Below, in pieces: positions 1 to 62,116 of a stretch of 62,116 nucleotides of DNA; position 1 is the stretch's first letter; each line of letters begins with the position of its first letter. The notes below the pieces were generated by a model. It did not search any database and was not told where the DNA came from. It saw only the letters and a list, made by a program, of their open reading frames with translations. Source of the stretch: Chloroflexota bacterium (GTDB lineage Bacteria > Chloroflexota > Anaerolineae > Anaerolineales > VGOW01); the NCBI GenBank assembly GCA_016197225.1, contig JACPWC010000069.1:1-62116 (forward strand), written 5' to 3'. The position numbers and the translations under genes are program-made.

Positions 1-44
1 TCCCAAAATTTTAGCGTAAAGGTGCTTGTATTATAACCCACTTT

Positions 45-73
45 ATTGTATCATGTATACATGATATTACAAT
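45..73. promoter_or_regulatory. Palindromic operator upstream of peptide ABC operon
   Basis: Positions 49-66 form a perfect 18-bp palindrome, TATCATGTATACATGATA, flanked by ATTGTA (45-50) and TACAAT (68-73), so the dyad extends to 29 bp with a 1-nt asymmetry. Perfect AT-rich dyads of this kind are typical of GntR/FadR-type or TetR-type operators, but no matching regulator gene lies beside it. It sits about 200 bp ahead of the binding-protein gene. I see no gene and no convincing -35/-10 pair in the rest of 1-267. Confidence 0.5.
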
Positions 74-267
74 TTGATAACTACACATGAGAAAAAAGCT
101 TGCATGCCTGTAGAGTCGCCAATCATGGATTTCAAAATTCTGTAAACTCTGCAATGTTGTGTTTTGATAGTTTGACAGAGGGAGGTGAATGAAAGGTCGA
201 GAGTGAATAAGGTGTTATCAACTACTGCCAAGAATCAACCCTGTACTTTCTTGCATAGGAGGAGAAC

Positions 268-1851
268 ATGTCAACCAAACGCAAAATGACCCGACGTCAA
301 TTTCTCAAGACTGCTGGCTTCGCGGCGATGGGGGCGACTCTCGCCGCATGTGGGCCGACGGCTACTCCGACTACCGCGCCGACCGCCCAAATTCAGCCCA
401 CCGTCGCCAAAGCGCTCAAGACAGTGCGTTTCGTGATGAGCGGCAAGGCGACCTCGGCAGACACCGCCGACCCTGCTTTCAACAACACCTCTCATGATGG
501 GCGGTTGATCTCCGCCGTCTACGAACAGTTGGCCCAGTTTGATGAGTCCTTGAAGGCGACGCCATCGCTCGCCGAATCGTGGGAACCCAATGCCACCGGC
601 GGTGAATGGACCTTCAAATTGCGCCAGGGCGTGACGTTCCACAACGGAGAAAAATTTACGTCTAAGGATGTCGTCTATTCTTATCGCCGCCTGCTTGATC
701 CGAATGTGGCTTCGCCCGGCGCGGGCAATCTGTCTAGTTTAGACTCTGATGGAATTGAAGCTGTAGACGACTACACGGTGCGCTTCAAACTCAAGCAACC
801 CAACGTTGACTTCCCTTTGAGCACCGTGTTTCGCCAGGCCTATATCGTCCCGGACGGCGCCAGCAACGATGACTTGAAGGCAACCGCCAACGGCACCGGC
901 CCCTTCAAACTCAACAAATTCACCCCCGGCGAGACCCCAACCCTCTTCGTCAAGAATGAGAATTACTGGCAGGCGGGCTTCCCTAAAGCGGACGCTCTCG
1001 AATTGCTCTCCATTCCAGAAGCGCCCTCACGCATTGCGGCCCTGCAGGCAGGCCAGGTGGAGATCGTCGAGGACCCGCCGTTCACCGACCTGGAGGCATT
1101 GAAATCAGGCTCGGATACGACTATCGTTCTCCAACCCAAGGGCAACATGGAACTGATCGCCATGCAGATTGACCAGCCGCCCTTCGACGATAATCGCGTG
1201 CGATTGGCGATGAAGTACGCAATGGATCGCCAGGGGATGCTCGACTTGGTGGCGCAGGGCTACGGCACGTTGGTCAACGACATCCCGATTTCTTCAACAC
1301 TCGAGTATGGTGTGCGGGGTGTGCGAGAGCATGATATCGCCAGGGCCAAACAACTCCTCAGCGAAGCCGGTTATCCCGACGGCCTCACCGTCAAGGTGGT
1401 CGTCTCCGATGTTCAGGCCCGCTTTGTCGAGTTCGCTACTGTCTACCAGCAGTTCGCGGCTGAGGCCGGTATCACCCTTGAGTTGGACATCCGCCCGGCA
1501 GACACGTACTGGGATGTCGTTTGGCTGAAGGAGCCGATGTTTGTCAGCGCCTACATTGCCCGGCCCACCGACGGCATGTTGGCGCTTCTATACTTGTCCG
1601 CCGCGGACTGGAACGAAATCCACTGGCGCAATAAGGATTGGGATGACCTGTTTGCCCAGGCGCGCGCTACGCTGGACTATGATCAGCGCAAAGCTCTCTA
1701 TCAACAAGCGCAACAACAAATCGTAGATGAAGGCGGCCACCTGGTTCCCTACATGGTCAGCACTATCAACGCTACGCGCAAGAACGTTGTCGGCTGGTTG
1801 CCATCCGGCACACCCTATCACGACTTCCGCCCGATTGACCTCGCCAGCTAG
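268..1851 (+). CDS. Peptide/nickel-type ABC transporter substrate-binding lipoprotein (SBP_bac_5)
   Basis: 527 aa. The N-terminus has a Tat-like motif (TRRQFLKTAG, residues 8-17) followed by a hydrophobic stretch and a lipobox ending LAAC (about residue 28), then a Thr/Pro/Ala linker typical of Chloroflexota lipoproteins. The body reads as family 5 extracellular solute-binding protein: LAESWEPN, WTFKLRQGVTFHNGEKFTSKDVVYS, a central NENYW segment, and a C-terminal region ending in LVPYM. ATG at 268 follows a good AGGAGG at 257-262. It heads a five-gene operon with two permeases and two ATPases, so it should capture oligopeptides or another family-5 ligand outside the membrane. The exact ligand cannot be read from sequence. 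Confidence 0.93.
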   Translation: MSTKRKMTRRQFLKTAGFAAMGATLAACGPTATPTTAPTAQIQPTVAKALKTVRFVMSGKATSADTADPAFNNTSHDGRLISAVYEQLAQFDESLKATPSLAESWEPNATGGEWTFKLRQGVTFHNGEKFTSKDVVYSYRRLLDPNVASPGAGNLSSLDSDGIEAVDDYTVRFKLKQPNVDFPLSTVFRQAYIVPDGASNDDLKATANGTGPFKLNKFTPGETPTLFVKNENYWQAGFPKADALELLSIPEAPSRIAALQAGQVEIVEDPPFTDLEALKSGSDTTIVLQPKGNMELIAMQIDQPPFDDNRVRLAMKYAMDRQGMLDLVAQGYGTLVNDIPISSTLEYGVRGVREHDIARAKQLLSEAGYPDGLTVKVVVSDVQARFVEFATVYQQFAAEAGITLELDIRPADTYWDVVWLKEPMFVSAYIARPTDGMLALLYLSAADWNEIHWRNKDWDDLFAQARATLDYDQRKALYQQAQQQIVDEGGHLVPYMVSTINATRKNVVGWLPSGTPYHDFRPIDLAS

Positions 1852-1857
1852 CCAGCC

Positions 1858-2850
1858 ATGCGCTACGCGCTGCGCCTGATCTTGCCCCGGTTGGGGCTGT
1901 CAGTTATCACCTTGTTGGCAGTTTCGCTCATCATCTTTTGGGCCGTCGAATGGCTGCCCGGGGATGCGGCCACCCGCATCCTCGGGCAGAACGCCACACC
2001 GGAACGAGTGAAAGTATTGCGGGAGCAGATGCGGCTTGACCGGCCACCCTGGGTAAGATACGGCTTATGGGTCAGTGACTTTGTGCGCGGCAACTGGGGC
2101 GTTTCGTTAGTCTCCCATATACCCGCTTCCGTGGCCTCGGCGGGCGGTCGGACCGAGCGGCCTGTGGCCGACATGGTGTTATCCCGTTTGAAGAACACCC
2201 TTATCCTCGCCACAGTAGCTTTGATCTTGTACGTGCCAGCGAGCCTGCTTTTAGGCGTTATCACCGCCATTTATCGCGGACGCCGTTTTGCCGACTCGCT
2301 CTCGGTGTTGGTGCTGGTCGGGACGGCGGCGCCGGAGTTCGTGATCGGCATTCTGCTGTTGCTCGTGTTCACGGTGATGATTCCCTGGTTTCCACCTCTG
2401 TCGCTGATCGATCAGGCGCAATCATTTCCAGAACTCCTGCGAATGCTTGCTCTGCCTGCGGTCACACTCACAATGTCCATGACGGCTTACGCCGTGAGAA
2501 TGATGCAAACCAGCCTGATCGCCGTGCTGGATTCAGACTACGTCCGCATGGCGACACTCAAAGGGTTGTCTCAGCAGCGCGTCATCATGCTTCACGCCTT
2601 GCCCAATGCTCTTGGCCCGGCGCTCCGCGTCACCGTCATCAACATCGCCTGGCTCATCGGCGGCGTGGTGCTGGTGGAAAACATCTTTACCTTTCCCGGC
2701 ATTGGGCAACTGTTGGTCGACTCGATTCGCCTGTTGGATACACCGGTAATTGAAGCCATCGCCATGATCCTGGCCTCGGTGTACATCCTGGCCAACCTCG
2801 GAGCTGATCTGGTGACCGCCGCGCTCAACCCTCGACTGCGAACGGGTTGA
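1858..2850 (+). CDS. ABC transporter permease, DppB-like
   Basis: 330 aa inner-membrane protein. It shows the DppB/OppB pattern: one N-terminal TM segment (about 12-30), a long external loop carrying the AVEWLPGDAA and ATPERVKVLREQMRLDRP motifs, then five TM helices with the EAA-like loop ATLKGLSQQRVIMLHALPNAL (about residues 225-245) that contacts the ATPases. It begins 6 nt after the binding-protein stop and overlaps the next permease by 4 nt, indicating translational coupling. With the downstream DppC-like protein it should form the transport channel. Confidence 0.92.
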   Translation: MRYALRLILPRLGLSVITLLAVSLIIFWAVEWLPGDAATRILGQNATPERVKVLREQMRLDRPPWVRYGLWVSDFVRGNWGVSLVSHIPASVASAGGRTERPVADMVLSRLKNTLILATVALILYVPASLLLGVITAIYRGRRFADSLSVLVLVGTAAPEFVIGILLLLVFTVMIPWFPPLSLIDQAQSFPELLRMLALPAVTLTMSMTAYAVRMMQTSLIAVLDSDYVRMATLKGLSQQRVIMLHALPNALGPALRVTVINIAWLIGGVVLVENIFTFPGIGQLLVDSIRLLDTPVIEAIAMILASVYILANLGADLVTAALNPRLRTG

Positions 2851-3791
2851 GTTATCGCAAAGAGCATAAGGGTCTGCTTCGCGATGGCCTTCAAGGTCTG
2901 CCTGTGCTTATGCAAGCCGTAGCCGTAAACCAACACCGAAAGGCGTTGCAAAAATTGTTTTTCTGGTTGGGCCGCCAGTCGCCGGTGTTTCTTATTGCGA
3001 CGGCAGTGTTGTTGCTCCATGGCCTCACGGCACTGACCGGGCCGTTGTGGGCGCCCTATGCGCCTGCCAAAATGCTGACAGGCAAACCCTTTTCACCTCC
3101 TTCAGCCGAGCACCTCCTGGGAACGGATAACTTTGGGCGCGATGTGTTCAGCCGCCTCGTGCATGGCGAGCAGATCGTCCTCGGCTTGGGCTTGTCGGCG
3201 GCAAGCCTGTCCGTCATCGGCGGCGCCGCCCTGGGCTTGCTTTTGGCCTATCTTCGCAATTGGGTGGATGAAGCGGTGATGCGCGTGGTTGAAATCCTTT
3301 TGAGCATTCCACCCCTCATCCTTTCGCTCTTGGTTTTGGGCGCGCTAGGCTCCAGTTATTTAGTGGTTGTCCTCACCGTCGCCTTCTTCTTCACGCCACG
3401 GGTAGCCATCGTCGTCCGGGCGGCCGCTTTGAGTGTGGTGGCAGAAGACTTCGTGACGATTGCCCGGCTTCGAGGCGAGTCGGCCTGGACGATTGCGGCG
3501 CAGGAATTATTGCCCAACGTCTTATCAAGCGTCCTTGTCGAGTTTTCATTGCGAACGGGCTACGCCGTATTGTTCATCGGCGGATTAAGTTTTCTGGGCT
3601 TCGGCGCGGCCCCGCCCACGCCGGAATGGGGGCTAATGATTAACGAGGGTCGGGCCTACATTGTCACTGCGCCGTGGACAGTGCTCAGCCCGTCGCTGGC
3701 GCTCGCCTCACTCGTGGTTGCCCTGAGTCTGTTCACAGAGAGCATCAGTGAAACACTGGGCTTGTCGGCCCGGAGAGAACAAAACGCATGA
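2847..3791 (+). CDS. ABC transporter permease, DppC-like
   Basis: 314 aa. It carries the DppC signature PPSAEHLLGTDNFGRDVFSRLVHG (about residues 85-108), several TM helices and the EAA loop IARLRGESAWTIAAQELLPN (about 205-225). The TTG at 2847 overlaps the stop of the previous gene; a less coupled alternative is ATG 2910 (MQAVAVNQHRKAL). The first 30 residues are polar and not typical of the family, so the later start is quite possible. The gene overlaps the following ATPase by ATGA. Confidence 0.9.
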   Translation: MSYRKEHKGLLRDGLQGLPVLMQAVAVNQHRKALQKLFFWLGRQSPVFLIATAVLLLHGLTALTGPLWAPYAPAKMLTGKPFSPPSAEHLLGTDNFGRDVFSRLVHGEQIVLGLGLSAASLSVIGGAALGLLLAYLRNWVDEAVMRVVEILLSIPPLILSLLVLGALGSSYLVVVLTVAFFFTPRVAIVVRAAALSVVAEDFVTIARLRGESAWTIAAQELLPNVLSSVLVEFSLRTGYAVLFIGGLSFLGFGAAPPTPEWGLMINEGRAYIVTAPWTVLSPSLALASLVVALSLFTESISETLGLSARREQNA

Positions 3792-4795
3792 CGTCGTCAA
3801 CCGATGCCGCCATTCATGTCCAATCCCTGACGGTTGACTTTTATGACCAACACGGCTGGGCCAACGTCGTAAATCGCGTTTCCTTCAGCATCCGCCCCGG
3901 TGAGACTCTCGGCTTGGCGGGCGAGTCCGGTTGCGGGAAATCCACGACGGCTTATTCGCTCTTTGGCTATCGTCGCCCCGGCAGTCGTATCCGGGAAGGA
4001 AACATTCAGTTCGAGGGGCGCAATCTGCTTGGCCTAAATACGCGTGAGTTGCAATCTATTCGCGGAGTCAAAATCTGCCTTGTGCCACAGAACCCGGCCA
4101 GCAGTCTCACCCCCTCCCTGCGAGTCGGGCACCAGATTGTTGAAACGCTGGAGGCCCATCACGTTTGTGCTGGACGAGAAGCGGAAGAACGAACCATCGA
4201 ACTCTTCGCCCGGATCGGGTTGCCCCAGCCGCAAGCCATCGCCAAACGCTATCCTCACCAGTTAAGCGGCGGCCAGCAACAACGGGTGGTCATCGCCATG
4301 GCCCTGGCCTGCAATCCCAAACTGCTTGTTCTGGATGAGCCGACGACGGCCCTGGATGTGACAACTCAGGCGCTCATCCTCAAATTACTGATCCGCCTGA
4401 AGACCGAGTACGGTATGAGTATGTTGTATGTTACCCACAACCTGGGCGTGCTGGCACAGATTTGTGACCGGGTGGCAGTGATGTATGCCGGGGAACTCGT
4501 CGAAGTGGCCTCAACGGCCGAACTCTTTCACAATCCTCGTCACCCCTACACTCGCGGGCTTATCGCCGCCGTGCCGCGTGTCAGCGCCCCGAATGAAAAC
4601 CAACGCCGGTTGCGGGGCCTGTTGCGGCGAGAAGAGTTGCCGCCGGGCTGTCGCTTCGCGCCCCGTTGCCATTACGCTCAATCCGAATGCTTCGCTCACC
4701 CTCAGTTGTTGGAGGACGTCCGGGACGACCACCAAGCCGCCTGTTGGCTGTGGCCGCGCGTCGCCGACCTTGAGAGCGCGGTTGCTACTGGATAA
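3788..4795 (+). CDS. Peptide ABC transporter ATP-binding protein, DppD-like
   Basis: 335 aa cytoplasmic ATPase. Walker A GESGCGKST (about 44-52), signature LSGGQQQR, Walker B LLVLDEPTTALD, and a switch His in YVTHNLGV are all present. The C-terminal oligopeptide-ABC extension (PRHPYTRGLIAAVP, then GCRFAPRCHYAQSEC) is intact. Length and domain order are normal for DppD/OppD. The start ATG overlaps the permease stop, so it is co-translated. It powers the transporter encoded from 268 onward. Confidence 0.93.
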   Translation: MTSSTDAAIHVQSLTVDFYDQHGWANVVNRVSFSIRPGETLGLAGESGCGKSTTAYSLFGYRRPGSRIREGNIQFEGRNLLGLNTRELQSIRGVKICLVPQNPASSLTPSLRVGHQIVETLEAHHVCAGREAEERTIELFARIGLPQPQAIAKRYPHQLSGGQQQRVVIAMALACNPKLLVLDEPTTALDVTTQALILKLLIRLKTEYGMSMLYVTHNLGVLAQICDRVAVMYAGELVEVASTAELFHNPRHPYTRGLIAAVPRVSAPNENQRRLRGLLRREELPPGCRFAPRCHYAQSECFAHPQLLEDVRDDHQAACWLWPRVADLESAVATG

Positions 4796-4810
4796 CTTCC
4801 TTTCACAGAC

Positions 4811-5818
4811 ATGAGCACAGCGTTGTTGGAGATACACGATCTGGATATTGCCTATGAAGCCCGAGGCGGCCTGCCATTTTTAGGCCGGAAACCTCAAGCC
4901 GTCATTCGCGACGTGTCTTTTACTGTTGCGGGTGGAGAAACCGTGGCGCTGGTGGGCGAAAGCGGCAGCGGCAAGACCACTCTCGCCCGGGCCATCGCCG
5001 GCTTGCTGGCTCCCACGCGGGGGCAAATTCTTTTTGAAAATCAAAACATCACGGCGCCCATCGAGCAACGGTCGAAAGAACTACACCGCCAGATTCAGTT
5101 TGTCTTTCAAAACCCAGACGCCTCACTCAACCCCCGCCGCCGTATATCGCACATTCTGGGGCGTCCCCTCGAATTCTTCTTCGGCCTCGCCGATTCAGCC
5201 AAGACCCGCCGTGTTGAGGAGTTGCTTGAGGCCGTGCATTTGAATCCCAGTTACATGCATCGCTTCCCCGGCCAACTCAGCGGCGGCGAGCGGCAACGGG
5301 TGGCGATTGCCCAGGCGCTGGCCGCCGAACCGAAGTTGATTTTGTGTGACGAGATTGTCTCGGCCCTGGACGTTTCAGTGCAAGCCAGCATTCTCGACCT
5401 GTTGCGCGAATTGCAAGCCAGGCGGGGCATTGCCTACGTGTTCATCGCTCACGACCTGGCTGTGGTGCGCTGGCTGGCGCATCGCGTCCTGGTGCTCTAT
5501 CGTGGACGGCTGATGGAGCAGGGCGCGGCGGCGGAAGTGTTCACACCGCCTTTTCATCCTTACACCGAGATGCTATTGCAGTCTGTGCCCGAACCGGAGC
5601 CTGGCCGTTCTTTCTCAAGTTATCGAGAATCGCCCTTCGAGCAGCTAAACGTAGAAAACAAAATCGGTTGCCCGTTCTCGTCCCGATGCCCCCATCGAGT
5701 CGGGCCAATCTGTGATCAGCAGATGCCGCCCTGGCAGACGGTCGGCCCGGCTCATGCTATCTACTGCCAGATTCCAGTAGCCGAATTGGCGAAAAGGCAA
5801 GGCGCTTTAAGCACTTAG
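4811..5818 (+). CDS. Peptide ABC transporter ATP-binding protein, DppF-like
   Basis: 335 aa partner ATPase. Walker A GESGSGKTT, signature LSGGERQR, Walker B LILCDEIVSALD with the usual catalytic Glu, and FIAHDLAVV with the switch His are visible. The C-terminal extension has PFHPYTEMLLQSVPEP and GCPFSSRCPHRVGPIC. It lies 15 nt after the DppD-like gene and ends the operon. I see no rho-independent terminator after it. Confidence 0.93.
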   Translation: MSTALLEIHDLDIAYEARGGLPFLGRKPQAVIRDVSFTVAGGETVALVGESGSGKTTLARAIAGLLAPTRGQILFENQNITAPIEQRSKELHRQIQFVFQNPDASLNPRRRISHILGRPLEFFFGLADSAKTRRVEELLEAVHLNPSYMHRFPGQLSGGERQRVAIAQALAAEPKLILCDEIVSALDVSVQASILDLLRELQARRGIAYVFIAHDLAVVRWLAHRVLVLYRGRLMEQGAAAEVFTPPFHPYTEMLLQSVPEPEPGRSFSSYRESPFEQLNVENKIGCPFSSRCPHRVGPICDQQMPPWQTVGPAHAIYCQIPVAELAKRQGALST

Positions 5819-5904
5819 CTCGGCGTGCGCATTGATACCTGTAACATTGACAGAATCATAGTTCGGCAACCGTGTAAATCCTAAATATGAATTTTTGTTC
5901 TGTA

Positions 5905-5932
5905 TTGACGCGATTCAAATGCAATCTATAAT
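5905..5932 (+). promoter_or_regulatory. Sigma70-type promoter in the 416-bp gap before the sugar ABC operon
   Basis: TTGACG (5905-5910), a 16-nt spacer and TATAAT (5927-5932) make a strong promoter. It would give a leader of about 290 nt before ATG 6235. A sequence at 5833-5846 (TGATACCTGTAACA) matches 11 of 14 positions of the LacI-type operator seen at 15277, hinting at shared control. The leader (5933-6234) has no long open frame and no riboswitch or rho-independent hairpin that I recognise. Confidence 0.5.
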
Positions 5933-6234
5933 TACTTATTAACATATAGTAACTAAGTAGTGTGATGCTTTCGCCTCTTCTAAATTTGCATACTGCCATC
6001 AATGAGTTAACGAAGACTGAGTCGGCTAAATGCCCTGGCCGTAGTGGGCTGGTGCCATATCAACCATTCTTACTTGCCTTGACGCCTCAAAGAGTAACAA
6101 ACGGCAACCGCGAGTGAGCGCACAACTATGAGAGACAGGAGGTGATGATGTAACGTGATGAGTTCTGACATTCCGCTCCTCCAGAATAGCGAATGAACCT
6201 GATCAGTCTAAATTTCAAGGAAGGAGAAACCAGG

Positions 6235-7719
6235 ATGAACACCAACTACTCATCCACTCAAAAGGAAAACAGGCTAGTCGTGATGTTGGGGGTTATTGTC
6301 GTACTGAGCCTGATCCTCGGCGCTTGCGCCACGCCGACCCCGGAAAAGGTGGTCGAAACGGCGGTCGTAAAGGAGACGGTTGAAGTCCCGGTTGAAGTCA
6401 CCCGCGTTGTCGAGCAGCCGGTCGAGGTGACCTCAACCCCCGCACCCGCTGGCGATCCCTTTGCCATGAATTGCGCCCCGGCCGATTTCAGCGGCGGGCC
6501 GGTGACCCTCAGCTTCGTCTGGTGGGTCGGCGGCGGGGATTCTCCCAGCGATAAGCTGTTCACTGATGCGCTGGACTGCTTCAACAAGAAGTACGAGGGC
6601 AAAATCAAGGCGGAGGTCGAGTATGTCCCCGGCCAGCACGACTATGTCGAAAAACTGAAAACCGATTACGCCGCCTCGGGTAACCTGCCGATCATCGTGA
6701 CGTTGAAACGGGACCCGACTCTGGCCGACCTTTGGCTCAAGAACGGCGAGATCATTGACCTCAAGCCTTACTTCGATGCCTCGACGGAGTGGAAGGAGAT
6801 CGCTCTCCAGTCTTCGGTCGAGCTGAATACCATTGACGGCCAGCTCGTCGCCGCGCCCGACGCCTGGGTGACCCCCGTCGGGATTTTTTACAACACGGAG
6901 CTGTTCGCCCAGGCAGGCATTACGCAGTTCCCCGGAAGCTGGGAGGCGTTTTTTGATGCGATGGATCAGCTGAAGGCGGCAGGTGTTACGCCTCTTTCGC
7001 TTCATACGGAAGACACGGGCTGGAGCGCGATGCTGGTGTTCGAGGCGCTGATGGCCCGCTCGGCGGACTGTAAAGCCTTTCTCGACCTCAAATTCCCTGA
7101 CGACTTCAATCTTCCGTGCATGGTTGACGCGTCCCGGGACACGGGCCGGCTTTTTGCGTACTCGACCCCCGACGCGATTGGCAGCGCCTACCCTCTGGCC
7201 GCCAACAACTTCCTGAGCGGAAAAACGGCCATGATGCCCAACGGCCCCTGGATGATTGGCGACTTCAGGGACCCCAGCAAGTCGTCGCCGGGATTTGGCG
7301 ACAAGATTGACGTGGCCCTGTATCCGGGCAACATCGCCGTTGACGACACCGGCCTCCAGCTTGGCGACTGGGCGATCACCAAAGGCTATTCTCAGGCAGA
7401 GCAGGACGCCGCCGCTAAATTCATCGAGTTTATGCTCTCGCGCGAAGTCGTGCGGCAACGGGTGATCCGCCTCGGCTCCACCGCCCCCAATCTTGCGATG
7501 ACCTCGGAGGATTTGGCTCTGCTGGATCCGCTGGCGGCGAAATTGCTGACGCTGGTTCAGGTGAACCATGCGCCGGTTCTGCCTAACTACCAAGGCCAGT
7601 GGAACACCATCATCCAGAACGAGACCATTGTCCAGGGCCTGCCGCAACTTGCCTTGGGTAATATCACGGCGGAAGAGTTTGTTCAGCAGTTGACCGACGC
7701 GGCCAAAGAAGGAAACTAG
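6235..7719 (+). CDS. Carbohydrate ABC transporter substrate-binding lipoprotein
   Basis: 494 aa. A signal peptide ends in a lipobox (SLILGAC, Cys about residue 29) followed by a Val/Glu/Thr-rich linker. The body is a family 1 solute-binding protein: DALDCFNKKYEGKIKAEVEYVPG, a VAAPDAWVTPVGIFYNTELFAQAGI hinge-region motif, GKTAMMPNGPWMIGDF, and a C-terminal AAAKFIEFMLSREV. ATG 6235 is chosen over an in-frame ATG at 6193 because AAGGAG lies just ahead of it. Two sugar-type permeases follow; no ATPase gene is present, so a shared MsmX/UgpC-type ATPase elsewhere is likely. Confidence 0.92.
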   Translation: MNTNYSSTQKENRLVVMLGVIVVLSLILGACATPTPEKVVETAVVKETVEVPVEVTRVVEQPVEVTSTPAPAGDPFAMNCAPADFSGGPVTLSFVWWVGGGDSPSDKLFTDALDCFNKKYEGKIKAEVEYVPGQHDYVEKLKTDYAASGNLPIIVTLKRDPTLADLWLKNGEIIDLKPYFDASTEWKEIALQSSVELNTIDGQLVAAPDAWVTPVGIFYNTELFAQAGITQFPGSWEAFFDAMDQLKAAGVTPLSLHTEDTGWSAMLVFEALMARSADCKAFLDLKFPDDFNLPCMVDASRDTGRLFAYSTPDAIGSAYPLAANNFLSGKTAMMPNGPWMIGDFRDPSKSSPGFGDKIDVALYPGNIAVDDTGLQLGDWAITKGYSQAEQDAAAKFIEFMLSREVVRQRVIRLGSTAPNLAMTSEDLALLDPLAAKLLTLVQVNHAPVLPNYQGQWNTIIQNETIVQGLPQLALGNITAEEFVQQLTDAAKEGN

Positions 7720-7747
7720 CCAGTTCGTTGAGGCGCTGTCGAATACA

Positions 7748-7781
7748 ACCTGTCAGGTCTTAAGGAGCAGACCTGACAGGT
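7748..7781. repeat. Intercistronic inverted repeat (AGACCT type)
   Basis: ACCTGTCAGGTCT (7748-7760) and AGACCTGACAGGT (7769-7781) form a 13-bp perfect stem with an 8-nt loop between the binding-protein gene and its first permease. Hairpins here often damp downstream expression or protect the upstream mRNA. Its AGACCT core recurs in the hairpin at 14091, so it may also belong to a dispersed repeat family. Confidence 0.75.
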
Positions 7782-7800
7782 CTGTACCGGGCGTTCCGAA

Positions 7801-8670
7801 ATGAGACGGCCTACATTCTGGATCGCGCTGTTTCTCCTGCCCACCCTCGTACTGTTCGGGCTGATTTACGCGATTCCGATCGTGACCGTGATCGCCACCA
7901 GCTTTACGAAGTGGAACGGCTTTGGCGCTATCGAGTTCATCGGCCTGGAGAATTATTGGAATCTGATTCAAAGCAAGCAGTTTCAACTTGCCATCCGCAA
8001 CTCTCTGTTGTGGGGATTGATTGCGGCCGGCATCCACGTGCCCTTCGGCGTGTTGGTGGCTCTCGTCCTGCACCGAAAACCGTTTGGCTGGCGGTTCACC
8101 CGGTCGGCGAGCATGTTGCCCAACTTGATTCCGCCCGCGGCCCTGGCGCTCATTTATTCTTTCCTCTTCAATCCCGGCATCGGTCTTGTCAACGAATCCA
8201 TTCGCGCCCTCGGCTTCAAGGATTTCCTCGTCCACTGGTATTTCGAGCCGGAGACCGCATTCTTTGCGGTGACGGCAGTCTGGGTGCTGTATGCCGGGGT
8301 GATCATTTTGATCACGATGGCCGAACTGTCCGGCATACCGCCCGATCTCCGCGAATCGGCTCTGATTGACGGCGCGACTGACAATCAAGTGGACTGGCAT
8401 ATTCATCTCCCGCTTCTCAAGAACATCATCGGCGTCGGCATCATCATCGCCGTCACCGAGGTCTTCAAGATGTTCGATTACGTCTATCTCACCACCGGGG
8501 GCGGGCCGAACAACCAGACCATGAGCCTGGGGCTGATGATCTACAACCAGGCCACCGTCCGCTACAAATATGGCTATGCCAATGCGGTCGGCGTGATCCT
8601 GTTGGTCATGGGGCTGCTGGCCTTCTATCTGGTCTCGCGGGCTTTCCGCTTGAGCGAGCCGGCGGATTAG
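7801..8670 (+). CDS. Carbohydrate ABC transporter permease, MalF/UgpA-like
   Basis: 289 aa with six predicted TM helices, the first at about 8-30 (FWIALFLLPTLVLFGLIY). The EAA loop reads ESALIDGATDNQVDWHIHLPLLKN (about 193-216), the standard ATPase contact of CUT1 permeases. The stretch GGGPNNQTMSLGLMIYNQA is typical of the C-terminal half. Start ATG 7801 follows the hairpin; no strong Shine-Dalgarno is seen. It pairs with the permease at 8684. Confidence 0.92.
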   Translation: MRRPTFWIALFLLPTLVLFGLIYAIPIVTVIATSFTKWNGFGAIEFIGLENYWNLIQSKQFQLAIRNSLLWGLIAAGIHVPFGVLVALVLHRKPFGWRFTRSASMLPNLIPPAALALIYSFLFNPGIGLVNESIRALGFKDFLVHWYFEPETAFFAVTAVWVLYAGVIILITMAELSGIPPDLRESALIDGATDNQVDWHIHLPLLKNIIGVGIIIAVTEVFKMFDYVYLTTGGGPNNQTMSLGLMIYNQATVRYKYGYANAVGVILLVMGLLAFYLVSRAFRLSEPAD

Positions 8671-8683
8671 GAGGCAGGCGCAA

Positions 8684-9532
8684 ATGAGTTTGTCCCTCTC
8701 ACGTCGGCTTATCGGGTTCGTGGATGCCGCGCTCAGATACGGCCTCATCCTTTTTGTGGTGTTCATCTCCCTGGCCCCCTTCGCCTGGGTGGTGCTGTCG
8801 TCCTTCAAAACCAACGTCGAGGTTTTGGACTCGGCTCTGTCGTGGCCGGCGCATTTTTCCCTCGCCGGCTACGTCAATGCCGTGACGCGCTCTCGGTTCC
8901 TGTTGTTCTTTTTCAACTCGCTCTTCGTTTCAACGCTGGCGACGGTTGCGGCCATTGCGATTTTCGGCATGGCCGCCTACGTGCTGGCCCGCTACGAGTT
9001 CCCTGGCCGAAACGCCATCTATGCCGTCCTCATCTCTTCGATGTTGATCTCACTGATCCCGATGCAACAGCCCATCACGCTGATCGTTCGCACGCTCGGC
9101 CTGTACGATACGTTGTGGGGATTGATTCTGGTATACGCGGTGAAGGGCCTGCCGACGGCCATTTTTGTCATGCACAGCTACTTCAAGTCCCTCCCGAAGG
9201 AGTTGGAAGAAGCGGCGGTGCTGGATGGCGCGAGTTTCCTGCAAACTTACACAAGAGTGATGCTGCCGCTGACCACGCCGGCGATTGCCAGCTCCGGCGT
9301 GCTCATCTTCCTCAATTCGTGGAACGAGTTCCTCTTCGCGCTTCTGCTCACGCAATCCGAAGAGACGCGGACGCTTTCTTACGCTCTAAGGTTCTTCGTC
9401 AACACGTTCTCGTACGATTACCCGACTCTCTTGGCGGCGGTTGTGTTGACGCTCCTGCCAAGTATCATCATCTACGTTCTTCTTCAGGAACAGATTCACA
9501 AGAGCCTTGTCGGCGGTGCGATCAAGGGTTAA
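8684..9532 (+). CDS. Carbohydrate ABC transporter permease, MalG/UgpE-like
   Basis: 282 aa. It shows the MalG pattern: an N-terminal TM segment (about 18-38), SSFKTNVEVLDSALSWPAHFSLAGYVNA, and the EAA loop EEAAVLDGASFLQTYTRVMLPLTTPAIA (about 175-202). The C-terminus ends IHKSLVGGAIKG, the usual MalG tail. It follows its partner by 13 nt with an AGGAGG-like site, and precedes the PHP-domain gene by only 2 nt. Confidence 0.93.
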   Translation: MSLSLSRRLIGFVDAALRYGLILFVVFISLAPFAWVVLSSFKTNVEVLDSALSWPAHFSLAGYVNAVTRSRFLLFFFNSLFVSTLATVAAIAIFGMAAYVLARYEFPGRNAIYAVLISSMLISLIPMQQPITLIVRTLGLYDTLWGLILVYAVKGLPTAIFVMHSYFKSLPKELEEAAVLDGASFLQTYTRVMLPLTTPAIASSGVLIFLNSWNEFLFALLLTQSEETRTLSYALRFFVNTFSYDYPTLLAAVVLTLLPSIIIYVLLQEQIHKSLVGGAIKG

Positions 9533-9534
9533 GA

Positions 9535-10929
9535 ATGAACGTAATCTGCATTCAGGAACAAGGCCGGCTGAGTGACCGGGATCGCCAGCGGCATCATGCA
9601 TTTCCCTTCTCGGTTCCCCCCGATTCGGCGCGGCTTCGGATTCATTTCCGTTTTGCGCCGGGCGCAGTTGGGGCTTTTCAAAATTTGCTCACGCTTTCCC
9701 TTTTTGACCCGCTGGGGTTTCGTGGGGCGGCTCATCGCTGGCAGGTGGAGCAGGAGGTGTTTGTGGCCGGCGGGCAGGCCACCCCCGGTTTTTTCCCCGG
9801 CCCGGTCTACGCTGGGGAGTGGCAGGTGGTGATTGACGCACACGAAATTCTCAACGATGGAGAGGGCCGGGGCTGGTGCGAGTACGAGTTGGCCGTGACG
9901 GCAGAAGTTCAGCCTGGCGACACGCCAGCCGTTACAGACCCTCGTCGGCGAGTCGCCGGCCCAACTCAGGTTCGCCGCAAACCGGGGTGGTACAAGGGCG
10001 ACCTCCACAGCCACAGCGTCCACTGTGATGGCGGAAGCACCGTAACAGATATGGCGAGAGCCGCTGCGAGTCGCGGCCTAAATTTTCTGGCACTGACCAG
10101 CCACAACACCCTGAGCTGGCTTGCCTCAGATACAACCTGGCCGGAGGGATTGCTGGCGGTGCGCGGCATGGAGTGCACCATGTTCTTCGGCCACGCCAAT
10201 GTGCTGGGCATTAAGGAGTGGATTGACTGGCGCACGCCGAGGCGCGCGTTTGGCGTGCGCACGATCATCGAGCAGGCGCATCGGCAGGAGGCGCTCTTTG
10301 TCGTCAACCACCCGTGCGCCGTCGGCAACCCGGCTTGCACTGGTTGTCATTGGGATTTCATCGGGACTGATTTTAGTCAGGTTGATGGCTTCGAAATCTG
10401 GAACGGGCCGTGGCGCGCGGAGGGCATCTACAATCCCGCCGCGCTCGAGCTTTGGACCGACTTGCTCAACGAAGGTTTCCGCGTGACGGCGATTGCCGGG
10501 ACGGATAATCATCACGCGGAGCAATATTGGCAAAAGGACATTCCATTCACATGGGTTTACGTCGAGGGCCTCGGCGAGCGAGAAATCCTGCGGGCGTTAA
10601 GCCAGGGCCGGGCGTTTCTGTCTTGCGGGCCGGAGATATATTTCACGGCCCGAACTCCGGGCGGGTTCGAGACCTCCTTGCCCGGCGATTCGATTCCGCG
10701 AAATGAGTCCGCGACACTCGCGGTCGAGGTGCGTGAACTGGCCCCGCCGGCCACGCTCTGGCTCGTGTCCGATGGGGCTTCAAACGGGTCATGGAATCTG
10801 CAACCGCCGGGCGGCAGGGTTACGATTGAGCAGGTGTCGCCGCATCGGTGGTGTCGGCTGGAACTGCGCCAGGGCTATGACGCCGAGGGCGATCTGCTCG
10901 CCCTGACCAATCCGCTATACAAAGAGTAA
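9535..10929 (+). CDS. PHP-domain metallohydrolase, CehA/McbA-like
   Basis: 464 aa. The PHP metal motif GDLHSHSVHCDGGST is at about residue 160, followed by LTSHNTLSW, an ECTMFFGHANVLG motif and a C-terminal GTDNHH motif, giving the His/Asp/Glu set for a multinuclear metal site. The N-terminal 150 residues are beta-rich and not diagnostic. CehA/McbA proteins hydrolyse phosphoesters or esters; the substrate here is unknown. It is embedded right after a sugar permease and before an oxidoreductase, so a role in processing the imported compound is plausible. ATG 9535 is chosen because the frame upstream is a shadow of the permease gene. Confidence 0.8.
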   Translation: MNVICIQEQGRLSDRDRQRHHAFPFSVPPDSARLRIHFRFAPGAVGAFQNLLTLSLFDPLGFRGAAHRWQVEQEVFVAGGQATPGFFPGPVYAGEWQVVIDAHEILNDGEGRGWCEYELAVTAEVQPGDTPAVTDPRRRVAGPTQVRRKPGWYKGDLHSHSVHCDGGSTVTDMARAAASRGLNFLALTSHNTLSWLASDTTWPEGLLAVRGMECTMFFGHANVLGIKEWIDWRTPRRAFGVRTIIEQAHRQEALFVVNHPCAVGNPACTGCHWDFIGTDFSQVDGFEIWNGPWRAEGIYNPAALELWTDLLNEGFRVTAIAGTDNHHAEQYWQKDIPFTWVYVEGLGEREILRALSQGRAFLSCGPEIYFTARTPGGFETSLPGDSIPRNESATLAVEVRELAPPATLWLVSDGASNGSWNLQPPGGRVTIEQVSPHRWCRLELRQGYDAEGDLLALTNPLYKE

Positions 10930-10939
10930 ACGGTTCCCG

Positions 10940-12070
10940 ATGAGCAACTCCAAACGTCTGCGCGTGGGTGTGATCGGCTGTGGCGGCATCGCCCAGATGA
11001 TGCACCTGCCGTATCTGCAGAGTCTGCCCGATTTATTTGAGATCGCGGCTCTCAGCGATCTGTCGCCCGGTGTGTTGCAAGCCATAGGGGAGAAATACGG
11101 CATTCCCGAGGACTGCCGTTTTACCGACTACAAGAACTTGCTGGCTTTGGATATTGAGGCGGCGCTCGTGTTGACCGGCGGCAATCATCATCCGCAGGTG
11201 TTGGCCGCCGTTCGCGGGGGAAAACACGTTTTTGCAGAGAAGCCCCTGTGCTACACCGCGCGCGAAGCCGACGAGATTATTCACGCCGCAACCCAAACCA
11301 AATCAAAGGTGATGGTTGGCTACATGAAGCGGTACGACCCCGGCTACCTCTACGCGCAACAGAAAATTCGGGAACTGCAAGACATCCGCTATGTCCAACT
11401 CAACACGCTGCACCCGGCAGAAGATGATTTCGTGAGCATTCACGACATCCTCCACTTTGACGACGTGCCCGCCGAGGCGCTCCGGCCCATCCGCGAAGCC
11501 GAGGACAGGCAGGTTATTGAAGCAGTGGGCGAAGTCTCTCCCACCCTGCGCGCTCTCTACGCCGATCTGTTTCTGGGCAGTCTGGTACACGACTGCAACG
11601 CACTGCGCGGGTTGTTGGGCGAGCCGGAAGAAGTGTTGTTCGCGGAGCTGTGGCCTGCCGGGCAACGGGAGGCCTCTATCACGACAGTGTTGAAATATTC
11701 GGGCAATGTCCGTGCTGTTTACACATGGACTTATCTGCCAGAACTGCGCGATTATTCGCAGGAGATTGCCGTGATGTCCCCGGCCAACCGGCTGCGCATT
11801 CAGTTCCCATCACCCTATTTGAAAAATTTTCCCGCGCCGGTTGTTTTGCAGGGGATGGAAAACGGCGCGGCGTTCGAGAAGCGCGTTCAGGTGTCGTATG
11901 CAGAAGCGTTCAGGGAAGAACTCATCGCGTTTCATCACTGCATCGTGAACGACACGCCGCCGCTGACGGATGCATCCGACGCCCGCGCGGATATAGTCCT
12001 GTTGCAAAAGATTTTCGCCGCGCTCAAACCGGCGGGTCTGGGCGGTGAGGCGGCGCAGTATAACCCATGA
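10940..12070 (+). CDS. Gfo/Idh/MocA family oxidoreductase
   Basis: 376 aa NAD(P)-dependent dehydrogenase. The N-terminal Rossmann fold has VGVIGCGGIAQMMHLPYLQ (about 9-27) and the family EKPLCYT motif (about 100) with the catalytic-type Lys; GYMKRYDPGY follows. Members oxidise sugars or cyclitols such as myo-inositol (IolG). Because an IolE-like gene overlaps it by ATGA at 12067 and iolB/C/D lie downstream, an inositol-dehydrogenase-type activity is a reasonable guess, but not proven by motif alone. Confidence 0.85.
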   Translation: MSNSKRLRVGVIGCGGIAQMMHLPYLQSLPDLFEIAALSDLSPGVLQAIGEKYGIPEDCRFTDYKNLLALDIEAALVLTGGNHHPQVLAAVRGGKHVFAEKPLCYTAREADEIIHAATQTKSKVMVGYMKRYDPGYLYAQQKIRELQDIRYVQLNTLHPAEDDFVSIHDILHFDDVPAEALRPIREAEDRQVIEAVGEVSPTLRALYADLFLGSLVHDCNALRGLLGEPEEVLFAELWPAGQREASITTVLKYSGNVRAVYTWTYLPELRDYSQEIAVMSPANRLRIQFPSPYLKNFPAPVVLQGMENGAAFEKRVQVSYAEAFREELIAFHHCIVNDTPPLTDASDARADIVLLQKIFAALKPAGLGGEAAQYNP

Positions 12071-12882
12071 ACAAAATATCATTGAATTGCTCAAGCTTTG
12101 TCGCCAAACAGAACGGCTACCCCCGTCCGCATGACAGTTGGGAGACTTGTGTGCGGGCCGTCAACGAGTTCTATAGGCCGTTGGAGACGTTCGCCAAACG
12201 GTTCGAGCAACTCATTCTCGACGTGAAGGCGCTTGGGTTCGACGCGCTGGACGTGTGGACGCCGGGCCAGTTGAGTTGGCGCTGGGCAAGTGAAGAGCAT
12301 ATCGTCATCGCCCGCCGCCTGCTTGAACAACACTATATGGCGGCAACCAGCATCGGCGGGGAGTTCGGGGCCACCCGGGAGGATTTCGTGGCCGCCTGTA
12401 AACTGGCCTCCGGTGTCAAAACCCAACTCCTCAGCGGAACGACGACCCTGCTGTTTAGTGAACGCGCCTTTGTGATCGCAACGCTGAAAGAATATGATTT
12501 GCGGCTGGCGTTTGAAAACCATCCTGAGAAAACGCCGCAGGAAATGTTGGACAAGATTGGGGGCGGCGGGGAGGGCCGGATTGGAACCGCCGTTGACACC
12601 GGCTGGTATGCCACCCAGGGATACGATGCCGTCAAAGCCATCGAAGCGTTGAGCAACCATATTTTCCATGTCCACCTGAAAGACGTGCAAGCGCCAGGCG
12701 AGCATATCAACTGCGGCTACTGCCAGGGATGCGCGCCGCTGGAGGCCAGCGTCCAGGCTTTGAAAAAAATCGGCTACAGCGGCGATTACAGCGTGGAGAA
12801 TCACGCTTTTGATCATGACCCGACGGAGGAACTCAGAACTGCGCTGCCGATGTTGCGGCGCTGGCTGGCTTCGCCGCTCTAA
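12067..12882 (+). CDS. Sugar phosphate isomerase/epimerase family TIM-barrel protein, IolE-like
   Basis: 271 aa xylose-isomerase-like TIM barrel. Metal-site residues are visible in AFENHPEKTPQEML (Glu, His), TAVDTGWYATQGYD (Asp), FHVHLKDVQAPGEHINCGYCQG (His-x-His) and YSVENHAFDHDP (Glu). The family includes inosose dehydratase (IolE) and inosose isomerase (IolI). Coupled by ATGA to the Gfo/Idh gene, it could take the keto-cyclitol made by that enzyme. Which of the IolE or IolI roles it plays cannot be told from the sequence. Confidence 0.8.
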   Translation: MNKISLNCSSFVAKQNGYPRPHDSWETCVRAVNEFYRPLETFAKRFEQLILDVKALGFDALDVWTPGQLSWRWASEEHIVIARRLLEQHYMAATSIGGEFGATREDFVAACKLASGVKTQLLSGTTTLLFSERAFVIATLKEYDLRLAFENHPEKTPQEMLDKIGGGGEGRIGTAVDTGWYATQGYDAVKAIEALSNHIFHVHLKDVQAPGEHINCGYCQGCAPLEASVQALKKIGYSGDYSVENHAFDHDPTEELRTALPMLRRWLASPL

Positions 12883-12899
12883 AGGAGAATGGAATTTCA

Positions 12900-14084
12900 A
12901 TGAATCAAGTTGCAACCGCGGCCACCATGCGGCATATCAACCGTTCAGCGATCTTGGATCTAATTCGTGAAAAGGAGCCTATCTCGCGTTCCCAACTCGC
13001 TCATCTGCTTAATCTGAGTTTGCCAACCGTGATGCGCATCGTGGAGGATTTGATGGAGGAGGACCTCGTGCGCCCCAGTGGTGCCAGCGAGGCAACGCGC
13101 GGACGCCCGCGCTCACTTCTGAATTTCAACGGCAACGCCTATGCTGTCATTGGCGTGGATTTGGGGGGAACCAAGATGGTTGGCGCTTTGGCCGATCTGT
13201 CCGGGAATATTCGGCATGAGATTTACCTTCCTCACGAGAATGGCAGTGACGACCACGTGGAGCGTTTATGCGAACTGATTGAACAACTTCTGAACACTCC
13301 ACGCCCTCCCGGGCAGAGAATCCGAGGCGTTGGCGTTGGCGCCCCGGGCCTCACGCTTAGCCCCGAGGGAACGGTCATCTGGGCGCCAAGCCTGAACTGG
13401 CGTGACCTTCCACTTCAAAAGATCCTGACCGAGCGCTTCGATCTCCCCGTCTTTGTTGAGAATGATGTCAACCTGGCCGCCCTCGGCGAATGGGGATTTG
13501 GCGCAGGACGCGGCGCTAACAACCTGATTTGCATCGCGGTGGGGACAGGGATCGGCGCAGGCGTTATGATTGGCGGCTCCCTCTTTCGAGGCTATCACCA
13601 GGGCGCTGGCGAGATTGGATACATGCTACCAGGCGTCCAATTCTTGGGGCGGCGCCATGATCAATTTGGCGCGCTGGAGAGCCTGGCCTCTGGAACCGGG
13701 ATTGCAGAGCGGGCCTGCCAGCTGTTGACTGAGGAGGGAAGACATGAGGAAGCCCGGGGCTTGACCGCTGAGGATGTCTTCAACGCGGCCCGTCGGGATG
13801 AGATGTGGGCTAAAAAGATTGTTGCCGAGACGGCTGATTTCTTAGGCCTGGCTGTCGGCAACATTGCCTCTATTCTTGACCCGGAGGTAGTTATCTTGGG
13901 CGGGGGTGTCGCCAAATCGGCGGACCTGCTGATCCCGTTGATCCTGAAACGGCTAGAGGGAGTGGTACCTTTCCTGCCCCGCCTGGTCGCATCGCCGCTC
14001 GACCGCCGGGCGGCGGTGATGGGGGCCATCGTGCTCGTGTTGAACGGAACGACGGAATACTATGTGGTCAAGCGAGTACACTAA
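12900..14084 (+). CDS. ROK family transcriptional regulator
   Basis: 394 aa. An N-terminal winged helix-turn-helix (about 12-65: ILDLIREKEPISRSQLAHLLNLSLPTVMRIVEDL) precedes a ROK sugar-kinase fold with the phosphate motif VIGVDLGGTKM (about 82) and GVGAPG. The usual ROK zinc motif (CxCGxxGCxE) is absent: the matching region reads AGEIGYMLPGVQFLGRRHD with no Cys, so the metal-linked architecture must differ. ATG 12900 follows AAAGGAGA. It probably represses the neighbouring sugar/cyclitol genes in response to a sugar. Confidence 0.88.
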   Translation: MNQVATAATMRHINRSAILDLIREKEPISRSQLAHLLNLSLPTVMRIVEDLMEEDLVRPSGASEATRGRPRSLLNFNGNAYAVIGVDLGGTKMVGALADLSGNIRHEIYLPHENGSDDHVERLCELIEQLLNTPRPPGQRIRGVGVGAPGLTLSPEGTVIWAPSLNWRDLPLQKILTERFDLPVFVENDVNLAALGEWGFGAGRGANNLICIAVGTGIGAGVMIGGSLFRGYHQGAGEIGYMLPGVQFLGRRHDQFGALESLASGTGIAERACQLLTEEGRHEEARGLTAEDVFNAARRDEMWAKKIVAETADFLGLAVGNIASILDPEVVILGGGVAKSADLLIPLILKRLEGVVPFLPRLVASPLDRRAAVMGAIVLVLNGTTEYYVVKRVH

Positions 14085-14090
14085 GGGCTT

Positions 14091-14121
14091 GACCCTAAAG
14101 GTCTCGAAGACCTTTAGGGTC
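14091..14121. repeat. Perfect hairpin after the ROK gene
   Basis: GACCCTAAAGGTCT (14091-14104) and AGACCTTTAGGGTC (14108-14121) form a 14-bp perfect stem with a 3-nt loop. There is no T-run, so it is not a classical rho-independent terminator. It shares the AGACCT core with the hairpin at 7748, which suggests a dispersed palindromic repeat. Confidence 0.75.
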
Positions 14122-14166
14122 GGGATAAATCATAACGGAAACCGTACTAACTAATGGAGGTTGGCT

Positions 14167-15210
14167 ATGGCCGAAATGACCTCACTCGAACGGTGCATGA
14201 CAGTATTGAAGGGCGGCATCCCCGACCGGGTGCCGGTTTGCCTGGAGAACTTCATGCACGCGGCCACCATCGGTGGTTACACCATCCGCGACTACTGCCT
14301 CGACGGGGAGAAAATGGCCGATGCGCACATCAAGGCCTGGCAGAAGTTCGGACATGACATGATTGATGTGGAGAATGGCGTAGCGGCGCTGGCTCAAGCT
14401 GTGGGCTGTGGGGTTGATTTTACGGAAGACGCCGCCCCGTGGGTGATTGCCCCAGCCATCGAAAGCCTGGAGGAGGTAGATAAGCTCAAACCCATTGACC
14501 CTTATCAGGATGGGACGCTCCCCGAAGTTATCAAGGCCACCCGGCTCATTTCCAAAGAACTGGGACATCATGTCTGCCTTCTGTCTGAAGCCGATCAGGG
14601 GCCGTTCAGCCTGGCGTCACATATCGTTAGCCCGGCAGAGTTGTTGCCGGCTTTGCTGGATCCCGACAAAGAGTCTTTAATTCATCGCCTGCTGGAATAT
14701 TCTACCGAACAAGTGCTCCGCTACGCTCGTGCGCTGACCGACGCGGGGGCGCACCTGACCATGATGGGCGAAAGCATCGCCGGCCCCGACGTGTGTTCGC
14801 CCGACGTGTACAGTCGCTTTGCTTTTCCATACGAAAAGCGCATCATCGAAACCCTTCGAACGGATGGCAAAGAAATCGGGATGCATATCTGCGGCAACGC
14901 CACCAAAATCATCGAGCCAATGGTGGGCACTGGCAGCATTTTTTTGCAGGTGGATTACAAGATAGATCGCGATGCCTGCAAACGGACGGCGCAGGGCAAG
15001 ACAACATTGATCGGCACGGTGGACCCGAGTGGCGTCATGGCTCTGGGCACGCCTGAGAACGTGTCAGAAATGGCCCGCTACGATATTGAACACTTGGGCA
15101 GTGGCGGCGGTTTTATCCTCAGCCCGGGCTGCGTCTTGCCTCACACTACCCCCGATGAGAATGTTTTTGCTCTGCTGGAGACGGCTCGAACCTTCGGCCA
15201 ATACGCCTAA
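14167..15210 (+). CDS. Uroporphyrinogen decarboxylase (URO-D) family methyltransferase homologue
   Basis: 347 aa, normal family length. It keeps the zinc-type motif of MtaA/MtbA/CmuA-like corrinoid methyltransferases: HICGNAT (about 240) and a C-terminal SPGC (about 322), plus GTVDPSGVMALGTPE. True HemE enzymes instead carry an arginine-rich N-terminal substrate site, which is not seen. It closely resembles the protein at 27611, for example GESIAGPDVCSP in place of GESLAGPDVCSP and DPSGVMALGTPE in both. ATG 14167 follows GGAGG at 14156-14160. It lies apart from the other four paralogues, between the ROK and LacI regulators. Confidence 0.85.
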   Translation: MAEMTSLERCMTVLKGGIPDRVPVCLENFMHAATIGGYTIRDYCLDGEKMADAHIKAWQKFGHDMIDVENGVAALAQAVGCGVDFTEDAAPWVIAPAIESLEEVDKLKPIDPYQDGTLPEVIKATRLISKELGHHVCLLSEADQGPFSLASHIVSPAELLPALLDPDKESLIHRLLEYSTEQVLRYARALTDAGAHLTMMGESIAGPDVCSPDVYSRFAFPYEKRIIETLRTDGKEIGMHICGNATKIIEPMVGTGSIFLQVDYKIDRDACKRTAQGKTTLIGTVDPSGVMALGTPENVSEMARYDIEHLGSGGGFILSPGCVLPHTTPDENVFALLETARTFGQYA

Positions 15211-15248
15211 GAATCTGTAGCGCCCGCCCAAGCAAATGAGATTAGTGC

Positions 15249-15277
15249 TTGACATGGAAATTGTTATTTCATATACT
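15249..15277 (+). promoter_or_regulatory. Strong sigma70 promoter of the LacI-family gene
   Basis: TTGACA (15249-15254), a 17-nt spacer and TATACT (15272-15277) match the consensus in 11 of 12 bases at optimal spacing. The -10 directly abuts tandem operator-like dyads, so the promoter would be blocked when they are occupied. Confidence 0.8.
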
Positions 15278-15303
15278 GATACCGGTGTCAGATACCGATG
15301 TCA
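15277..15303. promoter_or_regulatory. Tandem LacI-type operators
   Basis: TGATACCGGTGTCA (15277-15290) is a near-perfect 14-bp dyad with the central CG typical of LacI-family operators. AGATACCGATGTCA (15290-15303) repeats it immediately downstream, sharing one base. They overlap the start region of the promoter just upstream of the LacI-type gene, which suggests autorepression. Confidence 0.7.
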
Positions 15304-15340
15304 TTCTGGAAATTTCGCTCGGATTTTTCCTTTTTGGATA

Positions 15341-16351
15341 ATGCCTACCATTCGTGATATAGCCGCCAAGTCCGGTGTTTCAGTCAAGACTGTTTCTCGC
15401 ATCATCAATAACGAGCCGATGGTTGGGGAAGAGACGCGCGCCCGAGTCCAAGCCGTAATGGAAGATCTGGCCTATGTCCCCAATATCATGGCTCAACGTC
15501 TGGCGCGTGGTCGCTCGAAGGTGATCGGCCTCCTTTTCAACAACGCGACCTGGGCTTATTTGAGCGATGTCTTGGAGGCAAGCTTGGAAGTTGCCCGCCA
15601 GCGCGGGTATGGGATCATGACCCGCCTTGTTGACGTGAGCAAGCCCGCCGATCGCGAAGAGTTGTTGCGTATGGTCGCGCAACAACGGGCGGAAGGGTAT
15701 CTCTTCACACCGCCGTGCGACAACGCGCCAGAACTCCTTGATACACTCCAAAAGAGAAATATCCCGTTCATCCGCCTGACGCCCCATGATCGCCAGTTAC
15801 CTCTGCCGCACGTCTCGGCGAGCGATTACCGAGGCGCGCGGGACATGGCCGAACACCTCTTGTCGCTGGGACACCAGCGCATTGGCTTCATCATGGGTAA
15901 TCCCGATCACCATGCCAGTCATGACCGTCTGGCGGGTTTCCGGGACGCCTTGCAGGCACATCAGGCGCCCTTTGATCCAACTCTGATACGTCAAGGAGAC
16001 TGGTCGTTCAAATCTGGAATCTCCTGCGGGCGCGAACTCCTAGAAATGAGCCTGCGACCCACCGCCATTTTTGCCAGCAACGACGATATGGCCGCCGGGG
16101 CGCTCAATGTGGCGCATCGTCTGGGAATATCAATCCCTAAAGAACTGTCGGTGGCCGGGTTCGACGATGTGCCCCTCGCAGAGCAGGTCTGGCCGCCCCT
16201 GACCACCGTGCGCCAGCCCATCCACCAGATCGCCAGACTGGCCACCACTCTACTGATCGATCTGCTGGAAGGAAAAACCCTGCCCGTCTTGCATCACGAA
16301 CTGCCCACCGAACTCGTTCTTCGAGAATCAACCGGCAAGGCGGCCTTTTGA
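15341..16351 (+). CDS. LacI family transcriptional regulator
   Basis: 336 aa from ATG 15341. The N-terminal helix-turn-helix PTIRDIAAKSGVSVKTVSRIINN and hinge RLARGRSKVIGLLF are textbook LacI/GalR; the C-terminal periplasmic-binding-like domain includes GHQRIGFIMGNPDHHASHDRLAGF and FASNDDMAAGAL. An upstream in-frame ATG at 15236 would place the promoter and operators inside the coding region, so the later start is preferred. It sits just before a sugar ABC operon and probably controls it along with itself. Confidence 0.93.
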   Translation: MPTIRDIAAKSGVSVKTVSRIINNEPMVGEETRARVQAVMEDLAYVPNIMAQRLARGRSKVIGLLFNNATWAYLSDVLEASLEVARQRGYGIMTRLVDVSKPADREELLRMVAQQRAEGYLFTPPCDNAPELLDTLQKRNIPFIRLTPHDRQLPLPHVSASDYRGARDMAEHLLSLGHQRIGFIMGNPDHHASHDRLAGFRDALQAHQAPFDPTLIRQGDWSFKSGISCGRELLEMSLRPTAIFASNDDMAAGALNVAHRLGISIPKELSVAGFDDVPLAEQVWPPLTTVRQPIHQIARLATTLLIDLLEGKTLPVLHHELPTELVLRESTGKAAF

Positions 16352-16487
16352 AAAGAGGATGAGGAAGATTGAGTTCAAATTTTGCTCGGGCAGAATAGGA
16401 GGTGACAGCCGACAAGATAACCCAGACTTCACAACGACACCGAACCGTTGAATTGTCCCCGCATAATGAAACAAGGAGGAGTTCCAA

Positions 16488-17966
16488 ATGAAACCGCGAC
16501 ACTCTCTTCTAACAGCACTGACCCTTGTGGCTGTGCTGGTAACCAGTTGTGCGCCGGCCCAACCGACGGCCACCACTGCGCCCGAGCCGACCAAGGCCCC
16601 CGAACCGACGAAAGCGCCCGAGCCAACAGCCGCCCCGGCGTTTGATTTCGGTATTGAGATGTCTCCGGAGGCCATTGCCTATTACACCCCCGGTCGTTTC
16701 GACGGGCAGAAAATCACTGTCGTCCTCAGCGCCTTTTTCCACGGCGAGGATCGGGCGGTGGAGAAACTGCGCAAGGAGTTCGAAGAACTGACCGGAGCCA
16801 CAGTGGAGTTCGTTCCCCTTCCCGGCGATCAAATCTACGACCTGACTCGGCTGGAGTTGGTGAACAACTCCGGCATCTACGACTTGACGCACACGGGCGC
16901 GGGCGGTGCCAAGGACTTCGGACTGAGCGGCTATCTCGTCGAACTGCCCAAGCCCCCGGACGTTGACGATTTCTATGCCGCCGACATCGCCCAGTACAGT
17001 ATCGCCGGCAAACTATACGGCCTGCCGATGATCGCCGACACCAACCTGCTGTATTGGAATACGGAACTATTCGAGAAAGCCGGGCTGGATCCCAAGAAGC
17101 CCCCGGAAACATACGACCAGTTCCGCGAATACGCGATCAAGTTGACGACGGACAAGAACGGCAAGCACCCCGGCGAAGACGGCTTCGACCCGAACAACAT
17201 CGAAGTCTACGGGTCGGTCTACAAGGGCATCGCCAATCTGGCCAGCACCTGGGAATGGTACAACTATCTGTATGCCTTCGGCGGGCGGGAGTTCGACAAA
17301 GACTACAACCCCACCCTCAACTCGCCCGAGGCGGTGGCGGCGCTTACCTGGCTCACCGATAACCAGAACAAGTATCACATCTACCCGCTCGATACCGTCA
17401 CTATGGACTACAGCGAGTTTGACACGCTGATCGCTCAGGGCCGGGCCGCCATGGCCATCAACTGGCCCTACCTGTGGGGCATCGTCCAGGACCCGGCGCA
17501 GTCCAAAGTCGTGGACAAGATCATGGTCGGGCGCAAGCCGGGCCAGGTGATTCACGGCGGCAACATCGGCGGCTGGTCGTGGAACGTCTTCAAAATGAGC
17601 AAGAACCCGGAACTGGCTATTGCCTTTGCCAAATGGATGAGCTCCCCCCACGCCGGGTTGGCCTTTGCCGAGGGCAAGGACGGCAACCCTGTGCGTCTGT
17701 CTGTGGCGGAAATCTGGGCAAAGCAAGACCCCACCCTGCTCAACGCCATCAACGTCAACCTGGGAGATGGCCTCGGCGTGCAGTGGTTGGACACCGGCCC
17801 CTCGTGGCTAGAGGTCGAGGATGTTCAGGTGGCCGCCATCCAGGCCGCCCTCACCGGAGCGAAAGATCCGCAGACCGCTCTGGATGACGCGAACGAGGAG
17901 ATCAAAGCTATCCTGGAAAAGAACAAGTTCTTCAGCGAGGCGCTGCCCAAGTTACAAGGCAAGTAG
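16488..17966 (+). CDS. Carbohydrate ABC transporter substrate-binding lipoprotein
   Basis: 492 aa. The leader ends in VLVTSC (Cys about residue 20) and is followed by a linker with three copies of an EPTKAPEPT-like repeat. The body is family 1 solute-binding: FRGEDRAVEKLRKEFEELTG-like N-lobe, LYGLPMIADTNLLYWNTELFEKAGLDP, GRAAMAINWPYLWGIVQ and IGGWSWNVFKMSKNPELAIAFAKWM. ATG 16488 follows AAGGAGGAG. It heads the second sugar importer of the window; the ligand is unknown, though a cyclitol or galactosyl-cyclitol would fit the downstream genes. Confidence 0.92.
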   Translation: MKPRHSLLTALTLVAVLVTSCAPAQPTATTAPEPTKAPEPTKAPEPTAAPAFDFGIEMSPEAIAYYTPGRFDGQKITVVLSAFFHGEDRAVEKLRKEFEELTGATVEFVPLPGDQIYDLTRLELVNNSGIYDLTHTGAGGAKDFGLSGYLVELPKPPDVDDFYAADIAQYSIAGKLYGLPMIADTNLLYWNTELFEKAGLDPKKPPETYDQFREYAIKLTTDKNGKHPGEDGFDPNNIEVYGSVYKGIANLASTWEWYNYLYAFGGREFDKDYNPTLNSPEAVAALTWLTDNQNKYHIYPLDTVTMDYSEFDTLIAQGRAAMAINWPYLWGIVQDPAQSKVVDKIMVGRKPGQVIHGGNIGGWSWNVFKMSKNPELAIAFAKWMSSPHAGLAFAEGKDGNPVRLSVAEIWAKQDPTLLNAINVNLGDGLGVQWLDTGPSWLEVEDVQVAAIQAALTGAKDPQTALDDANEEIKAILEKNKFFSEALPKLQGK

Positions 17967-17994
17967 ACACCAGCCTCTTCTTCTCTCGCTCACT

Positions 17995-18088
17995 GGCATG
18001 GGAGACGGCGCCTCCCGTGCCAACTTTAGCGCCTGTAGAGATTTTCTCGCACACGCTCTCCTGTGTGAGGCGCTGGGGGCCAGCCCCC
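17995..18088. repeat. Two intercistronic hairpins between binding protein and permease
   Basis: GGCATGGGAG (17995-18004) pairs with CTCCCGTGCC (18012-18021), allowing one G-T pair, and GGGGGC (18075-18080) pairs with GCCCCC (18083-18088). They fill the 144-bp gap between the solute-binding and permease genes. This placement is typical of structures that make the binding protein more abundant than the channel. Confidence 0.6.
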
Positions 18089-18110
18089 GGCGACTCTGGC
18101 TGTAGAATCA

Positions 18111-19049
18111 ATGGAAACGGACTCCTCTTCGCCGTCGTTGTCGGAAAAACCGGTTCCCCGCTTTGAGTCGGCGTGGCGGCTCAGTAACGCCGGTTTTGGA
18201 TTCCTCATGGTGCTGCCTGCGTTCCTGCTGCTGCTCGCCATCTTCGCTTATCCCCTGGCCTACTCGGCCTACATGAGTTTCCATTTCTTTGATCTGGCTC
18301 GCCCGCAGGACTTTCATTTCGTGGGCCTGGGGAATTATCTTGAGATCATTCAAAGCGAAGAATTTCAGCGGGCGCTCAAGAACACGTTCATCTATGCAGG
18401 CCTGGCCGTGCCGCTGGAATTCGTCATCGGTCTGACCCTGGCTTTGGCCCTGGCCACCATCGAGCGCGGCCGGGCGGTAATCCGCACCCTGCTCATCATC
18501 CCCATGATGCTCGCGCCCATCGTCATGGGCCTGATGTGGAAGTTCATGTACAACCGCGAACTCGGCGTCATCAATTACTTGATTGAGCAACTGGGCCTCA
18601 CGCCGCCGCTGTGGCTGGCCGATCCGGATCTGGTGCTGTACAGCGTCGTCATTGTAGACATCTGGGCCACCGTCCCCTTCGTCATCCTGCTCATGCTGGC
18701 CGGGCTGCTCTCCATCCCCTCCGAATACTACGAATCGGCCAGGATTGACGGCGCTAGCGCCGTGGCGGCCTTTCGCCATATCACCCTGCCCCTGCTCCAG
18801 CCGATTATACTCGTGGTGCTGCTCATTCGCGGCATGGACGCCTTTCGCGTCTTCGACATTATCTATGTGATGACTCGGGGCGGCCCCAACTTTCAAAGTG
18901 ACGTGCTGTCGTATTATGCTTTCCGGGGGGTCTTCGTACATCGCGCCATCGGCACGGCCACGGCCACAGCCTGGATTATGACCCTCATCCTGTTGGTGGG
19001 CGGCCTGGTGCTGATTCGTTCGATGCGGAGCACAGAGGAGGCGCTATGA
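18111..19049 (+). CDS. Carbohydrate ABC transporter permease, MalF-like
   Basis: 312 aa. Six TM helices starting at about residue 28 (GFLMVLPAFLLLLAIFAYPLAY). The EAA loop is ESARIDGASAVAAFRHITLPLLQPI (about 205-229) and RGGPNFQSDVLSYYAFRG is typical of sugar permeases. It overlaps its partner at 19046 by 4 nt. Confidence 0.93.
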   Translation: METDSSSPSLSEKPVPRFESAWRLSNAGFGFLMVLPAFLLLLAIFAYPLAYSAYMSFHFFDLARPQDFHFVGLGNYLEIIQSEEFQRALKNTFIYAGLAVPLEFVIGLTLALALATIERGRAVIRTLLIIPMMLAPIVMGLMWKFMYNRELGVINYLIEQLGLTPPLWLADPDLVLYSVVIVDIWATVPFVILLMLAGLLSIPSEYYESARIDGASAVAAFRHITLPLLQPIILVVLLIRGMDAFRVFDIIYVMTRGGPNFQSDVLSYYAFRGVFVHRAIGTATATAWIMTLILLVGGLVLIRSMRSTEEAL

Positions 19050-19870
19050 AGACCCAACGACGTTTGCAACTCGTGTTGAGTTACGCGCTTATCCTGGGGG
19101 CCGTGGTCGTCTTCCTATTTCCTATTATCTGGCTGACGCTGGGGTCATTCAAGCCGCGCTCCGAATTGCTCGTCGTCTCGTTGCCCACCCAGCCGACGTT
19201 GGAGAACTATTCCAATGTTCTGAAAGAGTTTCCGGTGGGAACGTACCTCCGCAACAGCCTGCTGGTCGCCCTCAGCTCGACCTCGATCACGCTGGCGGCC
19301 GGCTCCCTGGCGGCTTACGGGTTTACCCGCTATCGCTTCCGGGGCCGGCAATCGTTGCTCATCTCCACGCTGTTGATGCGGATTCTGCCGGCGGTGGCGG
19401 TGGGCATTCCCCTGTACTTGCTTTTCTCCCGCCTGCGGCTAACCAACACGTACTACGGCCTGATCCTGGCCCACGTCGCGGGCCAGTTGCCGCTGGTCAT
19501 CTGGATCCTGCAAGGCTTTTTTCAAGACCTGCCCCCCGAACTGATGGACGCCGGGCTGGTGGATGGTTGCAATCGCTTGAGCGTGTTGTATCACGTCGTC
19601 CTGCCGCTGGCCGCGCCGGGCCTGGCGGTGGCCGCCATCTTCTCCTTCCTGATCAGTTGGAATGATTTTGGCCTAGCTGTCATGATGGTCCAAAAACCGG
19701 GGGTCTTGACGATGCCGGTCGGCATGTCTCACATGTCCCTGCGGTTTGGCATCCGCTGGGACAGCCTGTCAGCTTCGGCAGTGATGTACATTGTGCCGAC
19801 CATCATCATGGCGCTTATCCTGCAGCGCTACGTCGTGCGCGGGCTGACGATGGGCGCTATCAAAGGTTGA
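19046..19870 (+). CDS. Carbohydrate ABC transporter permease, MalG-like
   Basis: 274 aa. LGSFKPRSELLVVSLPTQPTLENY, the EAA loop DAGLVDGCNRLSVLYHVVLPLAAPGLAV (about 166-193) and the terminal RGLTMGAIKG identify a MalG-type permease. The gene is translationally coupled to the MalF-like gene. As in the first sugar operon, no ATP-binding gene follows. Confidence 0.93.
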   Translation: MKTQRRLQLVLSYALILGAVVVFLFPIIWLTLGSFKPRSELLVVSLPTQPTLENYSNVLKEFPVGTYLRNSLLVALSSTSITLAAGSLAAYGFTRYRFRGRQSLLISTLLMRILPAVAVGIPLYLLFSRLRLTNTYYGLILAHVAGQLPLVIWILQGFFQDLPPELMDAGLVDGCNRLSVLYHVVLPLAAPGLAVAAIFSFLISWNDFGLAVMMVQKPGVLTMPVGMSHMSLRFGIRWDSLSASAVMYIVPTIIMALILQRYVVRGLTMGAIKG

Positions 19871-19889
19871 TCTCAAACAGGGATATGCT

Positions 19890-20699
19890 ATGGAACTGCC
19901 TGACCTGTCGCAAGAATATCCGCTCTCAGCCGAAAATGTGGCGGCCTATCGCGCGAACGGCCATATCTTGCTCCGGGACGTCGCCTCGCCGGAGGAGATG
20001 GCTGCCTACGGCCCGGCCATTGTCGAGGCGGCCATACGTTACAACACCGAACATCGTGCATTGGAGGAACGCGACACCTACAAAAAAGCCTTCCTCCAGA
20101 TCATGAACCTGTGGGCATGCGATGACGCGGACGCGGTTCGCCGCTTTGTCCTGGCACGCCGCTTTGCGAAGATCGCTGCCGACTTGATGGGCGTGGAGCG
20201 CGTGCGGCTCTATCACGATCAAGCCCTGTTCAAGGAAGCCGGGGGCGGCTACACCCCCTGGCATCAAGACCAGCATTACTGGCCGTTGGACACCGACCAG
20301 ACTATTACGATGTGGATGCCGCTGGTAGACGTCACGCCTGAAATGGGCGTACTGCATTTCGCCTCCGGCTCGCACACCAGCGGCTCTCTCGGCGAGTTCC
20401 CCATCTCAGACGAATCTCAGGATGTGTTTCGGAGGTTCATAGCCGAACGCGGCTTCCGGCTGAGCCAATCCCAGCCGATGGCGGCTGGCGATGCCACCTT
20501 TCACTCCGGCTGGGTTCTGCACGCCGCCGCGCCCAACACCACCGACACAATCCGCAAGGCAATGACCATGATCTACTATCCCGATGGGGCGCGGGTAGTA
20601 AACCCGGTGGGTGAAGGCCGCCAGAAAGATTTGGCGCGGTGGCTCCCCGGTTGCAAGCCGGGCGATTTGGCGGCCAGTGAACTCAATCCAGTGGTCTAG
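19890..20699 (+). CDS. Phytanoyl-CoA dioxygenase (PhyH) family protein
   Basis: 269 aa. The Fe(II)/2-oxoglutarate facial triad is visible as WHQDQHY (about 114-120) and the distal His in WVLHAAAPNTTD (about 208-219), with a following Arg/Lys region for 2-oxoglutarate. PhyH proteins hydroxylate or oxidatively demethylate small substrates. It lies 19 nt after the sugar permease and just before a URO-D-like gene, which would fit an oxygen-dependent step on the imported compound, but the substrate is not known. Confidence 0.85.
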   Translation: MELPDLSQEYPLSAENVAAYRANGHILLRDVASPEEMAAYGPAIVEAAIRYNTEHRALEERDTYKKAFLQIMNLWACDDADAVRRFVLARRFAKIAADLMGVERVRLYHDQALFKEAGGGYTPWHQDQHYWPLDTDQTITMWMPLVDVTPEMGVLHFASGSHTSGSLGEFPISDESQDVFRRFIAERGFRLSQSQPMAAGDATFHSGWVLHAAAPNTTDTIRKAMTMIYYPDGARVVNPVGEGRQKDLARWLPGCKPGDLAASELNPVV

Positions 20700-20728
20700 C
20701 CTGGGCAGCGCAGCCTCATTTGCATTCT

Positions 20729-21817
20729 ATGCCCATTCACTTTGACATAGACCAATGGCAAAAAGTCAAAGAGACCTATCGCCTGTGGTGGGCACATCAA
20801 CTCGACCGCCCCATCATCCCACTCACCCTGTCCGGGCGCGACCCTGGCCGCGACCGACCCTGCGCGCCATTGCTTTCGCAGACTACGTGCCACGACTTTT
20901 CGATCCCGGCGGAGGACCTGATTGACTGCATTGACTACGAACTGTCCCGGCTCGTGTTCCTCGGCGACGCCTTCCCCTTTTTCAGCATGGATGTCTTCGG
21001 GCCGGGCCTGATCGCGGCCTTCATGGGCGCGAGGCTCGACAACTCGACGGGGCTGGTCTGGTTTTTTCCATCCGAGGACTTGCCGATAGACCAAATCCAT
21101 TTTCGCTACGATCCCGACAATCTCTGGTTCCGGCGGATTAAGGAGATTTACGAGGCCGGGATGCGCCACTGGCAGGGGCAGGTACTCATGAGCATGACCG
21201 ACCTGGGCGGGAACCTGGACATCCTCTCGACCTTCCGACACGGCGAAAAGCTGCCGGTGGACCTGTACGAATACCCGGACGAAGTCAAACGCCTGACCTG
21301 GGAGGTGCACGAAGCCTGGCATCGCTACTTTGAAGAAATCAACGCTATTATCGCGCCGCACACGCCGGGCTACTCCGACTGGTCTTCGCTCTTCTACGAG
21401 CAGCCGGGGTACATGCTGCAATCCGACTTCACGTTCATGATCGGCCCGAAGATGTTCGACGAGTTTGCCGAGCCGGAACTGGCGGCCAGCACCCGGCGGC
21501 TTGCCCATTCTTTCTACCATCTGGACGGCATCGGCCAACTGGCCCATCTGGATTCCATATTGAAGATCGAAACGCTCAACGGGGTGCAGTGGGTTCCCGG
21601 CGCGGGCAAGCCCGACTGCGCTCACTGGCCGGAGGTTTATCAAAAGATTCACGCCGCCGGGAAACTGATGCAAATCTTCGGCGAGTTCGACATCCTCGAC
21701 GCCGTCATTGAACAAGTCGGCGACCCCGGCGCGATTCATTGCCACTTTCACTGGGAACCGCTCACCGGCGACGAGAGCGAGTACCGCCGCCAGTTGGCGA
21801 GGTACGGGATCGAATGA
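20729..21817 (+). CDS. Divergent URO-D-like protein lacking the Cys zinc motif
   Basis: 362 aa from ATG 20729. It aligns in general layout with the URO-D-like proteins of this window (DGIGQLAHLDSIL where others have CGNATKIIEPM), and closely with the protein at 26466. The zinc Cys is missing: the motif reads HLDGIGQL, and the C-terminal PGC is absent. An alternative TTG start at 20720 adds three residues. The lack of the metal Cys argues against a classical methyl-cobamide chemistry; the true reaction is unknown. It overlaps the alpha-galactosidase start by ATGA. Confidence 0.75.
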   Translation: MPIHFDIDQWQKVKETYRLWWAHQLDRPIIPLTLSGRDPGRDRPCAPLLSQTTCHDFSIPAEDLIDCIDYELSRLVFLGDAFPFFSMDVFGPGLIAAFMGARLDNSTGLVWFFPSEDLPIDQIHFRYDPDNLWFRRIKEIYEAGMRHWQGQVLMSMTDLGGNLDILSTFRHGEKLPVDLYEYPDEVKRLTWEVHEAWHRYFEEINAIIAPHTPGYSDWSSLFYEQPGYMLQSDFTFMIGPKMFDEFAEPELAASTRRLAHSFYHLDGIGQLAHLDSILKIETLNGVQWVPGAGKPDCAHWPEVYQKIHAAGKLMQIFGEFDILDAVIEQVGDPGAIHCHFHWEPLTGDESEYRRQLARYGIE

Positions 21818-23121
21818 GTCTCCACAATCATCTTACCCCCACGCCGCCGATGGGCTGGAACAGTTGGCTCTGCTATGCCAGCACCGTTCGGGAAGACGAC
21901 GTGCGAGCTACATCGGACTACATGGCGCGGCACCTTCTACGTTACGGCTGGGAGTACGTGGTGATTGATGCACTATGGTACGACCCCCATCCCGTCGCCG
22001 GAACCTACCGCGAGAATGTCGCTATGGAAATGGACGCCTACGGGCGGTGGCTGCCGGCCATCAACCGTTTCCCTTCGGCGGCGGGCGGCGCGGGCTTCAA
22101 ACCGCTTGCCGACGATCTGCATCACTTGGGGCTGAAGTTCGGAATTCATCTGATGCGCGGCATCCCGCGCCAGGCCGTGACGCTGAACACGCCCGTCCTC
22201 GGCACGCCCTGCCGGGCGCGGGACATCGTGAACACAAACGATGTGTGCGCTTGGAATCCCGATATGTATGGCCTGAACCTGTCACATCCGGGCGCGCAGG
22301 CGTATTACGATTCCGTGGCGGCGCTGTGCGCCGAGTGGTGCGTGGACTACATCAAGGCCGACGACATGGGGACGCCCTACTATCCCGATCACGTCGCCGC
22401 TTTCTCTCAGGCAATCAGGAAAACGGGCCACGACATCGTCCTCAGCCTTTCGCCGGGCTTGTGAATGAGCGTCGAAAACGCCGCGCACCTGAAAGCGCAC
22501 AGCGAGCTGTGGCGCATCACCGCCGATTTGTGGGATCGCTGGGAGCCAGAGGTCAAAGATTCGACCGGCTTGAAAAATCAATTCGACGCCGCGCGGCAAT
22601 GGGCGGAGTATATCGGCTCCGGACATTGGCCTGATCTCGACCTGCTGCCGCTGGGCCGGATCGGACCGTCTCCCCACATCGGGTCGGATCGCCCCACCCG
22701 CCTCACATGGGACGAGCAGATCACGCTCATGACTTTGTGGACAATGTTCCGGTCGCCGCTGATATTCGGCGGCGATTTGACGAGCCTCGACGAATGCACG
22801 TTGAACCTGCTCACTAACGCAGAAGTCCTCGCCGTGCACCGGGCAAGCGAGAACAATCGCGAAGTGTTCGCGCGCGGCGATCACATTGCCTGGGCCGCAG
22901 ACGTTCCCGATTCGGCAGACAAGTGCCTGGCGCTGTTCAACCTCGGCGAGGCGCGCGCGCGGGTCGAGATCCCATTCCGAGAACTGGGAGTGTCGCGTGC
23001 GTGCGTGGTGCGCGATTTATGGGCGCATCAAGATTTAGGACCATTTCAAGATTCGTTTACGGCGTCGCTCGATCCGCACGCGGCTGGCCTATACCATCTG
23101 ACGCCGCGCAACACTTTCTGA
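21814..23121 (+). pseudogene. Alpha-galactosidase (GH27-like) interrupted by an in-frame TGA
   Basis: A single reading frame runs from ATG 21814 to TGA 23119-23121 and is broken only by TGA at 22462-22464. The first part has TPPMGWNSWLCY (N-terminal GH27 signature) and VDYIKADDMG (nucleophile Asp). The second part resumes exactly where homology should continue (SVENAAHLKAHSELWRI) and has GHWPDLDLLPLG and MFRSPLIFGGDL. Together they give about 434 codons, near the normal family length. The family cleaves terminal alpha-galactose, for instance from galactosyl-cyclitols. The stop may be a true nonsense mutation or a base error; the second ATG (22465) could start a fragment but would lack the catalytic Asp. 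Confidence 0.85.
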
Positions 23122-23137
23122 CCGGGAGGAACAACGT

Positions 23138-23956
23138 ATGGAACCCAAGCAACCGACCGCGCTGGACGACTTTTTATTCGACCTTCGCGGCTACCTGATC
23201 CTCAAGCAGGCAGTCGAGCCGGAGTCGGTCGCCAATCTCAATCGCCTCATAGAGGCATTGCCCGCGATGGAAAACAGGCAATGGCACGGCGACGCCCAAC
23301 GCCGCGACTACAACGCGGCGGCCGGGTTCGAACTGCACAATTGTGTGGAGGCGGGTGAGCCGTTTGAACGGCTGATTGACCATCCCGGCTGGATCAACTA
23401 TGTCCAGCACTACTGCGGCGAGGAAGGATCGTATGTCGAAGGGCTATTTATTGATGAGTGTATCCTGTCGGTGCGGCGCTCCGGCGGGTATCACCCGGTT
23501 CACTCCGGCGGGCACCGGGGCGCGTTGCGCGGAATCTACCATTACAGTCACGGCGTCTTCCGCTGTGGGCAGTGCAACATCATTCTGGCGCTGACGGACA
23601 TCGGCCCCGGCGACGGCGGCACCATGGTGATCCCTGGCAGTCACAAATCGAACCTGCCGCATCCACAGGCCGGCGATTACGCCCGGCTTGAGCGGATGGA
23701 CACGATGGAGGGCGCGATCGAAGTGCATCTTCAGAAGGGCGATGCTTTGCTGTTTGTGGATGGCCTAATGCATGGCGCGAGCAGCCGGACGAACCCCGGC
23801 GAACGGCGCGTGGTGATTTACCGATACGGCGCAAGTTGGGGGGCGACGCGCTTCGGATACACCTACTCGCAGGCCCTGCTCGATCGCCTGTCGCCCGAAC
23901 GACGCAAGATCCTGCAACCGGTTCCGCCGTTGCGACCGCCGCAGCCGGGGGAGTAA
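23138..23956 (+). CDS. PhyH-family dioxygenase-like protein
   Basis: 272 aa with a GGGAGGA site ahead of ATG 23138. The jelly-roll core includes CNIILALTDIGPGDGGTMVIPGSHKSN and the distal iron His in VDGLMHGASSRTNPGERRVVIYRYG. The usual His-x-Asp pair is not obvious: the region expected to hold it reads VHSGGHRGALRG, so the iron site may be altered. It is the second PhyH-type protein in the same gene run and may act on a related substrate, or be a non-catalytic homologue. Confidence 0.8.
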   Translation: MEPKQPTALDDFLFDLRGYLILKQAVEPESVANLNRLIEALPAMENRQWHGDAQRRDYNAAAGFELHNCVEAGEPFERLIDHPGWINYVQHYCGEEGSYVEGLFIDECILSVRRSGGYHPVHSGGHRGALRGIYHYSHGVFRCGQCNIILALTDIGPGDGGTMVIPGSHKSNLPHPQAGDYARLERMDTMEGAIEVHLQKGDALLFVDGLMHGASSRTNPGERRVVIYRYGASWGATRFGYTYSQALLDRLSPERRKILQPVPPLRPPQPGE

Positions 23957-23957
23957 G

Positions 23958-25181
23958 ATGCGCGACCCCGGAATGACGCTCGCGCCTGAGTGGACTCGAG
24001 ACCTCGTGATCTACGAGATCAACCCCTACGCCTTCACCTCGCCGGATGGCGCGGGCGGCGGGAGTGGCAGCGGGACCTTTGCCAGCCTGAAAGAGAAGCT
24101 GGCATATCTCGAAGAGCTGGGCATCACCGGTATCTGGCTGGCGGGATACTGTCGGTGCACGGCACACTTCTACGGCATCAAATCGGTCTATGCCTGCGTC
24201 CGGCCCGACGAATTTGACCCGGCGCTGGGCACGGCCCGCGATTTCAACGACATGATGGACGAGGCCCACCGCCGGAGCATCCGAATCTTTCTGGACGTGA
24301 TCACACACGGCGTCGTGGACGACAGCCCCCTCATCGCTGAGCACCCCGATTGGTTCAAAGGCGGCACATGGGGGATGACGGACTACGACTACGATAACGC
24401 CGAGTTCAGAGAGGGGTGGATCAACGTGTGGGTCAATTACGTGACCGAGTACGGGGTGGACGGCTACCGCCTCGACGTGCCGCGCCAGCACCAGATGCCG
24501 CTGTGGGACATTATCACGGCACGATGCGCGGCGGCGGGGCATCCTATCGTCATCATCCCGGAGCATACCTGCACATACCATTTTGGTCAGCACGATTACT
24601 ACGGCTTTAGTTCCGACATGGCGGGTGAATTTTGTGAGACTCCGCAGTATGTCGGCGTCCAAATCAGTTGCCACGACGAGGGCTGGCAGTCCGGCCCCGG
24701 CAACTATTACAAAGTCAAAGGCGAGCGGGGCAATCTGGCCTACACGCTGTTCGGGTACAACATCCCAGTCTTCATGTCCGGCGAGGAGTTCCAGGCCGAG
24801 CAGACGAGCCTGCCGGGGCTGGAGAAGAATCTGTACGGCGGCGGCGGGCCGGGCGGTTGGCTGTACGGCTCGTGGATTCAGTGGGAGCAGTTGGAGGAAA
24901 CGAAGCACCGTGAGATGTTCGACGACTTCAAGAAGATGCTCCGCATCCGGCGTGAGAACCGGGACGTGTTGCACGGCGACCGCTCGGCCACGCACATCTT
25001 GAGAGTGCCGCACTCGCCCTCCACCCGGCCTATCCCGTACGTCCGCTTCATTCGGGGCGAGAAGGCCATCGTCGTTATCGCCAGCCACGACAACGCAATG
25101 GGGTTGCCGATGACGTTGCGCCTGCCACTGGCCGAAATGGGCATGAGCGGCAAGGGGCCATATCGTGTGACCGATTTGTGA
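23958..25181 (+). CDS. GH13 alpha-amylase family enzyme, frameshifted near the C-terminus
   Basis: 407 aa to the TGA at 25179-25181. GH13 catalytic motifs are in place: DVITHGV (region I), GYRLDVPRQ (nucleophile Asp, region II), IIPEHT (acid Glu, region III) and SCHDEGW (region IV). After the stop, another frame (reading SETASTATEAELGRFEVTVP) continues with a plausible C-terminal beta domain to TGA 25301-25303, which overlaps the next ATG as ATGA. Loss of one G in TTG(G)TGAGC at about 25179 would explain this, so the intact gene is probably 23958-25303. It may transfer or hydrolyse alpha-glucosides or cyclitol glycosides. Confidence 0.87.
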   Translation: MRDPGMTLAPEWTRDLVIYEINPYAFTSPDGAGGGSGSGTFASLKEKLAYLEELGITGIWLAGYCRCTAHFYGIKSVYACVRPDEFDPALGTARDFNDMMDEAHRRSIRIFLDVITHGVVDDSPLIAEHPDWFKGGTWGMTDYDYDNAEFREGWINVWVNYVTEYGVDGYRLDVPRQHQMPLWDIITARCAAAGHPIVIIPEHTCTYHFGQHDYYGFSSDMAGEFCETPQYVGVQISCHDEGWQSGPGNYYKVKGERGNLAYTLFGYNIPVFMSGEEFQAEQTSLPGLEKNLYGGGGPGGWLYGSWIQWEQLEETKHREMFDDFKKMLRIRRENRDVLHGDRSATHILRVPHSPSTRPIPYVRFIRGEKAIVVIASHDNAMGLPMTLRLPLAEMGMSGKGPYRVTDL

Positions 25182-25299
25182 GCGAGACCGCGTCAACCGC
25201 AACGGAAGCGGAACTCGGCCGGTTTGAAGTGACTGTGCCCAGAGCGCGCGCGCCGAACGGAGGCGCGCGGGTGTTCAAAATCGAGGCGATGGTGAGGCC

Positions 25300-26466
25300 A
25301 TGACTCTCCGGGTTGAAGAATGTTTGCCCGCCATTGACCGGGCCACACTCACGCCGCGGGTGCAACGCGCCCTGAATAGTGAGACAGTCGAACTCAACGA
25401 TTGGACGCTTCAACCGATTCACAGCGGCTTTGAAGTTCGCGCGGGTGTGTATCGCCTCATCGGCAGGGCGCATGATCACGAGCGAGCGGTTCCGTGGTCG
25501 CTCATTCTCAAGATCGTTCGCCCCGCGCCCGGCTCAAGCGAAGACGATCCACACGACTGGAACTATTTGAAGCGCGATGCGCTGGCTTATCAATCCAGCC
25601 TGTTGGCGGATTTGCCCGGCGGCCTCGCGGCCCCGCGCTGTTTCGCCGTCCTCGAGCAGGCGGAGGGTGAAATTTGGATCTGGCTCGAAGAGGTGAGAGA
25701 TGACATCGGCTCGAAGTGGCCGCTATTGCGGTACGGTTTGGCCGCGCGGCATCTCGGCCGGTTCAACGGTGCATATCTGAACGGGCGGTCATTGCCGCAC
25801 TGGCCGTGGTTGAGCCGGGAGTGGTTGCGCGTGCTTGTCACTCAAGCCGCACCTGCCATGGCCCAATTGCCGAGTGTGCTGAATCACCCGTTGCTGTGCC
25901 GCCTTTATCCCGACGACGTGGCGGAGGGCATCTTTCGATTGTGGGCCGACCGCGAGCCTCTGCTCTCCGCGCTCGACCGCCTGCCGCGCACCTTCTGCCA
26001 CCGCGATGCTTTTCGCCGTAATCTGTTCGCGCGGCGCGGCGCGGATGGACAGGAGCAGACAGTAGCGATTGACTGGGTTTTTGCAGGCGCCGGGGCGATT
26101 GGGGAAGAGGCAGTTGCTCCGGTGGCGGCGACGCTGGGTTTCCGGGAAGTTGATCTGGCCGAAGCGGCGGAGCTGGAGAAAGTCGTCTTTGAGAATTATC
26201 TGGCAGGGTTGCGCGATTCCGGCTGGGAGGGCGACTCGCGATTGGCGCGATTCGGCTACGCGGCGGCGGCCCCGTTGCGTTACTGCCTCGGCGGCACGCG
26301 GAATCTTCTGCCGGTTATGCTCGATGAGTCTCAACACCCACGCTTCGAGAAAATGTGGGGCGACCCCATCCATGTTTACGCAGATTATTGGGCGAGGATG
26401 TTCCGTTACCTGCTCACGTTGGCCGATGAAGCGCGCGGGTTGTTGAGAATGATGGATGCGTGGTGA
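25300..26466 (+). CDS. Aminoglycoside-phosphotransferase-family kinase
   Basis: 388 aa. The catalytic loop FCHRDAFRRNLF (His-x-Asp, Asn; about residue 230) and AIDWVFAGAGAIGEE (metal Asp) match APH/choline-kinase-like enzymes. The N-lobe has WSLILKIVRP with the likely ATP-binding Lys. Members phosphorylate sugars, amino sugars or cyclitols. Given its neighbours, a cyclitol or sugar kinase is more likely than an antibiotic-resistance enzyme. The start overlaps the frameshifted GH13 gene and the stop overlaps ATG 26466. Confidence 0.82.
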   Translation: MTLRVEECLPAIDRATLTPRVQRALNSETVELNDWTLQPIHSGFEVRAGVYRLIGRAHDHERAVPWSLILKIVRPAPGSSEDDPHDWNYLKRDALAYQSSLLADLPGGLAAPRCFAVLEQAEGEIWIWLEEVRDDIGSKWPLLRYGLAARHLGRFNGAYLNGRSLPHWPWLSREWLRVLVTQAAPAMAQLPSVLNHPLLCRLYPDDVAEGIFRLWADREPLLSALDRLPRTFCHRDAFRRNLFARRGADGQEQTVAIDWVFAGAGAIGEEAVAPVAATLGFREVDLAEAAELEKVVFENYLAGLRDSGWEGDSRLARFGYAAAAPLRYCLGGTRNLLPVMLDESQHPRFEKMWGDPIHVYADYWARMFRYLLTLADEARGLLRMMDAW

Positions 26467-27614
26467 TGGAATTGGGATTCAAACCTGACTTTGAAGAAGC
26501 GCGGGGACGCTGGACAGCCTTCTGGAAGGGCGAGAGCACGCGGCCCCTCGTCAGCATCATCGTGCCCAAACCGGGCACGAAATATCGCGGGCCGAACAAA
26601 CATCTGGCCGGCCTCCCGTGGGAAACGCCCTTCACGCCCACTGGCCTGCCGGGCGAGCCGCCAGTGTATCTTGCCTGCCTCGACGGCAACTTTCAGCCGG
26701 TCATTGACCAACTGCTGGCTTGGGGCGAGGCCTACGATTTCATCGGCGAGGCCATCCCCGGCTATTATCTGGAGTTCGGCCCGGACACCTTCGCCGCTTA
26801 TCTCGGCGCGGAACTTCATTACGACGAGGACAGCAAATCAAACTGGTGCCTCCCATTCGTTGAGGATTGGGACGAGGTGGAAATCCGCTTCCAGCGCGAG
26901 GGCCATTGGTGGCAATTGACTCGGGCCTTCATCCGCGCCCTGCGCGCGCAGTGCGACGGCAAACTATTGATCGTTCCGCCCACGCTGGTCGGCAATCTCG
27001 ATGCGCTGGCCGCCATTCGCGGGGCGGCTAACCTATTCGTGGACATGATGGAAGAACCGGAGAAAATCCAGCGCGCGCTGGAGGCCGTCTGCCGCGCGCA
27101 CACTGAGATTATCAACGCGTACGCGGAGGAACTGGCGTGGGATGAGTGGGGTAGTCTCAATATTGAAGCCACATACACAACAGGCCGGCACAGCCGCCCG
27201 CAGTGTGACGCCTCTTGTATGATCAGCATGCAGATGTTTCAGGAATTTGTGCTACCCTGCTTGCAATACGAAGCGAACGAGCAGGACGCCTTCGTCTTCC
27301 ATCTCGATGGACCGGGGGCGTTGCATCACGTCGAGGCGCTGTGCGGCATGGATAAGCTAGATGTGATTGCCTTCATGCCGGGCACAGGCAACGAGGGTAA
27401 GGATTGGTCGGAATTGGCGGCGAAAATTGACCGTTTGGGCAAAGGGCACTTGTTCGCCAGCACCAAGACCAGCCAGGCCGAAATCAAGGCGGCGTGGCAA
27501 AAATATAATTCGCGCAAACTGTTCTTCTGTACGGACGCCGCCTCGCGGATGGAGGCGGAAGACTTCATCGCCGAGCTTGAACAACTTGAGAAAGTGAGGA
27601 ACGACGACTCATGA
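26466..27614 (+). CDS. Divergent URO-D-like protein lacking the Cys zinc motif
   Basis: 382 aa. Similar to the 20729 product: the metal-site region reads FHLDGPGALHHVEALC, with Asp-Gly where the methyltransferases carry Cys-Gly, and it ends without the PGC motif. The N-terminal part starts DFEEARGRWTAFWKGESTRPLVSIIVP, the same opening logic as WQKVKETYRLWWAHQLDRPIIPL in its paralogue. It is coupled to the kinase upstream and to the next URO-D gene by overlap. Function unknown; a substrate-specific partner of the corrinoid system is one possibility. Confidence 0.78.
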   Translation: MELGFKPDFEEARGRWTAFWKGESTRPLVSIIVPKPGTKYRGPNKHLAGLPWETPFTPTGLPGEPPVYLACLDGNFQPVIDQLLAWGEAYDFIGEAIPGYYLEFGPDTFAAYLGAELHYDEDSKSNWCLPFVEDWDEVEIRFQREGHWWQLTRAFIRALRAQCDGKLLIVPPTLVGNLDALAAIRGAANLFVDMMEEPEKIQRALEAVCRAHTEIINAYAEELAWDEWGSLNIEATYTTGRHSRPQCDASCMISMQMFQEFVLPCLQYEANEQDAFVFHLDGPGALHHVEALCGMDKLDVIAFMPGTGNEGKDWSELAAKIDRLGKGHLFASTKTSQAEIKAAWQKYNSRKLFFCTDAASRMEAEDFIAELEQLEKVRNDDS

Positions 27615-28657
27615 ACGAGACCACGACTTCCGTCGAGCGAGTCCGCACGGTGCTGAGCGGCGGCCTCCCCGACCGCGTGCCGGTGGATTTGCACAACTTC
27701 ATGATGACGGCCCAGGCCTCCGGGATGCCGTTCCCCGAATATTTCCAGAACGGCGAGGCGATGGCCGAGGGCCAAATCAAAGCCTGGCGCGAGTTCGGGC
27801 ACGACGTGCTGCTGTTGGAGAACGGCACGGCGGCGCTGGCGCAGGCGTGCGGCGTGGGCGTGGAATTTCTCACCGAGAGCGCGCCAGTGTCTTTCGTGCC
27901 GGTCATCAATAGTCTTGAAGACATAGATAAACTGCGGATGCCCGATCCCTATAAAGACCATCCCTTGCCTGAATTGTTGAAGACCACGCGGATTGTGGTG
28001 CAGGAAATCGGCGACAAGGCGTTCATCATTGGCCGCGCCGACCAGGGGCCCTTTTCACTGGCGAGCATGATCCTGGGCATGGTGGAATTCCTGGCCGAGA
28101 TTGGCGAGGCGGAGAAGCAGGCATTGCTTCACCGCTTGCTGGAGTTTTCGCTGGAGGCTTGCTATCGCTACGCTGTGGCGCAGATGGAGCAGGGCGCGCA
28201 CATGACTTCCATCGGCGAATCACTCGCGGGGCCGGATGTCTGCTCGCCCAAAGTTTACCGGGAGTACGAATGGCCTTATGCCAAACGGCTGGTTGACCGG
28301 CTGAGGGAGAAGAACATCCCCCTGGCCTATCACATCTGCGGCAACGCCACGCCGATTGTGAAGGAGATGGCCGAGACGGGCGCGGCAGTTCTCGAACTGG
28401 ATTACAAAGTGGACCTTCATCAAGTCAAAGAAGCGACGCGCGGCAAGACGACCGTCTTAGGCCCGATTGATCCCAGCGGCGTCATGGCTTTGGGCACGCC
28501 GGAACTGGTGACCGAGAAATGCCGGGAGGCGATAGAGGTTCTGGGGCCAGGCGGCGGGCTGATTTTGGGGCCGGGTTGCGCGCTGCCGCCGCTGACGCCA
28601 CCGGAAAACGTCCATGCCATGATTGAAACGGCGCGCCACTATGGTCGTTACATCTGA
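27611..28657 (+). CDS. URO-D family corrinoid methyltransferase homologue
   Basis: 348 aa. Zinc-type residues are present: YHICGNAT (about 237-244) and LGPGC (about 321). It also has DPSGVMALGTPE and a clear family opening (VERVRTVLSGGLPDRVPVDLHNFM). It is the closest paralogue of the 14167 product. Two genes before the corrinoid protein, it is the best candidate in the window for the enzyme that moves a methyl group between a donor and the corrinoid. It overlaps both neighbours (ATGA at its start; A shared at its end). Confidence 0.87.
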   Translation: MNETTTSVERVRTVLSGGLPDRVPVDLHNFMMTAQASGMPFPEYFQNGEAMAEGQIKAWREFGHDVLLLENGTAALAQACGVGVEFLTESAPVSFVPVINSLEDIDKLRMPDPYKDHPLPELLKTTRIVVQEIGDKAFIIGRADQGPFSLASMILGMVEFLAEIGEAEKQALLHRLLEFSLEACYRYAVAQMEQGAHMTSIGESLAGPDVCSPKVYREYEWPYAKRLVDRLREKNIPLAYHICGNATPIVKEMAETGAAVLELDYKVDLHQVKEATRGKTTVLGPIDPSGVMALGTPELVTEKCREAIEVLGPGGGLILGPGCALPPLTPPENVHAMIETARHYGRYI

Positions 28658-29580
28658 TGGCTGAATTCCACCTTGAGAGGGCAAATTACCGCGGCTGGCC
28701 GAACTGTTATAGGCTGTCGAATGCCTCGGCAGAGTTGATCGTCACCACAGACGTTGGGCCGCGCCTCATTCGCTTTGGTTTTGTGGGCGGCGACAACGAG
28801 TTTGCGGAATTCCCAGCGCACTTGGGACAGACCGGCGGCGACGAGTGGCGCATGTACGGCGGGCACCGGCTGTGGCACGCGCCAGAGGCGATACCGCGCA
28901 CGTACTTCCCCGACAACGGGCCGGTAGCGTTTGAAATCTGCTCTGAATTTATGCGTGTCATCCAGCCCATGGAAACCACGACCGGCATTCAGAAAGAAAT
29001 GGACATTCGTCTCTGGCCCGACGCCGCGTGTGTGCAAGTCACGCATCGCCTCCGCAATTGCGGCCTGTGGGCGGTGGAATTGGCGGCGTGGGCACTGACG
29101 GCCATGGCCCCCGGCGGCATAGCCGTCATCCCACGGCCCCCGCGCGGTGCACACCTGGAGAATCTTCAGCCAAACAGTTTGCTGACATTGTGGCCTTACA
29201 CCGATCTGTCCGATCCACGCTGGAGGTGGGGACACAAATATGTTCTTTTGCGACAAGACCCCTATCAGAGCCAGCCGCAAAAAATCGGCGCGCCTGTTCC
29301 TGACGGTTGGGCCGCCTATGCGCGGGGGGACCGCCTCTTCGTCAAATCCTTCGCCCACGCTCCCGGCGCGGCTTACCCCGACTTTGGCTGTTCAGCCGAA
29401 GCCTTTGCCAACGCCGATATGCTGGAGTTGGAAACACTCAGCCCGCTGACGCGGTTGGAACCGGGCGCGATTGTGGAGCACACCGAACACTGGTATCTTT
29501 TCCGCGATGTGCCTGCCCCAGACGGCGACGCCGATGTGGACAGGCATATCTTGCCCAAACTCAAGGAGATCATTCTATGA
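28657..29580 (+). CDS. DUF4380-like / aldose-epimerase-fold protein
   Basis: 307 aa. TTDVGPRLIRFGFVGG, YGGHRLWHAPE and VTHRLRNCGLWAVELAAWALTAM resemble DUF4380 and galactose-mutarotase-like beta-sandwich proteins. The His in GHRLWHAPE could be in the sugar pocket. Such proteins bind or epimerise sugars. It is coupled on both sides (start shared with the URO-D stop, ATGA to the corrinoid gene), so it is part of the same functional unit; the reaction is unknown. Confidence 0.7.
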   Translation: MAEFHLERANYRGWPNCYRLSNASAELIVTTDVGPRLIRFGFVGGDNEFAEFPAHLGQTGGDEWRMYGGHRLWHAPEAIPRTYFPDNGPVAFEICSEFMRVIQPMETTTGIQKEMDIRLWPDAACVQVTHRLRNCGLWAVELAAWALTAMAPGGIAVIPRPPRGAHLENLQPNSLLTLWPYTDLSDPRWRWGHKYVLLRQDPYQSQPQKIGAPVPDGWAAYARGDRLFVKSFAHAPGAAYPDFGCSAEAFANADMLELETLSPLTRLEPGAIVEHTEHWYLFRDVPAPDGDADVDRHILPKLKEIIL

Positions 29581-30362
29581 GCCGTGAAGACGAAATTAAA
29601 CAGGGATTGTACGAGCACACGCTGGTAGGGCACGCCAAAGACGTGAAGGCGCTCACCGAGGAAGGCGTCACGTTGGGGATGGATCCGATGGACTTGCTGT
29701 TCGGCGCGTTGATCCCTTCGTTGCAGGAGGTGGGCCGCCGCTTCGAGATCGGCGAATACTTCGTCCCCGAAATGCTGATCGCCGCCAAAGCCATGCAGAA
29801 CGCGCTGACCATCCTGCGCCCGCTGCTGGCCCAAACCGGCGCGAAGCCGCTGGGCACGGTCGTGATGCTCACCGTCAAGGGCGACCTGCACGACATCGGC
29901 AAGAACCTGTGCGACATCATGCTGGAGGGGGCCGGGTTCACGGTGATTGACCTGGGCACGAACGTATCGCCGGAGAAAGTGGTCGCGGCAGTCAAACAGC
30001 ACCAGCCGCCCGTCATCGGCTTCTCTGCCTTTCTCACCACCACCATGCCCATGTTCAAAGCCAACATGGAGGCGCTCGCCAAAGAGGGATTGCGCGACAA
30101 GGTCAAAGTGATAGTCGGCGGCGCCCCCGTGACCCAGGAATACGCCGACAAAGTGGGCGCGGACGGTTACGCCAAAGATGCCAGCGCCACCGTACGCCTT
30201 GTCAAGCGTTTGATGCAAGAGTTGGGCTACGACATGAGCGGGAGCGGCGAAGCCTCCGAAGCGACGGCGGCGGCGGTACAGGCGGTGGAGCAGTTTATGG
30301 ATAAGGTTGGCAGGGCCGAGGAGGCAATGACAGTGGCGCAGAAGAAACACGCCGGGGAATGA
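29577..30362 (+). CDS. Corrinoid (cobalamin-binding) methyltransferase subunit
   Basis: 261 aa. An N-terminal helical cap (about 1-85; MDPMDLLFGALIPSLQEVGRRFEIGEYFVPEML) precedes a B12-binding Rossmann domain with the base-off motif GDLHDIGKNL (Asp-x-His-x-x-Gly, about 101-110), GFSAFLTTTM and VGGAPVTQEYADKVGADGYA. This is the MtaC/MtbC/MtvC-type layout; the C-terminal 35 residues are an extra Ala-rich tail. It is the only corrinoid protein in the window and must serve the URO-D enzymes and the pterin-binding enzyme next to it. Confidence 0.95.
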   Translation: MSREDEIKQGLYEHTLVGHAKDVKALTEEGVTLGMDPMDLLFGALIPSLQEVGRRFEIGEYFVPEMLIAAKAMQNALTILRPLLAQTGAKPLGTVVMLTVKGDLHDIGKNLCDIMLEGAGFTVIDLGTNVSPEKVVAAVKQHQPPVIGFSAFLTTTMPMFKANMEALAKEGLRDKVKVIVGGAPVTQEYADKVGADGYAKDASATVRLVKRLMQELGYDMSGSGEASEATAAAVQAVEQFMDKVGRAEEAMTVAQKKHAGE

Positions 30363-31228
30363 TGGAAACAGTATTGCACTCCAAATCGAAAACCGTCATC
30401 ATCGGGCCAGGGCAGCCATTCGTGATGATCGGCGAGCGCATCAACCCCAGCGGCCGCAGGAAACTCGGCGCAGAGATAGCGGCGGGCGACTTTACCCGCG
30501 TGCGGCGCGACGCCGAAGCGCAGGTAGCCGCCGGGGCGCACCTGCTAGATGTGAACGCGGGCTATCCACTTGGGGATGAGGTCGCCATGCTAACGACCGC
30601 TGTCCGCACCGTGCAGGCCGTGACCGATGCGCCTCTGTGTATTGACTCGTCGGTCATCGAGGCGCTGGAAGCGGCGCTGACCGTGTACGAGGGCAAGGCG
30701 CTGGTCAACTCGGTCACGGGCGAAGAGGAGCGGCTGGAACGCATCCTGCCGCTGATCAAGAAACACGGGGCCGCCGTTATCGGCATGGCCAACGATGAAA
30801 CCTCTATCTCCAACGACCCCTACGAGCGGCTGGCCGTTGCGCGCAAGATCGTCGAGCGTGCACAGGATCACGGCATCCCGCCGCAAGATGTGATCATTGA
30901 CCCGCTGTGCCTCACGGTGGCCGCCGACCCGCAGACCGCGCAGATCACGCTCGCCGCGATGCGGCTGATCCGCGACGCGCTGGGCGTGAACATGATTTGC
31001 GGCGCGAGCAACGTCTCTTTTGGCCTGCCGGAGCGGTCGGCCATCAACGCCGCGTTTCTTTCGATTGCGATGGCGTGCGGGTTGACGTGCGCGATCACCG
31101 ACCCGACCAACCCAATGATTCGCCAAGCCGTGCTGGCGAGCGACGTGCTGTTCGGCCACGACGAATATGCGGCGGCGTGGATCGCGCAGTATCGGGCAAA
31201 GCAGAAGGCAGTAGTCAGTAGTCAGTAA
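30359..31228 (+). CDS. Methyltetrahydrofolate:corrinoid methyltransferase (pterin-binding)
   Basis: 289 aa TIM barrel of the MeTr/MtvA/AcsE type. GERINPSGRRKLGAEI (about 23-38), LLDVNAGYP, PLCIDSSV, KALVNSVTGEEERLERI and MICGASNVSFGLPER are the family motifs, including the Asp and Asn that hold the pterin. It moves the methyl from methyl-Co(III) protein to tetrahydrofolate, or the reverse. The last residues (AKQKAVVSSQ) are encoded by the start of a TAGTCAGTAGTCAG-type repeat, so the natural C-terminus may be shorter. ATGA overlap with the corrinoid gene. Confidence 0.93.
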   Translation: MMETVLHSKSKTVIIGPGQPFVMIGERINPSGRRKLGAEIAAGDFTRVRRDAEAQVAAGAHLLDVNAGYPLGDEVAMLTTAVRTVQAVTDAPLCIDSSVIEALEAALTVYEGKALVNSVTGEEERLERILPLIKKHGAAVIGMANDETSISNDPYERLAVARKIVERAQDHGIPPQDVIIDPLCLTVAADPQTAQITLAAMRLIRDALGVNMICGASNVSFGLPERSAINAAFLSIAMACGLTCAITDPTNPMIRQAVLASDVLFGHDEYAAAWIAQYRAKQKAVVSSQ

Positions 31229-31240
31229 TCAGTGATCAGT
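31209..31240. repeat. AGTCAGTA/ATCAGTGATCAGT repeat
   Basis: The 3' end of the pterin-methyltransferase gene and the 16-nt gap after it contain AGTAGTCAGTAGTCAGTAA followed by TCAGTGATCAGT. The same ATCAGTGA-type words occur inside the ATPase gene at about 51711 and 55258 and near 49840. They look like one family of short dispersed repeats. Confidence 0.65.
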
Positions 31241-31244
31241 CGCC

Positions 31245-32729
31245 GTGAAACATCCTGTCACGTTTCTGCCCCAGAACTTAGTCACGCACGCCCCTGAAGG
31301 CACGACGGTCTTCAATGCCGCCAACTGGGCGGGTCTGCCGATTGACAGCACCTGCGGCGGGCGCGGCACTTGCGGGAAATGCAAAGTCCGATTCCTGCAA
31401 GGCGCGAACTCCACCACCGAAGCAGATCATCGTTTCCTGTCTGACGCTGAACTCGCCGAGGGCTGGCGGCTGTCGTGCCGGGCCGGAGTCCACGCCGAGT
31501 GCGCGGTCGAAGTACCGCGCATGATGACGTCACCCAAGGCGGCGTTGCTCGGCTACGGGCGGCATGTCGCCATTGATCCAAACGTTGATAAAGTTCATCT
31601 GCAACTCTCGGAACCTTCGCTGGCAGATCAACGCTCGGACGTTCAGCGCCTGATGGACGCTTTGCGCGTTGAAGGATACGAAGCCCGCGCCCTCCCGGCA
31701 GTGTGGCGCGCACTGCCCAAATTGCTCCGCGCCAGCAATTTTGCCCTCACCGCGGTGGTGTGCGGCGATGAGCTGATCGCAGTGGAGCCGGGGGACACGA
31801 CCGGCCACAATGTCGGGCTGGCGCTGGACATCGGCACGACGACCGTTGTCGGCGCACTGGTCAACTTGAACACCGGAATGGTCGCCGCCGTGCAGTCCAC
31901 GCTCAACGGGCAGGCAGCATTCGGGGCGGACGTGATCTCGCGCATCAGCCACGCCATGCTGGAATCGGACGGGTTGGCCGTCTTGCACGCCCGCATCGTC
32001 GAAACCATCAACACCCTGCTCGACAATCTGCTGGCCGCCTCCGGCGTGGCGCGTGAAAACATTTACGAAGCCGTGGCCGTGGGGAATGCGACAATGCTGC
32101 ACTTGCTGTTGGGTATTGACCCGGAGCCGATTGGTGTTGAACCTTTCGTCCCCGCAGTCGCCGGGGCTGTGACACTGCCCGCCGCGGAGATCAGCCTCCG
32201 ATTGCATCCACAAGCGCGCTTAAGCACCTTGCCACATTTGGGCGCGTACGTGGGGGCCGACATCGTCGCCGGTGTGCTGGCGACGGGGCTGGCGCGGAGT
32301 GGCGACGACAAACTGCGGCTGTACATTGACGTGGGCACGAATGGCGAGATCATCCTCGGCTCGTCGCGCCGCATGTTGGCCACGGCGGCTCCGGCCGGCC
32401 CGGCGTTTGAGGGCGCGCAAATTAAGTGCGGGATGCGCGCCCGGCTCGGGGTTGGTGGATGCGGTGGCCGAACTGATCAACTGCGGATTGGTGGACGCCT
32501 CAGGCCGCCTCGCGCGCCCCGACGCCGCACGCAGGCGGCTCCCCGACGCGCTCGTGGATCGCCTGGTCGAAGTGGACGGGGTGCGCGCGTTTCTGTTGAG
32601 CGCGCCGGAAGATGGCATCGTGCTCACTCAGACCGACATCCGCGCCCTGCAATTTGCCAAGGCCGCCATCGCCTCCGGCGCGAATGTGCTGATGGCGAAA
32701 TTGGGCGTGCGGGCAGAAGAGTTACATGA
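31245..32729 (+). CDS. RamA-like corrinoid reductive activase, N-terminal part (frameshifted)
   Basis: True homology runs from GTG 31245 to about 32441. An N-terminal 2Fe-2S ferredoxin domain has STCGGRGTCGKCKVRF and a later LSCRAG Cys (about residues 29-77). The DUF4445/ASKHA ATPase domain follows: NVGLALDIGTTTVVGALV, LHLLLGIDPEPIGVEPF, YIDVGTNGEII and AGPAFEGAQIKCGMRA. After that the frame reads non-family sequence to TGA 32729. The remaining ASKHA part is in another frame from 32443. The protein would use ATP to reduce inactive Co(II) corrinoid to Co(I). GTG start is chosen as no better ATG is nearby. Confidence 0.88.
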   Translation: MKHPVTFLPQNLVTHAPEGTTVFNAANWAGLPIDSTCGGRGTCGKCKVRFLQGANSTTEADHRFLSDAELAEGWRLSCRAGVHAECAVEVPRMMTSPKAALLGYGRHVAIDPNVDKVHLQLSEPSLADQRSDVQRLMDALRVEGYEARALPAVWRALPKLLRASNFALTAVVCGDELIAVEPGDTTGHNVGLALDIGTTTVVGALVNLNTGMVAAVQSTLNGQAAFGADVISRISHAMLESDGLAVLHARIVETINTLLDNLLAASGVARENIYEAVAVGNATMLHLLLGIDPEPIGVEPFVPAVAGAVTLPAAEISLRLHPQARLSTLPHLGAYVGADIVAGVLATGLARSGDDKLRLYIDVGTNGEIILGSSRRMLATAAPAGPAFEGAQIKCGMRARLGVGGCGGRTDQLRIGGRLRPPRAPRRRTQAAPRRARGSPGRSGRGARVSVERAGRWHRAHSDRHPRPAICQGRHRLRRECADGEIGRAGRRVT

Positions 32730-33000
32730 GGTATTGCTGGCGGGGTCGTTCGGCTCGTACATCAACCCGGCCAGCGCGCGCACGATCGGGCTGGTGCCGC
32801 CGCAGGCGCCGGTGGAGCGGATCGTGGCGGTGGGGAACGCGGCGGGCGAGGGAGCGAAGATGGCCCTGCTCTCGTTCCGCGAGCGCGAGGCGGCCAATCG
32901 CATCCCGGACTTTATCGAATACGTCGAACTCTCAGGGCGACCGGAGTTCAACGACATCTTCACCGAAGCGTTGACGTTTCCCGCGCCGCACGAAGGATAA
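32443..33000 (+). CDS. RamA-like activase, C-terminal part (different frame)
   Basis: From GSGLVDAVAELINCGLVD the family homology resumes, through FAKAAIASGANVLMAKLG and VLLAGSFGSYINPASARTIGLVPP to the natural end. Relative to homologues, roughly 40-50 residues between CGMRA and GSGL are missing and the frame shifts, so a non-triplet deletion lies at about 32441/32443. The fragment has no good start of its own; TTG 32452 is within it. It is best read as the second half of the gene above. Confidence 0.82.
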   Translation, partial: GSGLVDAVAELINCGLVDASGRLARPDAARRRLPDALVDRLVEVDGVRAFLLSAPEDGIVLTQTDIRALQFAKAAIASGANVLMAKLGVRAEELHEVLLAGSFGSYINPASARTIGLVPPQAPVERIVAVGNAAGEGAKMALLSFREREAANRIPDFIEYVELSGRPEFNDIFTEALTFPAPHEG

Positions 33001-33009
33001 CTTTCATCC

Positions 33010-34029
33010 ATGCCCCGCTCGCGTGACGAAACGCTCGCTCTACTTTCCGGTCGTCCAGACTCGCGCGTGCCCGTCTTCAGCGGCCTGCCCAGCCTGACGG
33101 CCTCGGGGCTGGCGACGGCGGGCGTCCGCTACGGCGAAGCGCACACCGACCCGGCGAAGATGGCGCAGGCGGCGGCCAGCACGTTTGAGACGTTCGGCTT
33201 TGAGTCGGCGGTCGTCCCGTTCGATCTATGTGTCGAGGCCGAAGCGCTGGGGTGTGGCGTGGATTTTCAAACCGACGTGGATGCCTTCCTGCCGCCGATT
33301 GTGGACTCGCCTTTAGATGTTGAGCTTGCGCTTGAACAATTATCTGTGCCCGATGATGTCTCACAGGTTGGCCGCCTCCCAGTGGTGGCCGAGGCTCTGC
33401 GGCGGCTGAAGGCCGGAGTGGGGCGTGAGGTCGCGGTTGGGGCGTGGGTGCCGGGGCCGTTCACACTGGGCTGGCAACTATTCGGCACGACCGATTGGCT
33501 CACCTCAGTTAAATGGGATTCAGATCGACTCAACAGCCTGCTCACCCGGTTGGAAGATTTTCTGGCGCGGGTGGCCGCCTCTTACCGTGAGGCCGGGGCG
33601 GACTTCATCACCGTCCACGAAATGGGCGGCTCGTCGCAAGTCATCGGCCCGAACACATTTCGCGCGCTGGTCAAACCGAGCCTGACGCGGTTGTTGGCCC
33701 GCTTGCCCTCGCCCAAAGTGCTCAGCATGTGCGGCGACACGAACGCGATCCTGAGCGACCTTGCGGCGTGCGGCGCGGATGCGCTCAGCGTCGATCAGCG
33801 CGCCGATCTCTCTCTCGCCCGCCGCGCCCTCGGCCCGCAAGCCGTCTTACTGGGCAACTTCGATCCGGTGGCTGTGTTGAGTCAGGCTACGCCGACTCGG
33901 ATCGCGCAGACCGTGACCGCCATCGTCAACGCCGGCGCGAGCGCGGTTTGGCCCGGCTGTGATCTCTGGCCGGAGATTCCAGAAGACAACTTCCGTGCGC
34001 TAATGGAAGCCGCCGCGCCGCGAGCTTGA
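33010..34029 (+). CDS. URO-D family methyltransferase homologue (MCGD/PGC type)
   Basis: 339 aa. The metal-type motifs are SMCGDTN (about 242) and VWPGC (about 315), so the Cys pair is kept but the usual His is Met, a small difference from the 14167/27611 type. HEMGGSSQVIGPNTFRALVKPSL and LGNFDPVAVLSQATP are typical MtaA/MtbA-like segments. It is the last of the five URO-D-family genes, between the activase and iolC. It could be the second methyltransferase of a two-step relay, but the partner molecule is not known. Confidence 0.85.
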   Translation: MPRSRDETLALLSGRPDSRVPVFSGLPSLTASGLATAGVRYGEAHTDPAKMAQAAASTFETFGFESAVVPFDLCVEAEALGCGVDFQTDVDAFLPPIVDSPLDVELALEQLSVPDDVSQVGRLPVVAEALRRLKAGVGREVAVGAWVPGPFTLGWQLFGTTDWLTSVKWDSDRLNSLLTRLEDFLARVAASYREAGADFITVHEMGGSSQVIGPNTFRALVKPSLTRLLARLPSPKVLSMCGDTNAILSDLAACGADALSVDQRADLSLARRALGPQAVLLGNFDPVAVLSQATPTRIAQTVTAIVNAGASAVWPGCDLWPEIPEDNFRALMEAAAPRA

Positions 34030-34038
34030 AAGGCGACC

Positions 34039-35052
34039 ATGCCTGAAAAGCAATTTGACCTGATCACCATGGGCCGCTCGTCCATTGATTTGTACGCTAA
34101 CGACGTGGGCGCGGCATTTGTGGACATCAAAAGTTTCGCCGCCTACGTCGGCGGCTCGCCCACCAACATCGCGGTGGGCGCGCGACGGCTCGGACTGCGA
34201 GTGGCGCTGTTGACTGCCGTTGGCAACGATCCGGTCGGCGATTTTATCCTCAACTTCCTGAACAGCGAGGGCATTGATACCCGGTTCATTCCGCGCAAGC
34301 CGGGCGCGCGCAGTAGCGCGGTGGTGCTGGGCATCGAGCCGCCCGACAAGTTCCCGCTCGTCTTTTACCGCGACAATGCCGCCGACGTTCAACTAACGAT
34401 TGACGACGTGCTGGCGATGCCTATCGCCGACAGCCGCGTATTGGAGATTTCCGGCACGGGGCTGAGCAGGGAGCCGGGCCGGAGTGCCACGTTCTTCGCC
34501 GCTGAACAGGCCCGCGCCGCCGGGACGACCATCATCCTCGACCTCGACTTCCGCGCCGACCAGTGGCACGACCCGCGCGCGTTCGGCGTCGCCATCCGTT
34601 CGATCCTGCCGCTCGTCAACATCGCCCTCGGCACCGAAGCGGAGATCAAAGCCGCCATGTTGCGCGAGGCGGCTCAACTCATAATCTCCAATTCTCAAAT
34701 CTCCAATCCCGAGGTAGCAGGCGACCTGGCGTCGGCCATTCACGTTCTCCTCAGTCGCGGGCCGGAGGCGTTGGTGGTCAAGCGGGGCGAAAGAGGCGCG
34801 TCGGTCTTTCTGGCCGACGGGCAAGTCATAGACGCGCCCGGCTTCCCCATCGAGGTTTACAACGTCCTCGGCGCCGGCGACGCCTTCGCCGCCGGATTCA
34901 TCTACGGCTACCTCAAAGGCTGGGACTGGCGCAAGGCGGCGCGCATGGGCAACGCTTGCGGCGCAATCGTCGTAACCCGGCACGGCTGCGCGAACTTTAT
35001 GGGTTATGAGGATGAAGTGTTGATGTTTATCGAAGAACGTGGAGGCTTCTAA
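34039..35052 (+). CDS. iolC: 5-dehydro-2-deoxygluconokinase (PfkB family), IolC-like
   Basis: 337 aa ribokinase-fold enzyme. N-terminal YVGGSPTNIAVGARRLGL, anion-hole/catalytic region NVLGAGDAFAAGFIYGYL with the general-base Asp (about 287), and VVKRGERGASVF are PfkB hallmarks; the opening DLITMGRSSIDLYANDVGAAFVDIKSF is characteristic of IolC. It phosphorylates 5-dehydro-2-deoxy-D-gluconate. The stretch LIISNSQISNPEV (about 215-227) is encoded by an AATCTCC-type repeat and looks like an insertion. Its stop overlaps the iolD start. Confidence 0.93.
   Translation: MPEKQFDLITMGRSSIDLYANDVGAAFVDIKSFAAYVGGSPTNIAVGARRLGLRVALLTAVGNDPVGDFILNFLNSEGIDTRFIPRKPGARSSAVVLGIEPPDKFPLVFYRDNAADVQLTIDDVLAMPIADSRVLEISGTGLSREPGRSATFFAAEQARAAGTTIILDLDFRADQWHDPRAFGVAIRSILPLVNIALGTEAEIKAAMLREAAQLIISNSQISNPEVAGDLASAIHVLLSRGPEALVVKRGERGASVFLADGQVIDAPGFPIEVYNVLGAGDAFAAGFIYGYLKGWDWRKAARMGNACGAIVVTRHGCANFMGYEDEVLMFIEERGGF
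34684..34710. repeat. In-frame AATCTCC heptamer-type repeat inside iolC
   Basis: ATCTCCAATTCTCAAATCTC followed by CAATCCC repeats a heptamer-like AATCTCC/AATTCTC/AAATCTC pattern. It adds residues ISNSQISNP without breaking the frame. A similar insert (AATCCCA-type) is at 46292 in a CopA gene. Confidence 0.6.
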
Positions 35053-36917
35053 TGGCACACACAAAACGCCTCACGATGGCTCAGGCCATCATCCAATTTC
35101 TGAAAAATCAATACGTCAAACGCGACGGCAATCAACAGCCGTTCTTCGCCGGGTGCTGGGGCATCTTTGGGCACGGCAACGTGACCGGCATCGGGCAGGC
35201 GCTGCAACAGAACCCCGACTTCCGCTATTACCAGACGCGCAATGAGCAGGCAATGGTGCACACTGCGGCGGCGTTCGCCAAGATGAATAATCGCCTGCGG
35301 ACGTTCGCCTGTACCACCTCCATCGGGCCGGGCGCGACGAATATGGTGACGGCGGCGGCGGGCGCGACCATCAACCGCTTGCCCGTCCTGCTCCTACCCG
35401 GCGACATTTTTGCGCGGCGCAACGTCGCGCCCGTTCTACAACAATTGGAGTGGGGCGCGTCGCAGGACATCTCCGTCAACGATTGCTTCAAGCCCGTCTC
35501 GCGCTACTGGGATCGCCTCAACCGCCCGGAGCAAATCATCACGGCCCTGCCCGAGGCGTTGCGCGTGTTGATCTCTCCAGCCGAGACGGGCGCGGTGACA
35601 CTTGCTCTGCCGCAAGACGTGCAGGCCGAAGCCTTCGAGTATCCGGCGGCGCTCTTTGAGAAGCGCGTGTGGCACATCCCGCGCCTGAGGCCTGATGCCG
35701 CCCTGTTGAAGAAAGCAGTGGATTGGATTCGCGCCAGCAAAGCGCCGCTCATCATCGCCGGCGGCGGCGTGATTTACAGCGAGGCCACCGATGTGCTCGC
35801 CCGCTTCGCGGAACGCACCGGCATCCCCGTGGCCGAGACTCAGGCGGGCAAGGGCGCGTTGCGCTACGACCATCCTTCAGCACTCGGCGCGATGGGTGTG
35901 ACCGGCGCGCCGGGGGCCAACGTCATTGCGCGTGAAGCCGACCTCGTCATCGGCATCGGGACACGCTACAGCGATTTCACCACCGCCTCCAAGACCGCCT
36001 TCCAAGACCCGAACGCACGCTTCATCAATATTAACGTGGCCGAGTTCGACGCGCACAAGCACGCCGCCCTGCCGCTGGTGGGCGACGCGCGCATGACGCT
36101 CGATGAACTTGAGGCGATGCTGGCCGATTATAAAGTGGCAGACGATTACCGGGCGCGCGCCACACAATTCAACCGCGAGTGGGATGCCGAAGTGAGCCGC
36201 CTCTACAACCTGGAGCATGGCCCGCCCATCAGCCAGAGCGAAGTCATCGGCGCGGTGAATGAAGCATCGCGCCCGCAGGACGTGGTGCTGTGCGCGGCGG
36301 GCAGCCTGCCCGGCGACCTGCACAAATTGTGGCGGGCGCGCGACCCGAAGGGTTATCATCTTGAATACGGCTACTCGTGCATGGGCTATGAAATAGCGGG
36401 CGGATTGGGGGTGAAGATGGCGGCCCCGGAGCGCGAGGTGTACGTGATGGTGGGCGACGGCTCGTATTTGATGATGGCGCAGGAGATCGTCACTTCGCTT
36501 CAGGAAGGTTACAAACTCACTATCGTGCTGATCAACAATCACGGCTTTGCCAGCATCGGCGGCCTCTCGGCCTCGCTGGGCAGTGGCGGGTTCGGGACGC
36601 ACTATCGTTACCGCAACCCGGCGACCGGCCAGCTGGACGGCGAGCGCCTGCCGGTGGACTTCGCCGCGAACGCGCGCAGTCTGGGCGCGCGCGTCATCGA
36701 GGCGAGCGATTTGCCCTCGTTGAAGGTTGCGTTGGCTGAGGCGCGTCAGCAGACGCGCACCACCGTGATTGTGATTGAGACGGATCGTGAGCAGCGTGTG
36801 CCGGGTTACGAAAGTTGGTGGGATGTGCCGATTGCCGAAGCCTCTGAAATGGAAACGGTGAGGGCGGCATATCAGCAGTATCAGTCGGCGAAAGAAAAGG
36901 AACGCTATCACCTATGA
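35052..36917 (+). CDS. iolD: 3D-(3,5/4)-trihydroxycyclohexane-1,2-dione hydrolase, IolD-like
   Basis: 621 aa thiamine-diphosphate enzyme with the normal IolD length. ARNEQAMVHTAAAFAKMNNRL with the catalytic Glu, a middle domain (PLIIAGGGVIYSEATDVLARFAERT), and the TPP-binding GDGSYLMMAQEIVTSLQEGYKLTIVLINNHG motif are seen. IolD hydrolyses the trione to 5-deoxyglucuronate and is a strong marker of inositol catabolism. The start overlaps iolC by one base; the stop overlaps the aldolase gene. Confidence 0.95.
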   Translation: MAHTKRLTMAQAIIQFLKNQYVKRDGNQQPFFAGCWGIFGHGNVTGIGQALQQNPDFRYYQTRNEQAMVHTAAAFAKMNNRLRTFACTTSIGPGATNMVTAAAGATINRLPVLLLPGDIFARRNVAPVLQQLEWGASQDISVNDCFKPVSRYWDRLNRPEQIITALPEALRVLISPAETGAVTLALPQDVQAEAFEYPAALFEKRVWHIPRLRPDAALLKKAVDWIRASKAPLIIAGGGVIYSEATDVLARFAERTGIPVAETQAGKGALRYDHPSALGAMGVTGAPGANVIAREADLVIGIGTRYSDFTTASKTAFQDPNARFININVAEFDAHKHAALPLVGDARMTLDELEAMLADYKVADDYRARATQFNREWDAEVSRLYNLEHGPPISQSEVIGAVNEASRPQDVVLCAAGSLPGDLHKLWRARDPKGYHLEYGYSCMGYEIAGGLGVKMAAPEREVYVMVGDGSYLMMAQEIVTSLQEGYKLTIVLINNHGFASIGGLSASLGSGGFGTHYRYRNPATGQLDGERLPVDFAANARSLGARVIEASDLPSLKVALAEARQQTRTTVIVIETDREQRVPGYESWWDVPIAEASEMETVRAAYQQYQSAKEKERYHL

Positions 36918-37891
36918 TGATCTCGCCCGGACGAATACGCGGCCTGCAGGCCAGCGCGGCCCCGCAAGGCATCTTCACCATTCTGGCCATTGATCACCGC
37001 GACGCACTGCGGGTGATGTTGGACGCCCACACGCCGGAGTCAGTGCCCGCCTCGCAACTTACCGAATTGAAGCTCGCCATCACCCGGTGCCTCGCGCCGC
37101 AAGCCAGCGCGGTGTTGCTCGATCCACTGTACAGCGCGGCGCAGGCGATAACGTCACAGGCCTTGCCCGGTCACGTCGGGCTGTTGTGCGCGCTGGAAGA
37201 GCAGGGCTATCTTGGCGATCCACATCGCCGCCGGACGACGTTGTTACCCGGCTGGAGCGTTGAGAAAGCGAAGCGGCTGGGCGCGACCGGAGTCAAAATT
37301 CTTCTCTTCTATCATCCTGAAGCGGGGATGGCCGCTGAGAAACAGGAGCAGTTGGTACGCGCGGTGCTGGCCGAGTGCCATCGCTGGGAAACCCCGTTCT
37401 TTCTCGAACCGATCTCGTACTCGCTTGACCCGTCTATTCAGAAGGGGAGCGTGGAATTTGCGCGGCTCCGCCGGCGAATCGTGGTGGAGAGCGCCCGCCG
37501 TTTGGGGGCGCTGGGGCCGGACGTGCTCAAAGTTGAGTTTCCCGTTGATGTCAAACACGACACGGATCAGGCCGCCTGGGCCGAAGCCTGCGCCGAACTC
37601 GATGAAGCCGCCTCAGCGCCGTGGGCCTTGCTCTCTGCCGACGAGCCATTTGAGGTGTTCAAGCAACAGTTGCGTGTGGCATGTCAGGCCGGGTGTTCCG
37701 GCTTCTTGGCCGGGCGCGCGGTGTGGCGCGGAGCAGTGAAACTGACCGGCGCGGAGCGAGAGAACTTTCTGGAAAACGTCGCACGCCGCCGCTTCGCCGA
37801 ACTGGTTGAGATCGCGCTTGAATTCGGCAAGCCCTGGCAACGCCGCCATTCACTGCCGGAGATAAACGAGCAGTGGCATTTGCAATACTGA
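36914..37891 (+). CDS. LacD-like tagatose-1,6-bisphosphate aldolase (probable IolJ substitute)
   Basis: 325 aa class I aldolase. FTILAIDHRDALRVML near the start, GVKILLFYHPE, FFLEPISY and DVLKVEFPVDV, whose Lys is the likely Schiff-base residue, match the LacD/DUF2090-type family. There is no class II IolJ gene in the window; an aldolase between iolD and iolB would be expected to split 2-deoxy-5-keto-gluconate 6-phosphate into DHAP and malonate semialdehyde. That role is inferred from position. Confidence 0.85.
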   Translation: MMISPGRIRGLQASAAPQGIFTILAIDHRDALRVMLDAHTPESVPASQLTELKLAITRCLAPQASAVLLDPLYSAAQAITSQALPGHVGLLCALEEQGYLGDPHRRRTTLLPGWSVEKAKRLGATGVKILLFYHPEAGMAAEKQEQLVRAVLAECHRWETPFFLEPISYSLDPSIQKGSVEFARLRRRIVVESARRLGALGPDVLKVEFPVDVKHDTDQAAWAEACAELDEAASAPWALLSADEPFEVFKQQLRVACQAGCSGFLAGRAVWRGAVKLTGAERENFLENVARRRFAELVEIALEFGKPWQRRHSLPEINEQWHLQY

Positions 37892-37907
37892 TTGGAAGGA
37901 GGCGACG

Positions 37908-38738
37908 TTGGATCACCTGATCAAACCGAAACACGATTCGAGCATCCTTCTCAGCGTGGCGACTGAATCTGCCGGATGGCAATACTTGAGCTTCAAAGTT
38001 GTGGCGCTAAAGGCGGGAGAGAGCTACAGTGAACCCACAGGCCGAAATGAGGTCGCCCTTGTGCCATTAATCGGCAAGGGACTCTTCGATGCTTCGGGCG
38101 AACACTTTGAGATTGCTCGCAAGGGCTATTTTGATGAACGGCCTCACGTGCTTTACGCGCCGCCGGGCAAAACCATCACGGTGACGGCCAGCACCGATTT
38201 GGAATTTGCAATTGGGGGCGCGCCCGCCGAGGGGAAATATTCCACGCGCCTCTTCACGCCCGCCGAGATGAAGCGGGAGATTCGCGGCGGCGGCGCGGCG
38301 CGGCGGCAGGTCAATCATATCCTTGCTCATCCTTTGCCCGCCGAACGGCTAATCCTGTTTGAGGTGTACGTCCCCGGCGGCGCGTGGTCGGGGTGGCCGC
38401 CGCACTGCCACGACGGCTACATGGGGTCGCCGTATCTTGAAGAAGTCTATTATTACCGCATTGACCCCGAAGACGGCTTTGCCATTCACCGCAACTACCG
38501 GCGCGACAAAGATTTCGATGAACTGTTCGCCGTGCAGAATGGCGATCTGGTTTTGGTGACGCAAGGCTTTCACCCCGTCGCCGCCGCGCCCGGTTCAAAC
38601 GTTTATTTCCTGAACTATCTGGCCGGGGAGCTGCTCGACGAAGCGCGTGGGACGCCGCCTTTAGATGATCCCGCTTACGCATGGATCAAGGACAATTGGG
38701 AGAGAAACCTGCTCAGGCTCCCGATTGGGAATGAGTAG
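37908..38738 (+). CDS. iolB: 5-deoxy-glucuronate isomerase, IolB
   Basis: 276 aa KduI/IolB cupin. GWPPHCHDGYMGSPYLEEVYYYRIDPEDGFAIHRNY holds the metal His and Glu residues, with a distal His in VTQGFHPVAAAPG and NVYFLNYLAG. The start is TTG 37908 with GGAAGGAGG 5-6 nt ahead; no ATG fits better. It converts 5-deoxyglucuronate to the IolC substrate, so iolB, C and D give the central part of the pathway. Confidence 0.95.
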   Translation: MDHLIKPKHDSSILLSVATESAGWQYLSFKVVALKAGESYSEPTGRNEVALVPLIGKGLFDASGEHFEIARKGYFDERPHVLYAPPGKTITVTASTDLEFAIGGAPAEGKYSTRLFTPAEMKREIRGGGAARRQVNHILAHPLPAERLILFEVYVPGGAWSGWPPHCHDGYMGSPYLEEVYYYRIDPEDGFAIHRNYRRDKDFDELFAVQNGDLVLVTQGFHPVAAAPGSNVYFLNYLAGELLDEARGTPPLDDPAYAWIKDNWERNLLRLPIGNE

Positions 38739-38744
38739 GCCGGG

Positions 38745-39482
38745 GTGCGCCTTTTCATCTTTGACGACTATCAGGCCCTGAGCCGCGCCGGGGCCGCCCT
38801 GGTGGCCGAGGTGGTGGCCGCCCGGCCTACCGCCGCGCTGGTGCTGGCCACTGGCGTCACCCCCATGGGGCTGTATCAGGAACTGGCCGAAAGGCGAGAC
38901 CGCGGCGCCTTCGACACTTCACAGCTTCGCATTTTTCAACTGGACGAATATCTGGGCTTGGGGCCTGACGACCAGCGATCACTATTTCTTTGGATGAAGC
39001 GCGCTGTCTTGGCTCCTTGGGCGATAACACCGGCCAATGTCGCGCGCTTGCCCGGCAACAGTTCCGAGCCCCAAGTTGCCTGTCGCGTTTATGACCGTGC
39101 CATAGAAGCAGTGGGTGGGTTCGACCTCGCTGTGCTCGGCTTAGGGTCGAACGGCCATTTGGGCTTTAACGAGCCGCCCGCTGACCCAACATCACGCACC
39201 CACATAGTTGCCTTGACCGAGGCGAGTGTTGAAAGTAATGCGCGCTACTGGGGTGGGCGCGACCAGGTTCCTCGCCAGGCATTAACGGTCGGCTTGGCCT
39301 GGCTGTTGGCCGCGCGCCACATTCTGCTGGTAGTCTCTGGCGAACACAAGCGGGCTATCCTCCGGCGCGTGGTCGAAGGGCCAGTCAGCCCAGAGACGCC
39401 TGCTTCGTATTTACAAAAGGCGGCCAATGTGACGGTGATTGCAGATAAAGCGGCGTGGGGTGACATCACGCAGGTCACATGA
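38745..39482 (+). CDS. Glucosamine-6-phosphate deaminase/isomerase-like protein (NagB family)
   Basis: 245 aa from GTG 38745, 6 nt after iolB. It has FQLDEYLGL (catalytic-type Asp) and LGLGSNGHLGFNEPPADP, where the His and Glu of NagB are kept and the first acidic residue is Asn, as in a subset of the family. RAILRRVVEGPVSPETPAS is typical of the C-terminus. An amino-sugar deaminase directly following iolB is unusual; deamination of an amino-cyclitol-derived phosphate or simple linkage to amino-sugar use are both open. Confidence 0.85.
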   Translation: MRLFIFDDYQALSRAGAALVAEVVAARPTAALVLATGVTPMGLYQELAERRDRGAFDTSQLRIFQLDEYLGLGPDDQRSLFLWMKRAVLAPWAITPANVARLPGNSSEPQVACRVYDRAIEAVGGFDLAVLGLGSNGHLGFNEPPADPTSRTHIVALTEASVESNARYWGGRDQVPRQALTVGLAWLLAARHILLVVSGEHKRAILRRVVEGPVSPETPASYLQKAANVTVIADKAAWGDITQVT

Positions 39483-39879
39483 ATTACTCACAATAGAACT
39501 GCCGGAATTGGCTATTATTGATCAGGCAACATTCGATGCAGCACAAAAGCGACATGCGAAGAATAGAGCGAGAGCCAGCCGTAATCGCAAGCGCGAATAC
39601 CTTTTAGCCGGCCACATACAGTGTATTTGCAATAAAGCAATGTGCGGTAGAACTGCGATAAAAAAGGGTTGCCCAACACGCGCTTATTATAGGTGCGCCG
39701 ATGAGGTCAGAGGTAGACATTTGCGAAGATGCCGGGAACGAGAAATTAGAGCGGATGTTGCTGACCCAATAGTTTGGGAGTGGACGGGGGCAATACTGTT
39801 CAATGAGCGAGTGAAAGCACAAAGAAAGTTACGAAGCTTCTATCTCTGTATAAGCTGGGATATTACATCCTGTTTATAG
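39481..39879 (+). pseudogene. Serine recombinase, C-terminal fragment
   Basis: The frame from about 39481 reads IDQATFDAAQKRHAKNRARASRNRKREYLLAGHIQC, then ICNKAMCGR, a Tyr-Tyr-Arg-Cys pair and a second Cys: the zinc beta-ribbon and coil region of large serine recombinases. The catalytic domain is missing and there is no independent start (the frame enters from the deaminase gene). The stretch is more AT-rich than its neighbours, consistent with foreign origin. The last 20 codons are not recognisable. Confidence 0.75.
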
Positions 39880-40069
39880 CGCTTGCTAGTCTAATCGGCG
39901 AGTTGCCTTACCCGAAATGAGCCACAGGCTCATCCCCACTTGGGGATCACCCCAAGATTTCTGCATTCATCACAACAAAGGGGCGAACAACAGGGGCAGG
40001 CGGAGCGCGTGTTGACCGCCGTTGACTGTCACCGGCTAACCCTCAGCCTGATTTTCCCAGGGATGTGAA

Positions 40070-40234
40070 TGCACCGTCGAGCCAGTCATTGGCATCATCA
40101 AAGAAGTGCTGGACTTTCGGCAGTTCTCCTTGCGCGGCCTGGCGGCCGCAACCAGTGAGTGGTGCTTGGTGTGTTTGGCCTACAACCTGAAACGGTTGCA
40201 TATCTTGTGGCCCGCCTTAGGGAGGTGGCTTTAA
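40070..40234 (+). mobile_element. Transposase C-terminal remnant (IS1182-like)
   Basis: The frame beginning TGC at 40070 reads TVEPVIGIIKEVLDFRQFSL, then RGLAAATSEWCLVCLAYNLK, and ends at TAA 40232-40234. This is the conserved tail of DDE transposases of the IS1182/IS4-like group (FGxIK..GFRQF.LRG...V..EW.LVCLAYN). No catalytic core or inverted repeat is left. 39880-40069 before it and 40235-40360 after it hold no gene I can recognise; both probably belong to the same debris. Confidence 0.72.
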
Positions 40235-40360
40235 CACGCCTGCTGACTGAAAAAAGAGTAGCCACCTGAGTTCCAGAGCGTGAAATGAGATCCAAACGAG
40301 GCTGATCGCCTTAGCGAAGTTCACTTGTTCCCGCTCCGAGACTTTCTCTCCGACAAACTG

Positions 40361-40733
40361 CTAGAGCCTATCCAGTTCATAGAAGCGCCAAATGGCCTGT
40401 TTTAGAATCCCGGCATTGCTTTCAATCTCTAACTTGGCCTCCTGCACGTTTTCGACCGTCCGGCGGTTGATATTCGCGCCCATCATTCGCACGACGATCG
40501 GGTTGAGCGCATCCATCACCGCGCTGATGAGCGCGTTCACCAAGCGCATGTGTTCGAGCAGAAGCACTTGCCCGCCGGGGCGGACGACGCGCGCCAATTC
40601 ACGCAAACCGAGAACATGGTCGGGCACAGAGCAAAAGACGAAGATGGCAACGGCGGTGTCAAAGGTGTGGCCGGGGAAATCGAGCGCTTGGGCGTCGCCG
40701 AGTTGTAGATCAGCAGTGAGGCCGAGTCTTCCT
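40361..40733 (-). pseudogene. SAM-dependent methyltransferase, truncated at the 5' side
   Basis: On the minus strand, LTADLQLGDAQALDFPGHTF, the FDTAVAIFVFCSVPD segment and LARVVRPGGQVLLLEHMR are the second half of a class I methyltransferase (motifs II-III), running to a normal end at 40361-40363. A TGA precedes it at about 40731, and the SAM-binding GxGxG part is absent. A GTG at 40627 could start a short product. It is probably a remnant. 40734-41050 holds no recognised gene. Confidence 0.72.
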
Positions 40734-41052
40734 CAACCCGCTTCGATTTGGTGAAGGTGCGGCGCTCACGCCTCAAGTGCCAGCCGATTCTCCGAACGCC
40801 AAGCGGGCGCATCTCCAAGTGAACAATTTGATGCTGAATATCGGGGCACAAAGCGCAGACAAAGCGAATAGTGTTGAGTTGAAGATGTGGGAGGAGGCGC
40901 AGAGTGATGAATAGAAAGCTGTCTGACTTTGCCAGGTTGAGAACAGGCTTGCCTGACTTTCCCTCATCGTGTATCATGCCAACCATAGTCAGGGAGCGAG
41001 TTATCACACTCCCAATTAACAACCTTATCTCGCCAGGTTCTTTTGAACCGGC

Positions 41053-41090
41053 GACCGCAAGGCTACTCAAAAATGAAGGGCCTTGCGGTC
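41053..41090. repeat. 11-bp hairpin before the tRNA fragment
   Basis: GACCGCAAGGC (41053-41063) and GCCTTGCGGTC (41080-41090) can pair perfectly around a 16-nt loop. There is no clear T-run. It lies just upstream of the truncated tRNA and could be a recombination or transcription-stop structure. Confidence 0.55.
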
Positions 41091-41115
41091 TATAGTGTGC
41101 AATGTAGAATTGTAG

Positions 41116-41158
41116 CTCATAACCCGGAGGTCGCAGGTTCGAATCCTGCCCCCGCTAC
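41116..41158 (+). tRNA. 3' half of a Met-type (CAT) tRNA gene
   Basis: CTCATAACCC (anticodon loop CTCATAA with CAT at 41118-41120), then GGAGGTCGCAGGTTCGAATC and CTGCCCCCGCTAC give an anticodon loop, variable loop, T-arm (GCAGG TTCGAAT CCTGC) and 3' acceptor strand. The D-arm and 5' acceptor strand (expected G-rich) are absent upstream. This is the form left when an element integrates in a tRNA gene. It cannot be a working tRNA as it stands. Confidence 0.7.
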
Positions 41159-41165
41159 TGACAGA

Positions 41166-41200
41166 CACCGCAGTCTCACAAAATGAGACTGCGGTGTTTT
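41166..41200 (+). terminator. Rho-independent terminator after the tRNA fragment
   Basis: CACCGCAGTCTCA (41166-41178) pairs perfectly with TGAGACTGCGGTG (41184-41196) over a 5-nt loop and is followed by TTTT. It is the strongest terminator in the window and fits a tRNA transcript end. Confidence 0.88.
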
Positions 41201-41674
41201 GTTGTCCAACGCCATCCCCAGTTTCCTGCAACATCTATCGGCCGAAGCCTTCAGCGGTTGCCAGACCGACGCGGTGCGCTAGGCGAAAGCCGCGCCGGTC
41301 TCGGCTCCAGGCTCGTTTCGGCTAACTGCCCGACGCGCTCTCATGAAGCAACTTCAGATGGTAATTTGAGGGCCTGATATTCAACTGCATTCTTATTATG
41401 CCGAAGCGGACAACTTGCTGTGAACTTGACATGCATTTGTAATCCAACTCGTGGCATTTGCCTATGGTGTTTGGGTATACGAATCTCATACAATCAGCGT
41501 TTCCCGGCTTCACTGGTGATGGCCGCCGGAGCAATTTTGATCGCAGTGTAACCTTCGTTGCGCCTCTGTACGTCTCTCTTTGTTATTTGCCCGGAAGCCC
41601 TACATTTGGTACGATGCGTGGAGACTTATCTTTGTTTTGCATCTGCTGCATAGACTCTTGTTCAGGAGCATCTT
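41201..41674. other. 474-bp stretch without a recognised gene
   Basis: I see no coding sequence with family features. TTGACA at about 41428 has no matching -10 at normal spacing. The region probably carries the promoter of the two-component genes, but I cannot place it. Confidence 0.5.
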
Positions 41675-42361
41675 ATGGCTGAAATAGACAACTCCATCCG
41701 TGTCATCCTTGCCGACGATCACGCCGTTGTTCGCAAAGGCATCCGCGAGTTTCTTGAAATAGGGGGCTGGGTCACCGTCGTCGCCGAGGCCTCAGACGGA
41801 TTGGAGGCGATGCGCCTCATCCGTGAACATCGCCCCGACGTCGCCGTGCTGGATATTCAAATGCCAGGGCAATCAGGCGTCGAAGTGACTCGCGCTATTC
41901 GCGCCGAGCGCCTGCCGGTCGGGGTGCTTATCCTCACCGCCTTCGACGATCCGCCTTACGTGAAAGCCGTCCTGCAAGCCGGGGCCAATGGCTATGTGCT
42001 TAAAACCGCCGACGCCGGCGAGATCGTACAGGCAGTGCAGGCTGTTCATGAAGGCCAATCGGTGCTTGATCCGGCGATTGCGCGCAAACTCATGTCTCAA
42101 CTCTCGGAGCCGGGTACATCTCGGCTAGCTACAAACGTCGAGGCATTGACTGAGCGCGAACTGGAAGTGCTGCGCCTTGCCGCCAGGGGCCACACCAACA
42201 AGGCCATCGGCGTAGAATTATCAATCAGCGACCGGACGGTGCAGGGCCATCTTGCCAAAATCTATGCCAAGTTGGGCGCGGCCAGCCGCACCGAAGCCGT
42301 GATGCGCGCCGTCACGCTGGGCTGGATTCCGCCCGCCATCGGCGAACCCGGCCCAGAATAA
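41675..42361 (+). CDS. NarL/FixJ-type response regulator
   Basis: 228 aa. Receiver domain: IRVILADDHAVVRKGIREF (acidic pocket), VAVLDIQMPG with the phospho-acceptor Asp (about 60), LILTAFDD and VLKTADAGEIVQA. LuxR-type helix-turn-helix: LTERELEVLRLAARGHTNKAIGVELSISDRTVQGHLAKIYAKLG (about 160-204). It is encoded 9 nt before a sensor kinase and is its likely partner. No target is visible. It lies at the edge of the copper island but is not clearly part of it. Confidence 0.95.
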   Translation: MAEIDNSIRVILADDHAVVRKGIREFLEIGGWVTVVAEASDGLEAMRLIREHRPDVAVLDIQMPGQSGVEVTRAIRAERLPVGVLILTAFDDPPYVKAVLQAGANGYVLKTADAGEIVQAVQAVHEGQSVLDPAIARKLMSQLSEPGTSRLATNVEALTERELEVLRLAARGHTNKAIGVELSISDRTVQGHLAKIYAKLGAASRTEAVMRAVTLGWIPPAIGEPGPE

Positions 42362-42370
42362 GACTCGCCC

Positions 42371-44107
42371 ATGGCTCATCCCTCAACACTCCGCCAACTC
42401 TTTTCCGGCCTGCGTTGGCAAGGGCTGACTTTTCAGCTTTTCGTTTTCATCGTTTTGCCGCTTGCGGCCCTGGTCGTGGTGATTCCCTTTGGCAGTCTGA
42501 CTCTTCATAGTCAGGCGATGCGCCTCCTCGTTGGTGAACGAGATAAGCGCGCGGCCCAGGCCGCGGCAGTGGCCATCACCGAGCAACTCAGCCATCGCGC
42601 CGCCGCCATTCAGGGATTGGCGTTGTATGCCGAGCGCGCCAGTTCAGCCTCACCCTACGCGCAAATCCTGGCCGATTACGATTTTCTTCTTCCGGACTTT
42701 AAGGGCGGCTTGTTACTCACCGCGGGCGACGGAACTTTTCTGGCCGCCTCCAACTCTGGCGACCTCTGGCAAACCCGGCCCGTGGCTGAACTTTTGCGAC
42801 AAACGACGGAACAAGATGAAGTGAAATTCTCACCGGCTTTCATTGACTCGGCCAGCGGCGAGCCAATGGTGTTGGTGATGGCAAGTTCACCCGAAGGATT
42901 GATCGCGGCAGGCGCATTCTCACCAGCTACTCTCGCGCGCCGCTCTTTGGGTGAAGAGTTCTCGTCCAGCGGGCAGGATTTCGCCGTGATCGTGGACAGC
43001 GACAATCAGGTGCTTTATGAGGCGGGCACCCCCCCTGCTTCCGAGTCGAGCGTTGCCCAACATCCCGGCGTGGTGGAAGCCTTGCGCGGCGAGAGCGGCA
43101 CAGCCTATCGCGCGATCAATGGCAACGAACACGTCGTCGCCTACAGCCCGGTAGCGCCACTGGGTTGGGCTTTAGTGATTGAAGAACCCTGGGAGGCGGT
43201 GGACAATCCCCTGCTCAGTCGAACGCAAGCCGCGCCGTTGATTTTGATTCCGGCGCTGTTTTTTGCGTTGATTGCTGTAGGCTTCGGCATCCGGCAAATT
43301 GTTCAACCACTGCGATTGCTGGCGCAACAGGCCGCCGAACTGGGCTGGGGGCGTTTCGAGGCCATCGAGCCGCCGGTCGGCGGCATTGCCGAAATTCGCC
43401 ACTTGCAAGCCCAACTGATTCTCATGGCGCACAAGGTCAGGGCCGCTCAACAAAACCTGCGCGGCTACCTCAATGCCATCACTGCCGGACAGGAAGACGA
43501 GCGCCGCCGCCTTGCCCGTGAGCTCCATGACGGCACGGTGCAGGCGTTGGTTGCCCTCGATCAGCGTATGCAACTCGCGCAACTCACGCTGAAAGATGCA
43601 TCGCCCGAGGCCGCCGAACGACTGGCCGAATTGCGGCGGCTGACGGCGTCCTTGATCGAAGAAGTTCGCCGCGTGATCCGTGCTCTGCGACCCAACTATC
43701 TTGAAGACCTCGGACTGCTACCCGCCATCGAAATGTTGACCCGCGACCTGCAAGCCACCGCCGATGTGCAGACGACTTTTTCTACTAACGGCCAGCCGCG
43801 CCGCCTGCCGCCGGGCCAGGAAATTGCCATTTATCGCATCGTGCAGGAAGCATTGAATAATGCCGCCCGCTACGCCTCGGCCCGGTCGGTTAACGTGTCT
43901 GCGATCTTCAACCCGACCGAGTTCATCATCCGGGTGCAGGATGACGGCAAAGGTTTCACCGCGCCGGAGCGGGTGAGCGACCTCGTCGCTTCCGGCCATT
44001 ACGGATTGATGGGGATGCAGGAACGCGCCGAGTTGATCGGGGCACGACTGACCATTCAATCTGTGCCCAGCGCCGGCACAACCATCGAACTCCGATTACC
44101 ACTGTAG
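42371..44107 (+). CDS. Sensor histidine kinase, HisKA_3 type with dCache-like sensor
   Basis: 578 aa. Two TM helices (about 22-45 and 285-310) bracket an extracytoplasmic sensor of roughly 240 residues; a HAMP-like region follows (QPLRLLAQQAAELGWGRFEAIEPP). The phospho-acceptor is in EDERRRLARELHDGTVQALVAL (His about 390), and the ATPase part has NAARYASARSV and GHYGLMGMQERAELIGARL. It should phosphorylate the regulator at 41675. The ligand is unknown. Confidence 0.94.
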   Translation: MAHPSTLRQLFSGLRWQGLTFQLFVFIVLPLAALVVVIPFGSLTLHSQAMRLLVGERDKRAAQAAAVAITEQLSHRAAAIQGLALYAERASSASPYAQILADYDFLLPDFKGGLLLTAGDGTFLAASNSGDLWQTRPVAELLRQTTEQDEVKFSPAFIDSASGEPMVLVMASSPEGLIAAGAFSPATLARRSLGEEFSSSGQDFAVIVDSDNQVLYEAGTPPASESSVAQHPGVVEALRGESGTAYRAINGNEHVVAYSPVAPLGWALVIEEPWEAVDNPLLSRTQAAPLILIPALFFALIAVGFGIRQIVQPLRLLAQQAAELGWGRFEAIEPPVGGIAEIRHLQAQLILMAHKVRAAQQNLRGYLNAITAGQEDERRRLARELHDGTVQALVALDQRMQLAQLTLKDASPEAAERLAELRRLTASLIEEVRRVIRALRPNYLEDLGLLPAIEMLTRDLQATADVQTTFSTNGQPRRLPPGQEIAIYRIVQEALNNAARYASARSVNVSAIFNPTEFIIRVQDDGKGFTAPERVSDLVASGHYGLMGMQERAELIGARLTIQSVPSAGTTIELRLPL

Positions 44108-44132
44108 AGATAATTGCTCCTGCTCTAATCGC

Positions 44133-44175
44133 AAACCCTCCCGGCGGCTCAGGCCAACCTTCGGGAGGGTTTTCA
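44133..44175 (+). terminator. Rho-independent terminator after the sensor kinase
   Basis: AAACCCTCCCG (44133-44143) pairs with CGGGAGGGTTT (44162-44172), with an 18-nt loop and a run of T directly after the stem. It closes the two-component operon and separates it from the copper genes. Confidence 0.82.
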
Positions 44176-44213
44176 TTTTTCGCTATGCGCTAAACAGCTC
44201 GTCTCCCGCACCC

Positions 44214-44278
44214 GCCAAATGGCGTATACCCGCACCCGCAAAACGACGCTAGGGATTGTCGCGCTTATTCGCTAGACT
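44214..44278 (+). promoter_or_regulatory. AAATGGCG-type promoter of the first copper operon
   Basis: GCCAAATGGCGTATAC at 44214-44229 contains the GCC-AAAT-GGC core of the dyad GTATACGCC/GGCGTATAC. TAGACT at 44273-44278 serves as -10, 56 bp after the first A of AAATGGCG; TTGTC lies at 44256-44260. The same layout is seen at 56753, 60883 and, on the minus strand, 60805. The gene starts 19 nt later. Confidence 0.55.
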
Positions 44279-44296
44279 TGCATAAAGGTGACGGCC

Positions 44297-44689
44297 ATGA
44301 ACGAGAGCCTCGTTTTCAACTTCGACAGCGAAACCGCCATCAAAGCCGTGATGACAACCCTTGCCCGACGTGGTTTGTATGTTATCCGAAGTTTTGACTT
44401 GCAGTCGGCCCTCGGCGCTCACGGCGGTTGCGAATGTCCTCATCATGGCACTGCCCAGTGCAATTGCCAGTTCGTAGTGCTGCTCGTGTACGGTGAGGCC
44501 GCCGAGCCGGTGGTCATCACAACGCACAGCCGCGACAACCGGACTGAGGCCCGGATCGTCCACGATGCGGCGACTATCCCCGACCCGCGCTTGGCTGGGG
44601 AAGTGATGGCCGCCCTCGTGGAGGCGGCCATCATGTTGCCGATGGCCTCGTCTACTGTGGAAAGGAATTCGTATGACCAGCATTGCTAA
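44297..44689 (+). CDS. Conserved small protein with Cys/His cluster, before CopA
   Basis: 130 aa from ATG 44297, with AAAGG ahead. The centre carries [17 protein letters not shown], that is Cys-x-Cys-x2-His-His-x4-Cys-x-Cys, a likely soft-metal (copper) site. The first part ([22 protein letters not shown]) recalls DUF302-type alpha/beta folds. An alternative GTG at 44288 adds three residues. It overlaps the CopA start by 17 nt, so a copper sensor, chaperone or buffer role is likely, but I do not know a named family member. Confidence 0.72.
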
Positions 44690-47267
44690 ATCTCTCAGCT
44701 TGCCCGTTCAGGGCATGACCTGCGCTTCGTGCGTATCGCACGTCGAAGGCGCGCTCAAAGAACTACCCGGTGTGTCGAACGTCGTCGTCAATCTCGGAAC
44801 CAACAAAGCCGGCCTGACTTACGACCCGGCCCATGTGACACTGGCCGACATGGCCCGCGCTATTGACGATGTGGGCTACCGCGTGCCCACTGCCGAACTC
44901 ACCCTGGACGTGCGCGGCATGACCTGTGCTTCGTGCGTCTCGCATGTCGAAGAAGCACTCAAGGAACTCGACGGCGTAACGGACGCCGTTGTCAATCTTG
45001 GGCTGAACACGGCCCGCGTGACTTACGTCCCCGGCGTGGTGAGTGTCAGCGCCATGAAACGCGCCGTGCGCGAAGTTGGTTACGAGGCGCAGGAGCGCAG
45101 TGGAGGCGCAGACGCCCTCGACCGCGAGCGGCAGGCGCGCGAGGAAGAAATCAAGCGGCAGGGGCGCAACTTGCTGATCGCCGGAGTCATTGGGCTGATT
45201 GTCATGATTGGCACGTTCTACGACATGCTCGGCCCGTTCAAAGCCTTCGTCCCGATATGGCTCTCGTACAAGTGGATCATCGGCCTGCTCACCACGCCCA
45301 TCGTCTTCGGGCCGGGGCGGCAGTTCTTCACCAATTCGTGGAAGGGCCTCAGACACGGCGTCACCGACATGAACCTGCTCTACGCCACCGGTATCGGCGC
45401 GGCCTACGGCATTGCCGTCATCAACACCCTGTTTCCGAATGCCGGCTTCGGCGGCGAAGGCGCGACCTTCTTCGAGAGCGCAGCCTTGCTCACCGCCTTC
45501 ATCATCCTGGGGCGCTGGCTCGAAGCTCTGACTCGCGGGCGCACCTCGGAAGCCATCCGTAAACTGATGAAGCTTCAGCCCAAGATTGCCCGCGTGATTC
45601 GGGATGGCAGAGAAGAAGAAATTCCCGCCGACGAAGTTGAGATTGACGACCTGATTCTGGTCCGCCCCGGCGAAAGCATCCCGGTGGACGGCGCGGTAAT
45701 TGAAGGCTACTCGGCGGTGGACGAGTCCATGCTGACCGGTGAGAGCCTGCCGGTTGAGAAGAAGGCGGGGGACAACGTCATCGGCGGCACCTTGAACAAG
45801 ACCGGTGCGTTCAAATTCGCCGCCACCCGCGTGGGCAAAGACACGGCCCTGGCGCAGATCATCAAACTTGTCGAAGACGCCCAGGCCAGCAAAGCGCCGA
45901 TTCAAAAATTGGCCGACTGGGTGGCCGGGCACTTCATCCTCGGCGTCCACGTGTTGGCCGTCGCCGTATTCGTGTTTTGGTTCTTCTTCGGCTACCAGAT
46001 GTTCTTCGACCCGAACAGCGCCTTCATTCTTTCACCCTACAAGTTGGGCGAGATCGGGGTGTTCGGCTTCTCGCTCCTGCTCTCGGTGACGGTGCTGGTC
46101 ATCTCCTGCCCGTGCGCGGTGGGGTTGGCCACGCCGAGCGCGATGATGGCCGGGACGGGCAAGGCCGCCGAGCACGGGGTGCTGTTCAAAGGCGCGGAAG
46201 CGATTGAGAACGCCAGCAAGTTGCGGACGATTGTCTTCGACAAGACGGGGACGCTGACGAAGGGGGAGCCGTCGGTGACGGATGTCACCGAAAATCCCAA
46301 CTCCCAATTCCCAAATCCCAACGAAGTGTTGCGGCTGGCGGCGATTGCCGAGAAGAACAGCGAGCATCCGCTGGGCGAAGCGATTGTGCGCGGGGCGGAA
46401 ACGCGCGGCTTGGCTCTCGTGGAGGCCGAGTCTTTTAACTCCATCCCCGGCCACGGTGTGGAAGCCAAAGTTGAAGGGCGCGTCGTGTTGTTGGGCAATC
46501 GCAAACTCATGCGTGAGCATAAGATAGACTTCGCCTTGATGATGGCCGAGGCTGAGCGGCTGGAAGGCGAGGGCAAGACGGTGATGTTTGTGGCTATAGA
46601 CGGCCAGCCCGCCGGATTGATCGCCGTGGCCGACACGCTGAAGGAACACTCGGCGGAGGCTGTCAAGCGTCTGCATAAACTCGGCATTGAAACGGCGATG
46701 ATCACCGGCGACAACCGCCGCACCGCCGAAGCCATTGCCCGGCAGGTCGGAATTGACCGGGTGCTGGCCGAAGTGCTGCCACAGGACAAAGCCGAAGAAG
46801 TGAAAAAACTTCAGAGCGCGGGTAAGAAAGTGGCGATGGTGGGCGATGGCGTCAACGACGCCCCGGCGCTGGCGCAGGCCGACGTGGGCATGGCGATTGG
46901 GTCAGGCACGGACGTGGCGAAAGAGACGGGCGATGTCATCCTCATCAAAGACGACATCCGCGATGTGGTGGTGGCACTCGAAGTCGCCAAGGCCACCATG
47001 CGCAAGGTCAAGCAAAATCTGTTTTGGGCCTTCATCTATAACGTGCTGGGCATCCCGCTCGGCGCGGGGCTGTTCTACCCCTTCGTTGCACTGATCATCA
47101 GTCCAGAACTGGCGGGGTTGCTGATGGCGATCAGTTCGGTAACGGTCACGCTTAATACATTACTCCTCAAAGGCTTCAAACCTTCAATTCGGCGTCATGA
47201 TAAACCGCGGCCCAGCGTGGGCGGCCTGAAGACACAACTGGCTCCGGCGACCGCCAGCGGCGATTGA
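44673..47267 (+). CDS. copA: Copper-translocating P-type ATPase, CopA-like (first copy)
   Basis: 864 aa, complete. Two N-terminal HMA domains, each with [12 protein letters not shown] (about 14-25 and 87-98); TM region; TGES actuator motif (MLTGESLP); transmembrane CPC in [14 protein letters not shown]; phosphorylation site [20 protein letters not shown] nucleotide-binding motif; and [10 protein letters not shown] hinge. Together these define a Cu(I) exporter. A repeat-derived stretch [13 protein letters not shown] follows [17 protein letters not shown]. It overlaps the small Cys/His gene and heads a set of tiny membrane genes. Confidence 0.96.
46292..46322. repeat. In-frame AATCCCA heptamer-type repeat in the first copA
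   Basis: AAATCCCAACTCCCAATTCC followed by CAAATCCCAAC repeats an AATCCCA/AACTCCC/AATTCCC heptamer and adds [10 protein letters not shown] to the protein. The insertion sits just after [13 protein letters not shown], the same place where the two other ATPases of the island carry a different repeat. Confidence 0.7.
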
Positions 47268-47283
47268 GGAAAGGAACAGAAAC

Positions 47284-47505
47284 ATGGAACACGAACAAGT
47301 GGAAAAAGAAGTAGCGCGCAGAAGCGCGTTGATTTACCTGCCAATTTCCCTCGGCGCAGCATTGTTATTTCTGCTGGCCGCCAGCCTGCTTGGCGATTAT
47401 TCGCTCGTGGCGAAGTTTGGCGGGGCAGTCTGGGTCGGCCTGCTCAGCTTAATTGTAAGCATGCCGATCGTCACCGCGCGGGTCAAGAAACAGTTCAAGG
47501 CTTAG
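47284..47505 (+). CDS. Small two-TM membrane protein
   Basis: 73 aa, AGGAAAGG ahead of ATG 47284. Two hydrophobic segments (about 15-35 and 43-63) with a charged N-terminus (MEHEQVEKEVARRS) and a basic C-terminus (RVKKQFKA). No known domain. It follows CopA by 16 nt and precedes two more small membrane genes, so it is probably part of the copper operon. Confidence 0.7.
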   Translation: MEHEQVEKEVARRSALIYLPISLGAALLFLLAASLLGDYSLVAKFGGAVWVGLLSLIVSMPIVTARVKKQFKA

Positions 47506-47535
47506 GAGAGGCTTCTAGCTTGTCGGGAGGACACG

Positions 47536-47733
47536 ATGTTCAAGCGGCTCGGTTTCCACTCGGATGAAATGGCGCTGGCTTTTGTGCTCTGGCTCTGCAC
47601 TCTGCCGTTAGTCGGCCTGCTTGTTATCCCGCTTTTCGGCCTGAAAGTCGCTGGGATCGTCGCCCTCACTTTGTTATTCATCGCCGCCGCTATCTGTTGG
47701 GGCGTGTGTACCTGGAAAGTTTTCAAAGGTTGA
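47536..47733 (+). CDS. Small two-TM membrane protein
   Basis: 65 aa, GGGAGGAC ahead of ATG 47536. Two long hydrophobic segments (about 12-33 and 37-60) almost fill the protein. There are single Cys residues in each (ALWLCTLPLV... and CWGVCTW-like), a possible soft-metal feature. No family recognised; role inferred only from position in the copper operon. Confidence 0.65.
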   Translation: MFKRLGFHSDEMALAFVLWLCTLPLVGLLVIPLFGLKVAGIVALTLLFIAAAICWGVCTWKVFKG

Positions 47734-47753
47734 GGCTCAGAGAGGAGAGACCG

Positions 47754-47957
47754 ATGGGCATTGGCACACTTTTCTTGATCGGTGTTGGCATCATCGTCGT
47801 CCTCATCGTCCTCGATTTGTTCTTCACTGGTGGGGCGGGCACGATGGGCATGATGCATGGCACGGCGATGATGATGAGCAATCCTATCGGGCAGGCTATC
47901 CTGCTGGTGCTAATAGCAATTCTGGGCGTACTCGTGTACGCCGTATTCTTCCGCTGA
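47754..47957 (+). CDS. Small Met-rich two-TM protein
   Basis: 67 aa from ATG 47754, AGAGGAGAG ahead. Two TM segments bracket a loop MGMMHGTAMMMSN, a Met/His cluster suited to Cu(I). An upstream GTG-type start (47697) lies inside the previous gene and is not preferred. Similar Met/Gly or Met/His clusters occur in several other proteins of this island. Confidence 0.68.
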   Translation: MGIGTLFLIGVGIIVVLIVLDLFFTGGAGTMGMMHGTAMMMSNPIGQAILLVLIAILGVLVYAVFFR

Positions 47958-47973
47958 AAGGAGGTGAACCACA

Positions 47974-48147
47974 ATGGCAAAAGACCCGGTCTGCGGCATG
48001 GAAGTGGATGAGAAGAAGGCGGCGGGCAAATCGGAATACAACGGGCAGGCGTATTACTTCTGCTCGCCCGGCTGCAAAAAATCGTTTGACAAAGAGCCGG
48101 AGAAGTATGTCGGCAAGAAAGAAGAACACGCCGGCCACCAGCATTAG
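47974..48147 (+). CDS. YHS-domain protein
   Basis: 57 aa. MAKDPVCGMEVDEKKAAGKS and YYFCSPGCKKSFDKEPEKYV form a complete YHS/TRASH-like metal domain (Cys at about 7, 32 and 36), with a His-containing tail ending HAGHQH. A near-perfect AAAGGAGGTG Shine-Dalgarno lies 6 nt ahead of ATG 47974. YHS domains accompany copper ATPases and are thought to bind the metal. Confidence 0.9.
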   Translation: MAKDPVCGMEVDEKKAAGKSEYNGQAYYFCSPGCKKSFDKEPEKYVGKKEEHAGHQH

Positions 48148-48162
48148 GCCGCTGTCTCGTAT

Positions 48163-48217
48163 GTTCAGACTTCCGAAGTCTTGCGGAGCATAAGCGTAGC
48201 ACTTCGGGAGTCTGAAC
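48163..48217. repeat. 17-bp imperfect inverted repeat
   Basis: GTTCAGACTTCCGAAGT (48163-48179) and ACTTCGGGAGTCTGAAC (48201-48217) pair with one mismatch. It lies between the YHS gene and the lgt-like gene and resembles other dispersed GTCTGAAC-type palindromes. No T-run follows. Confidence 0.75.
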
Positions 48218-48232
48218 AATTGAAGGTTAGCA

Positions 48233-49030
48233 ATGATTACTATTAGTATTGATCCGATCCTCTTCAGCATCGGCCACTTCATGGTGCGCTGGTACAGCGT
48301 CATCGTTCTCACCGCCATCCTCACCGGCGTGTGGCTGGCGGCGCGCGAGGCCGGGCGCAAAGGCTTCAACAAAAATGACATCTACGACGGCGCGTTGTGG
48401 GTGGTTATCGGCGGTTTGCTCGGCGCGCGGCTCTTTCACGTGCTCGATCACTGGCCGCACGAGTATGCGCTGAATCCCGTGCGCGCCCTGTACATCTGGG
48501 AAGGTGGGCTGGCGATCTGGGGTGGGGTGGTCGGCGGGCTGATCGCGGCCACGATCCTCGCGTGGCAGCGTGGCTGGCAATTGCCGCGCTTGCTCGACGC
48601 AGTGGCCCCCGGCCTCGTCCTCGCGCAAGCTATCGGGCGTGTGGCCTGCATCATCACCGGTGACGCGATGGGCAAGCCCACCACCGGCCCGCTTGGATTC
48701 GCCTATACCAGCCCCAATGCGATGGTGCCACAGTTGGGCGTGTACTACACTCCCATGCCCCTATACGAGATTGTCGTCAACTTGGGCATATTCGCATTGC
48801 TTTGGCAACTCCGCAAAAAGAACTGGCCTGATGGTCTGCTGTTCCTTGTCTATCTCGCTATTTACAGCGTGGAGCGATTCTTGCTGGCCTTCACCAGTTC
48901 GTATCAAATCATCGCCTTCGGGCTGACGCAGTCACAAATTGTCGCCCTCGTCGCCCTCGCCGCCGCCCTACCGCTGATCGCCTGGAGGCTGACCGGGATA
49001 AGCCGCTCCGGGGTCGCTCCGGCAAAGTAA
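48233..49030 (+). CDS. lgt: Prolipoprotein diacylglyceryl transferase (Lgt) homologue
   Basis: 265 aa, seven hydrophobic segments. The Lgt layout is clear (FSIGHFMVRWYSVIV at the start, YIWEGGLAIWGGVVGGL, and VAPGLVLAQAIGRVACIITGDAMGKPTTGP), though the usual GRxGNFxNGE reads GRVACIITGD, so it is a divergent member. The enzyme would attach diacylglycerol to lipobox Cys residues. Several lipoproteins lie in the same island (56141, 59003, 60725). Confidence 0.85.
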   Translation: MITISIDPILFSIGHFMVRWYSVIVLTAILTGVWLAAREAGRKGFNKNDIYDGALWVVIGGLLGARLFHVLDHWPHEYALNPVRALYIWEGGLAIWGGVVGGLIAATILAWQRGWQLPRLLDAVAPGLVLAQAIGRVACIITGDAMGKPTTGPLGFAYTSPNAMVPQLGVYYTPMPLYEIVVNLGIFALLWQLRKKNWPDGLLFLVYLAIYSVERFLLAFTSSYQIIAFGLTQSQIVALVALAAALPLIAWRLTGISRSGVAPAK

Positions 49031-49040
49031 GCTTCGAATC

Positions 49041-49094
49041 TTCACCGCGCCTTGGGCGAACCTTCATAGCTTCTTCACAGGTTATAGCTATAGT
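49041..49094 (+). promoter_or_regulatory. TTCA-box promoter (site A)
   Basis: TTCAC (49041-49045), TTCAT (49063-49067) and TTCAC (49074-49078) stand at 0, 22 and 33 bp; TATAGT (49089-49094) is the -10, 48 bp after the first box. The same geometry occurs at 56056 and 58195. Direct repeats at 11 bp spacing are typical of OmpR/PhoB-type regulators. Confidence 0.72.
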
Positions 49095-49123
49095 GTCACT
49101 CAGAAACAACTTTGGAGGCCAAT

Positions 49124-49489
49124 ATGAGCAAAGGATTGCAATGGACTCTCGGCCTTAGCGCCGTCTTAATCGCCCTCACCCTTATCGCTTCGACCGTCCT
49201 GTCGTTCTTCTTCCCGCAGGCCGGTTGGGGCGGGATGGGGCCTGGGCACATGTATGGAGGTGGAACTATGATGGGTGGACTCGGAATGATGTCGCTGTTC
49301 GGCATCGGGATGCTGTTGGGACCGCTGTTGTTCGTCGGGCTGATCGTGCTCGGCGTGGTCTGGCTGGTGAGGAGCGCGGGGACGCCAAGCGCGCCTCAAC
49401 CGCCCGCCGCCAGCACATTTTGTATCCACTGCGGCAAGCCGCTTCAGGCCGGTTGGAAGGCTTGCCCGTACTGCGGCGAAAAGGTTTGA
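49124..49489 (+). CDS. Membrane protein with Met/Gly stretch and C-terminal zinc ribbon
   Basis: 121 aa from ATG 49124 (GGAGG at 49114). Two TM segments (about 8-28 and 55-85) surround GGMGPGHMYGGGTMMGGLGMM, and the C-terminus holds FCIHCGKPLQAGWKACPYCGEK, a CxxC...CxxC zinc ribbon. It is the first gene behind the TTCA-box promoter A. A metal-sensing or buffering role is plausible; no exact family is recognised. Confidence 0.78.
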   Translation: MSKGLQWTLGLSAVLIALTLIASTVLSFFFPQAGWGGMGPGHMYGGGTMMGGLGMMSLFGIGMLLGPLLFVGLIVLGVVWLVRSAGTPSAPQPPAASTFCIHCGKPLQAGWKACPYCGEKV

Positions 49490-49514
49490 GCCTGACGTGT
49501 GGTAACCCAGCCGG

Positions 49515-49542
49515 GGCCGGAGCCGACATGCTCCGGCCTTTT
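49515..49542 (+). terminator. Rho-independent terminator
   Basis: GGCCGGAGC (49515-49523) pairs perfectly with GCTCCGGCC (49530-49538), 6-nt loop, followed by TTTT. It ends the single-gene transcript from promoter A. Confidence 0.85.
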
Positions 49543-49559
49543 GGGTATAAACTACCGGC

Positions 49560-49970
49560 ATGGCCCAAACAATCCTCGTCGTGGATGACGAACCGCAAAT
49601 CGTGAAGGTCCTGCGCGGCTATCTGGAACAGGCCAGGTTCCGTGTTGTGACGGCCAACGACGGCCAATTAGCGCTCACGCAATACAAGCACGAGAAGCCT
49701 GACCTCCGTGCCAAGGCGGTCGATGGGCCTCCGTTCCATCCTGCTCAATCCCCAGCGCATCGCGCAACTCCTCGGCAATCTAATCGGCAACGCCATCCGC
49801 CATACGCCCGAGAGCGGGGCGATAGGTCCGGCGTTCACTGACCACTGATCACCGTCTGTTGTTCACTGTCTCCGACACCGGCTCCAGCATCCTCCTCGAG
49901 TCACTACCACACATTTTCGACCGTCGTTTTGCCGTTAACCTGATTCTGACCACGCTATCGAAATCCGACT
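49560..49970 (+). pseudogene. Decayed two-component system (response regulator plus histidine kinase scraps)
   Basis: The frame from ATG 49560 starts as a receiver domain (TILVVDDEPQIVKVLRGYLEQARFRVVTANDG..LALTQYKHEKPDL) but breaks before the phospho-acceptor Asp. Another frame around 49738-49820 reads LNPQRIAQLLGNLIGNAIRH and then TPE (HATPase N-box), and a third from 49859 has FTVSDTGSSILLESLPHIFDR (G1 box region). The pieces keep the normal order regulator-kinase with large internal losses. Nothing here could be functional. No gene is seen from 49971 to 50096. Confidence 0.78.
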
Positions 49971-50096
49971 GGCATAGGCCATTTTGCTTATCAGAGAATA
50001 GGTGGAATCGCGCTATTCAAATCCCCGCCGATTGCCTACACTGTCACTATGCCGACCAAGTCGGCGCTATTCTCGGTTGAGAGAAAGGCAAATCTT

Positions 50097-50738
50097 ATGC
50101 TAATCAAAGACCCTGTATGTGGAATGCAGATTGATTCTGAAACGGCCTTTGCCACCCGGACGGTGAAAGGCCAAACATTTTACTTTTGCTCGGAGAATTG
50201 TGTGAAACAGTTCGAGGCCTCGCCCGCCGCGCCTGTGAAACACGCTACTGTCCACTCGGCGACAACCGGCGTCCCCGATGGCGCCAGTGGTCCGGTGCGG
50301 CTGGAACTCCCGGTGCGTGGCCTCAACCGCTCCGGCGGGCCTGCCCTGGCCCAGGCTTTACAAGCCGTGCCTGGCGTGAGCAAAGCCTACGTCAACGTTC
50401 GTAGTGGTCGCACGGCTATTGAATACGATCCGGCGCGCGCCAAGGCGGCTGATTTTGTAGACGCGGTGCGCGCCGCTGGTTTCAGCACTGACGGCCAAAC
50501 CATGCGGCTAAAAGTGAACGGCCTGTACTGCGCCGAGTGTGTCGTCCGAATTGAAAACGCGCTCAAGGCGACCCCTGGTGTGCTGGGCGCGACAATGAAT
50601 GCGGCGACGAATGAGGTGAAGGTAGAGTATTCACCCGTCATCGGCGACTTGAGTTTGCTGACGAAGGCCGTCGAAAGTGCCGGACCATATAAATCGACTC
50701 GCGCCGCCGAAGCCTCTGAACCGGAGATGGATAAATAG
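50097..50738 (+). CDS. N-terminal part of a second CopA-like ATPase (YHS plus two HMA-like domains)
   Basis: 213 aa from ATG 50097. YHS domain KDPVCGMQIDSETAFATRT...YFCSENCVKQFEA; then an HMA-like domain without CxxC (LPVRGLNRSGGPALAQALQA), then one with CxxC (VNGLYCAECVVRIENALKA). TAG at 50736-50738 ends the frame; the same frame continues with AQATEQEYR, the usual sequence before the first TM helix of CopA. About 50 residues containing the first TM helices are missing before the next part begins, in another frame. Confidence 0.82.
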   Translation: MLIKDPVCGMQIDSETAFATRTVKGQTFYFCSENCVKQFEASPAAPVKHATVHSATTGVPDGASGPVRLELPVRGLNRSGGPALAQALQAVPGVSKAYVNVRSGRTAIEYDPARAKAADFVDAVRAAGFSTDGQTMRLKVNGLYCAECVVRIENALKATPGVLGATMNAATNEVKVEYSPVIGDLSLLTKAVESAGPYKSTRAAEASEPEMDK

Positions 50739-50767
50739 GCGCAGGCCACTGAGCAAGAATATCGCCC

Positions 50768-52630
50768 GTGTTGGCTTATTCTGGCAGTCAGTTCTTCGTC
50801 GGCGCGTGGGAAGGCCTCAAGCATCGCTCGGCCAACATGCACACCCTCATCGCTCTTGGCACCGGCGTGGCCTGGATTTATTCCACTATCGCTTTGCTTT
50901 TCCCGCAAATCTTCCCTTCGGAAGAATTCACCGACGTGTATTACGACGTGACTGTCGTCGTCACGGCGCTGGTCGTGCTCGGCCTGGCAATGGAGATCAG
51001 GGCCAAAGGCCGGACCTCTGAGGCGATCAAGAAACTCATTGGCCTGCAAGCCAAGACGGCGCGCGTCCTCCGCGACGGTAAAGAAGTGGACATCCCGGTT
51101 GAGGAAGTGTTGACAGGTGACATCGTGGTCGTTCGCCCCGGCGAGAAAATCCCGGTGGACGGCGAAGTGATCGAGGGCCAATCGGCAGTGGACGAGTCGA
51201 TGATCACCGGCGAGTCCCTGCCCGTCTCAAAGAAAGTTGGCGACGAGGTCATCGGCGCGACGATCAACAAGACCGGCTCGTTCAGGTTCCGCGCTACCAA
51301 GGTTGGCAAGGACACCGCGCTCTCGAACATCATCCGGCTGGTGCAGGACGCGCAGGGAAGTAAGGTGCCTATCCAGCGCATCGTGGATCAGGTGTCGGCC
51401 TATTTCACCCCATCGGTAATGATCCTGGCTATCATCGGGTTCGTGATCTGGTACGACTTCGGCCCCTCTCCGGGGCTGACGTACGCGCTCATTGTGGCTG
51501 TGACGACGCTCATCATCGCCTGCCCCTGCGCGCTCGGCATGGCTACGCCCATGAGCCTGACGACCGGCATCGGCCTCGGCGCGCAGAACGGAATTCTGAT
51601 CCGTTCCGGTGATGCTTTGCAAGCCGCCGAGAAACTTAACGCGATCATTCTGGACAAGACCGGGACGATCACGAAGGGCAAGCCGGAGTTGACGGACATT
51701 GTGATCAGTGACCAGTTATCAGTGAACAGTGGTACTGATGACCGATCACTGTTCACTGATAACTTATTGCACTTGGCCGCTTCGGTTGAGAAGTCGTCCG
51801 AGCACCCGCTGGCGTCGGCGATTGTGGAAAGCGCGCAGGCGCGTGGTCTGAAATTGAGCGATGTGCAAACCTTTGAAGCCATCCCCGGCCACGGGGTCGC
51901 CGCCACTGTTGAGGGTCGCCGCATTCTCATTGGCAACCTGAAACTGATGAACCGCGAAGGCGTTGCTCTCGGCCCGCTTGAAGAAAAATCTAAAACCCTG
52001 GCCGACGACGGCAAGACCCCTATGTACGTCGCCATTGATGACAAAGCGGCAGGCATCATCGCCGTGGCCGATACCGTCAAAGAGGATTCCAAAGCCGCCA
52101 TCGCCACCCTGAAAAAGATGGGTATCGAAGTGGTGATGATCACTGGCGACAACGAGCGCACGGCCAAGGCCATCGCCCGGCAAGTGGGTGTTGACCGCGT
52201 GCTAGCCGAAGTCTTGCCGCAAGACAAAGCCTTCAACGTGCAGAAGTTGCAACTCGAAGGCAAGAAGGTGGCGATGGTTGGCGACGGCATCAACGACGCC
52301 CCGGCGCTGGCCCAGGCCGACATTGGCCTGGCGATTGGCACCGGCACGGATGTAGCCATTGAGGCCTCCGACATCACCCTCATCAAGGGCAGCCTGATGG
52401 GCGTGGTCACGGCTATCCAACTCAGCCGCGCCACCATGCGCAACGTGTATCAGAACCTGGTCGGCGCTTTCATTTATAACACCGCCGGTCTGCCGATCGC
52501 GTTGGGTGTGCTATACCCATTCTTCGGCATCCTGCTCTCGCCCCTGCTCGCGGCGCTGGCGATGTCGTTCAGCAGTGTGACCGTCATTAGCAATGCCAAC
52601 CGGCTCAAGAATTGGAAACCGTCCAATTGA
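50768..52630 (+). CDS. Second CopA-like ATPase, catalytic part
   Basis: 620 aa. It opens at GTG 50768 in the TM region ([34 protein letters not shown]) and includes MITGESLP, the CPC motif in [36 protein letters not shown] and [10 protein letters not shown]. Apart from the lost first TM helices it is complete. [17 protein letters not shown] is followed by a repeat-encoded insertion [19 protein letters not shown]. With 50097-50738 it was clearly one gene; either a real deletion or an assembly gap split it. Confidence 0.9.
51715..51763. repeat. 17-bp palindrome inside the second copA, in frame
   Basis: GTTATCAGTGAACAGTG (51715-51731) and CACTGTTCACTGATAAC (51747-51763) pair perfectly around 15 nt. 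ATCAGTGACCA precedes it. The reading frame passes through and adds roughly 20 residues. Confidence 0.85.
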
Positions 52631-52639
52631 TGATTTTGG

Positions 52640-52689
52640 ATTGCTGATTGTTGATTGATAACCCCAATCAGAAATCAACAATCAGCAAT
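52640..52689. repeat. 17-bp inverted repeat between copA and a cupredoxin gene
   Basis: ATTGCTGATTGTTGATT (52640-52656) and AATCAACAATCAGCAAT (52673-52689) pair perfectly around 16 nt. It fills the gap before ATG 52708 and belongs to the TGATT/AATCA class of repeat words. Confidence 0.82.
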
Positions 52690-52707
52690 CACCAATGGAG
52701 AAACACT

Positions 52708-53085
52708 ATGACCCCGGATAAAATCTTCGTCACCCTCGGCGGCATCGCCGCCATCGCCCTCATCGTCTGGTTCTTCTGGTTGGTGAAGAAGGCCGGCGTG
52801 AAAGCGGCGTTGACCAGTGGCGGTTATCAAGAAGCGATGATATTGGTCAAAGGCGGTTACACGCCCGATGTCATCGTCGTCGAAAAAGGCAAGCCGGTGC
52901 GCTTGAACTTCGTCCGCGCCGAGTCGGCCTCGTGTTCGGAGATGGTGCTCATTCCCGACTTCAAGAAGAGCGCCAAGTTGCCTGAAGGCGAAACCGTGCC
53001 GGTGGAGTTCATCCCCGATAAGGCCGGTGAGTTCGAGTTCCAATGCCAGATGGGGATGCTGCGCGGAAAGTTGATTGTGGAATAA
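52708..53085 (+). CDS. Membrane-anchored cupredoxin-like protein
   Basis: 125 aa from ATG 52708 with TGGAG just ahead. One TM helix (about 8-26) and a cupredoxin fold: YTPDVIVVEKGKPVRLNFVRAESASCSEMVLIP with Cys-x2-Met, and FEFQCQMGMLRGKLIVE with Cys-x-Met-x-Met. The Cys/Met-rich ligand set suits Cu(I) transfer outside the membrane, next to the second CopA. Such proteins are commonly fused to, or encoded with, copper ATPases. Confidence 0.88.
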   Translation: MTPDKIFVTLGGIAAIALIVWFFWLVKKAGVKAALTSGGYQEAMILVKGGYTPDVIVVEKGKPVRLNFVRAESASCSEMVLIPDFKKSAKLPEGETVPVEFIPDKAGEFEFQCQMGMLRGKLIVE

Positions 53086-53163
53086 CGCCGTCCTCGTCAA
53101 CGCGGCCACCTTTATAGTCTTTGCCTTTAGTTTGCTGTTTACCGCTGGATAAAGTAACTGCCA

Positions 53164-53274
53164 GTGTGCACGCAAAGGTTGTCGCGGAGTTCGCATCCCC
53201 GGACGCGAACTTAGGCCGCATCTAGGGATGCGGCCTCCTCAGCCGGATTTGGCTGACATGTTTTGCGTGCACAC
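53164..53274. repeat. 111-bp element with terminal inverted repeats and internal hairpins
   Basis: GTGTGCACGCAAA (53164-53176) and TTTGCGTGCACAC (53262-53274) form 13-bp perfect ends. Inside lie three smaller hairpins: GTTCGCATCC/GGACGCGAAC (one G-T type mismatch), GGCCGCATC/GATGCGGCC and CAGCC/GGCTG. No coding sequence is inside. It resembles a MITE or a structured RNA. Confidence 0.72.
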
Positions 53275-53350
53275 AACTGCCTGCAACTGCCAGGCAGAAT
53301 TGGAAACAACAGGGAGAATAGGGTATTATGGGCCGAGCCAGCAAACAACT

Positions 53351-53572
53351 ATGAGTAAAGTAAATACCAGCGTGAACCCAACAGTGCCATTCGAAGAACC
53401 TCAAGCCATCACAGCTTGCGGAGGCAAAATAAGCGATCCCAGCCGCTACCCCAGTGTCCTGTATCGGGGTCAGTGCGTCTACTTCTGCGCTCGCGCCTGT
53501 CTGCATGCTTTTGAAACCGCCCCTGACTGTTTTATGGCTGGTGAGATCGAGCATCCGACCGATGAGGATTGA
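53351..53572 (+). CDS. Small YHS/TRASH-like protein
   Basis: 73 aa from ATG 53351. ACGGKISDPSRYPSVLYRGQ then CVYFCARACLHAFETAPDCF, ending AGEIEHPTDED, keeps the YHS Cys pattern (Cys..Cys-x3-Cys). An in-frame start at 53228 would add 41 residues, overlapping the hairpin element, and is less likely. It precedes the third ATPase gene and probably binds copper. Confidence 0.78.
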   Translation: MSKVNTSVNPTVPFEEPQAITACGGKISDPSRYPSVLYRGQCVYFCARACLHAFETAPDCFMAGEIEHPTDED

Positions 53573-53700
53573 CGGCATACAATCTCGCTAATTTTGCCCT
53601 AATCTTTCCCTCCGCCAAACGGCGCATCTGCAAACACGCCGAATAACGCTCCCCGCAACACTGCAAATCGCATACACTCATCGCATTGGAGGCAAGACTT

Positions 53701-55500
53701 ATGAAAACCACTGTCATCAAACTCGAGGGTATCGAGTCGGTGCTCTCGCCCGGCGGCGTCGAGAAGAAAATGTGCCAGCATCCCGGCATCCACAAAGTCG
53801 AAACGAACTTTATGACCGGCACGGCCACCGTCTATCACGACGACTCGGTGACGCTGGCTGAAATCAAAAAATGCGTGGCCGACTGCGGCTACGGGTGCGC
53901 AGGCGAGGCTCTGCCGGAGCACCTCGCCAAACCGGGCGACCCGCCCGCGGTGGCGATGACGGACGCGGGACACGATGTGGCCGCGCACGCCGGACATGCC
54001 ATGCCGTCCGCATCATCAGCGACCAAAGCCGATGAACATGCCGGACACGTTGTGCCCGCAACCAAACCCGCCGCGAAGGCCGACGTACATGCCGGGCACG
54101 ATATGGCCGCTGGCGAGATGGAAGCGATGGCCCACGAGATGGGCCATGGCGGAGGCATGGGCATGGAAGGCATGGTGCGTGACATGCGCAACCGCTTCCT
54201 CGTCGCCTTCATCCTTGCCATCCCGGTTTTCCTGTACTCGCCGTTGTTCACGGATTACTTCAATATCCAGTTGCCCTTGCCGCTTGGGTTGTCCAATGAA
54301 GTGCTCTCGTTCCTGCTCGCGACTCCCGCTGTGCTCTATGGCGGTTGGGTGTTTTACATCGGCGCGTGGCGCGGCTTGAAGAATCGTACCCTCAACATGG
54401 CTGTGCTGGTCACGCTCTCCGTACTGGCCGGGTACCTCTTCAGCGTCGCCGCCACCTTCTTCTTCGAGGGCGAGGTGTTCTACGAAGCGGCGGTGCTTCT
54501 GCTGGCCTTTGTCCTCTTCGGCCACTGGATGGAAATGCGCGCCCGCGCCGGAGCCTCGCAGGCTATTCAGGCGCTGATGAACCTCACACCGCCCAAAGCC
54601 ACCGTCATCCGGGGCGGGCAACCGGTCGAAGTGCCGACCTCCGAAGTTCTGCTGGGCGACGTCGTTCTCATCCGCCCCGGCGACAAAGTCCCGGTGGATG
54701 GCGTGGTCCTGGAAGGCGAGTCAAGCGTGGACGAATCCATGCTCACAGGCGAGAGTTTGCCGGTGAAGAAGGAAGTCGGCGCCGCCGTGGTCGGCGCGAG
54801 CATCAACAAGACCGGCACATTCAAGTTTCGCGCCACCAAAGTGGGCGCAGATACCGCTCTGGCGCAAATCGTCAAATTGGTGCAGATGGCGCAGAACTCC
54901 AAAGCGCCCTCACAGCGATTGGCCGACCGGGCCGCGCAGTGGCTGGTGGCCGCCGCCGTCATCTTCGGATTGGCGACGTTCTTCGGCTGGTATTTCCTCG
55001 GCGGCACGGCGATTCCGGCAGGGATGGACAAAACGGTATGGGCGCTCACATTGGCCATCACCGTCGTCGTCATCGCCTGCCCCGATGCGCTTGGCCTCGC
55101 CACGCCGACCGCGGTGATGGTCGGCACCGGCCTCGGCGCGCAGAACGGCATCCTGTACAAGAACGCCACCGCCCTTGAACAGGCCGCTAAACTACAGGCC
55201 ATTATCTTCGACAAGACCGGCACGCTCACCGAGGGCAAGCCGCAAGTGGTAGAAATAGTGATCAGTGAACGGTGGGCAGTGAACAGTCAGACTGAACACT
55301 CCCAACTGCCCACCGATTACTTTCTAAAGTTGGTCGCTTCTGCAGAGCAGTCGTCAGAACACCCGCTGATGGATTCAGTGACCAGGCCAGTTCACTGGAA
55401 GGCGCGGGGCGCACGGTGGTGTACGCCGCCGCCAACGGCAAGTTTGCGGGCTTTATCGCAATCGCCGACGCGGTGCGGCCCAACGCCAAACTCGCGGTAG
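53701..55500 (+). CDS. Third CopA-like ATPase, N-terminal and middle part (frameshifted), CPD motif
   Basis: Homology runs from ATG 53701 (GGAGG 10 nt ahead) to about 55371. The N-terminal HMA-like domain has no CxxC ([20 protein letters not shown]). A His/Met-rich linker follows, with four HAGH-type repeats (HAGHAM, HAGHVV, HAGHDM) and [16 protein letters not shown] helices, MLTGESLP, a transmembrane CPD ([15 protein letters not shown]) in place of CPC, and [10 protein letters not shown] are present. From about 55371 the frame is lost. The His-rich linker and CPD suggest a different metal or redox state from the two CPC pumps. Confidence 0.87.
55270..55315. repeat. Inverted repeat inside the third ATPase gene
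   Basis: CGGTGGGCAGT (55270-55280) and ACTGCCCACCG (55305-55315) pair perfectly; GATCAGTGAAC precedes it. It is translated in frame right after [17 protein letters not shown], the same position as the insertion in the second ATPase. Confidence 0.8.
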
Positions 55501-56042
55501 AGAAATTGACTTCAATGGGCGTGCAGGTTGCCATGCTCACCGGCGACAATCGTGCTACCGCTGAACGCATCGCAGGCGAACTGGGAATCAAAACGGTCTT
55601 CGCCGAAGTCTTGCCGGGCCAGAAAGCCGACAAAGTGAAGGAACTGCAATCGCAGGGCAAGTTAGTGGCAATGGTGGGCGACGGAATCAACGACGCCCCC
55701 GCGCTGGCGCAAGCCGACGTGGGCATCGCCATCGGCGCGGGTACCGATGTGGCGATGGAGACCGCCGATGTGGTACTGATGAAGTCCGACCCGTTCGACG
55801 TGATCGGTGCAATCACCCTTAGCCGGGCCACCTTGCGCAAGATGCACCAGAACCTGTGGTGGGCGGCGGGCTACAACACCATCGCCTTCCCCATCGCCGC
55901 CGGGTTGTTTTATCCAGCTTTTGGGTTGATATTGCGCCCGGAGATCGCCGCCATCTCCATGTCCGGCTCGTCCCTGCTCGTGGCGATCAATGCGTTGATG
56001 TTGAAGAACACGAAGCTGGAGGGGATTAAGGCCAAGCCGTAG
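55416..56042 (+). CDS. Third CopA-like ATPase, C-terminal part (other frame)
   Basis: Homology begins upstream of the nominal GTG start, at about 55380 ([20 protein letters not shown]), and continues with [30 protein letters not shown] and the last TM helices to a normal end. The roughly 55-60 residues between SEHPL and the LEGAGRTVV segment (the GHGV nucleotide-binding motif) are missing and the frame has changed. It is the second half of the 53701 gene, not a separate product. Confidence 0.85.
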
Positions 56043-56055
56043 CGAAGCCGTAACC

Positions 56056-56109
56056 TTCATCGAATCTTCACCCGTTCCGCATTGGCTCTTCACTCAACTT
56101 GGCTACACT
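56056..56109 (+). promoter_or_regulatory. TTCA-box promoter (site B)
   Basis: TTCAT (56056-56060), TTCAC (56067-56071) and TTCAC (56089-56093) stand at 0, 11 and 33 bp, with TACACT (56104-56109) as -10, 48 bp after the first box. The missing 22-bp position has CGCAT. It drives the lipoprotein gene at 56141. Confidence 0.72.
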
Positions 56110-56140
56110 GGCTCACAGTCAAGCTGAGAGGAGTGTGCTT

Positions 56141-56695
56141 ATGAACAACAACGTCAAATTCATTGCTAAGGGATTGCTGGCCCTCGTCGTCGCGCTGATG
56201 TTGAGCGCGTGCAGTGTTGCGCAGCCTCTTGCCAATTATCAACCGACTCCCGCGCCGGGCTACAGTTATGGGTCGGGCGGCATGATGGATGGTGGGGGAA
56301 TGATGGGTGGCGGACACATGGGCGGTGGGATGATGGGAGGAGGGGGGATGATGGGCGGGTATGGCTATGGTCAATCTGCCCCAACCGCCGTGCCGACACC
56401 TGTAGGTGCGACCCCTGTTCCAGTGGACGAGGAAATTCAAATCACCGCTCTCAATCTGCGCTTCACCCCGGCGGAGATCGTCGTCAGACCCGGCGAGACC
56501 GTGCGCTTCGTGGTGACCAACGACGACCCGTATCTGCACAACTTCGTCAGCCAGGAGGCGGGCATCCCCTTCCTGAACCTGCCTGGCAACACTACGCAAA
56601 CTGTAACCTGGACAGCACCTGCCGCCGAGGGCACTTACACGGCGCTCTGCACACTCCATCCGGGGATGGGCCTCTCCATCAGCGTCAAAGATTAA
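56141..56695 (+). CDS. Plastocyanin-like cupredoxin lipoprotein with Met/Gly linker
   Basis: 184 aa from ATG 56141. Lipobox MLSAC (Cys about 24), then a linker very rich in Met and Gly (MMDGGGMMGGGHMGGGMMGG), then a cupredoxin domain with His in DPYLHNF and Cys-x3-His-x3-Met-type ligands in TALCTLHPGMG. The Met-rich linker could catch Cu(I) and the domain hold it outside the membrane. It is under promoter B. Confidence 0.92.
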   Translation: MNNNVKFIAKGLLALVVALMLSACSVAQPLANYQPTPAPGYSYGSGGMMDGGGMMGGGHMGGGMMGGGGMMGGYGYGQSAPTAVPTPVGATPVPVDEEIQITALNLRFTPAEIVVRPGETVRFVVTNDDPYLHNFVSQEAGIPFLNLPGNTTQTVTWTAPAAEGTYTALCTLHPGMGLSISVKD

Positions 56696-56752
56696 CCGTT
56701 TCTCATCACCCTTTCAAAACTCGACACCAGATCTGTGATCCTTGCATAGGCT

Positions 56753-56813
56753 AAATGGCGGGTAACAAATGCGCTATTTAACGCCTCCCCTTTGACCGCC
56801 AGCGCGCTAGACT
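56753..56813 (+). promoter_or_regulatory. AAATGGCG-type promoter
   Basis: AAATGGCG (56753-56760), TTGACC (56792-56797) and TAGACT (56808-56813); the -10 is 55 bp after the first A. GCGCTA occurs twice (56772 and 56804 region). Spacing TTGACC to -10 is only 10 nt, so TTGACC may be an activator box and not a -35. Confidence 0.5.
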
Positions 56814-56865
56814 ACAACCGAACACTAAGATTCGACCATCAACATTCCAACCGTAGATAGGAGAG

Positions 56866-57330
56866 ATGCACATGCCACACAAAGATCGCGAAGCACATAA
56901 GCGTGCCCGCCAGCGCGAGCAAAGAATCCGCGCCATTGCTTTTGCCGGGATCGGCATCGCCGTGTTGAGCCTGGCTGGCTATTTTCTGGTGACAGCCTTC
57001 CTCAAGCCCGCGTTGCTACCGATGGCCGGCAATGTCATTGATGTTACCGCTGACATGGGCGGATTCGACCTGAAACTCGTCCGCCTCAAGGTCGGCCAGC
57101 CGGTCACGGTCCGCCTGACCAGCCTCGACAATTCGCACCACACCGACGGCGGCGGCAAGCACCAGTGGGCGGTGGACGAACTTGGCGTGAGCATCATCGC
57201 CCCTCCTGAAGGCACGAACTACGCCACCTTCACTCCCGCCAAAGCCGGCACGTACACGTTCTATTGCGACATCTGCTGTGGTGGGCGGGCCAATCCCACC
57301 ATGCAAGGCACGCTCATCGTCGAGGGATAG
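56866..57330 (+). CDS. Membrane-anchored cupredoxin-like protein (CoxII/nitrosocyanin-like)
   Basis: 154 aa, AGGAGAG ahead of ATG 56866 (a second ATG at 56872 is possible). Basic N-terminus (KDREAHKRARQREQRIR), one TM helix (about 24-44), then a cupredoxin: LTSLDNSHHTDGGGKHQW, FTPAKAGTYTFYCDICCGGRANPTMQGTLIVEG. The CDICCGG-x4-Met end is close to CuA or nitrosocyanin-type sites, with an extra Cys. It overlaps no gene but is 3 nt from the CcdA-like gene. Confidence 0.88.
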   Translation: MHMPHKDREAHKRARQREQRIRAIAFAGIGIAVLSLAGYFLVTAFLKPALLPMAGNVIDVTADMGGFDLKLVRLKVGQPVTVRLTSLDNSHHTDGGGKHQWAVDELGVSIIAPPEGTNYATFTPAKAGTYTFYCDICCGGRANPTMQGTLIVEG

Positions 57331-57333
57331 ATA

Positions 57334-58155
57334 ATGACCGCTACTCATATTCGCCGCATCGCCGTCTTCTCTGCGCTCAGCGCGATGGCTCTTGGCGCAA
57401 TCGCCCTTACCGGCTTCTGGCATCCCAACGCGCCTGCCGAGGCGATGCAGAGGTATCTGCCTCAAATCACGCTCCCGACGGTGGTCGTCGCCGGGGTTGT
57501 TGACGGCATCAATCCGTGCGCCTTCACCGTGCTGTTGCTGTTCATCACCGCCCTGCTCACCACCCTCCAGGCTGGAGAACAAAGTGTGAACACTCTCCGC
57601 TTGCGGATGTTGGGCCTCGGGTCAATCTACATTGCGGCAGTTTTCCTCACCTATTTGGCGCTTGGCGTTGGCTTGCTCAAATCGCTGGATTTCTTCACCC
57701 GGCAACACGTTCCGGCTCGCTTCGGCGCGCTCCTGGCGATTCTGTTTGGGTTGTGGATGTTGAAAGATTACTTTCTGCCTGAGCTGGGCTGGCGGTTGCA
57801 AGCGCCGGGAAAGGTGGGCGAGATTGCGCGGCAATCGGCAAAGAAGGCCACCATTCCGGCGTTGATCGTCGGCGGTTTTCTCATCGGCCTGTGCACCGTG
57901 CCGTGCAGTGGGGCGGTCTATCTCGGCGTGCTCAGCTTGCTGGCGTTGCAACCTACGGCGCTGTTGGGCTACAGCTATCTTGTGCTGTACAACGTCGTAT
58001 TCATCCTGCCGCTGGTCGCCATTCTGCTAGCGGCTTCAGCTCGCCCCACGCTCAACCGGCTCGCCCATTGGAATTTGCATCACAAGGAGTGGGTGCGGCT
58101 GGTTCTCGGCGGCGGTGTGGTGGCGATGGGATTATTGATATTGGCGACAGTGTGA
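57334..58155 (+). CDS. CcdA/DsbD-family thiol-redox membrane protein
   Basis: 273 aa, six or seven TM helices. GVVDGINPCAFTVLLLFITALL and GLCTVPCSGAVYLGVLSL have the single conserved Cys-Pro pair in each half (NPCA, VPCS), as in CcdA. Electron transfer across the membrane to extracytoplasmic thiols would keep Cys of the neighbouring cupredoxins reduced. It is encoded 3 nt after one of them. Confidence 0.88.
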   Translation: MTATHIRRIAVFSALSAMALGAIALTGFWHPNAPAEAMQRYLPQITLPTVVVAGVVDGINPCAFTVLLLFITALLTTLQAGEQSVNTLRLRMLGLGSIYIAAVFLTYLALGVGLLKSLDFFTRQHVPARFGALLAILFGLWMLKDYFLPELGWRLQAPGKVGEIARQSAKKATIPALIVGGFLIGLCTVPCSGAVYLGVLSLLALQPTALLGYSYLVLYNVVFILPLVAILLAASARPTLNRLAHWNLHHKEWVRLVLGGGVVAMGLLILATV

Positions 58156-58194
58156 GCCAATCTGCCCCGAATAGGCCAAATGGCGTATCCCCTC

Positions 58195-58248
58195 TTCACC
58201 CAAAGCGCATCGCCTCTTCATCAGTTCTTCAAACCCTCCGGCTATCAT
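58195..58248 (+). promoter_or_regulatory. TTCA-box promoter (site C)
   Basis: TTCAC (58195-58199), TTCAT (58217-58221) and TTCAA (58228-58232) stand at 0, 22 and 33 bp; CGCAT lies at 11 bp, and TATCAT (58243-58248) is the -10, 48 bp after the first box. CCAAATGGCGTAT (58177-58189) of the other motif lies just ahead, so both regulators may act here. Confidence 0.72.
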
Positions 58249-58299
58249 GCAATCAAATCTTGAAACAAACTATTGGGCAGAAGCCCGGAGGATAAAAAC

Positions 58300-58926
58300 A
58301 TGAACACCTTGAAAATCGCAGTTATCGCAACAGTAGCAGTCCTGGCAATCGCCGCGCTCGGCGCAGGCTTCGTCTTCGCTCAGACCCAAACCCCGCCAGC
58401 GCCATGGGGCAACGGCTACGGGATGATGGGCGGCAATAGCGGCTATGGCATGATGGGCGGCAGTGCTGGCATGACCCCGGCGCTTGCACCCGGGGCAAGT
58501 GTGGGCAACTTCGCCCAGAATGGCGACGGCTATGCCTCGCTTGGCGTGAACAACATGCACCAGTGGATGACCACCAATGGTGCGCGAAGCGTGCACACCC
58601 TTGTGTGGAACGGCCTCGCCGACGCACTCAACCTCACGCCGGATGGGTTGAACGAACAACTTGCGTCGGGCAAAACCCTGACCCAGATAGCAGAAGCGCA
58701 GGGCGTGAGTCAGGAGCAACTGGCCGCCGCGCTGGAAACATCGGCGAAGGCCGGGCTGGATAAAGCGGTGGCTGATGGCGCGCTCACCCAGGCGCAGGCC
58801 GACCAGATGCTCGGCCACATGGCCGGCAACTATGCGTGGATGATCTCTCAAATGGGCGCGGGTGCTGGCACAGGCTTCGGCCCCGGCGGCTGCCATGGAA
58901 ACTTCGTCCCGCCGAGCAACTCGTAA
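58300..58926 (+). CDS. Exported protein with Met/Gly stretch and alpha-helical C-terminal domain
   Basis: 208 aa from ATG 58300 with CGGAGG ahead. A signal peptide (about 1-27, ending GFVFAQ) is followed by GNGYGMMGGNSGYGMMGGSAG and then helical, repeated motifs (LNEQLASGKTLTQIAEAQGVSQEQLAAALE; LDKAVADGALTQAQADQML) common in small exported Chloroflexota and Actinobacteria proteins. It is released, or loosely bound, outside the membrane. A copper-binding role is suggested by the Met/Gly part and by promoter C. Confidence 0.82.
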   Translation: MNTLKIAVIATVAVLAIAALGAGFVFAQTQTPPAPWGNGYGMMGGNSGYGMMGGSAGMTPALAPGASVGNFAQNGDGYASLGVNNMHQWMTTNGARSVHTLVWNGLADALNLTPDGLNEQLASGKTLTQIAEAQGVSQEQLAAALETSAKAGLDKAVADGALTQAQADQMLGHMAGNYAWMISQMGAGAGTGFGPGGCHGNFVPPSNS

Positions 58927-58945
58927 CACCAGCAACTAGAGAAAT

Positions 58946-58980
58946 AACCCGCCTTCATTCACGAAGGCGGGTTTCTTTTA
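58946..58980 (+). terminator. Rho-independent terminator
   Basis: AACCCGCCTTC (58946-58956) pairs with GAAGGCGGGTT (58963-58973) over a 6-nt loop, with TTTCTTTTA following. It closes the single-gene unit. Confidence 0.88.
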
Positions 58981-59002
58981 TTAGCCACACGGAGGTAACT
59001 CT

Positions 59003-59707
59003 ATGATGAAACTCAAAATGGTATTGCTGATGGCCTTTGGCCTGATTGCAGCCCTCGCCCTGTCCGCCTGCTCAACAACCAACCCCCAGACACAACAAGC
59101 CGGACAGACAATGGTCACCAATGAACAAGCGGTGCAGACTAACGGCCAGACGATGATGGCGGCCGGAATCACCCTGCAAAACAATGGCCAGATGATGATG
59201 AGCGCCGCCAGCATGATGCAGGCCCAGGGCCAGGCCATGATGGATGCCGGGGACAAAATGATCGCTGCCGGGAATGCCATGCTGGAAAAGGGTCAAGCGG
59301 CCAACGATGCCGCCATGACGGCGCAAGGCCAGCAGATGATGACCGACGGCGAGGCAATGAAGACCGCTGGTCAGCAGATGATGGACAGCAGTGCAGTGAC
59401 GATGAGCACGGGTCAGAACATGATGAATGTCGGGAGCAGTATGATGTCCGACGGCCAGGGCGTGATGAGTGGCACGGCTATGCCGACGATGGCGCCTGTC
59501 GCCATGCCGACCATAATGCCAACCGGGATGCCCTTTATAATGCCCAGCGCCATGCCTATCGGGATACCCGGCGGTGGAGCGGGGAGCGCGTCCGCCACCA
59601 TGCCCACGATGATGCCGTCCGGTGCACCCAACATGATGTCCACGCCCATGCCGAACAATATGATGGCAACAGGAATGCCTGGTGGGGGAATGGGGGGCAT
59701 GCCATGA
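59003..59707 (+). CDS. Met-rich lipoprotein (about 20 percent Met)
   Basis: 234 aa from ATG 59003, ACGGAGG ahead. A lipobox LSAC (Cys about 23) precedes a helical region with repeated MM pairs every 7-12 residues (NGQTMMAAG, NGQMMMSAASMM, QGQAMMDAG, AGQQMMDSS, TGQNMMNVG, SDGQGVMSG), then a Pro/Met stretch (AMPTMAPVAMPTIMPTGMPF) and a GGGMGG-type end. I count about 46 Met residues. The heptad-like MM pattern suggests a helical Cu(I)-binding surface. No known family; role inferred. Confidence 0.85.
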   Translation: MMKLKMVLLMAFGLIAALALSACSTTNPQTQQAGQTMVTNEQAVQTNGQTMMAAGITLQNNGQMMMSAASMMQAQGQAMMDAGDKMIAAGNAMLEKGQAANDAAMTAQGQQMMTDGEAMKTAGQQMMDSSAVTMSTGQNMMNVGSSMMSDGQGVMSGTAMPTMAPVAMPTIMPTGMPFIMPSAMPIGIPGGGAGSASATMPTMMPSGAPNMMSTPMPNNMMATGMPGGGMGGMP

Positions 59708-59738
59708 TTTAGCGATATGTCTTGCAGGAGGTAGCATT

Positions 59739-59801
59739 GTGACAACCGAACTTGGAATGCGTACCGAACTGAATCTGCCCTACGAGCAGGCCGTTTGGTG
59801 A
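59739..59801 (+). pseudogene. DUF302-like N-terminal scrap
   Basis: GTG 59739 with AGGAGG ahead opens TTELGMRTELNLPYEQAVW, then TGA. The sequence matches the usual start of DUF302 proteins (TELxLxTxLxLPYEEA). Nothing of the rest is left, so it is the remains of a gene between two convergent units. Confidence 0.5.
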
Positions 59802-59843
59802 CAAGCTCGTCAATATAAGCCAGGGCTTCCTCCCTGGTGTCCT

Positions 59844-60113
59844 TCAGTCCTTCTTCTCGCCTGCGGGAAGTTGTGGCGGCTGAACGTTCGCCGCCGGGCT
59901 GTGCGGATGAGGAGTCGGGTGAGAATGCCCGCTGTGATCATGGCCCATCATGTTCTTCATCATCAGCAAGTGCAGGGCCGGGCATAGCAGGAGAATGCCG
60001 AAGAAAACCACACTGTTGGCTGGTATCTTGAATACGAAAACTGCCGCCAGCACCACCAGCGGGATCAAACAGCAGGCCAGCATAATCAGGATGTGCTTTT
60101 TGTTCATGTTCAT
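59844..60113 (-). CDS. DUF2933-like membrane protein with His-rich tail
   Basis: 89 aa, start ATG 60113 (minus). Two hydrophobic segments (ILIMLACCLIPLVVLAAVFVF and VVFFGILLLCPALHLLMM), then a His-rich end NMMGHDHSGHSHPTPHPHSP. The pattern matches small DUF2933 proteins found in copper or heavy-metal loci. An upstream in-frame GTG start (60146) would overlap the small gene before it. The His tail likely binds metal. Confidence 0.8.
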   Translation of the reverse strand: MNMNKKHILIMLACCLIPLVVLAAVFVFKIPANSVVFFGILLLCPALHLLMMKNMMGHDHSGHSHPTPHPHSPAANVQPPQLPAGEKKD

Positions 60114-60115
60114 TG

Positions 60116-60217
60116 TCAGGTCACTCCATGCGAGAAAGCCAACCACTCCACCGCGCCCATCATCAAGAGAGCGCCGATGGCGATTAAGACGATCGGGGCG
60201 AAGCGGCGTCGCAACAT
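60116..60217 (-). CDS. Very small one-TM protein
   Basis: 33 aa: MLRRRFAPIVLIAIGALLMM followed by GAVEWLAFSHGVT. A basic start, one TM helix and a short tail. Start at 60217 is 1 nt after the previous stop (60219), and its stop is 2 nt before the DUF2933-like start, so it is embedded in a three-gene minus-strand operon. No homology known to me; possible membrane microprotein. Confidence 0.55.
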   Translation of the reverse strand: MLRRRFAPIVLIAIGALLMMGAVEWLAFSHGVT

Positions 60218-60218
60218 C

Positions 60219-60725
60219 TTACTGCGACAACTCCCACTCAAACATACGCGAGGCCACACCTGCATCCTGGATGGTCAGCGTCAACGTCTTTGCGCCGTCA
60301 AGCAAAAACTTGCCATCCGCCGTTTTCGTCGGGAACGTCAGGGTGCCTTCGTAGTGGTGGCCGCCCCCGACAGGCCAATTCAAACCTTTCACTTCCAACC
60401 CTGTGTCCGTAGTCAATACAGACTGTGCGGCCAGGTCCCACGATAGGTCAACCGAATGGGTGTTGAGTGAAATATCGAAGTCCAGGGTCTCGTTGGGCGT
60501 CGTCAGGTTGAGGGGTGTGACGACGAACTCCACTGCGCCTTGCGAATCAAACCGGGCCAAGGATTGCTCTACCTCTGACGGAGTTGGGGGCGCTGTAGGC
60601 TCGATGTTGGTTTGCGCGCTGGGGGCAGGGGTAGCCGCCGCTGGGGCCTGAGCGGCGGAGCACGCCGCGACGCCTAGTGTGAGCGCAGAGAGCACGAGGC
60701 CGAAAAAAAGAGTTTTGCGAGTCAT
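60219..60725 (-). CDS. Lipoprotein of unknown function, copper locus
   Basis: 168 aa, start ATG 60725 on the minus strand. Signal peptide with lipobox VAAC (Cys about 22), an Ala/Pro/Thr linker, then a beta-rich domain with DFDISLNTHSVDLSWDL and WPVGGGHHYEGTLTFP. The GGGHHYEGTLTF stretch may hold a metal His pair. It heads the minus-strand operon behind an AAATGGCG-type promoter. I do not know its reaction. Confidence 0.78.
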   Translation of the reverse strand: MTRKTLFFGLVLSALTLGVAACSAAQAPAAATPAPSAQTNIEPTAPPTPSEVEQSLARFDSQGAVEFVVTPLNLTTPNETLDFDISLNTHSVDLSWDLAAQSVLTTDTGLEVKGLNWPVGGGHHYEGTLTFPTKTADGKFLLDGAKTLTLTIQDAGVASRMFEWELSQ

Positions 60726-60745
60726 TTGTTTGCCTCCAGAGAAAG

Positions 60746-60805
60746 ACTATCTCACTCTATCCCTGCCAGCCAAGCGCGATATGGCGTAATTTCGTATACG
60801 CCATT
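60746..60805 (-). promoter_or_regulatory. AAATGGCG-type promoter, minus strand
   Basis: Read on the minus strand, AATGGCGTATAC (60805-60794) is followed about 55 bp later by GATAGT (60751-60746) as -10. It matches the layout of the plus-strand sites at 44217, 56753 and 60883. The gene starts 20 nt downstream. Confidence 0.5.
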
Positions 60806-60873
60806 AAGCGCGTCACATGACGTTTGTCGCCAGTCGCAGTGGCCGGCGCATCACCGACCAGTCTTCTGATCCT

Positions 60874-60945
60874 GTATACGCCAAATGGCGTGCGGCAAAA
60901 CCCGCTATTCGACGCTAGGGGTTGACCGGGCATTGGCATTAAAGT
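60874..60945 (+). promoter_or_regulatory. AAATGGCG-type promoter with full left half of the dyad
   Basis: GTATACGCCAAATGGCGT (60874-60891) gives the best dyad of the set. TTGACC is at 60922-60927 and TTAAAG or TAAAGT at 60939-60945, 56-57 bp after the first A of AAATGGCG. It would serve the Tat/Rieske genes from 60979. The 60726-60978 gap thus holds two divergent copies. Confidence 0.55.
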
Positions 60946-60978
60946 CTTCAAGATGGGGCCACGACAGATGGGTAGAAG

Positions 60979-61203
60979 GTGAAGATGAAGGCGCTTTCGC
61001 GGCGTGACTTTCTCAAACTGAGTGGGGCGGCATTTGCCAGCACGTTGCTGTCCCGTTCGTGGCGGAGCCTGCAAGCGAACAACCCAGCAGAATGGCCGGC
61101 AGGTGTGCCGCTGGGCCGGGTGACGCCCAAGCGCATCCGCCTGGTCTCGCGGCCTCACCCCGACGGTGGACGGTTGGATTACAAATACGTGGAACGAAGG
61201 TAA
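60979..61203 (+). CDS. Truncated Tat-exported protein, probable L,D-transpeptidase remnant
   Basis: 74 aa. A Tat signal (SRRDFLKLSGAAFASTLL) leads to GVPLGRVTPKRIRLVSRPHPDGGRLDYKYVERR, which resembles the beginning of Chloroflexota Tat-exported YkuD-type proteins, then TAA. The catalytic domain is missing. It may be a remnant, or a short exported peptide; the next gene starts 10 nt on. Confidence 0.6.
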   Translation: MKMKALSRRDFLKLSGAAFASTLLSRSWRSLQANNPAEWPAGVPLGRVTPKRIRLVSRPHPDGGRLDYKYVERR

Positions 61204-61213
61204 TTATCCAGGA

Positions 61214-61672
61214 ATGAAAGACTTCCACAACTTTACCCGCCGCGCATTCCTGAAATCCCTGGGTTGGACATGGGCCATTCCGGCGCTCCTCATGTTTCGA
61301 CAAGTTTTACGGTTCATCGGTTATCAACCGCCCGGGCCGGATCCAACCGTGATTGCTTTAGGCTCGCCGCAAAGTTTACCGCCGCTTCCAGTCCACATCG
61401 AACGGGCGCGCGTCTTCCTGCAAAAGGATGAAGGCGGCTATTATGTGCTCGATAATGTCTGCACTCATCTCGGTTGCCTCGTTCACCCACAGCCAGACGG
61501 TGGATTCGCCTGCCCCTGTCACGGCAGTCGCTTCACGGCAGATGGGCAGGTCATTCGCGGGCCGGCGGTTCGCCCGTTGCCCTACCTTGAACTACGCTGG
61601 GATAGCGCCAGTCAGATCGTCGTCCATCGAGGCAAGCGAGTCGCCAGCACGTTCCGCCTGCCACCAACCTGA
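61214..61672 (+). CDS. Rieske [2Fe-2S] protein, Tat/TM-anchored
   Basis: 152 aa from ATG 61214. N-terminal NFTRRAFLKSLGWTWAIPALL is a twin-Arg anchor; the cluster motif is VCTHLGCLVHPQPDGGFACPCHGSRF (Cys-x-His...Cys-x2-His, with two disulfide Cys), as in bc-complex type Rieske proteins. An in-frame ATG at 61166 overlaps the gene before and is less likely. It should take part in membrane electron transfer; no cytochrome b gene is visible here. Confidence 0.9.
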   Translation: MKDFHNFTRRAFLKSLGWTWAIPALLMFRQVLRFIGYQPPGPDPTVIALGSPQSLPPLPVHIERARVFLQKDEGGYYVLDNVCTHLGCLVHPQPDGGFACPCHGSRFTADGQVIRGPAVRPLPYLELRWDSASQIVVHRGKRVASTFRLPPT

Positions 61673-61692
61673 TGCCAAAGGGAGAAACTCTC

Positions 61693-62116
61693 ATGTCAAC
61701 GCTCGCCACCGATAAAGTTGCCGCCCTCCAAAAACGGAGCGCCGCCATTTTGGCTAACCGCCTGGTGCTAGGGTTTAGCCGACACTGGTTGCTTGCCATC
61801 ACTATTCTGTTGGGCTTGTACGTTGGGTTGCCCTGGCTGGCGCCCGTGTTCATGCGCCTCGGTTGGACGGGTGCAGGTGAAATCATTTATGCGATTTACT
61901 CCACCCAATGCCATCAACTGCCCCAGCGGTCGTATTTCCTGTTCGGCCCCAGAACGATGTACGCCTTGCAAGAAATTCAGGCCGCCTGGCAGAACACCAA
62001 CAACCCGCTCATCCTGCGCCAGTTTGCCGGCAACGAGGCCCTGGGCTGGAAAGTGGCCTGGTCGGATCGAATGGTGTCCATGTACACCAGCATCTTCCTC
62101 GGCGGCCTGCTTTACT
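61693..62116 (+). CDS. DUF2085 family membrane protein (partial, runs off the window)
   Basis: 141 aa visible from ATG 61693 (GGAGAA ahead). GEIIYAIYSTQCHQLPQRSYFLFG carries the DUF2085 Cys-His pattern; TM segments at about 30-52 and near the window end. The function is unknown; a Cys-His pair in the membrane near a Rieske protein may be redox- or metal-linked. The 3' end is outside the window. Confidence 0.82.
   Translation, partial: MSTLATDKVAALQKRSAAILANRLVLGFSRHWLLAITILLGLYVGLPWLAPVFMRLGWTGAGEIIYAIYSTQCHQLPQRSYFLFGPRTMYALQEIQAAWQNTNNPLILRQFAGNEALGWKVAWSDRMVSMYTSIFLGGLLY

Follow-up and report, generated by a model that had tools for sequence, protein, structure and literature searches.

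A displaced 3' half of an initiator tRNA-Met gene probably marks the right end of an integrative island in an uncultured Chloroflexota bacterium

Insertion of mobile islands at tRNA genes is a well-known route by which bacteria gain new gene sets, and several integrative elements may stand in tandem at a single tRNA gene. The Islander approach maps such genomic islands, and a crossover in the anticodon loop is its class A; it asks for an intact tRNA gene in the same replicon as a cognate fragment, an integrase within the island, a 3' end fragment downstream of the tRNA gene in the same orientation, and a length of 2–200 kb, and a table lists 125 'Tandems ≥2' (PMC4383910). The locus described here resembles such islands in several respects: a tyrosine integrase accompanies the intact tRNA gene at one end, a displaced 3' fragment lies at the other, the predicted crossover falls in the anticodon loop, and each island of a tandem array has a single fragment and a single integrase; it differs in that the two ends lie on different contigs and in that the older tandem member is gutted.

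The DNA originates from an uncultured Chloroflexota bacterium (Anaerolineales; VGOW01), the genome of which is given as 97.95% complete. The window is the whole stretch analysed, positions 1–62,116 of contig JACPWC010000069.1 (C69). Codes with C denote contigs (C77, C14 and C61 belong to the source genome), codes with G other genomes, and codes with L loci. The integrase of the candidate island, int1, is located on C77 together with the intact tRNA gene. Intact gene and fragment are thus on different contigs in the source genome, and on one contig in G038 and G043; orientation and order of the fragment fit the layout of a tRNA island if C77 precedes C69. The features are as follows.

38745–39482, + strand: glucosamine-6-phosphate isomerase/6-phosphogluconolactonase family gene (Pfam Glucosamine_iso, E 3.3e-26, nearly full length)
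39481–39876, + strand: C-terminal part of a 5'-truncated large serine recombinase (PHROG 95, profile positions 341–445 of 651, E 2.5e-15)
40068–40364, + strand: right-hand remnant (~300 bp) of an insertion sequence, comprising a transposase tail (40076–40234) and a terminal repeat (40346–40364)
40441–40724, − strand: 5'-truncated UbiE-like methyltransferase fragment (75% DNA identity to G002:C31:27226–27509)
41043–41117, + strand: predicted right terminus of the island (attR arm of P' type), reaching to the crossover in the anticodon loop (right-end profile, 41.0 bits)
41047–41063, − strand: inverted copy of a putative arm-type site for the integrase (motif with 2 mismatches)
41080–41096, + strand: direct copy of a putative arm-type site for the integrase (motif with 2 mismatches)
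41115–41161, + strand: attachment core, the 3' part of an initiator-type tRNA-Met(CAT) (41115–41158) plus 3 nt (47-nt exact match to C77:32–78)
41164–41199, + strand: terminator-like hairpin 3' of the half tRNA (inverted repeat in the sequence, self-match 41165–41197)
41197–41255, + strand: int1-type tyrosine integrase stub, first codons without the start codon (81% over 59 nt to C77:187–245, inside int1)
41263–41304, + strand: palindromic intergenic repeat (87–93% matches at five other genomic places)
41429–41475, + strand: scrap of an int3 3' end (90% over 47 nt to C77:5434–5481)
41675–42361, + strand: response regulator (Response_reg and GerE), first gene of the two-component/copper block
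C77:165–1157: int1, tyrosine integrase (Phage_integrase, E 5e-35)
C77:4519–5448: int3, third tyrosine recombinase of the C77 module

The int1 stub (41197–41255), the int3 scrap (41429–41475) and the attachment-end sites (41043–41117) were absent from the first-pass annotation of this DNA.

The half tRNA begins at the anticodon loop and is complete at its 3' end. Neither ARAGORN (whole window) nor Rfam (39000–42000) reported a tRNA, as is expected for half a gene. The first-pass annotation had read this half as a trace of site-specific integration, a reading under which an intact Met tRNA with the same 3' part and a direct repeat marking the other end should exist. Both were found: the intact initiator-type tRNA-Met(CAT) is located at C77:3–75 and matches the half exactly over 47 nt, and an integrase gene adjoins this repeat. 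The reading is thus supported by the intact copy, by the integrase and by the same layout in other genomes. Searches with a 27-nt core, and likewise with a 41-nt pattern, placed the tRNA 3' part at only two positions in the genome, of which a single one is a half tRNA. Hairpins comparable to that at 41164–41199 were also seen by eye behind the intact tRNA in C77 and in relatives. Fragments of tRNA genes are common, and the intact tRNA itself spans a break in the assembly, at which C14 and C77 are joined via a 63-nt contig overlap; the half might therefore be a pseudogene that arose by chance or duplication, or else a chimera made at a repeat during assembly. We consider this very improbable, since the flanking 75 nt match the right ends of other elements in register and the combination of a half tRNA with an integrase gene recurs in other genomes; moreover, the 47-nt repeat is shorter than the 63-nt contig overlap, which makes a join by the assembler at this point unlikely.

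On C77, int1 starts 89 bp behind the intact tRNA. Residues R175, H272, R275, H298 and Y307, which we take to be the catalytic residues, are invariant among 8 relatives. A second gene, int2, is convergent with int1, and int3 is followed by cargo genes. The features of the int1 family that are present here are a right end of ~75 nt with inverted sites abutting the anticodon loop, int1 ~90 bp behind tRNA-Met(CAT), and the convergent int2. All three integrases match PHROG 1 and 216 (phage integrase families), a property common to tyrosine-integrase prophages, and one relative of int1 (35%) was found in IMG/VR. Unlike in prophages, no structural phage gene was recognized among the eight C77 proteins scanned with Pfam, and no capsid, terminase or portal gene was noticed by eye among the open reading frames of C77 and of element A in G043. 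Genes for a relaxase or type IV secretion were likewise not found among the eight scanned C77 proteins.

A short arm motif is common to C77 and the window. At up to 2 mismatches it occurs at 5 sites genome-wide, three of which sit in the stretch that leads from the intact tRNA into the first codons of int1; the other two form the inverted pair just left of the half tRNA. At exactly 3 mismatches, 13 further genomic sites were obtained, and a reversed control motif yielded 6 sites at up to 3 mismatches. The common arm-type sites would bind the integrase. The likeness of the flanking DNA to other right ends was first spotted by eye with the window in view. A 75-nt profile was trained on nine right ends from seven other genomes, with the source genome excluded; G043 and G047 contributed two ends each, so that the nine are not all independent. 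L094 and L095 (nearly identical to L109) and L115 (decayed and retaining more of the tRNA) were dropped before training, and L087 and the window were held out. No offset had to be chosen, because the tRNA half fixes the register. The best match in the window was 41043–41117 with 41.0 bits (runner-up 10.8 bits; mean −45, sd 11.5). Leader regions near tRNA-Met in other genomes scored up to 25.5 bits, and thus only scores well above this value are specific; on leave-one-out, one of the nine training ends failed (G001, −3.4 bits). A free best-match comparison of right ends with leaders was given up in favour of the register-fixed profile, as it stayed at background level for most elements: the window reached 15/17, barely above its background (≤14 in 200 shuffles and 300 random stretches), and most other halves did not exceed theirs (8 random stretches each). 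Overall, the exact repeat, the arm sites and the profile match indicate that, as judged from the sequence, 41043–41161 is the right attachment end of an island that lies on its left (cyclitol) side.

The half tRNA is thus most probably (roughly 0.85) a 3' fragment of the initiator tRNA-Met gene that int1 recombination displaced to the right end (attR) of an island. We infer the event as follows: the island would have brought its own copy of the tRNA 3' part, and int1 would have recombined this copy with the tRNA gene at the anticodon loop. The full tRNA would thereby be restored at the left end of the island (C14–tRNA–C77), and the original 3' part would be pushed to the right end, window positions 41115–41161. 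With the island on the left of the half tRNA, its cargo would include the catabolic genes in the left part of the window, the last intact one being the isomerase-family gene at 38745–39482, a probable cargo gene.

C77 is likely the other end of this island, and the two contigs would then carry the two ends of one element of at least ~49.6 kb (8.5 + 41.1 kb) if they adjoin. The end of C77 shows no overlap with, or other link to, the start of C69, and tandem arrays with several islands occur in G043; the half tRNA could accordingly be a genuine right end of the same family that belongs to another island, with the C77 island ending in an unassembled or lost stretch. That the genome, at its given completeness, holds only one half tRNA, and that the arm motif found at both places is rare in the genome, makes such an arrangement unlikely, and we retain C77 and the window as probable parts of one island. 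In four genomes of another family, no neighbourhood with C77 cargo beside relatives of the first genes of the window was found. One C77 cargo gene has matches in 6 of the 201 genomes of the order, its own included (E 1e-40), and none at this threshold in four congeners. Some cyclitol genes have relatives of 73–76% in two congeners, which means that not all of the left set is foreign to the genus. Base composition, proposed in the first-pass annotation as a means to tell the flanks apart, did not convincingly separate the two sides: the GC content is 0.548–0.549 at 39–42 kb versus 0.61–0.65 at 29–39 kb and 0.57–0.62 at 41–48 kb, nearly equal lows (0.553–0.554) occur within the first 7 kb of the window, and the tetranucleotide deviation is modest (reference, 94 kb of the source genome).

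Between the isomerase gene and the half tRNA lies further debris. The first-pass annotation had described scraps of a recombinase, a transposase and a methyltransferase packed together with the half tRNA, and all four were located. The recombinase match, to a PHROG annotated as integrase (PHROG 95, presumably a serine recombinase family), spans 39439–39876 (+), and the fragment directly adjoins the stop codon of the isomerase gene; Pfam Recombinase remained below threshold (14.4 bits, cut-off 21.1). The zinc ribbon claimed for it is a run of cysteines seen by eye, with no zinc-ribbon model matching. The transposase tail (40076–40234, +) is the C-terminal end of DDE_Tnp_1_6 (E 1.6e-8); a copy of the same insertion sequence on C61 encodes a 457-residue transposase (DUF772, DDE_Tnp_1_6), and the remnant aligns to positions 1295–1483 and 1575–1601 of the 1615-bp stretch that bears it. 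The methyltransferase frame continues to a stop at 40361, with Pfam Ubie_methyltran matching 40364–40627 (−; E 1.4e-4, profile positions 130–180 of 233); its relative in G002 is a 240-residue frame, the 5' part of which is absent from the window fragment. No tie of these three scraps to the integration machinery was seen, and they are debris at the island edge. The serine-recombinase and insertion-sequence scraps were considered as makers of the junction and rejected, as neither touches the half tRNA.

To the right of the half tRNA, the int1 stub and the int3 scrap are read, from their similarity to C77, as relics of an older element that belonged to the same family. The newer element would have inserted in front of it, and a later deletion would have joined what was left to the two-component operon. 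A right end of the older element was not found in the tRNA-half searches of the genome. The palindromic repeat between stub and scrap is not island-specific; its five other copies are on C117, C75, C104 (twice) and C26, and it is also present in G001 and G002.

The older remains precede the two-component/copper block, cargo likewise follows int3 on C77, and G001 too has a half tRNA and an int1 stub ahead of genes of metal- or sulfide-related appearance (by eye), among them a relative of window 44288–44689. These observations would fit a block that is itself cargo of the older element, with both flanks acquired. We regard this as doubtful: the block is collinear, with gaps, with G002:C52 over ~25 kb (40 of 184 candidates scored), there is no further half tRNA on its right, and in three of the four congeners (G001, G002 and G003) the response-regulator gene is directly behind the gene for a membrane-type protein of ~260 residues that is 70–94% identical among them. 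In G004 only a tail resembling this gene precedes the regulator (by eye), and the gene was not found in the source genome (40 of 160 candidates scored; window and eight stretches). The DNA before the regulator in the congeners gave no significant match to the scar of the window (best E 0.014). For the comparisons of scar DNA, block collinearity and cyclitol genes with congeners, 7 or 40 candidates were scored per genome, and absences carry little weight. The congeners do not keep the window's gene order without an insertion; they show a different, scar-free junction. The block is, on this comparative evidence, probably native to the genus. Of the proposal that one or both flanking gene sets had been acquired, the left part stands, as probable cargo, and the right part probably does not.

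The same layout was found in other Chloroflexota. Eleven of the 14 named int1 loci are close (61–81%). Six of these eleven, from Chloroflexota MAGs, retain the N-terminus and upstream DNA, and in all six tRNA-Met lies 90–96 bp upstream, intact in four (L078, L079, L081, L082) and as a 3' half in two (L080, L083). An int2 gene is present at 8 of the 11 close loci (L078–L088) and an HTH gene at 5, with several loci cut by contig ends. On a single contig of G043 (C2), an intact tRNA with int1 is found at 28124, a half with int1 at 57786 and a half without int1 at 171943, an unbroken tandem array of 29.7 and 114 kb in which the intact tRNA differs from both halves in the T arm. G038:C410 carries an intact tRNA at 627 and a half at 56544. 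As in tandem arrays at tRNA genes, the half tRNA is followed by a second int1 gene or stub, which is expected when a new element inserts into the tRNA before the old one. The difference from known arrays lies in the Chloroflexota family with int1, int2 and an HTH/DUF5679 protein, which was not named in the literature searched (abstract starts). In the same search, which covered few subscription journals, no paper on tRNA islands of this group was named.

The kind of island is therefore ordinary, and the family is apparently undescribed. Tentatively, and at slightly less than even odds, we propose a family of integrative islands that is widespread in Anaerolineae-type Chloroflexota and targets the initiator tRNA-Met. 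It would combine a module of int1, convergent int2 and the HTH/DUF5679 protein with mirrored arm-type sites; one of these overlaps the start codon of int1, which may allow the integrase to control itself. At this one gene such islands would pile up into tandem archipelagos with catabolic, defence and metal genes. The locus provides a near-base boundary for a gene set that was probably gained laterally, in a group known mostly from metagenomes. The right-end profile could locate such islands elsewhere, even where the other end is on another contig, and the initiator tRNA gene is an integration site used repeatedly in this group.

The stretch 39481-41200 lies between a gene of the glucosamine-6-phosphate isomerase family, which ends at 39482 and is the final gene of the catabolic (cyclitol) cluster, and a response-regulator gene that starts at 41675. 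The first-pass annotation had read it as an old integration boundary, and all four remnants named there were recovered by PHROG or Pfam matches and, for the tRNA, by sequence identity.

Remnants within 39481-41200 of the window
Large serine recombinase, 5'-truncated: PHROG 95, E 2.5e-15; Pfam Recombinase just 14.4 bits
Insertion sequence, final ~300 bp, end at 40346-40364: DDE_Tnp_1_6 tail and terminal repeat
UbiE-like methyltransferase, 5'-truncated
tRNA, 3' half

Another copy of this insertion sequence, with a 457-aa transposase, is present on contig C61 of the same genome. The congener G004 has this insertion sequence too (L061, G004:C104, ~430-510); there it stops at CTAG, and what follows directly resembles the final bases of a tRNA-Met 3' end with its terminator, suggestive of insertion into the T arm of a half tRNA.

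The half tRNA is contained in a 47-nt block (41115-41161) that is 100% identical to positions 32-78 of another contig, C77. ARAGORN assigned an intact tRNA-Met(CAT) to C77:3-75, and an intact gene with the same 3' part, as sought from the first-pass annotation, is thus present. With three G-C pairs in its anticodon stem, it is of the initiator type. In the 4.8-Mb genome (126 contigs), a 27-nt tRNA core occurred only at these two sites with up to 3 mismatches, and a 41-nt tRNA pattern was likewise confined to them. Contigs C14 and C77 share a 63-nt overlap, between the end of the former and the start of the latter, which places the 5' flank of the intact tRNA on C14 and the 3' side on C77. The 47-nt repeat starts 1 base ahead of the 7-nt anticodon loop CTCATAA; crossover at this position corresponds to "class A" of Islander (PMC4383910).

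Behind the intact tRNA, C77 carries an integration module followed by cargo.

Genes on C77
int1, tyrosine recombinase, directly behind the intact tRNA: Phage_integrase, E 5e-35
int2, tyrosine recombinase, convergent to int1: Pfam E 1.2e-10
Small HTH/DUF5679 protein, behind the intact tRNA
426-aa protein: without Pfam match
int3, third tyrosine recombinase: Pfam 23.8 bits (cut-off 27.1); PHROG 1, E 3.5e-10
Cargo after int3: DHDPS-family aldolase, BNR-repeat protein and FCD/GntR regulator, the last cut by the contig end

Relatives of int1 turned up at 14 loci when the named genomes were scanned. Close relatives, of 61-81% identity, are at 11 of them (L078-L088), whose records all carry the titles Anaerolineales, Chloroflexi or Thermoflexales; the remaining three are distant (27-37%), and ARAGORN, run on one of these (L089), found no tRNA there. 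Viral contigs yielded a single int1 relative, of 35% identity. The N-terminus and upstream DNA are preserved in six of the 11 close loci (L078-L083), the other five being decayed or cut by a contig end. Upstream of int1 in these six lies a tRNA-Met, intact in four (L078, L079, L081, L082) and as a 3' half in two (L080, L083), at 90-96 bp from the int1 start; the gap is 89 bp in C77. Of the 11 close loci, 8 have a convergent int2 behind int1 (partial in one) and five have the HTH gene; L079, L081 and L087 have neither. In L112 (G046) and L117 (G047), an int3 relative, at 1-303 and 2357-2644 respectively, is located ~0.8-1.1 kb to the left of a tRNA half and points away from the half, and int3 may therefore be part of the right end in some elements.

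For the right end of the element, a 17-nt motif was taken from the intergenic DNA that separates the tRNA from int1; it has five sites genome-wide with up to 2 mismatches.

Sites of the 17-nt motif
C77: 84-100, 117-133, 169-185
Window: 41047-41063, 41080-41096

At 3 mismatches 13 more sites appeared; the reversed motif, as control, had 6 sites at up to 3 mismatches. The site at C77:169-185, a putative arm-type site, overlaps the first int1 codons (L011, G000:C77, 165-185); relatives have similar start regions, and the integrase could possibly repress its own gene. In other genomes, the 75-nt stretches on the left side of tRNA halves aligned without gaps, and a profile was built from 9 of these sequences, of seven genomes, the window's genome being left out. 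It scored 41.0 bits at 41043-41117, immediately 5' of CATAACCC, against 10.8 bits for the runner-up in the window, both strands counted (mean −45, standard deviation 11.5). On leave-one-out, 8 of the 9 training sequences remained positive (15.2 to 46.7 bits) and the one from congener G001 scored −3.4; the held-out locus L087 scored 27.4 bits. In 765 kb of DNA, the other sites above ~11 bits were nearly all leader regions beside tRNA-Met in other genomes, with scores of up to 25.5 bits; like sites in both arms would lead one to expect this. A profile-free comparison of right ends was only marginal for the window and showed no signal at most of the other halves. The element thus most likely ends at the half tRNA and extends to the left of it.

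The tRNA 3' part was matched in 15 of 17 genome handles (G026 and G045 are one genome), which had been picked for a prior tRNA or int1 match, so that the counts give no frequency for the order. Six genomes (G000, G038, G041, G043, G046, G047) have the intact gene together with at least one half. On a single 417-kb contig of G043, int1 accompanies both an intact tRNA at 28124 and a half at 57786, and a further half at 171943 lacks it; this arrangement would make two tandem islands, of 29.7 and 114 kb. The intact G043 tRNA differs from both halves in its T arm, as might be expected of an incoming element with a 3' part of its own. By eye, open reading frames of the first island (L126/L127, G043:C2, 28254-57349) include an apparent DnaB-like helicase, an actin/ParM-like protein and an apparent type III restriction-modification pair, which hints at a plasmid-like past. 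In G038, 55.9 kb separate the intact tRNA (two bases N) from the half on a single contig, and no int1 was found within the first 6 kb behind the intact tRNA.

Remains of an older element are visible to the right of the half tRNA. The first int1 codons, lacking the start codon, are matched at 41197-41255 (81% identity), and 41429-41475 matches the end of int3 (90%). Between them is a palindromic intergenic repeat (41263-41304, AGACCGACGCGGT...ACCGCGTCGGTCT) with five further sites in the genome and copies in the congeners G001 and G002. G001 likewise has a half tRNA followed by 30 int1 codons. A newer element would have entered the tRNA ahead of the older one, which would then have decayed to the int1 and int3 scraps; the right block would have become joined to the old element by deletion.

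The suggestion that one or both flanking gene sets were acquired probably holds for the left side, where the element most likely lies, and probably not for the right block. The order in congeners differs at this junction: in three of four (G001, G002, G003) the response regulator is preceded by the same ~260-aa membrane-type gene (70-94% identity among them), and in G004, by eye, by a resembling tail only. For the G002 region with this gene, the 40 of 160 candidates scored in the window's genome included no match at nucleotide level, and the encoded protein had none in the window and eight other stretches of that genome. The right block is collinear, with gaps, with G002:C52 over ~25 kb and, together with the congener junction, this makes it most simply native. 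On the left side, relatives of iolD (73-76%) and iolB (71-73%) occur in G003 and G004, with no collinear block seen there. At E 1e-40, none of the four congeners (two just 63 and 76% complete) matched the BNR gene of C77; among 201 genomes of the order it is present in 6, its own included, the other five all from one other family. A perfect 18-nt palindrome at 49-66 of the window, upstream of the first ABC-transporter gene, resembles an operator for a regulator of the FCD/GntR type, like the one cut at the end of C77; the 10-nt core of the palindrome is absent from C77.

No overlap was found between C77 and C69, the window's contig, nor were their cargoes found side by side among the relatives examined. 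Both diagnostic repeats, the half in the window and the intact gene on C77, are present; the stretch is an integration boundary at a tRNA site, and the initial reading was right in kind. Integration at tRNA sites is already well known as a kind of system; from a search of open-licence papers, in which no description was found, this particular family of int1 elements appears to be a new one to the literature covered.
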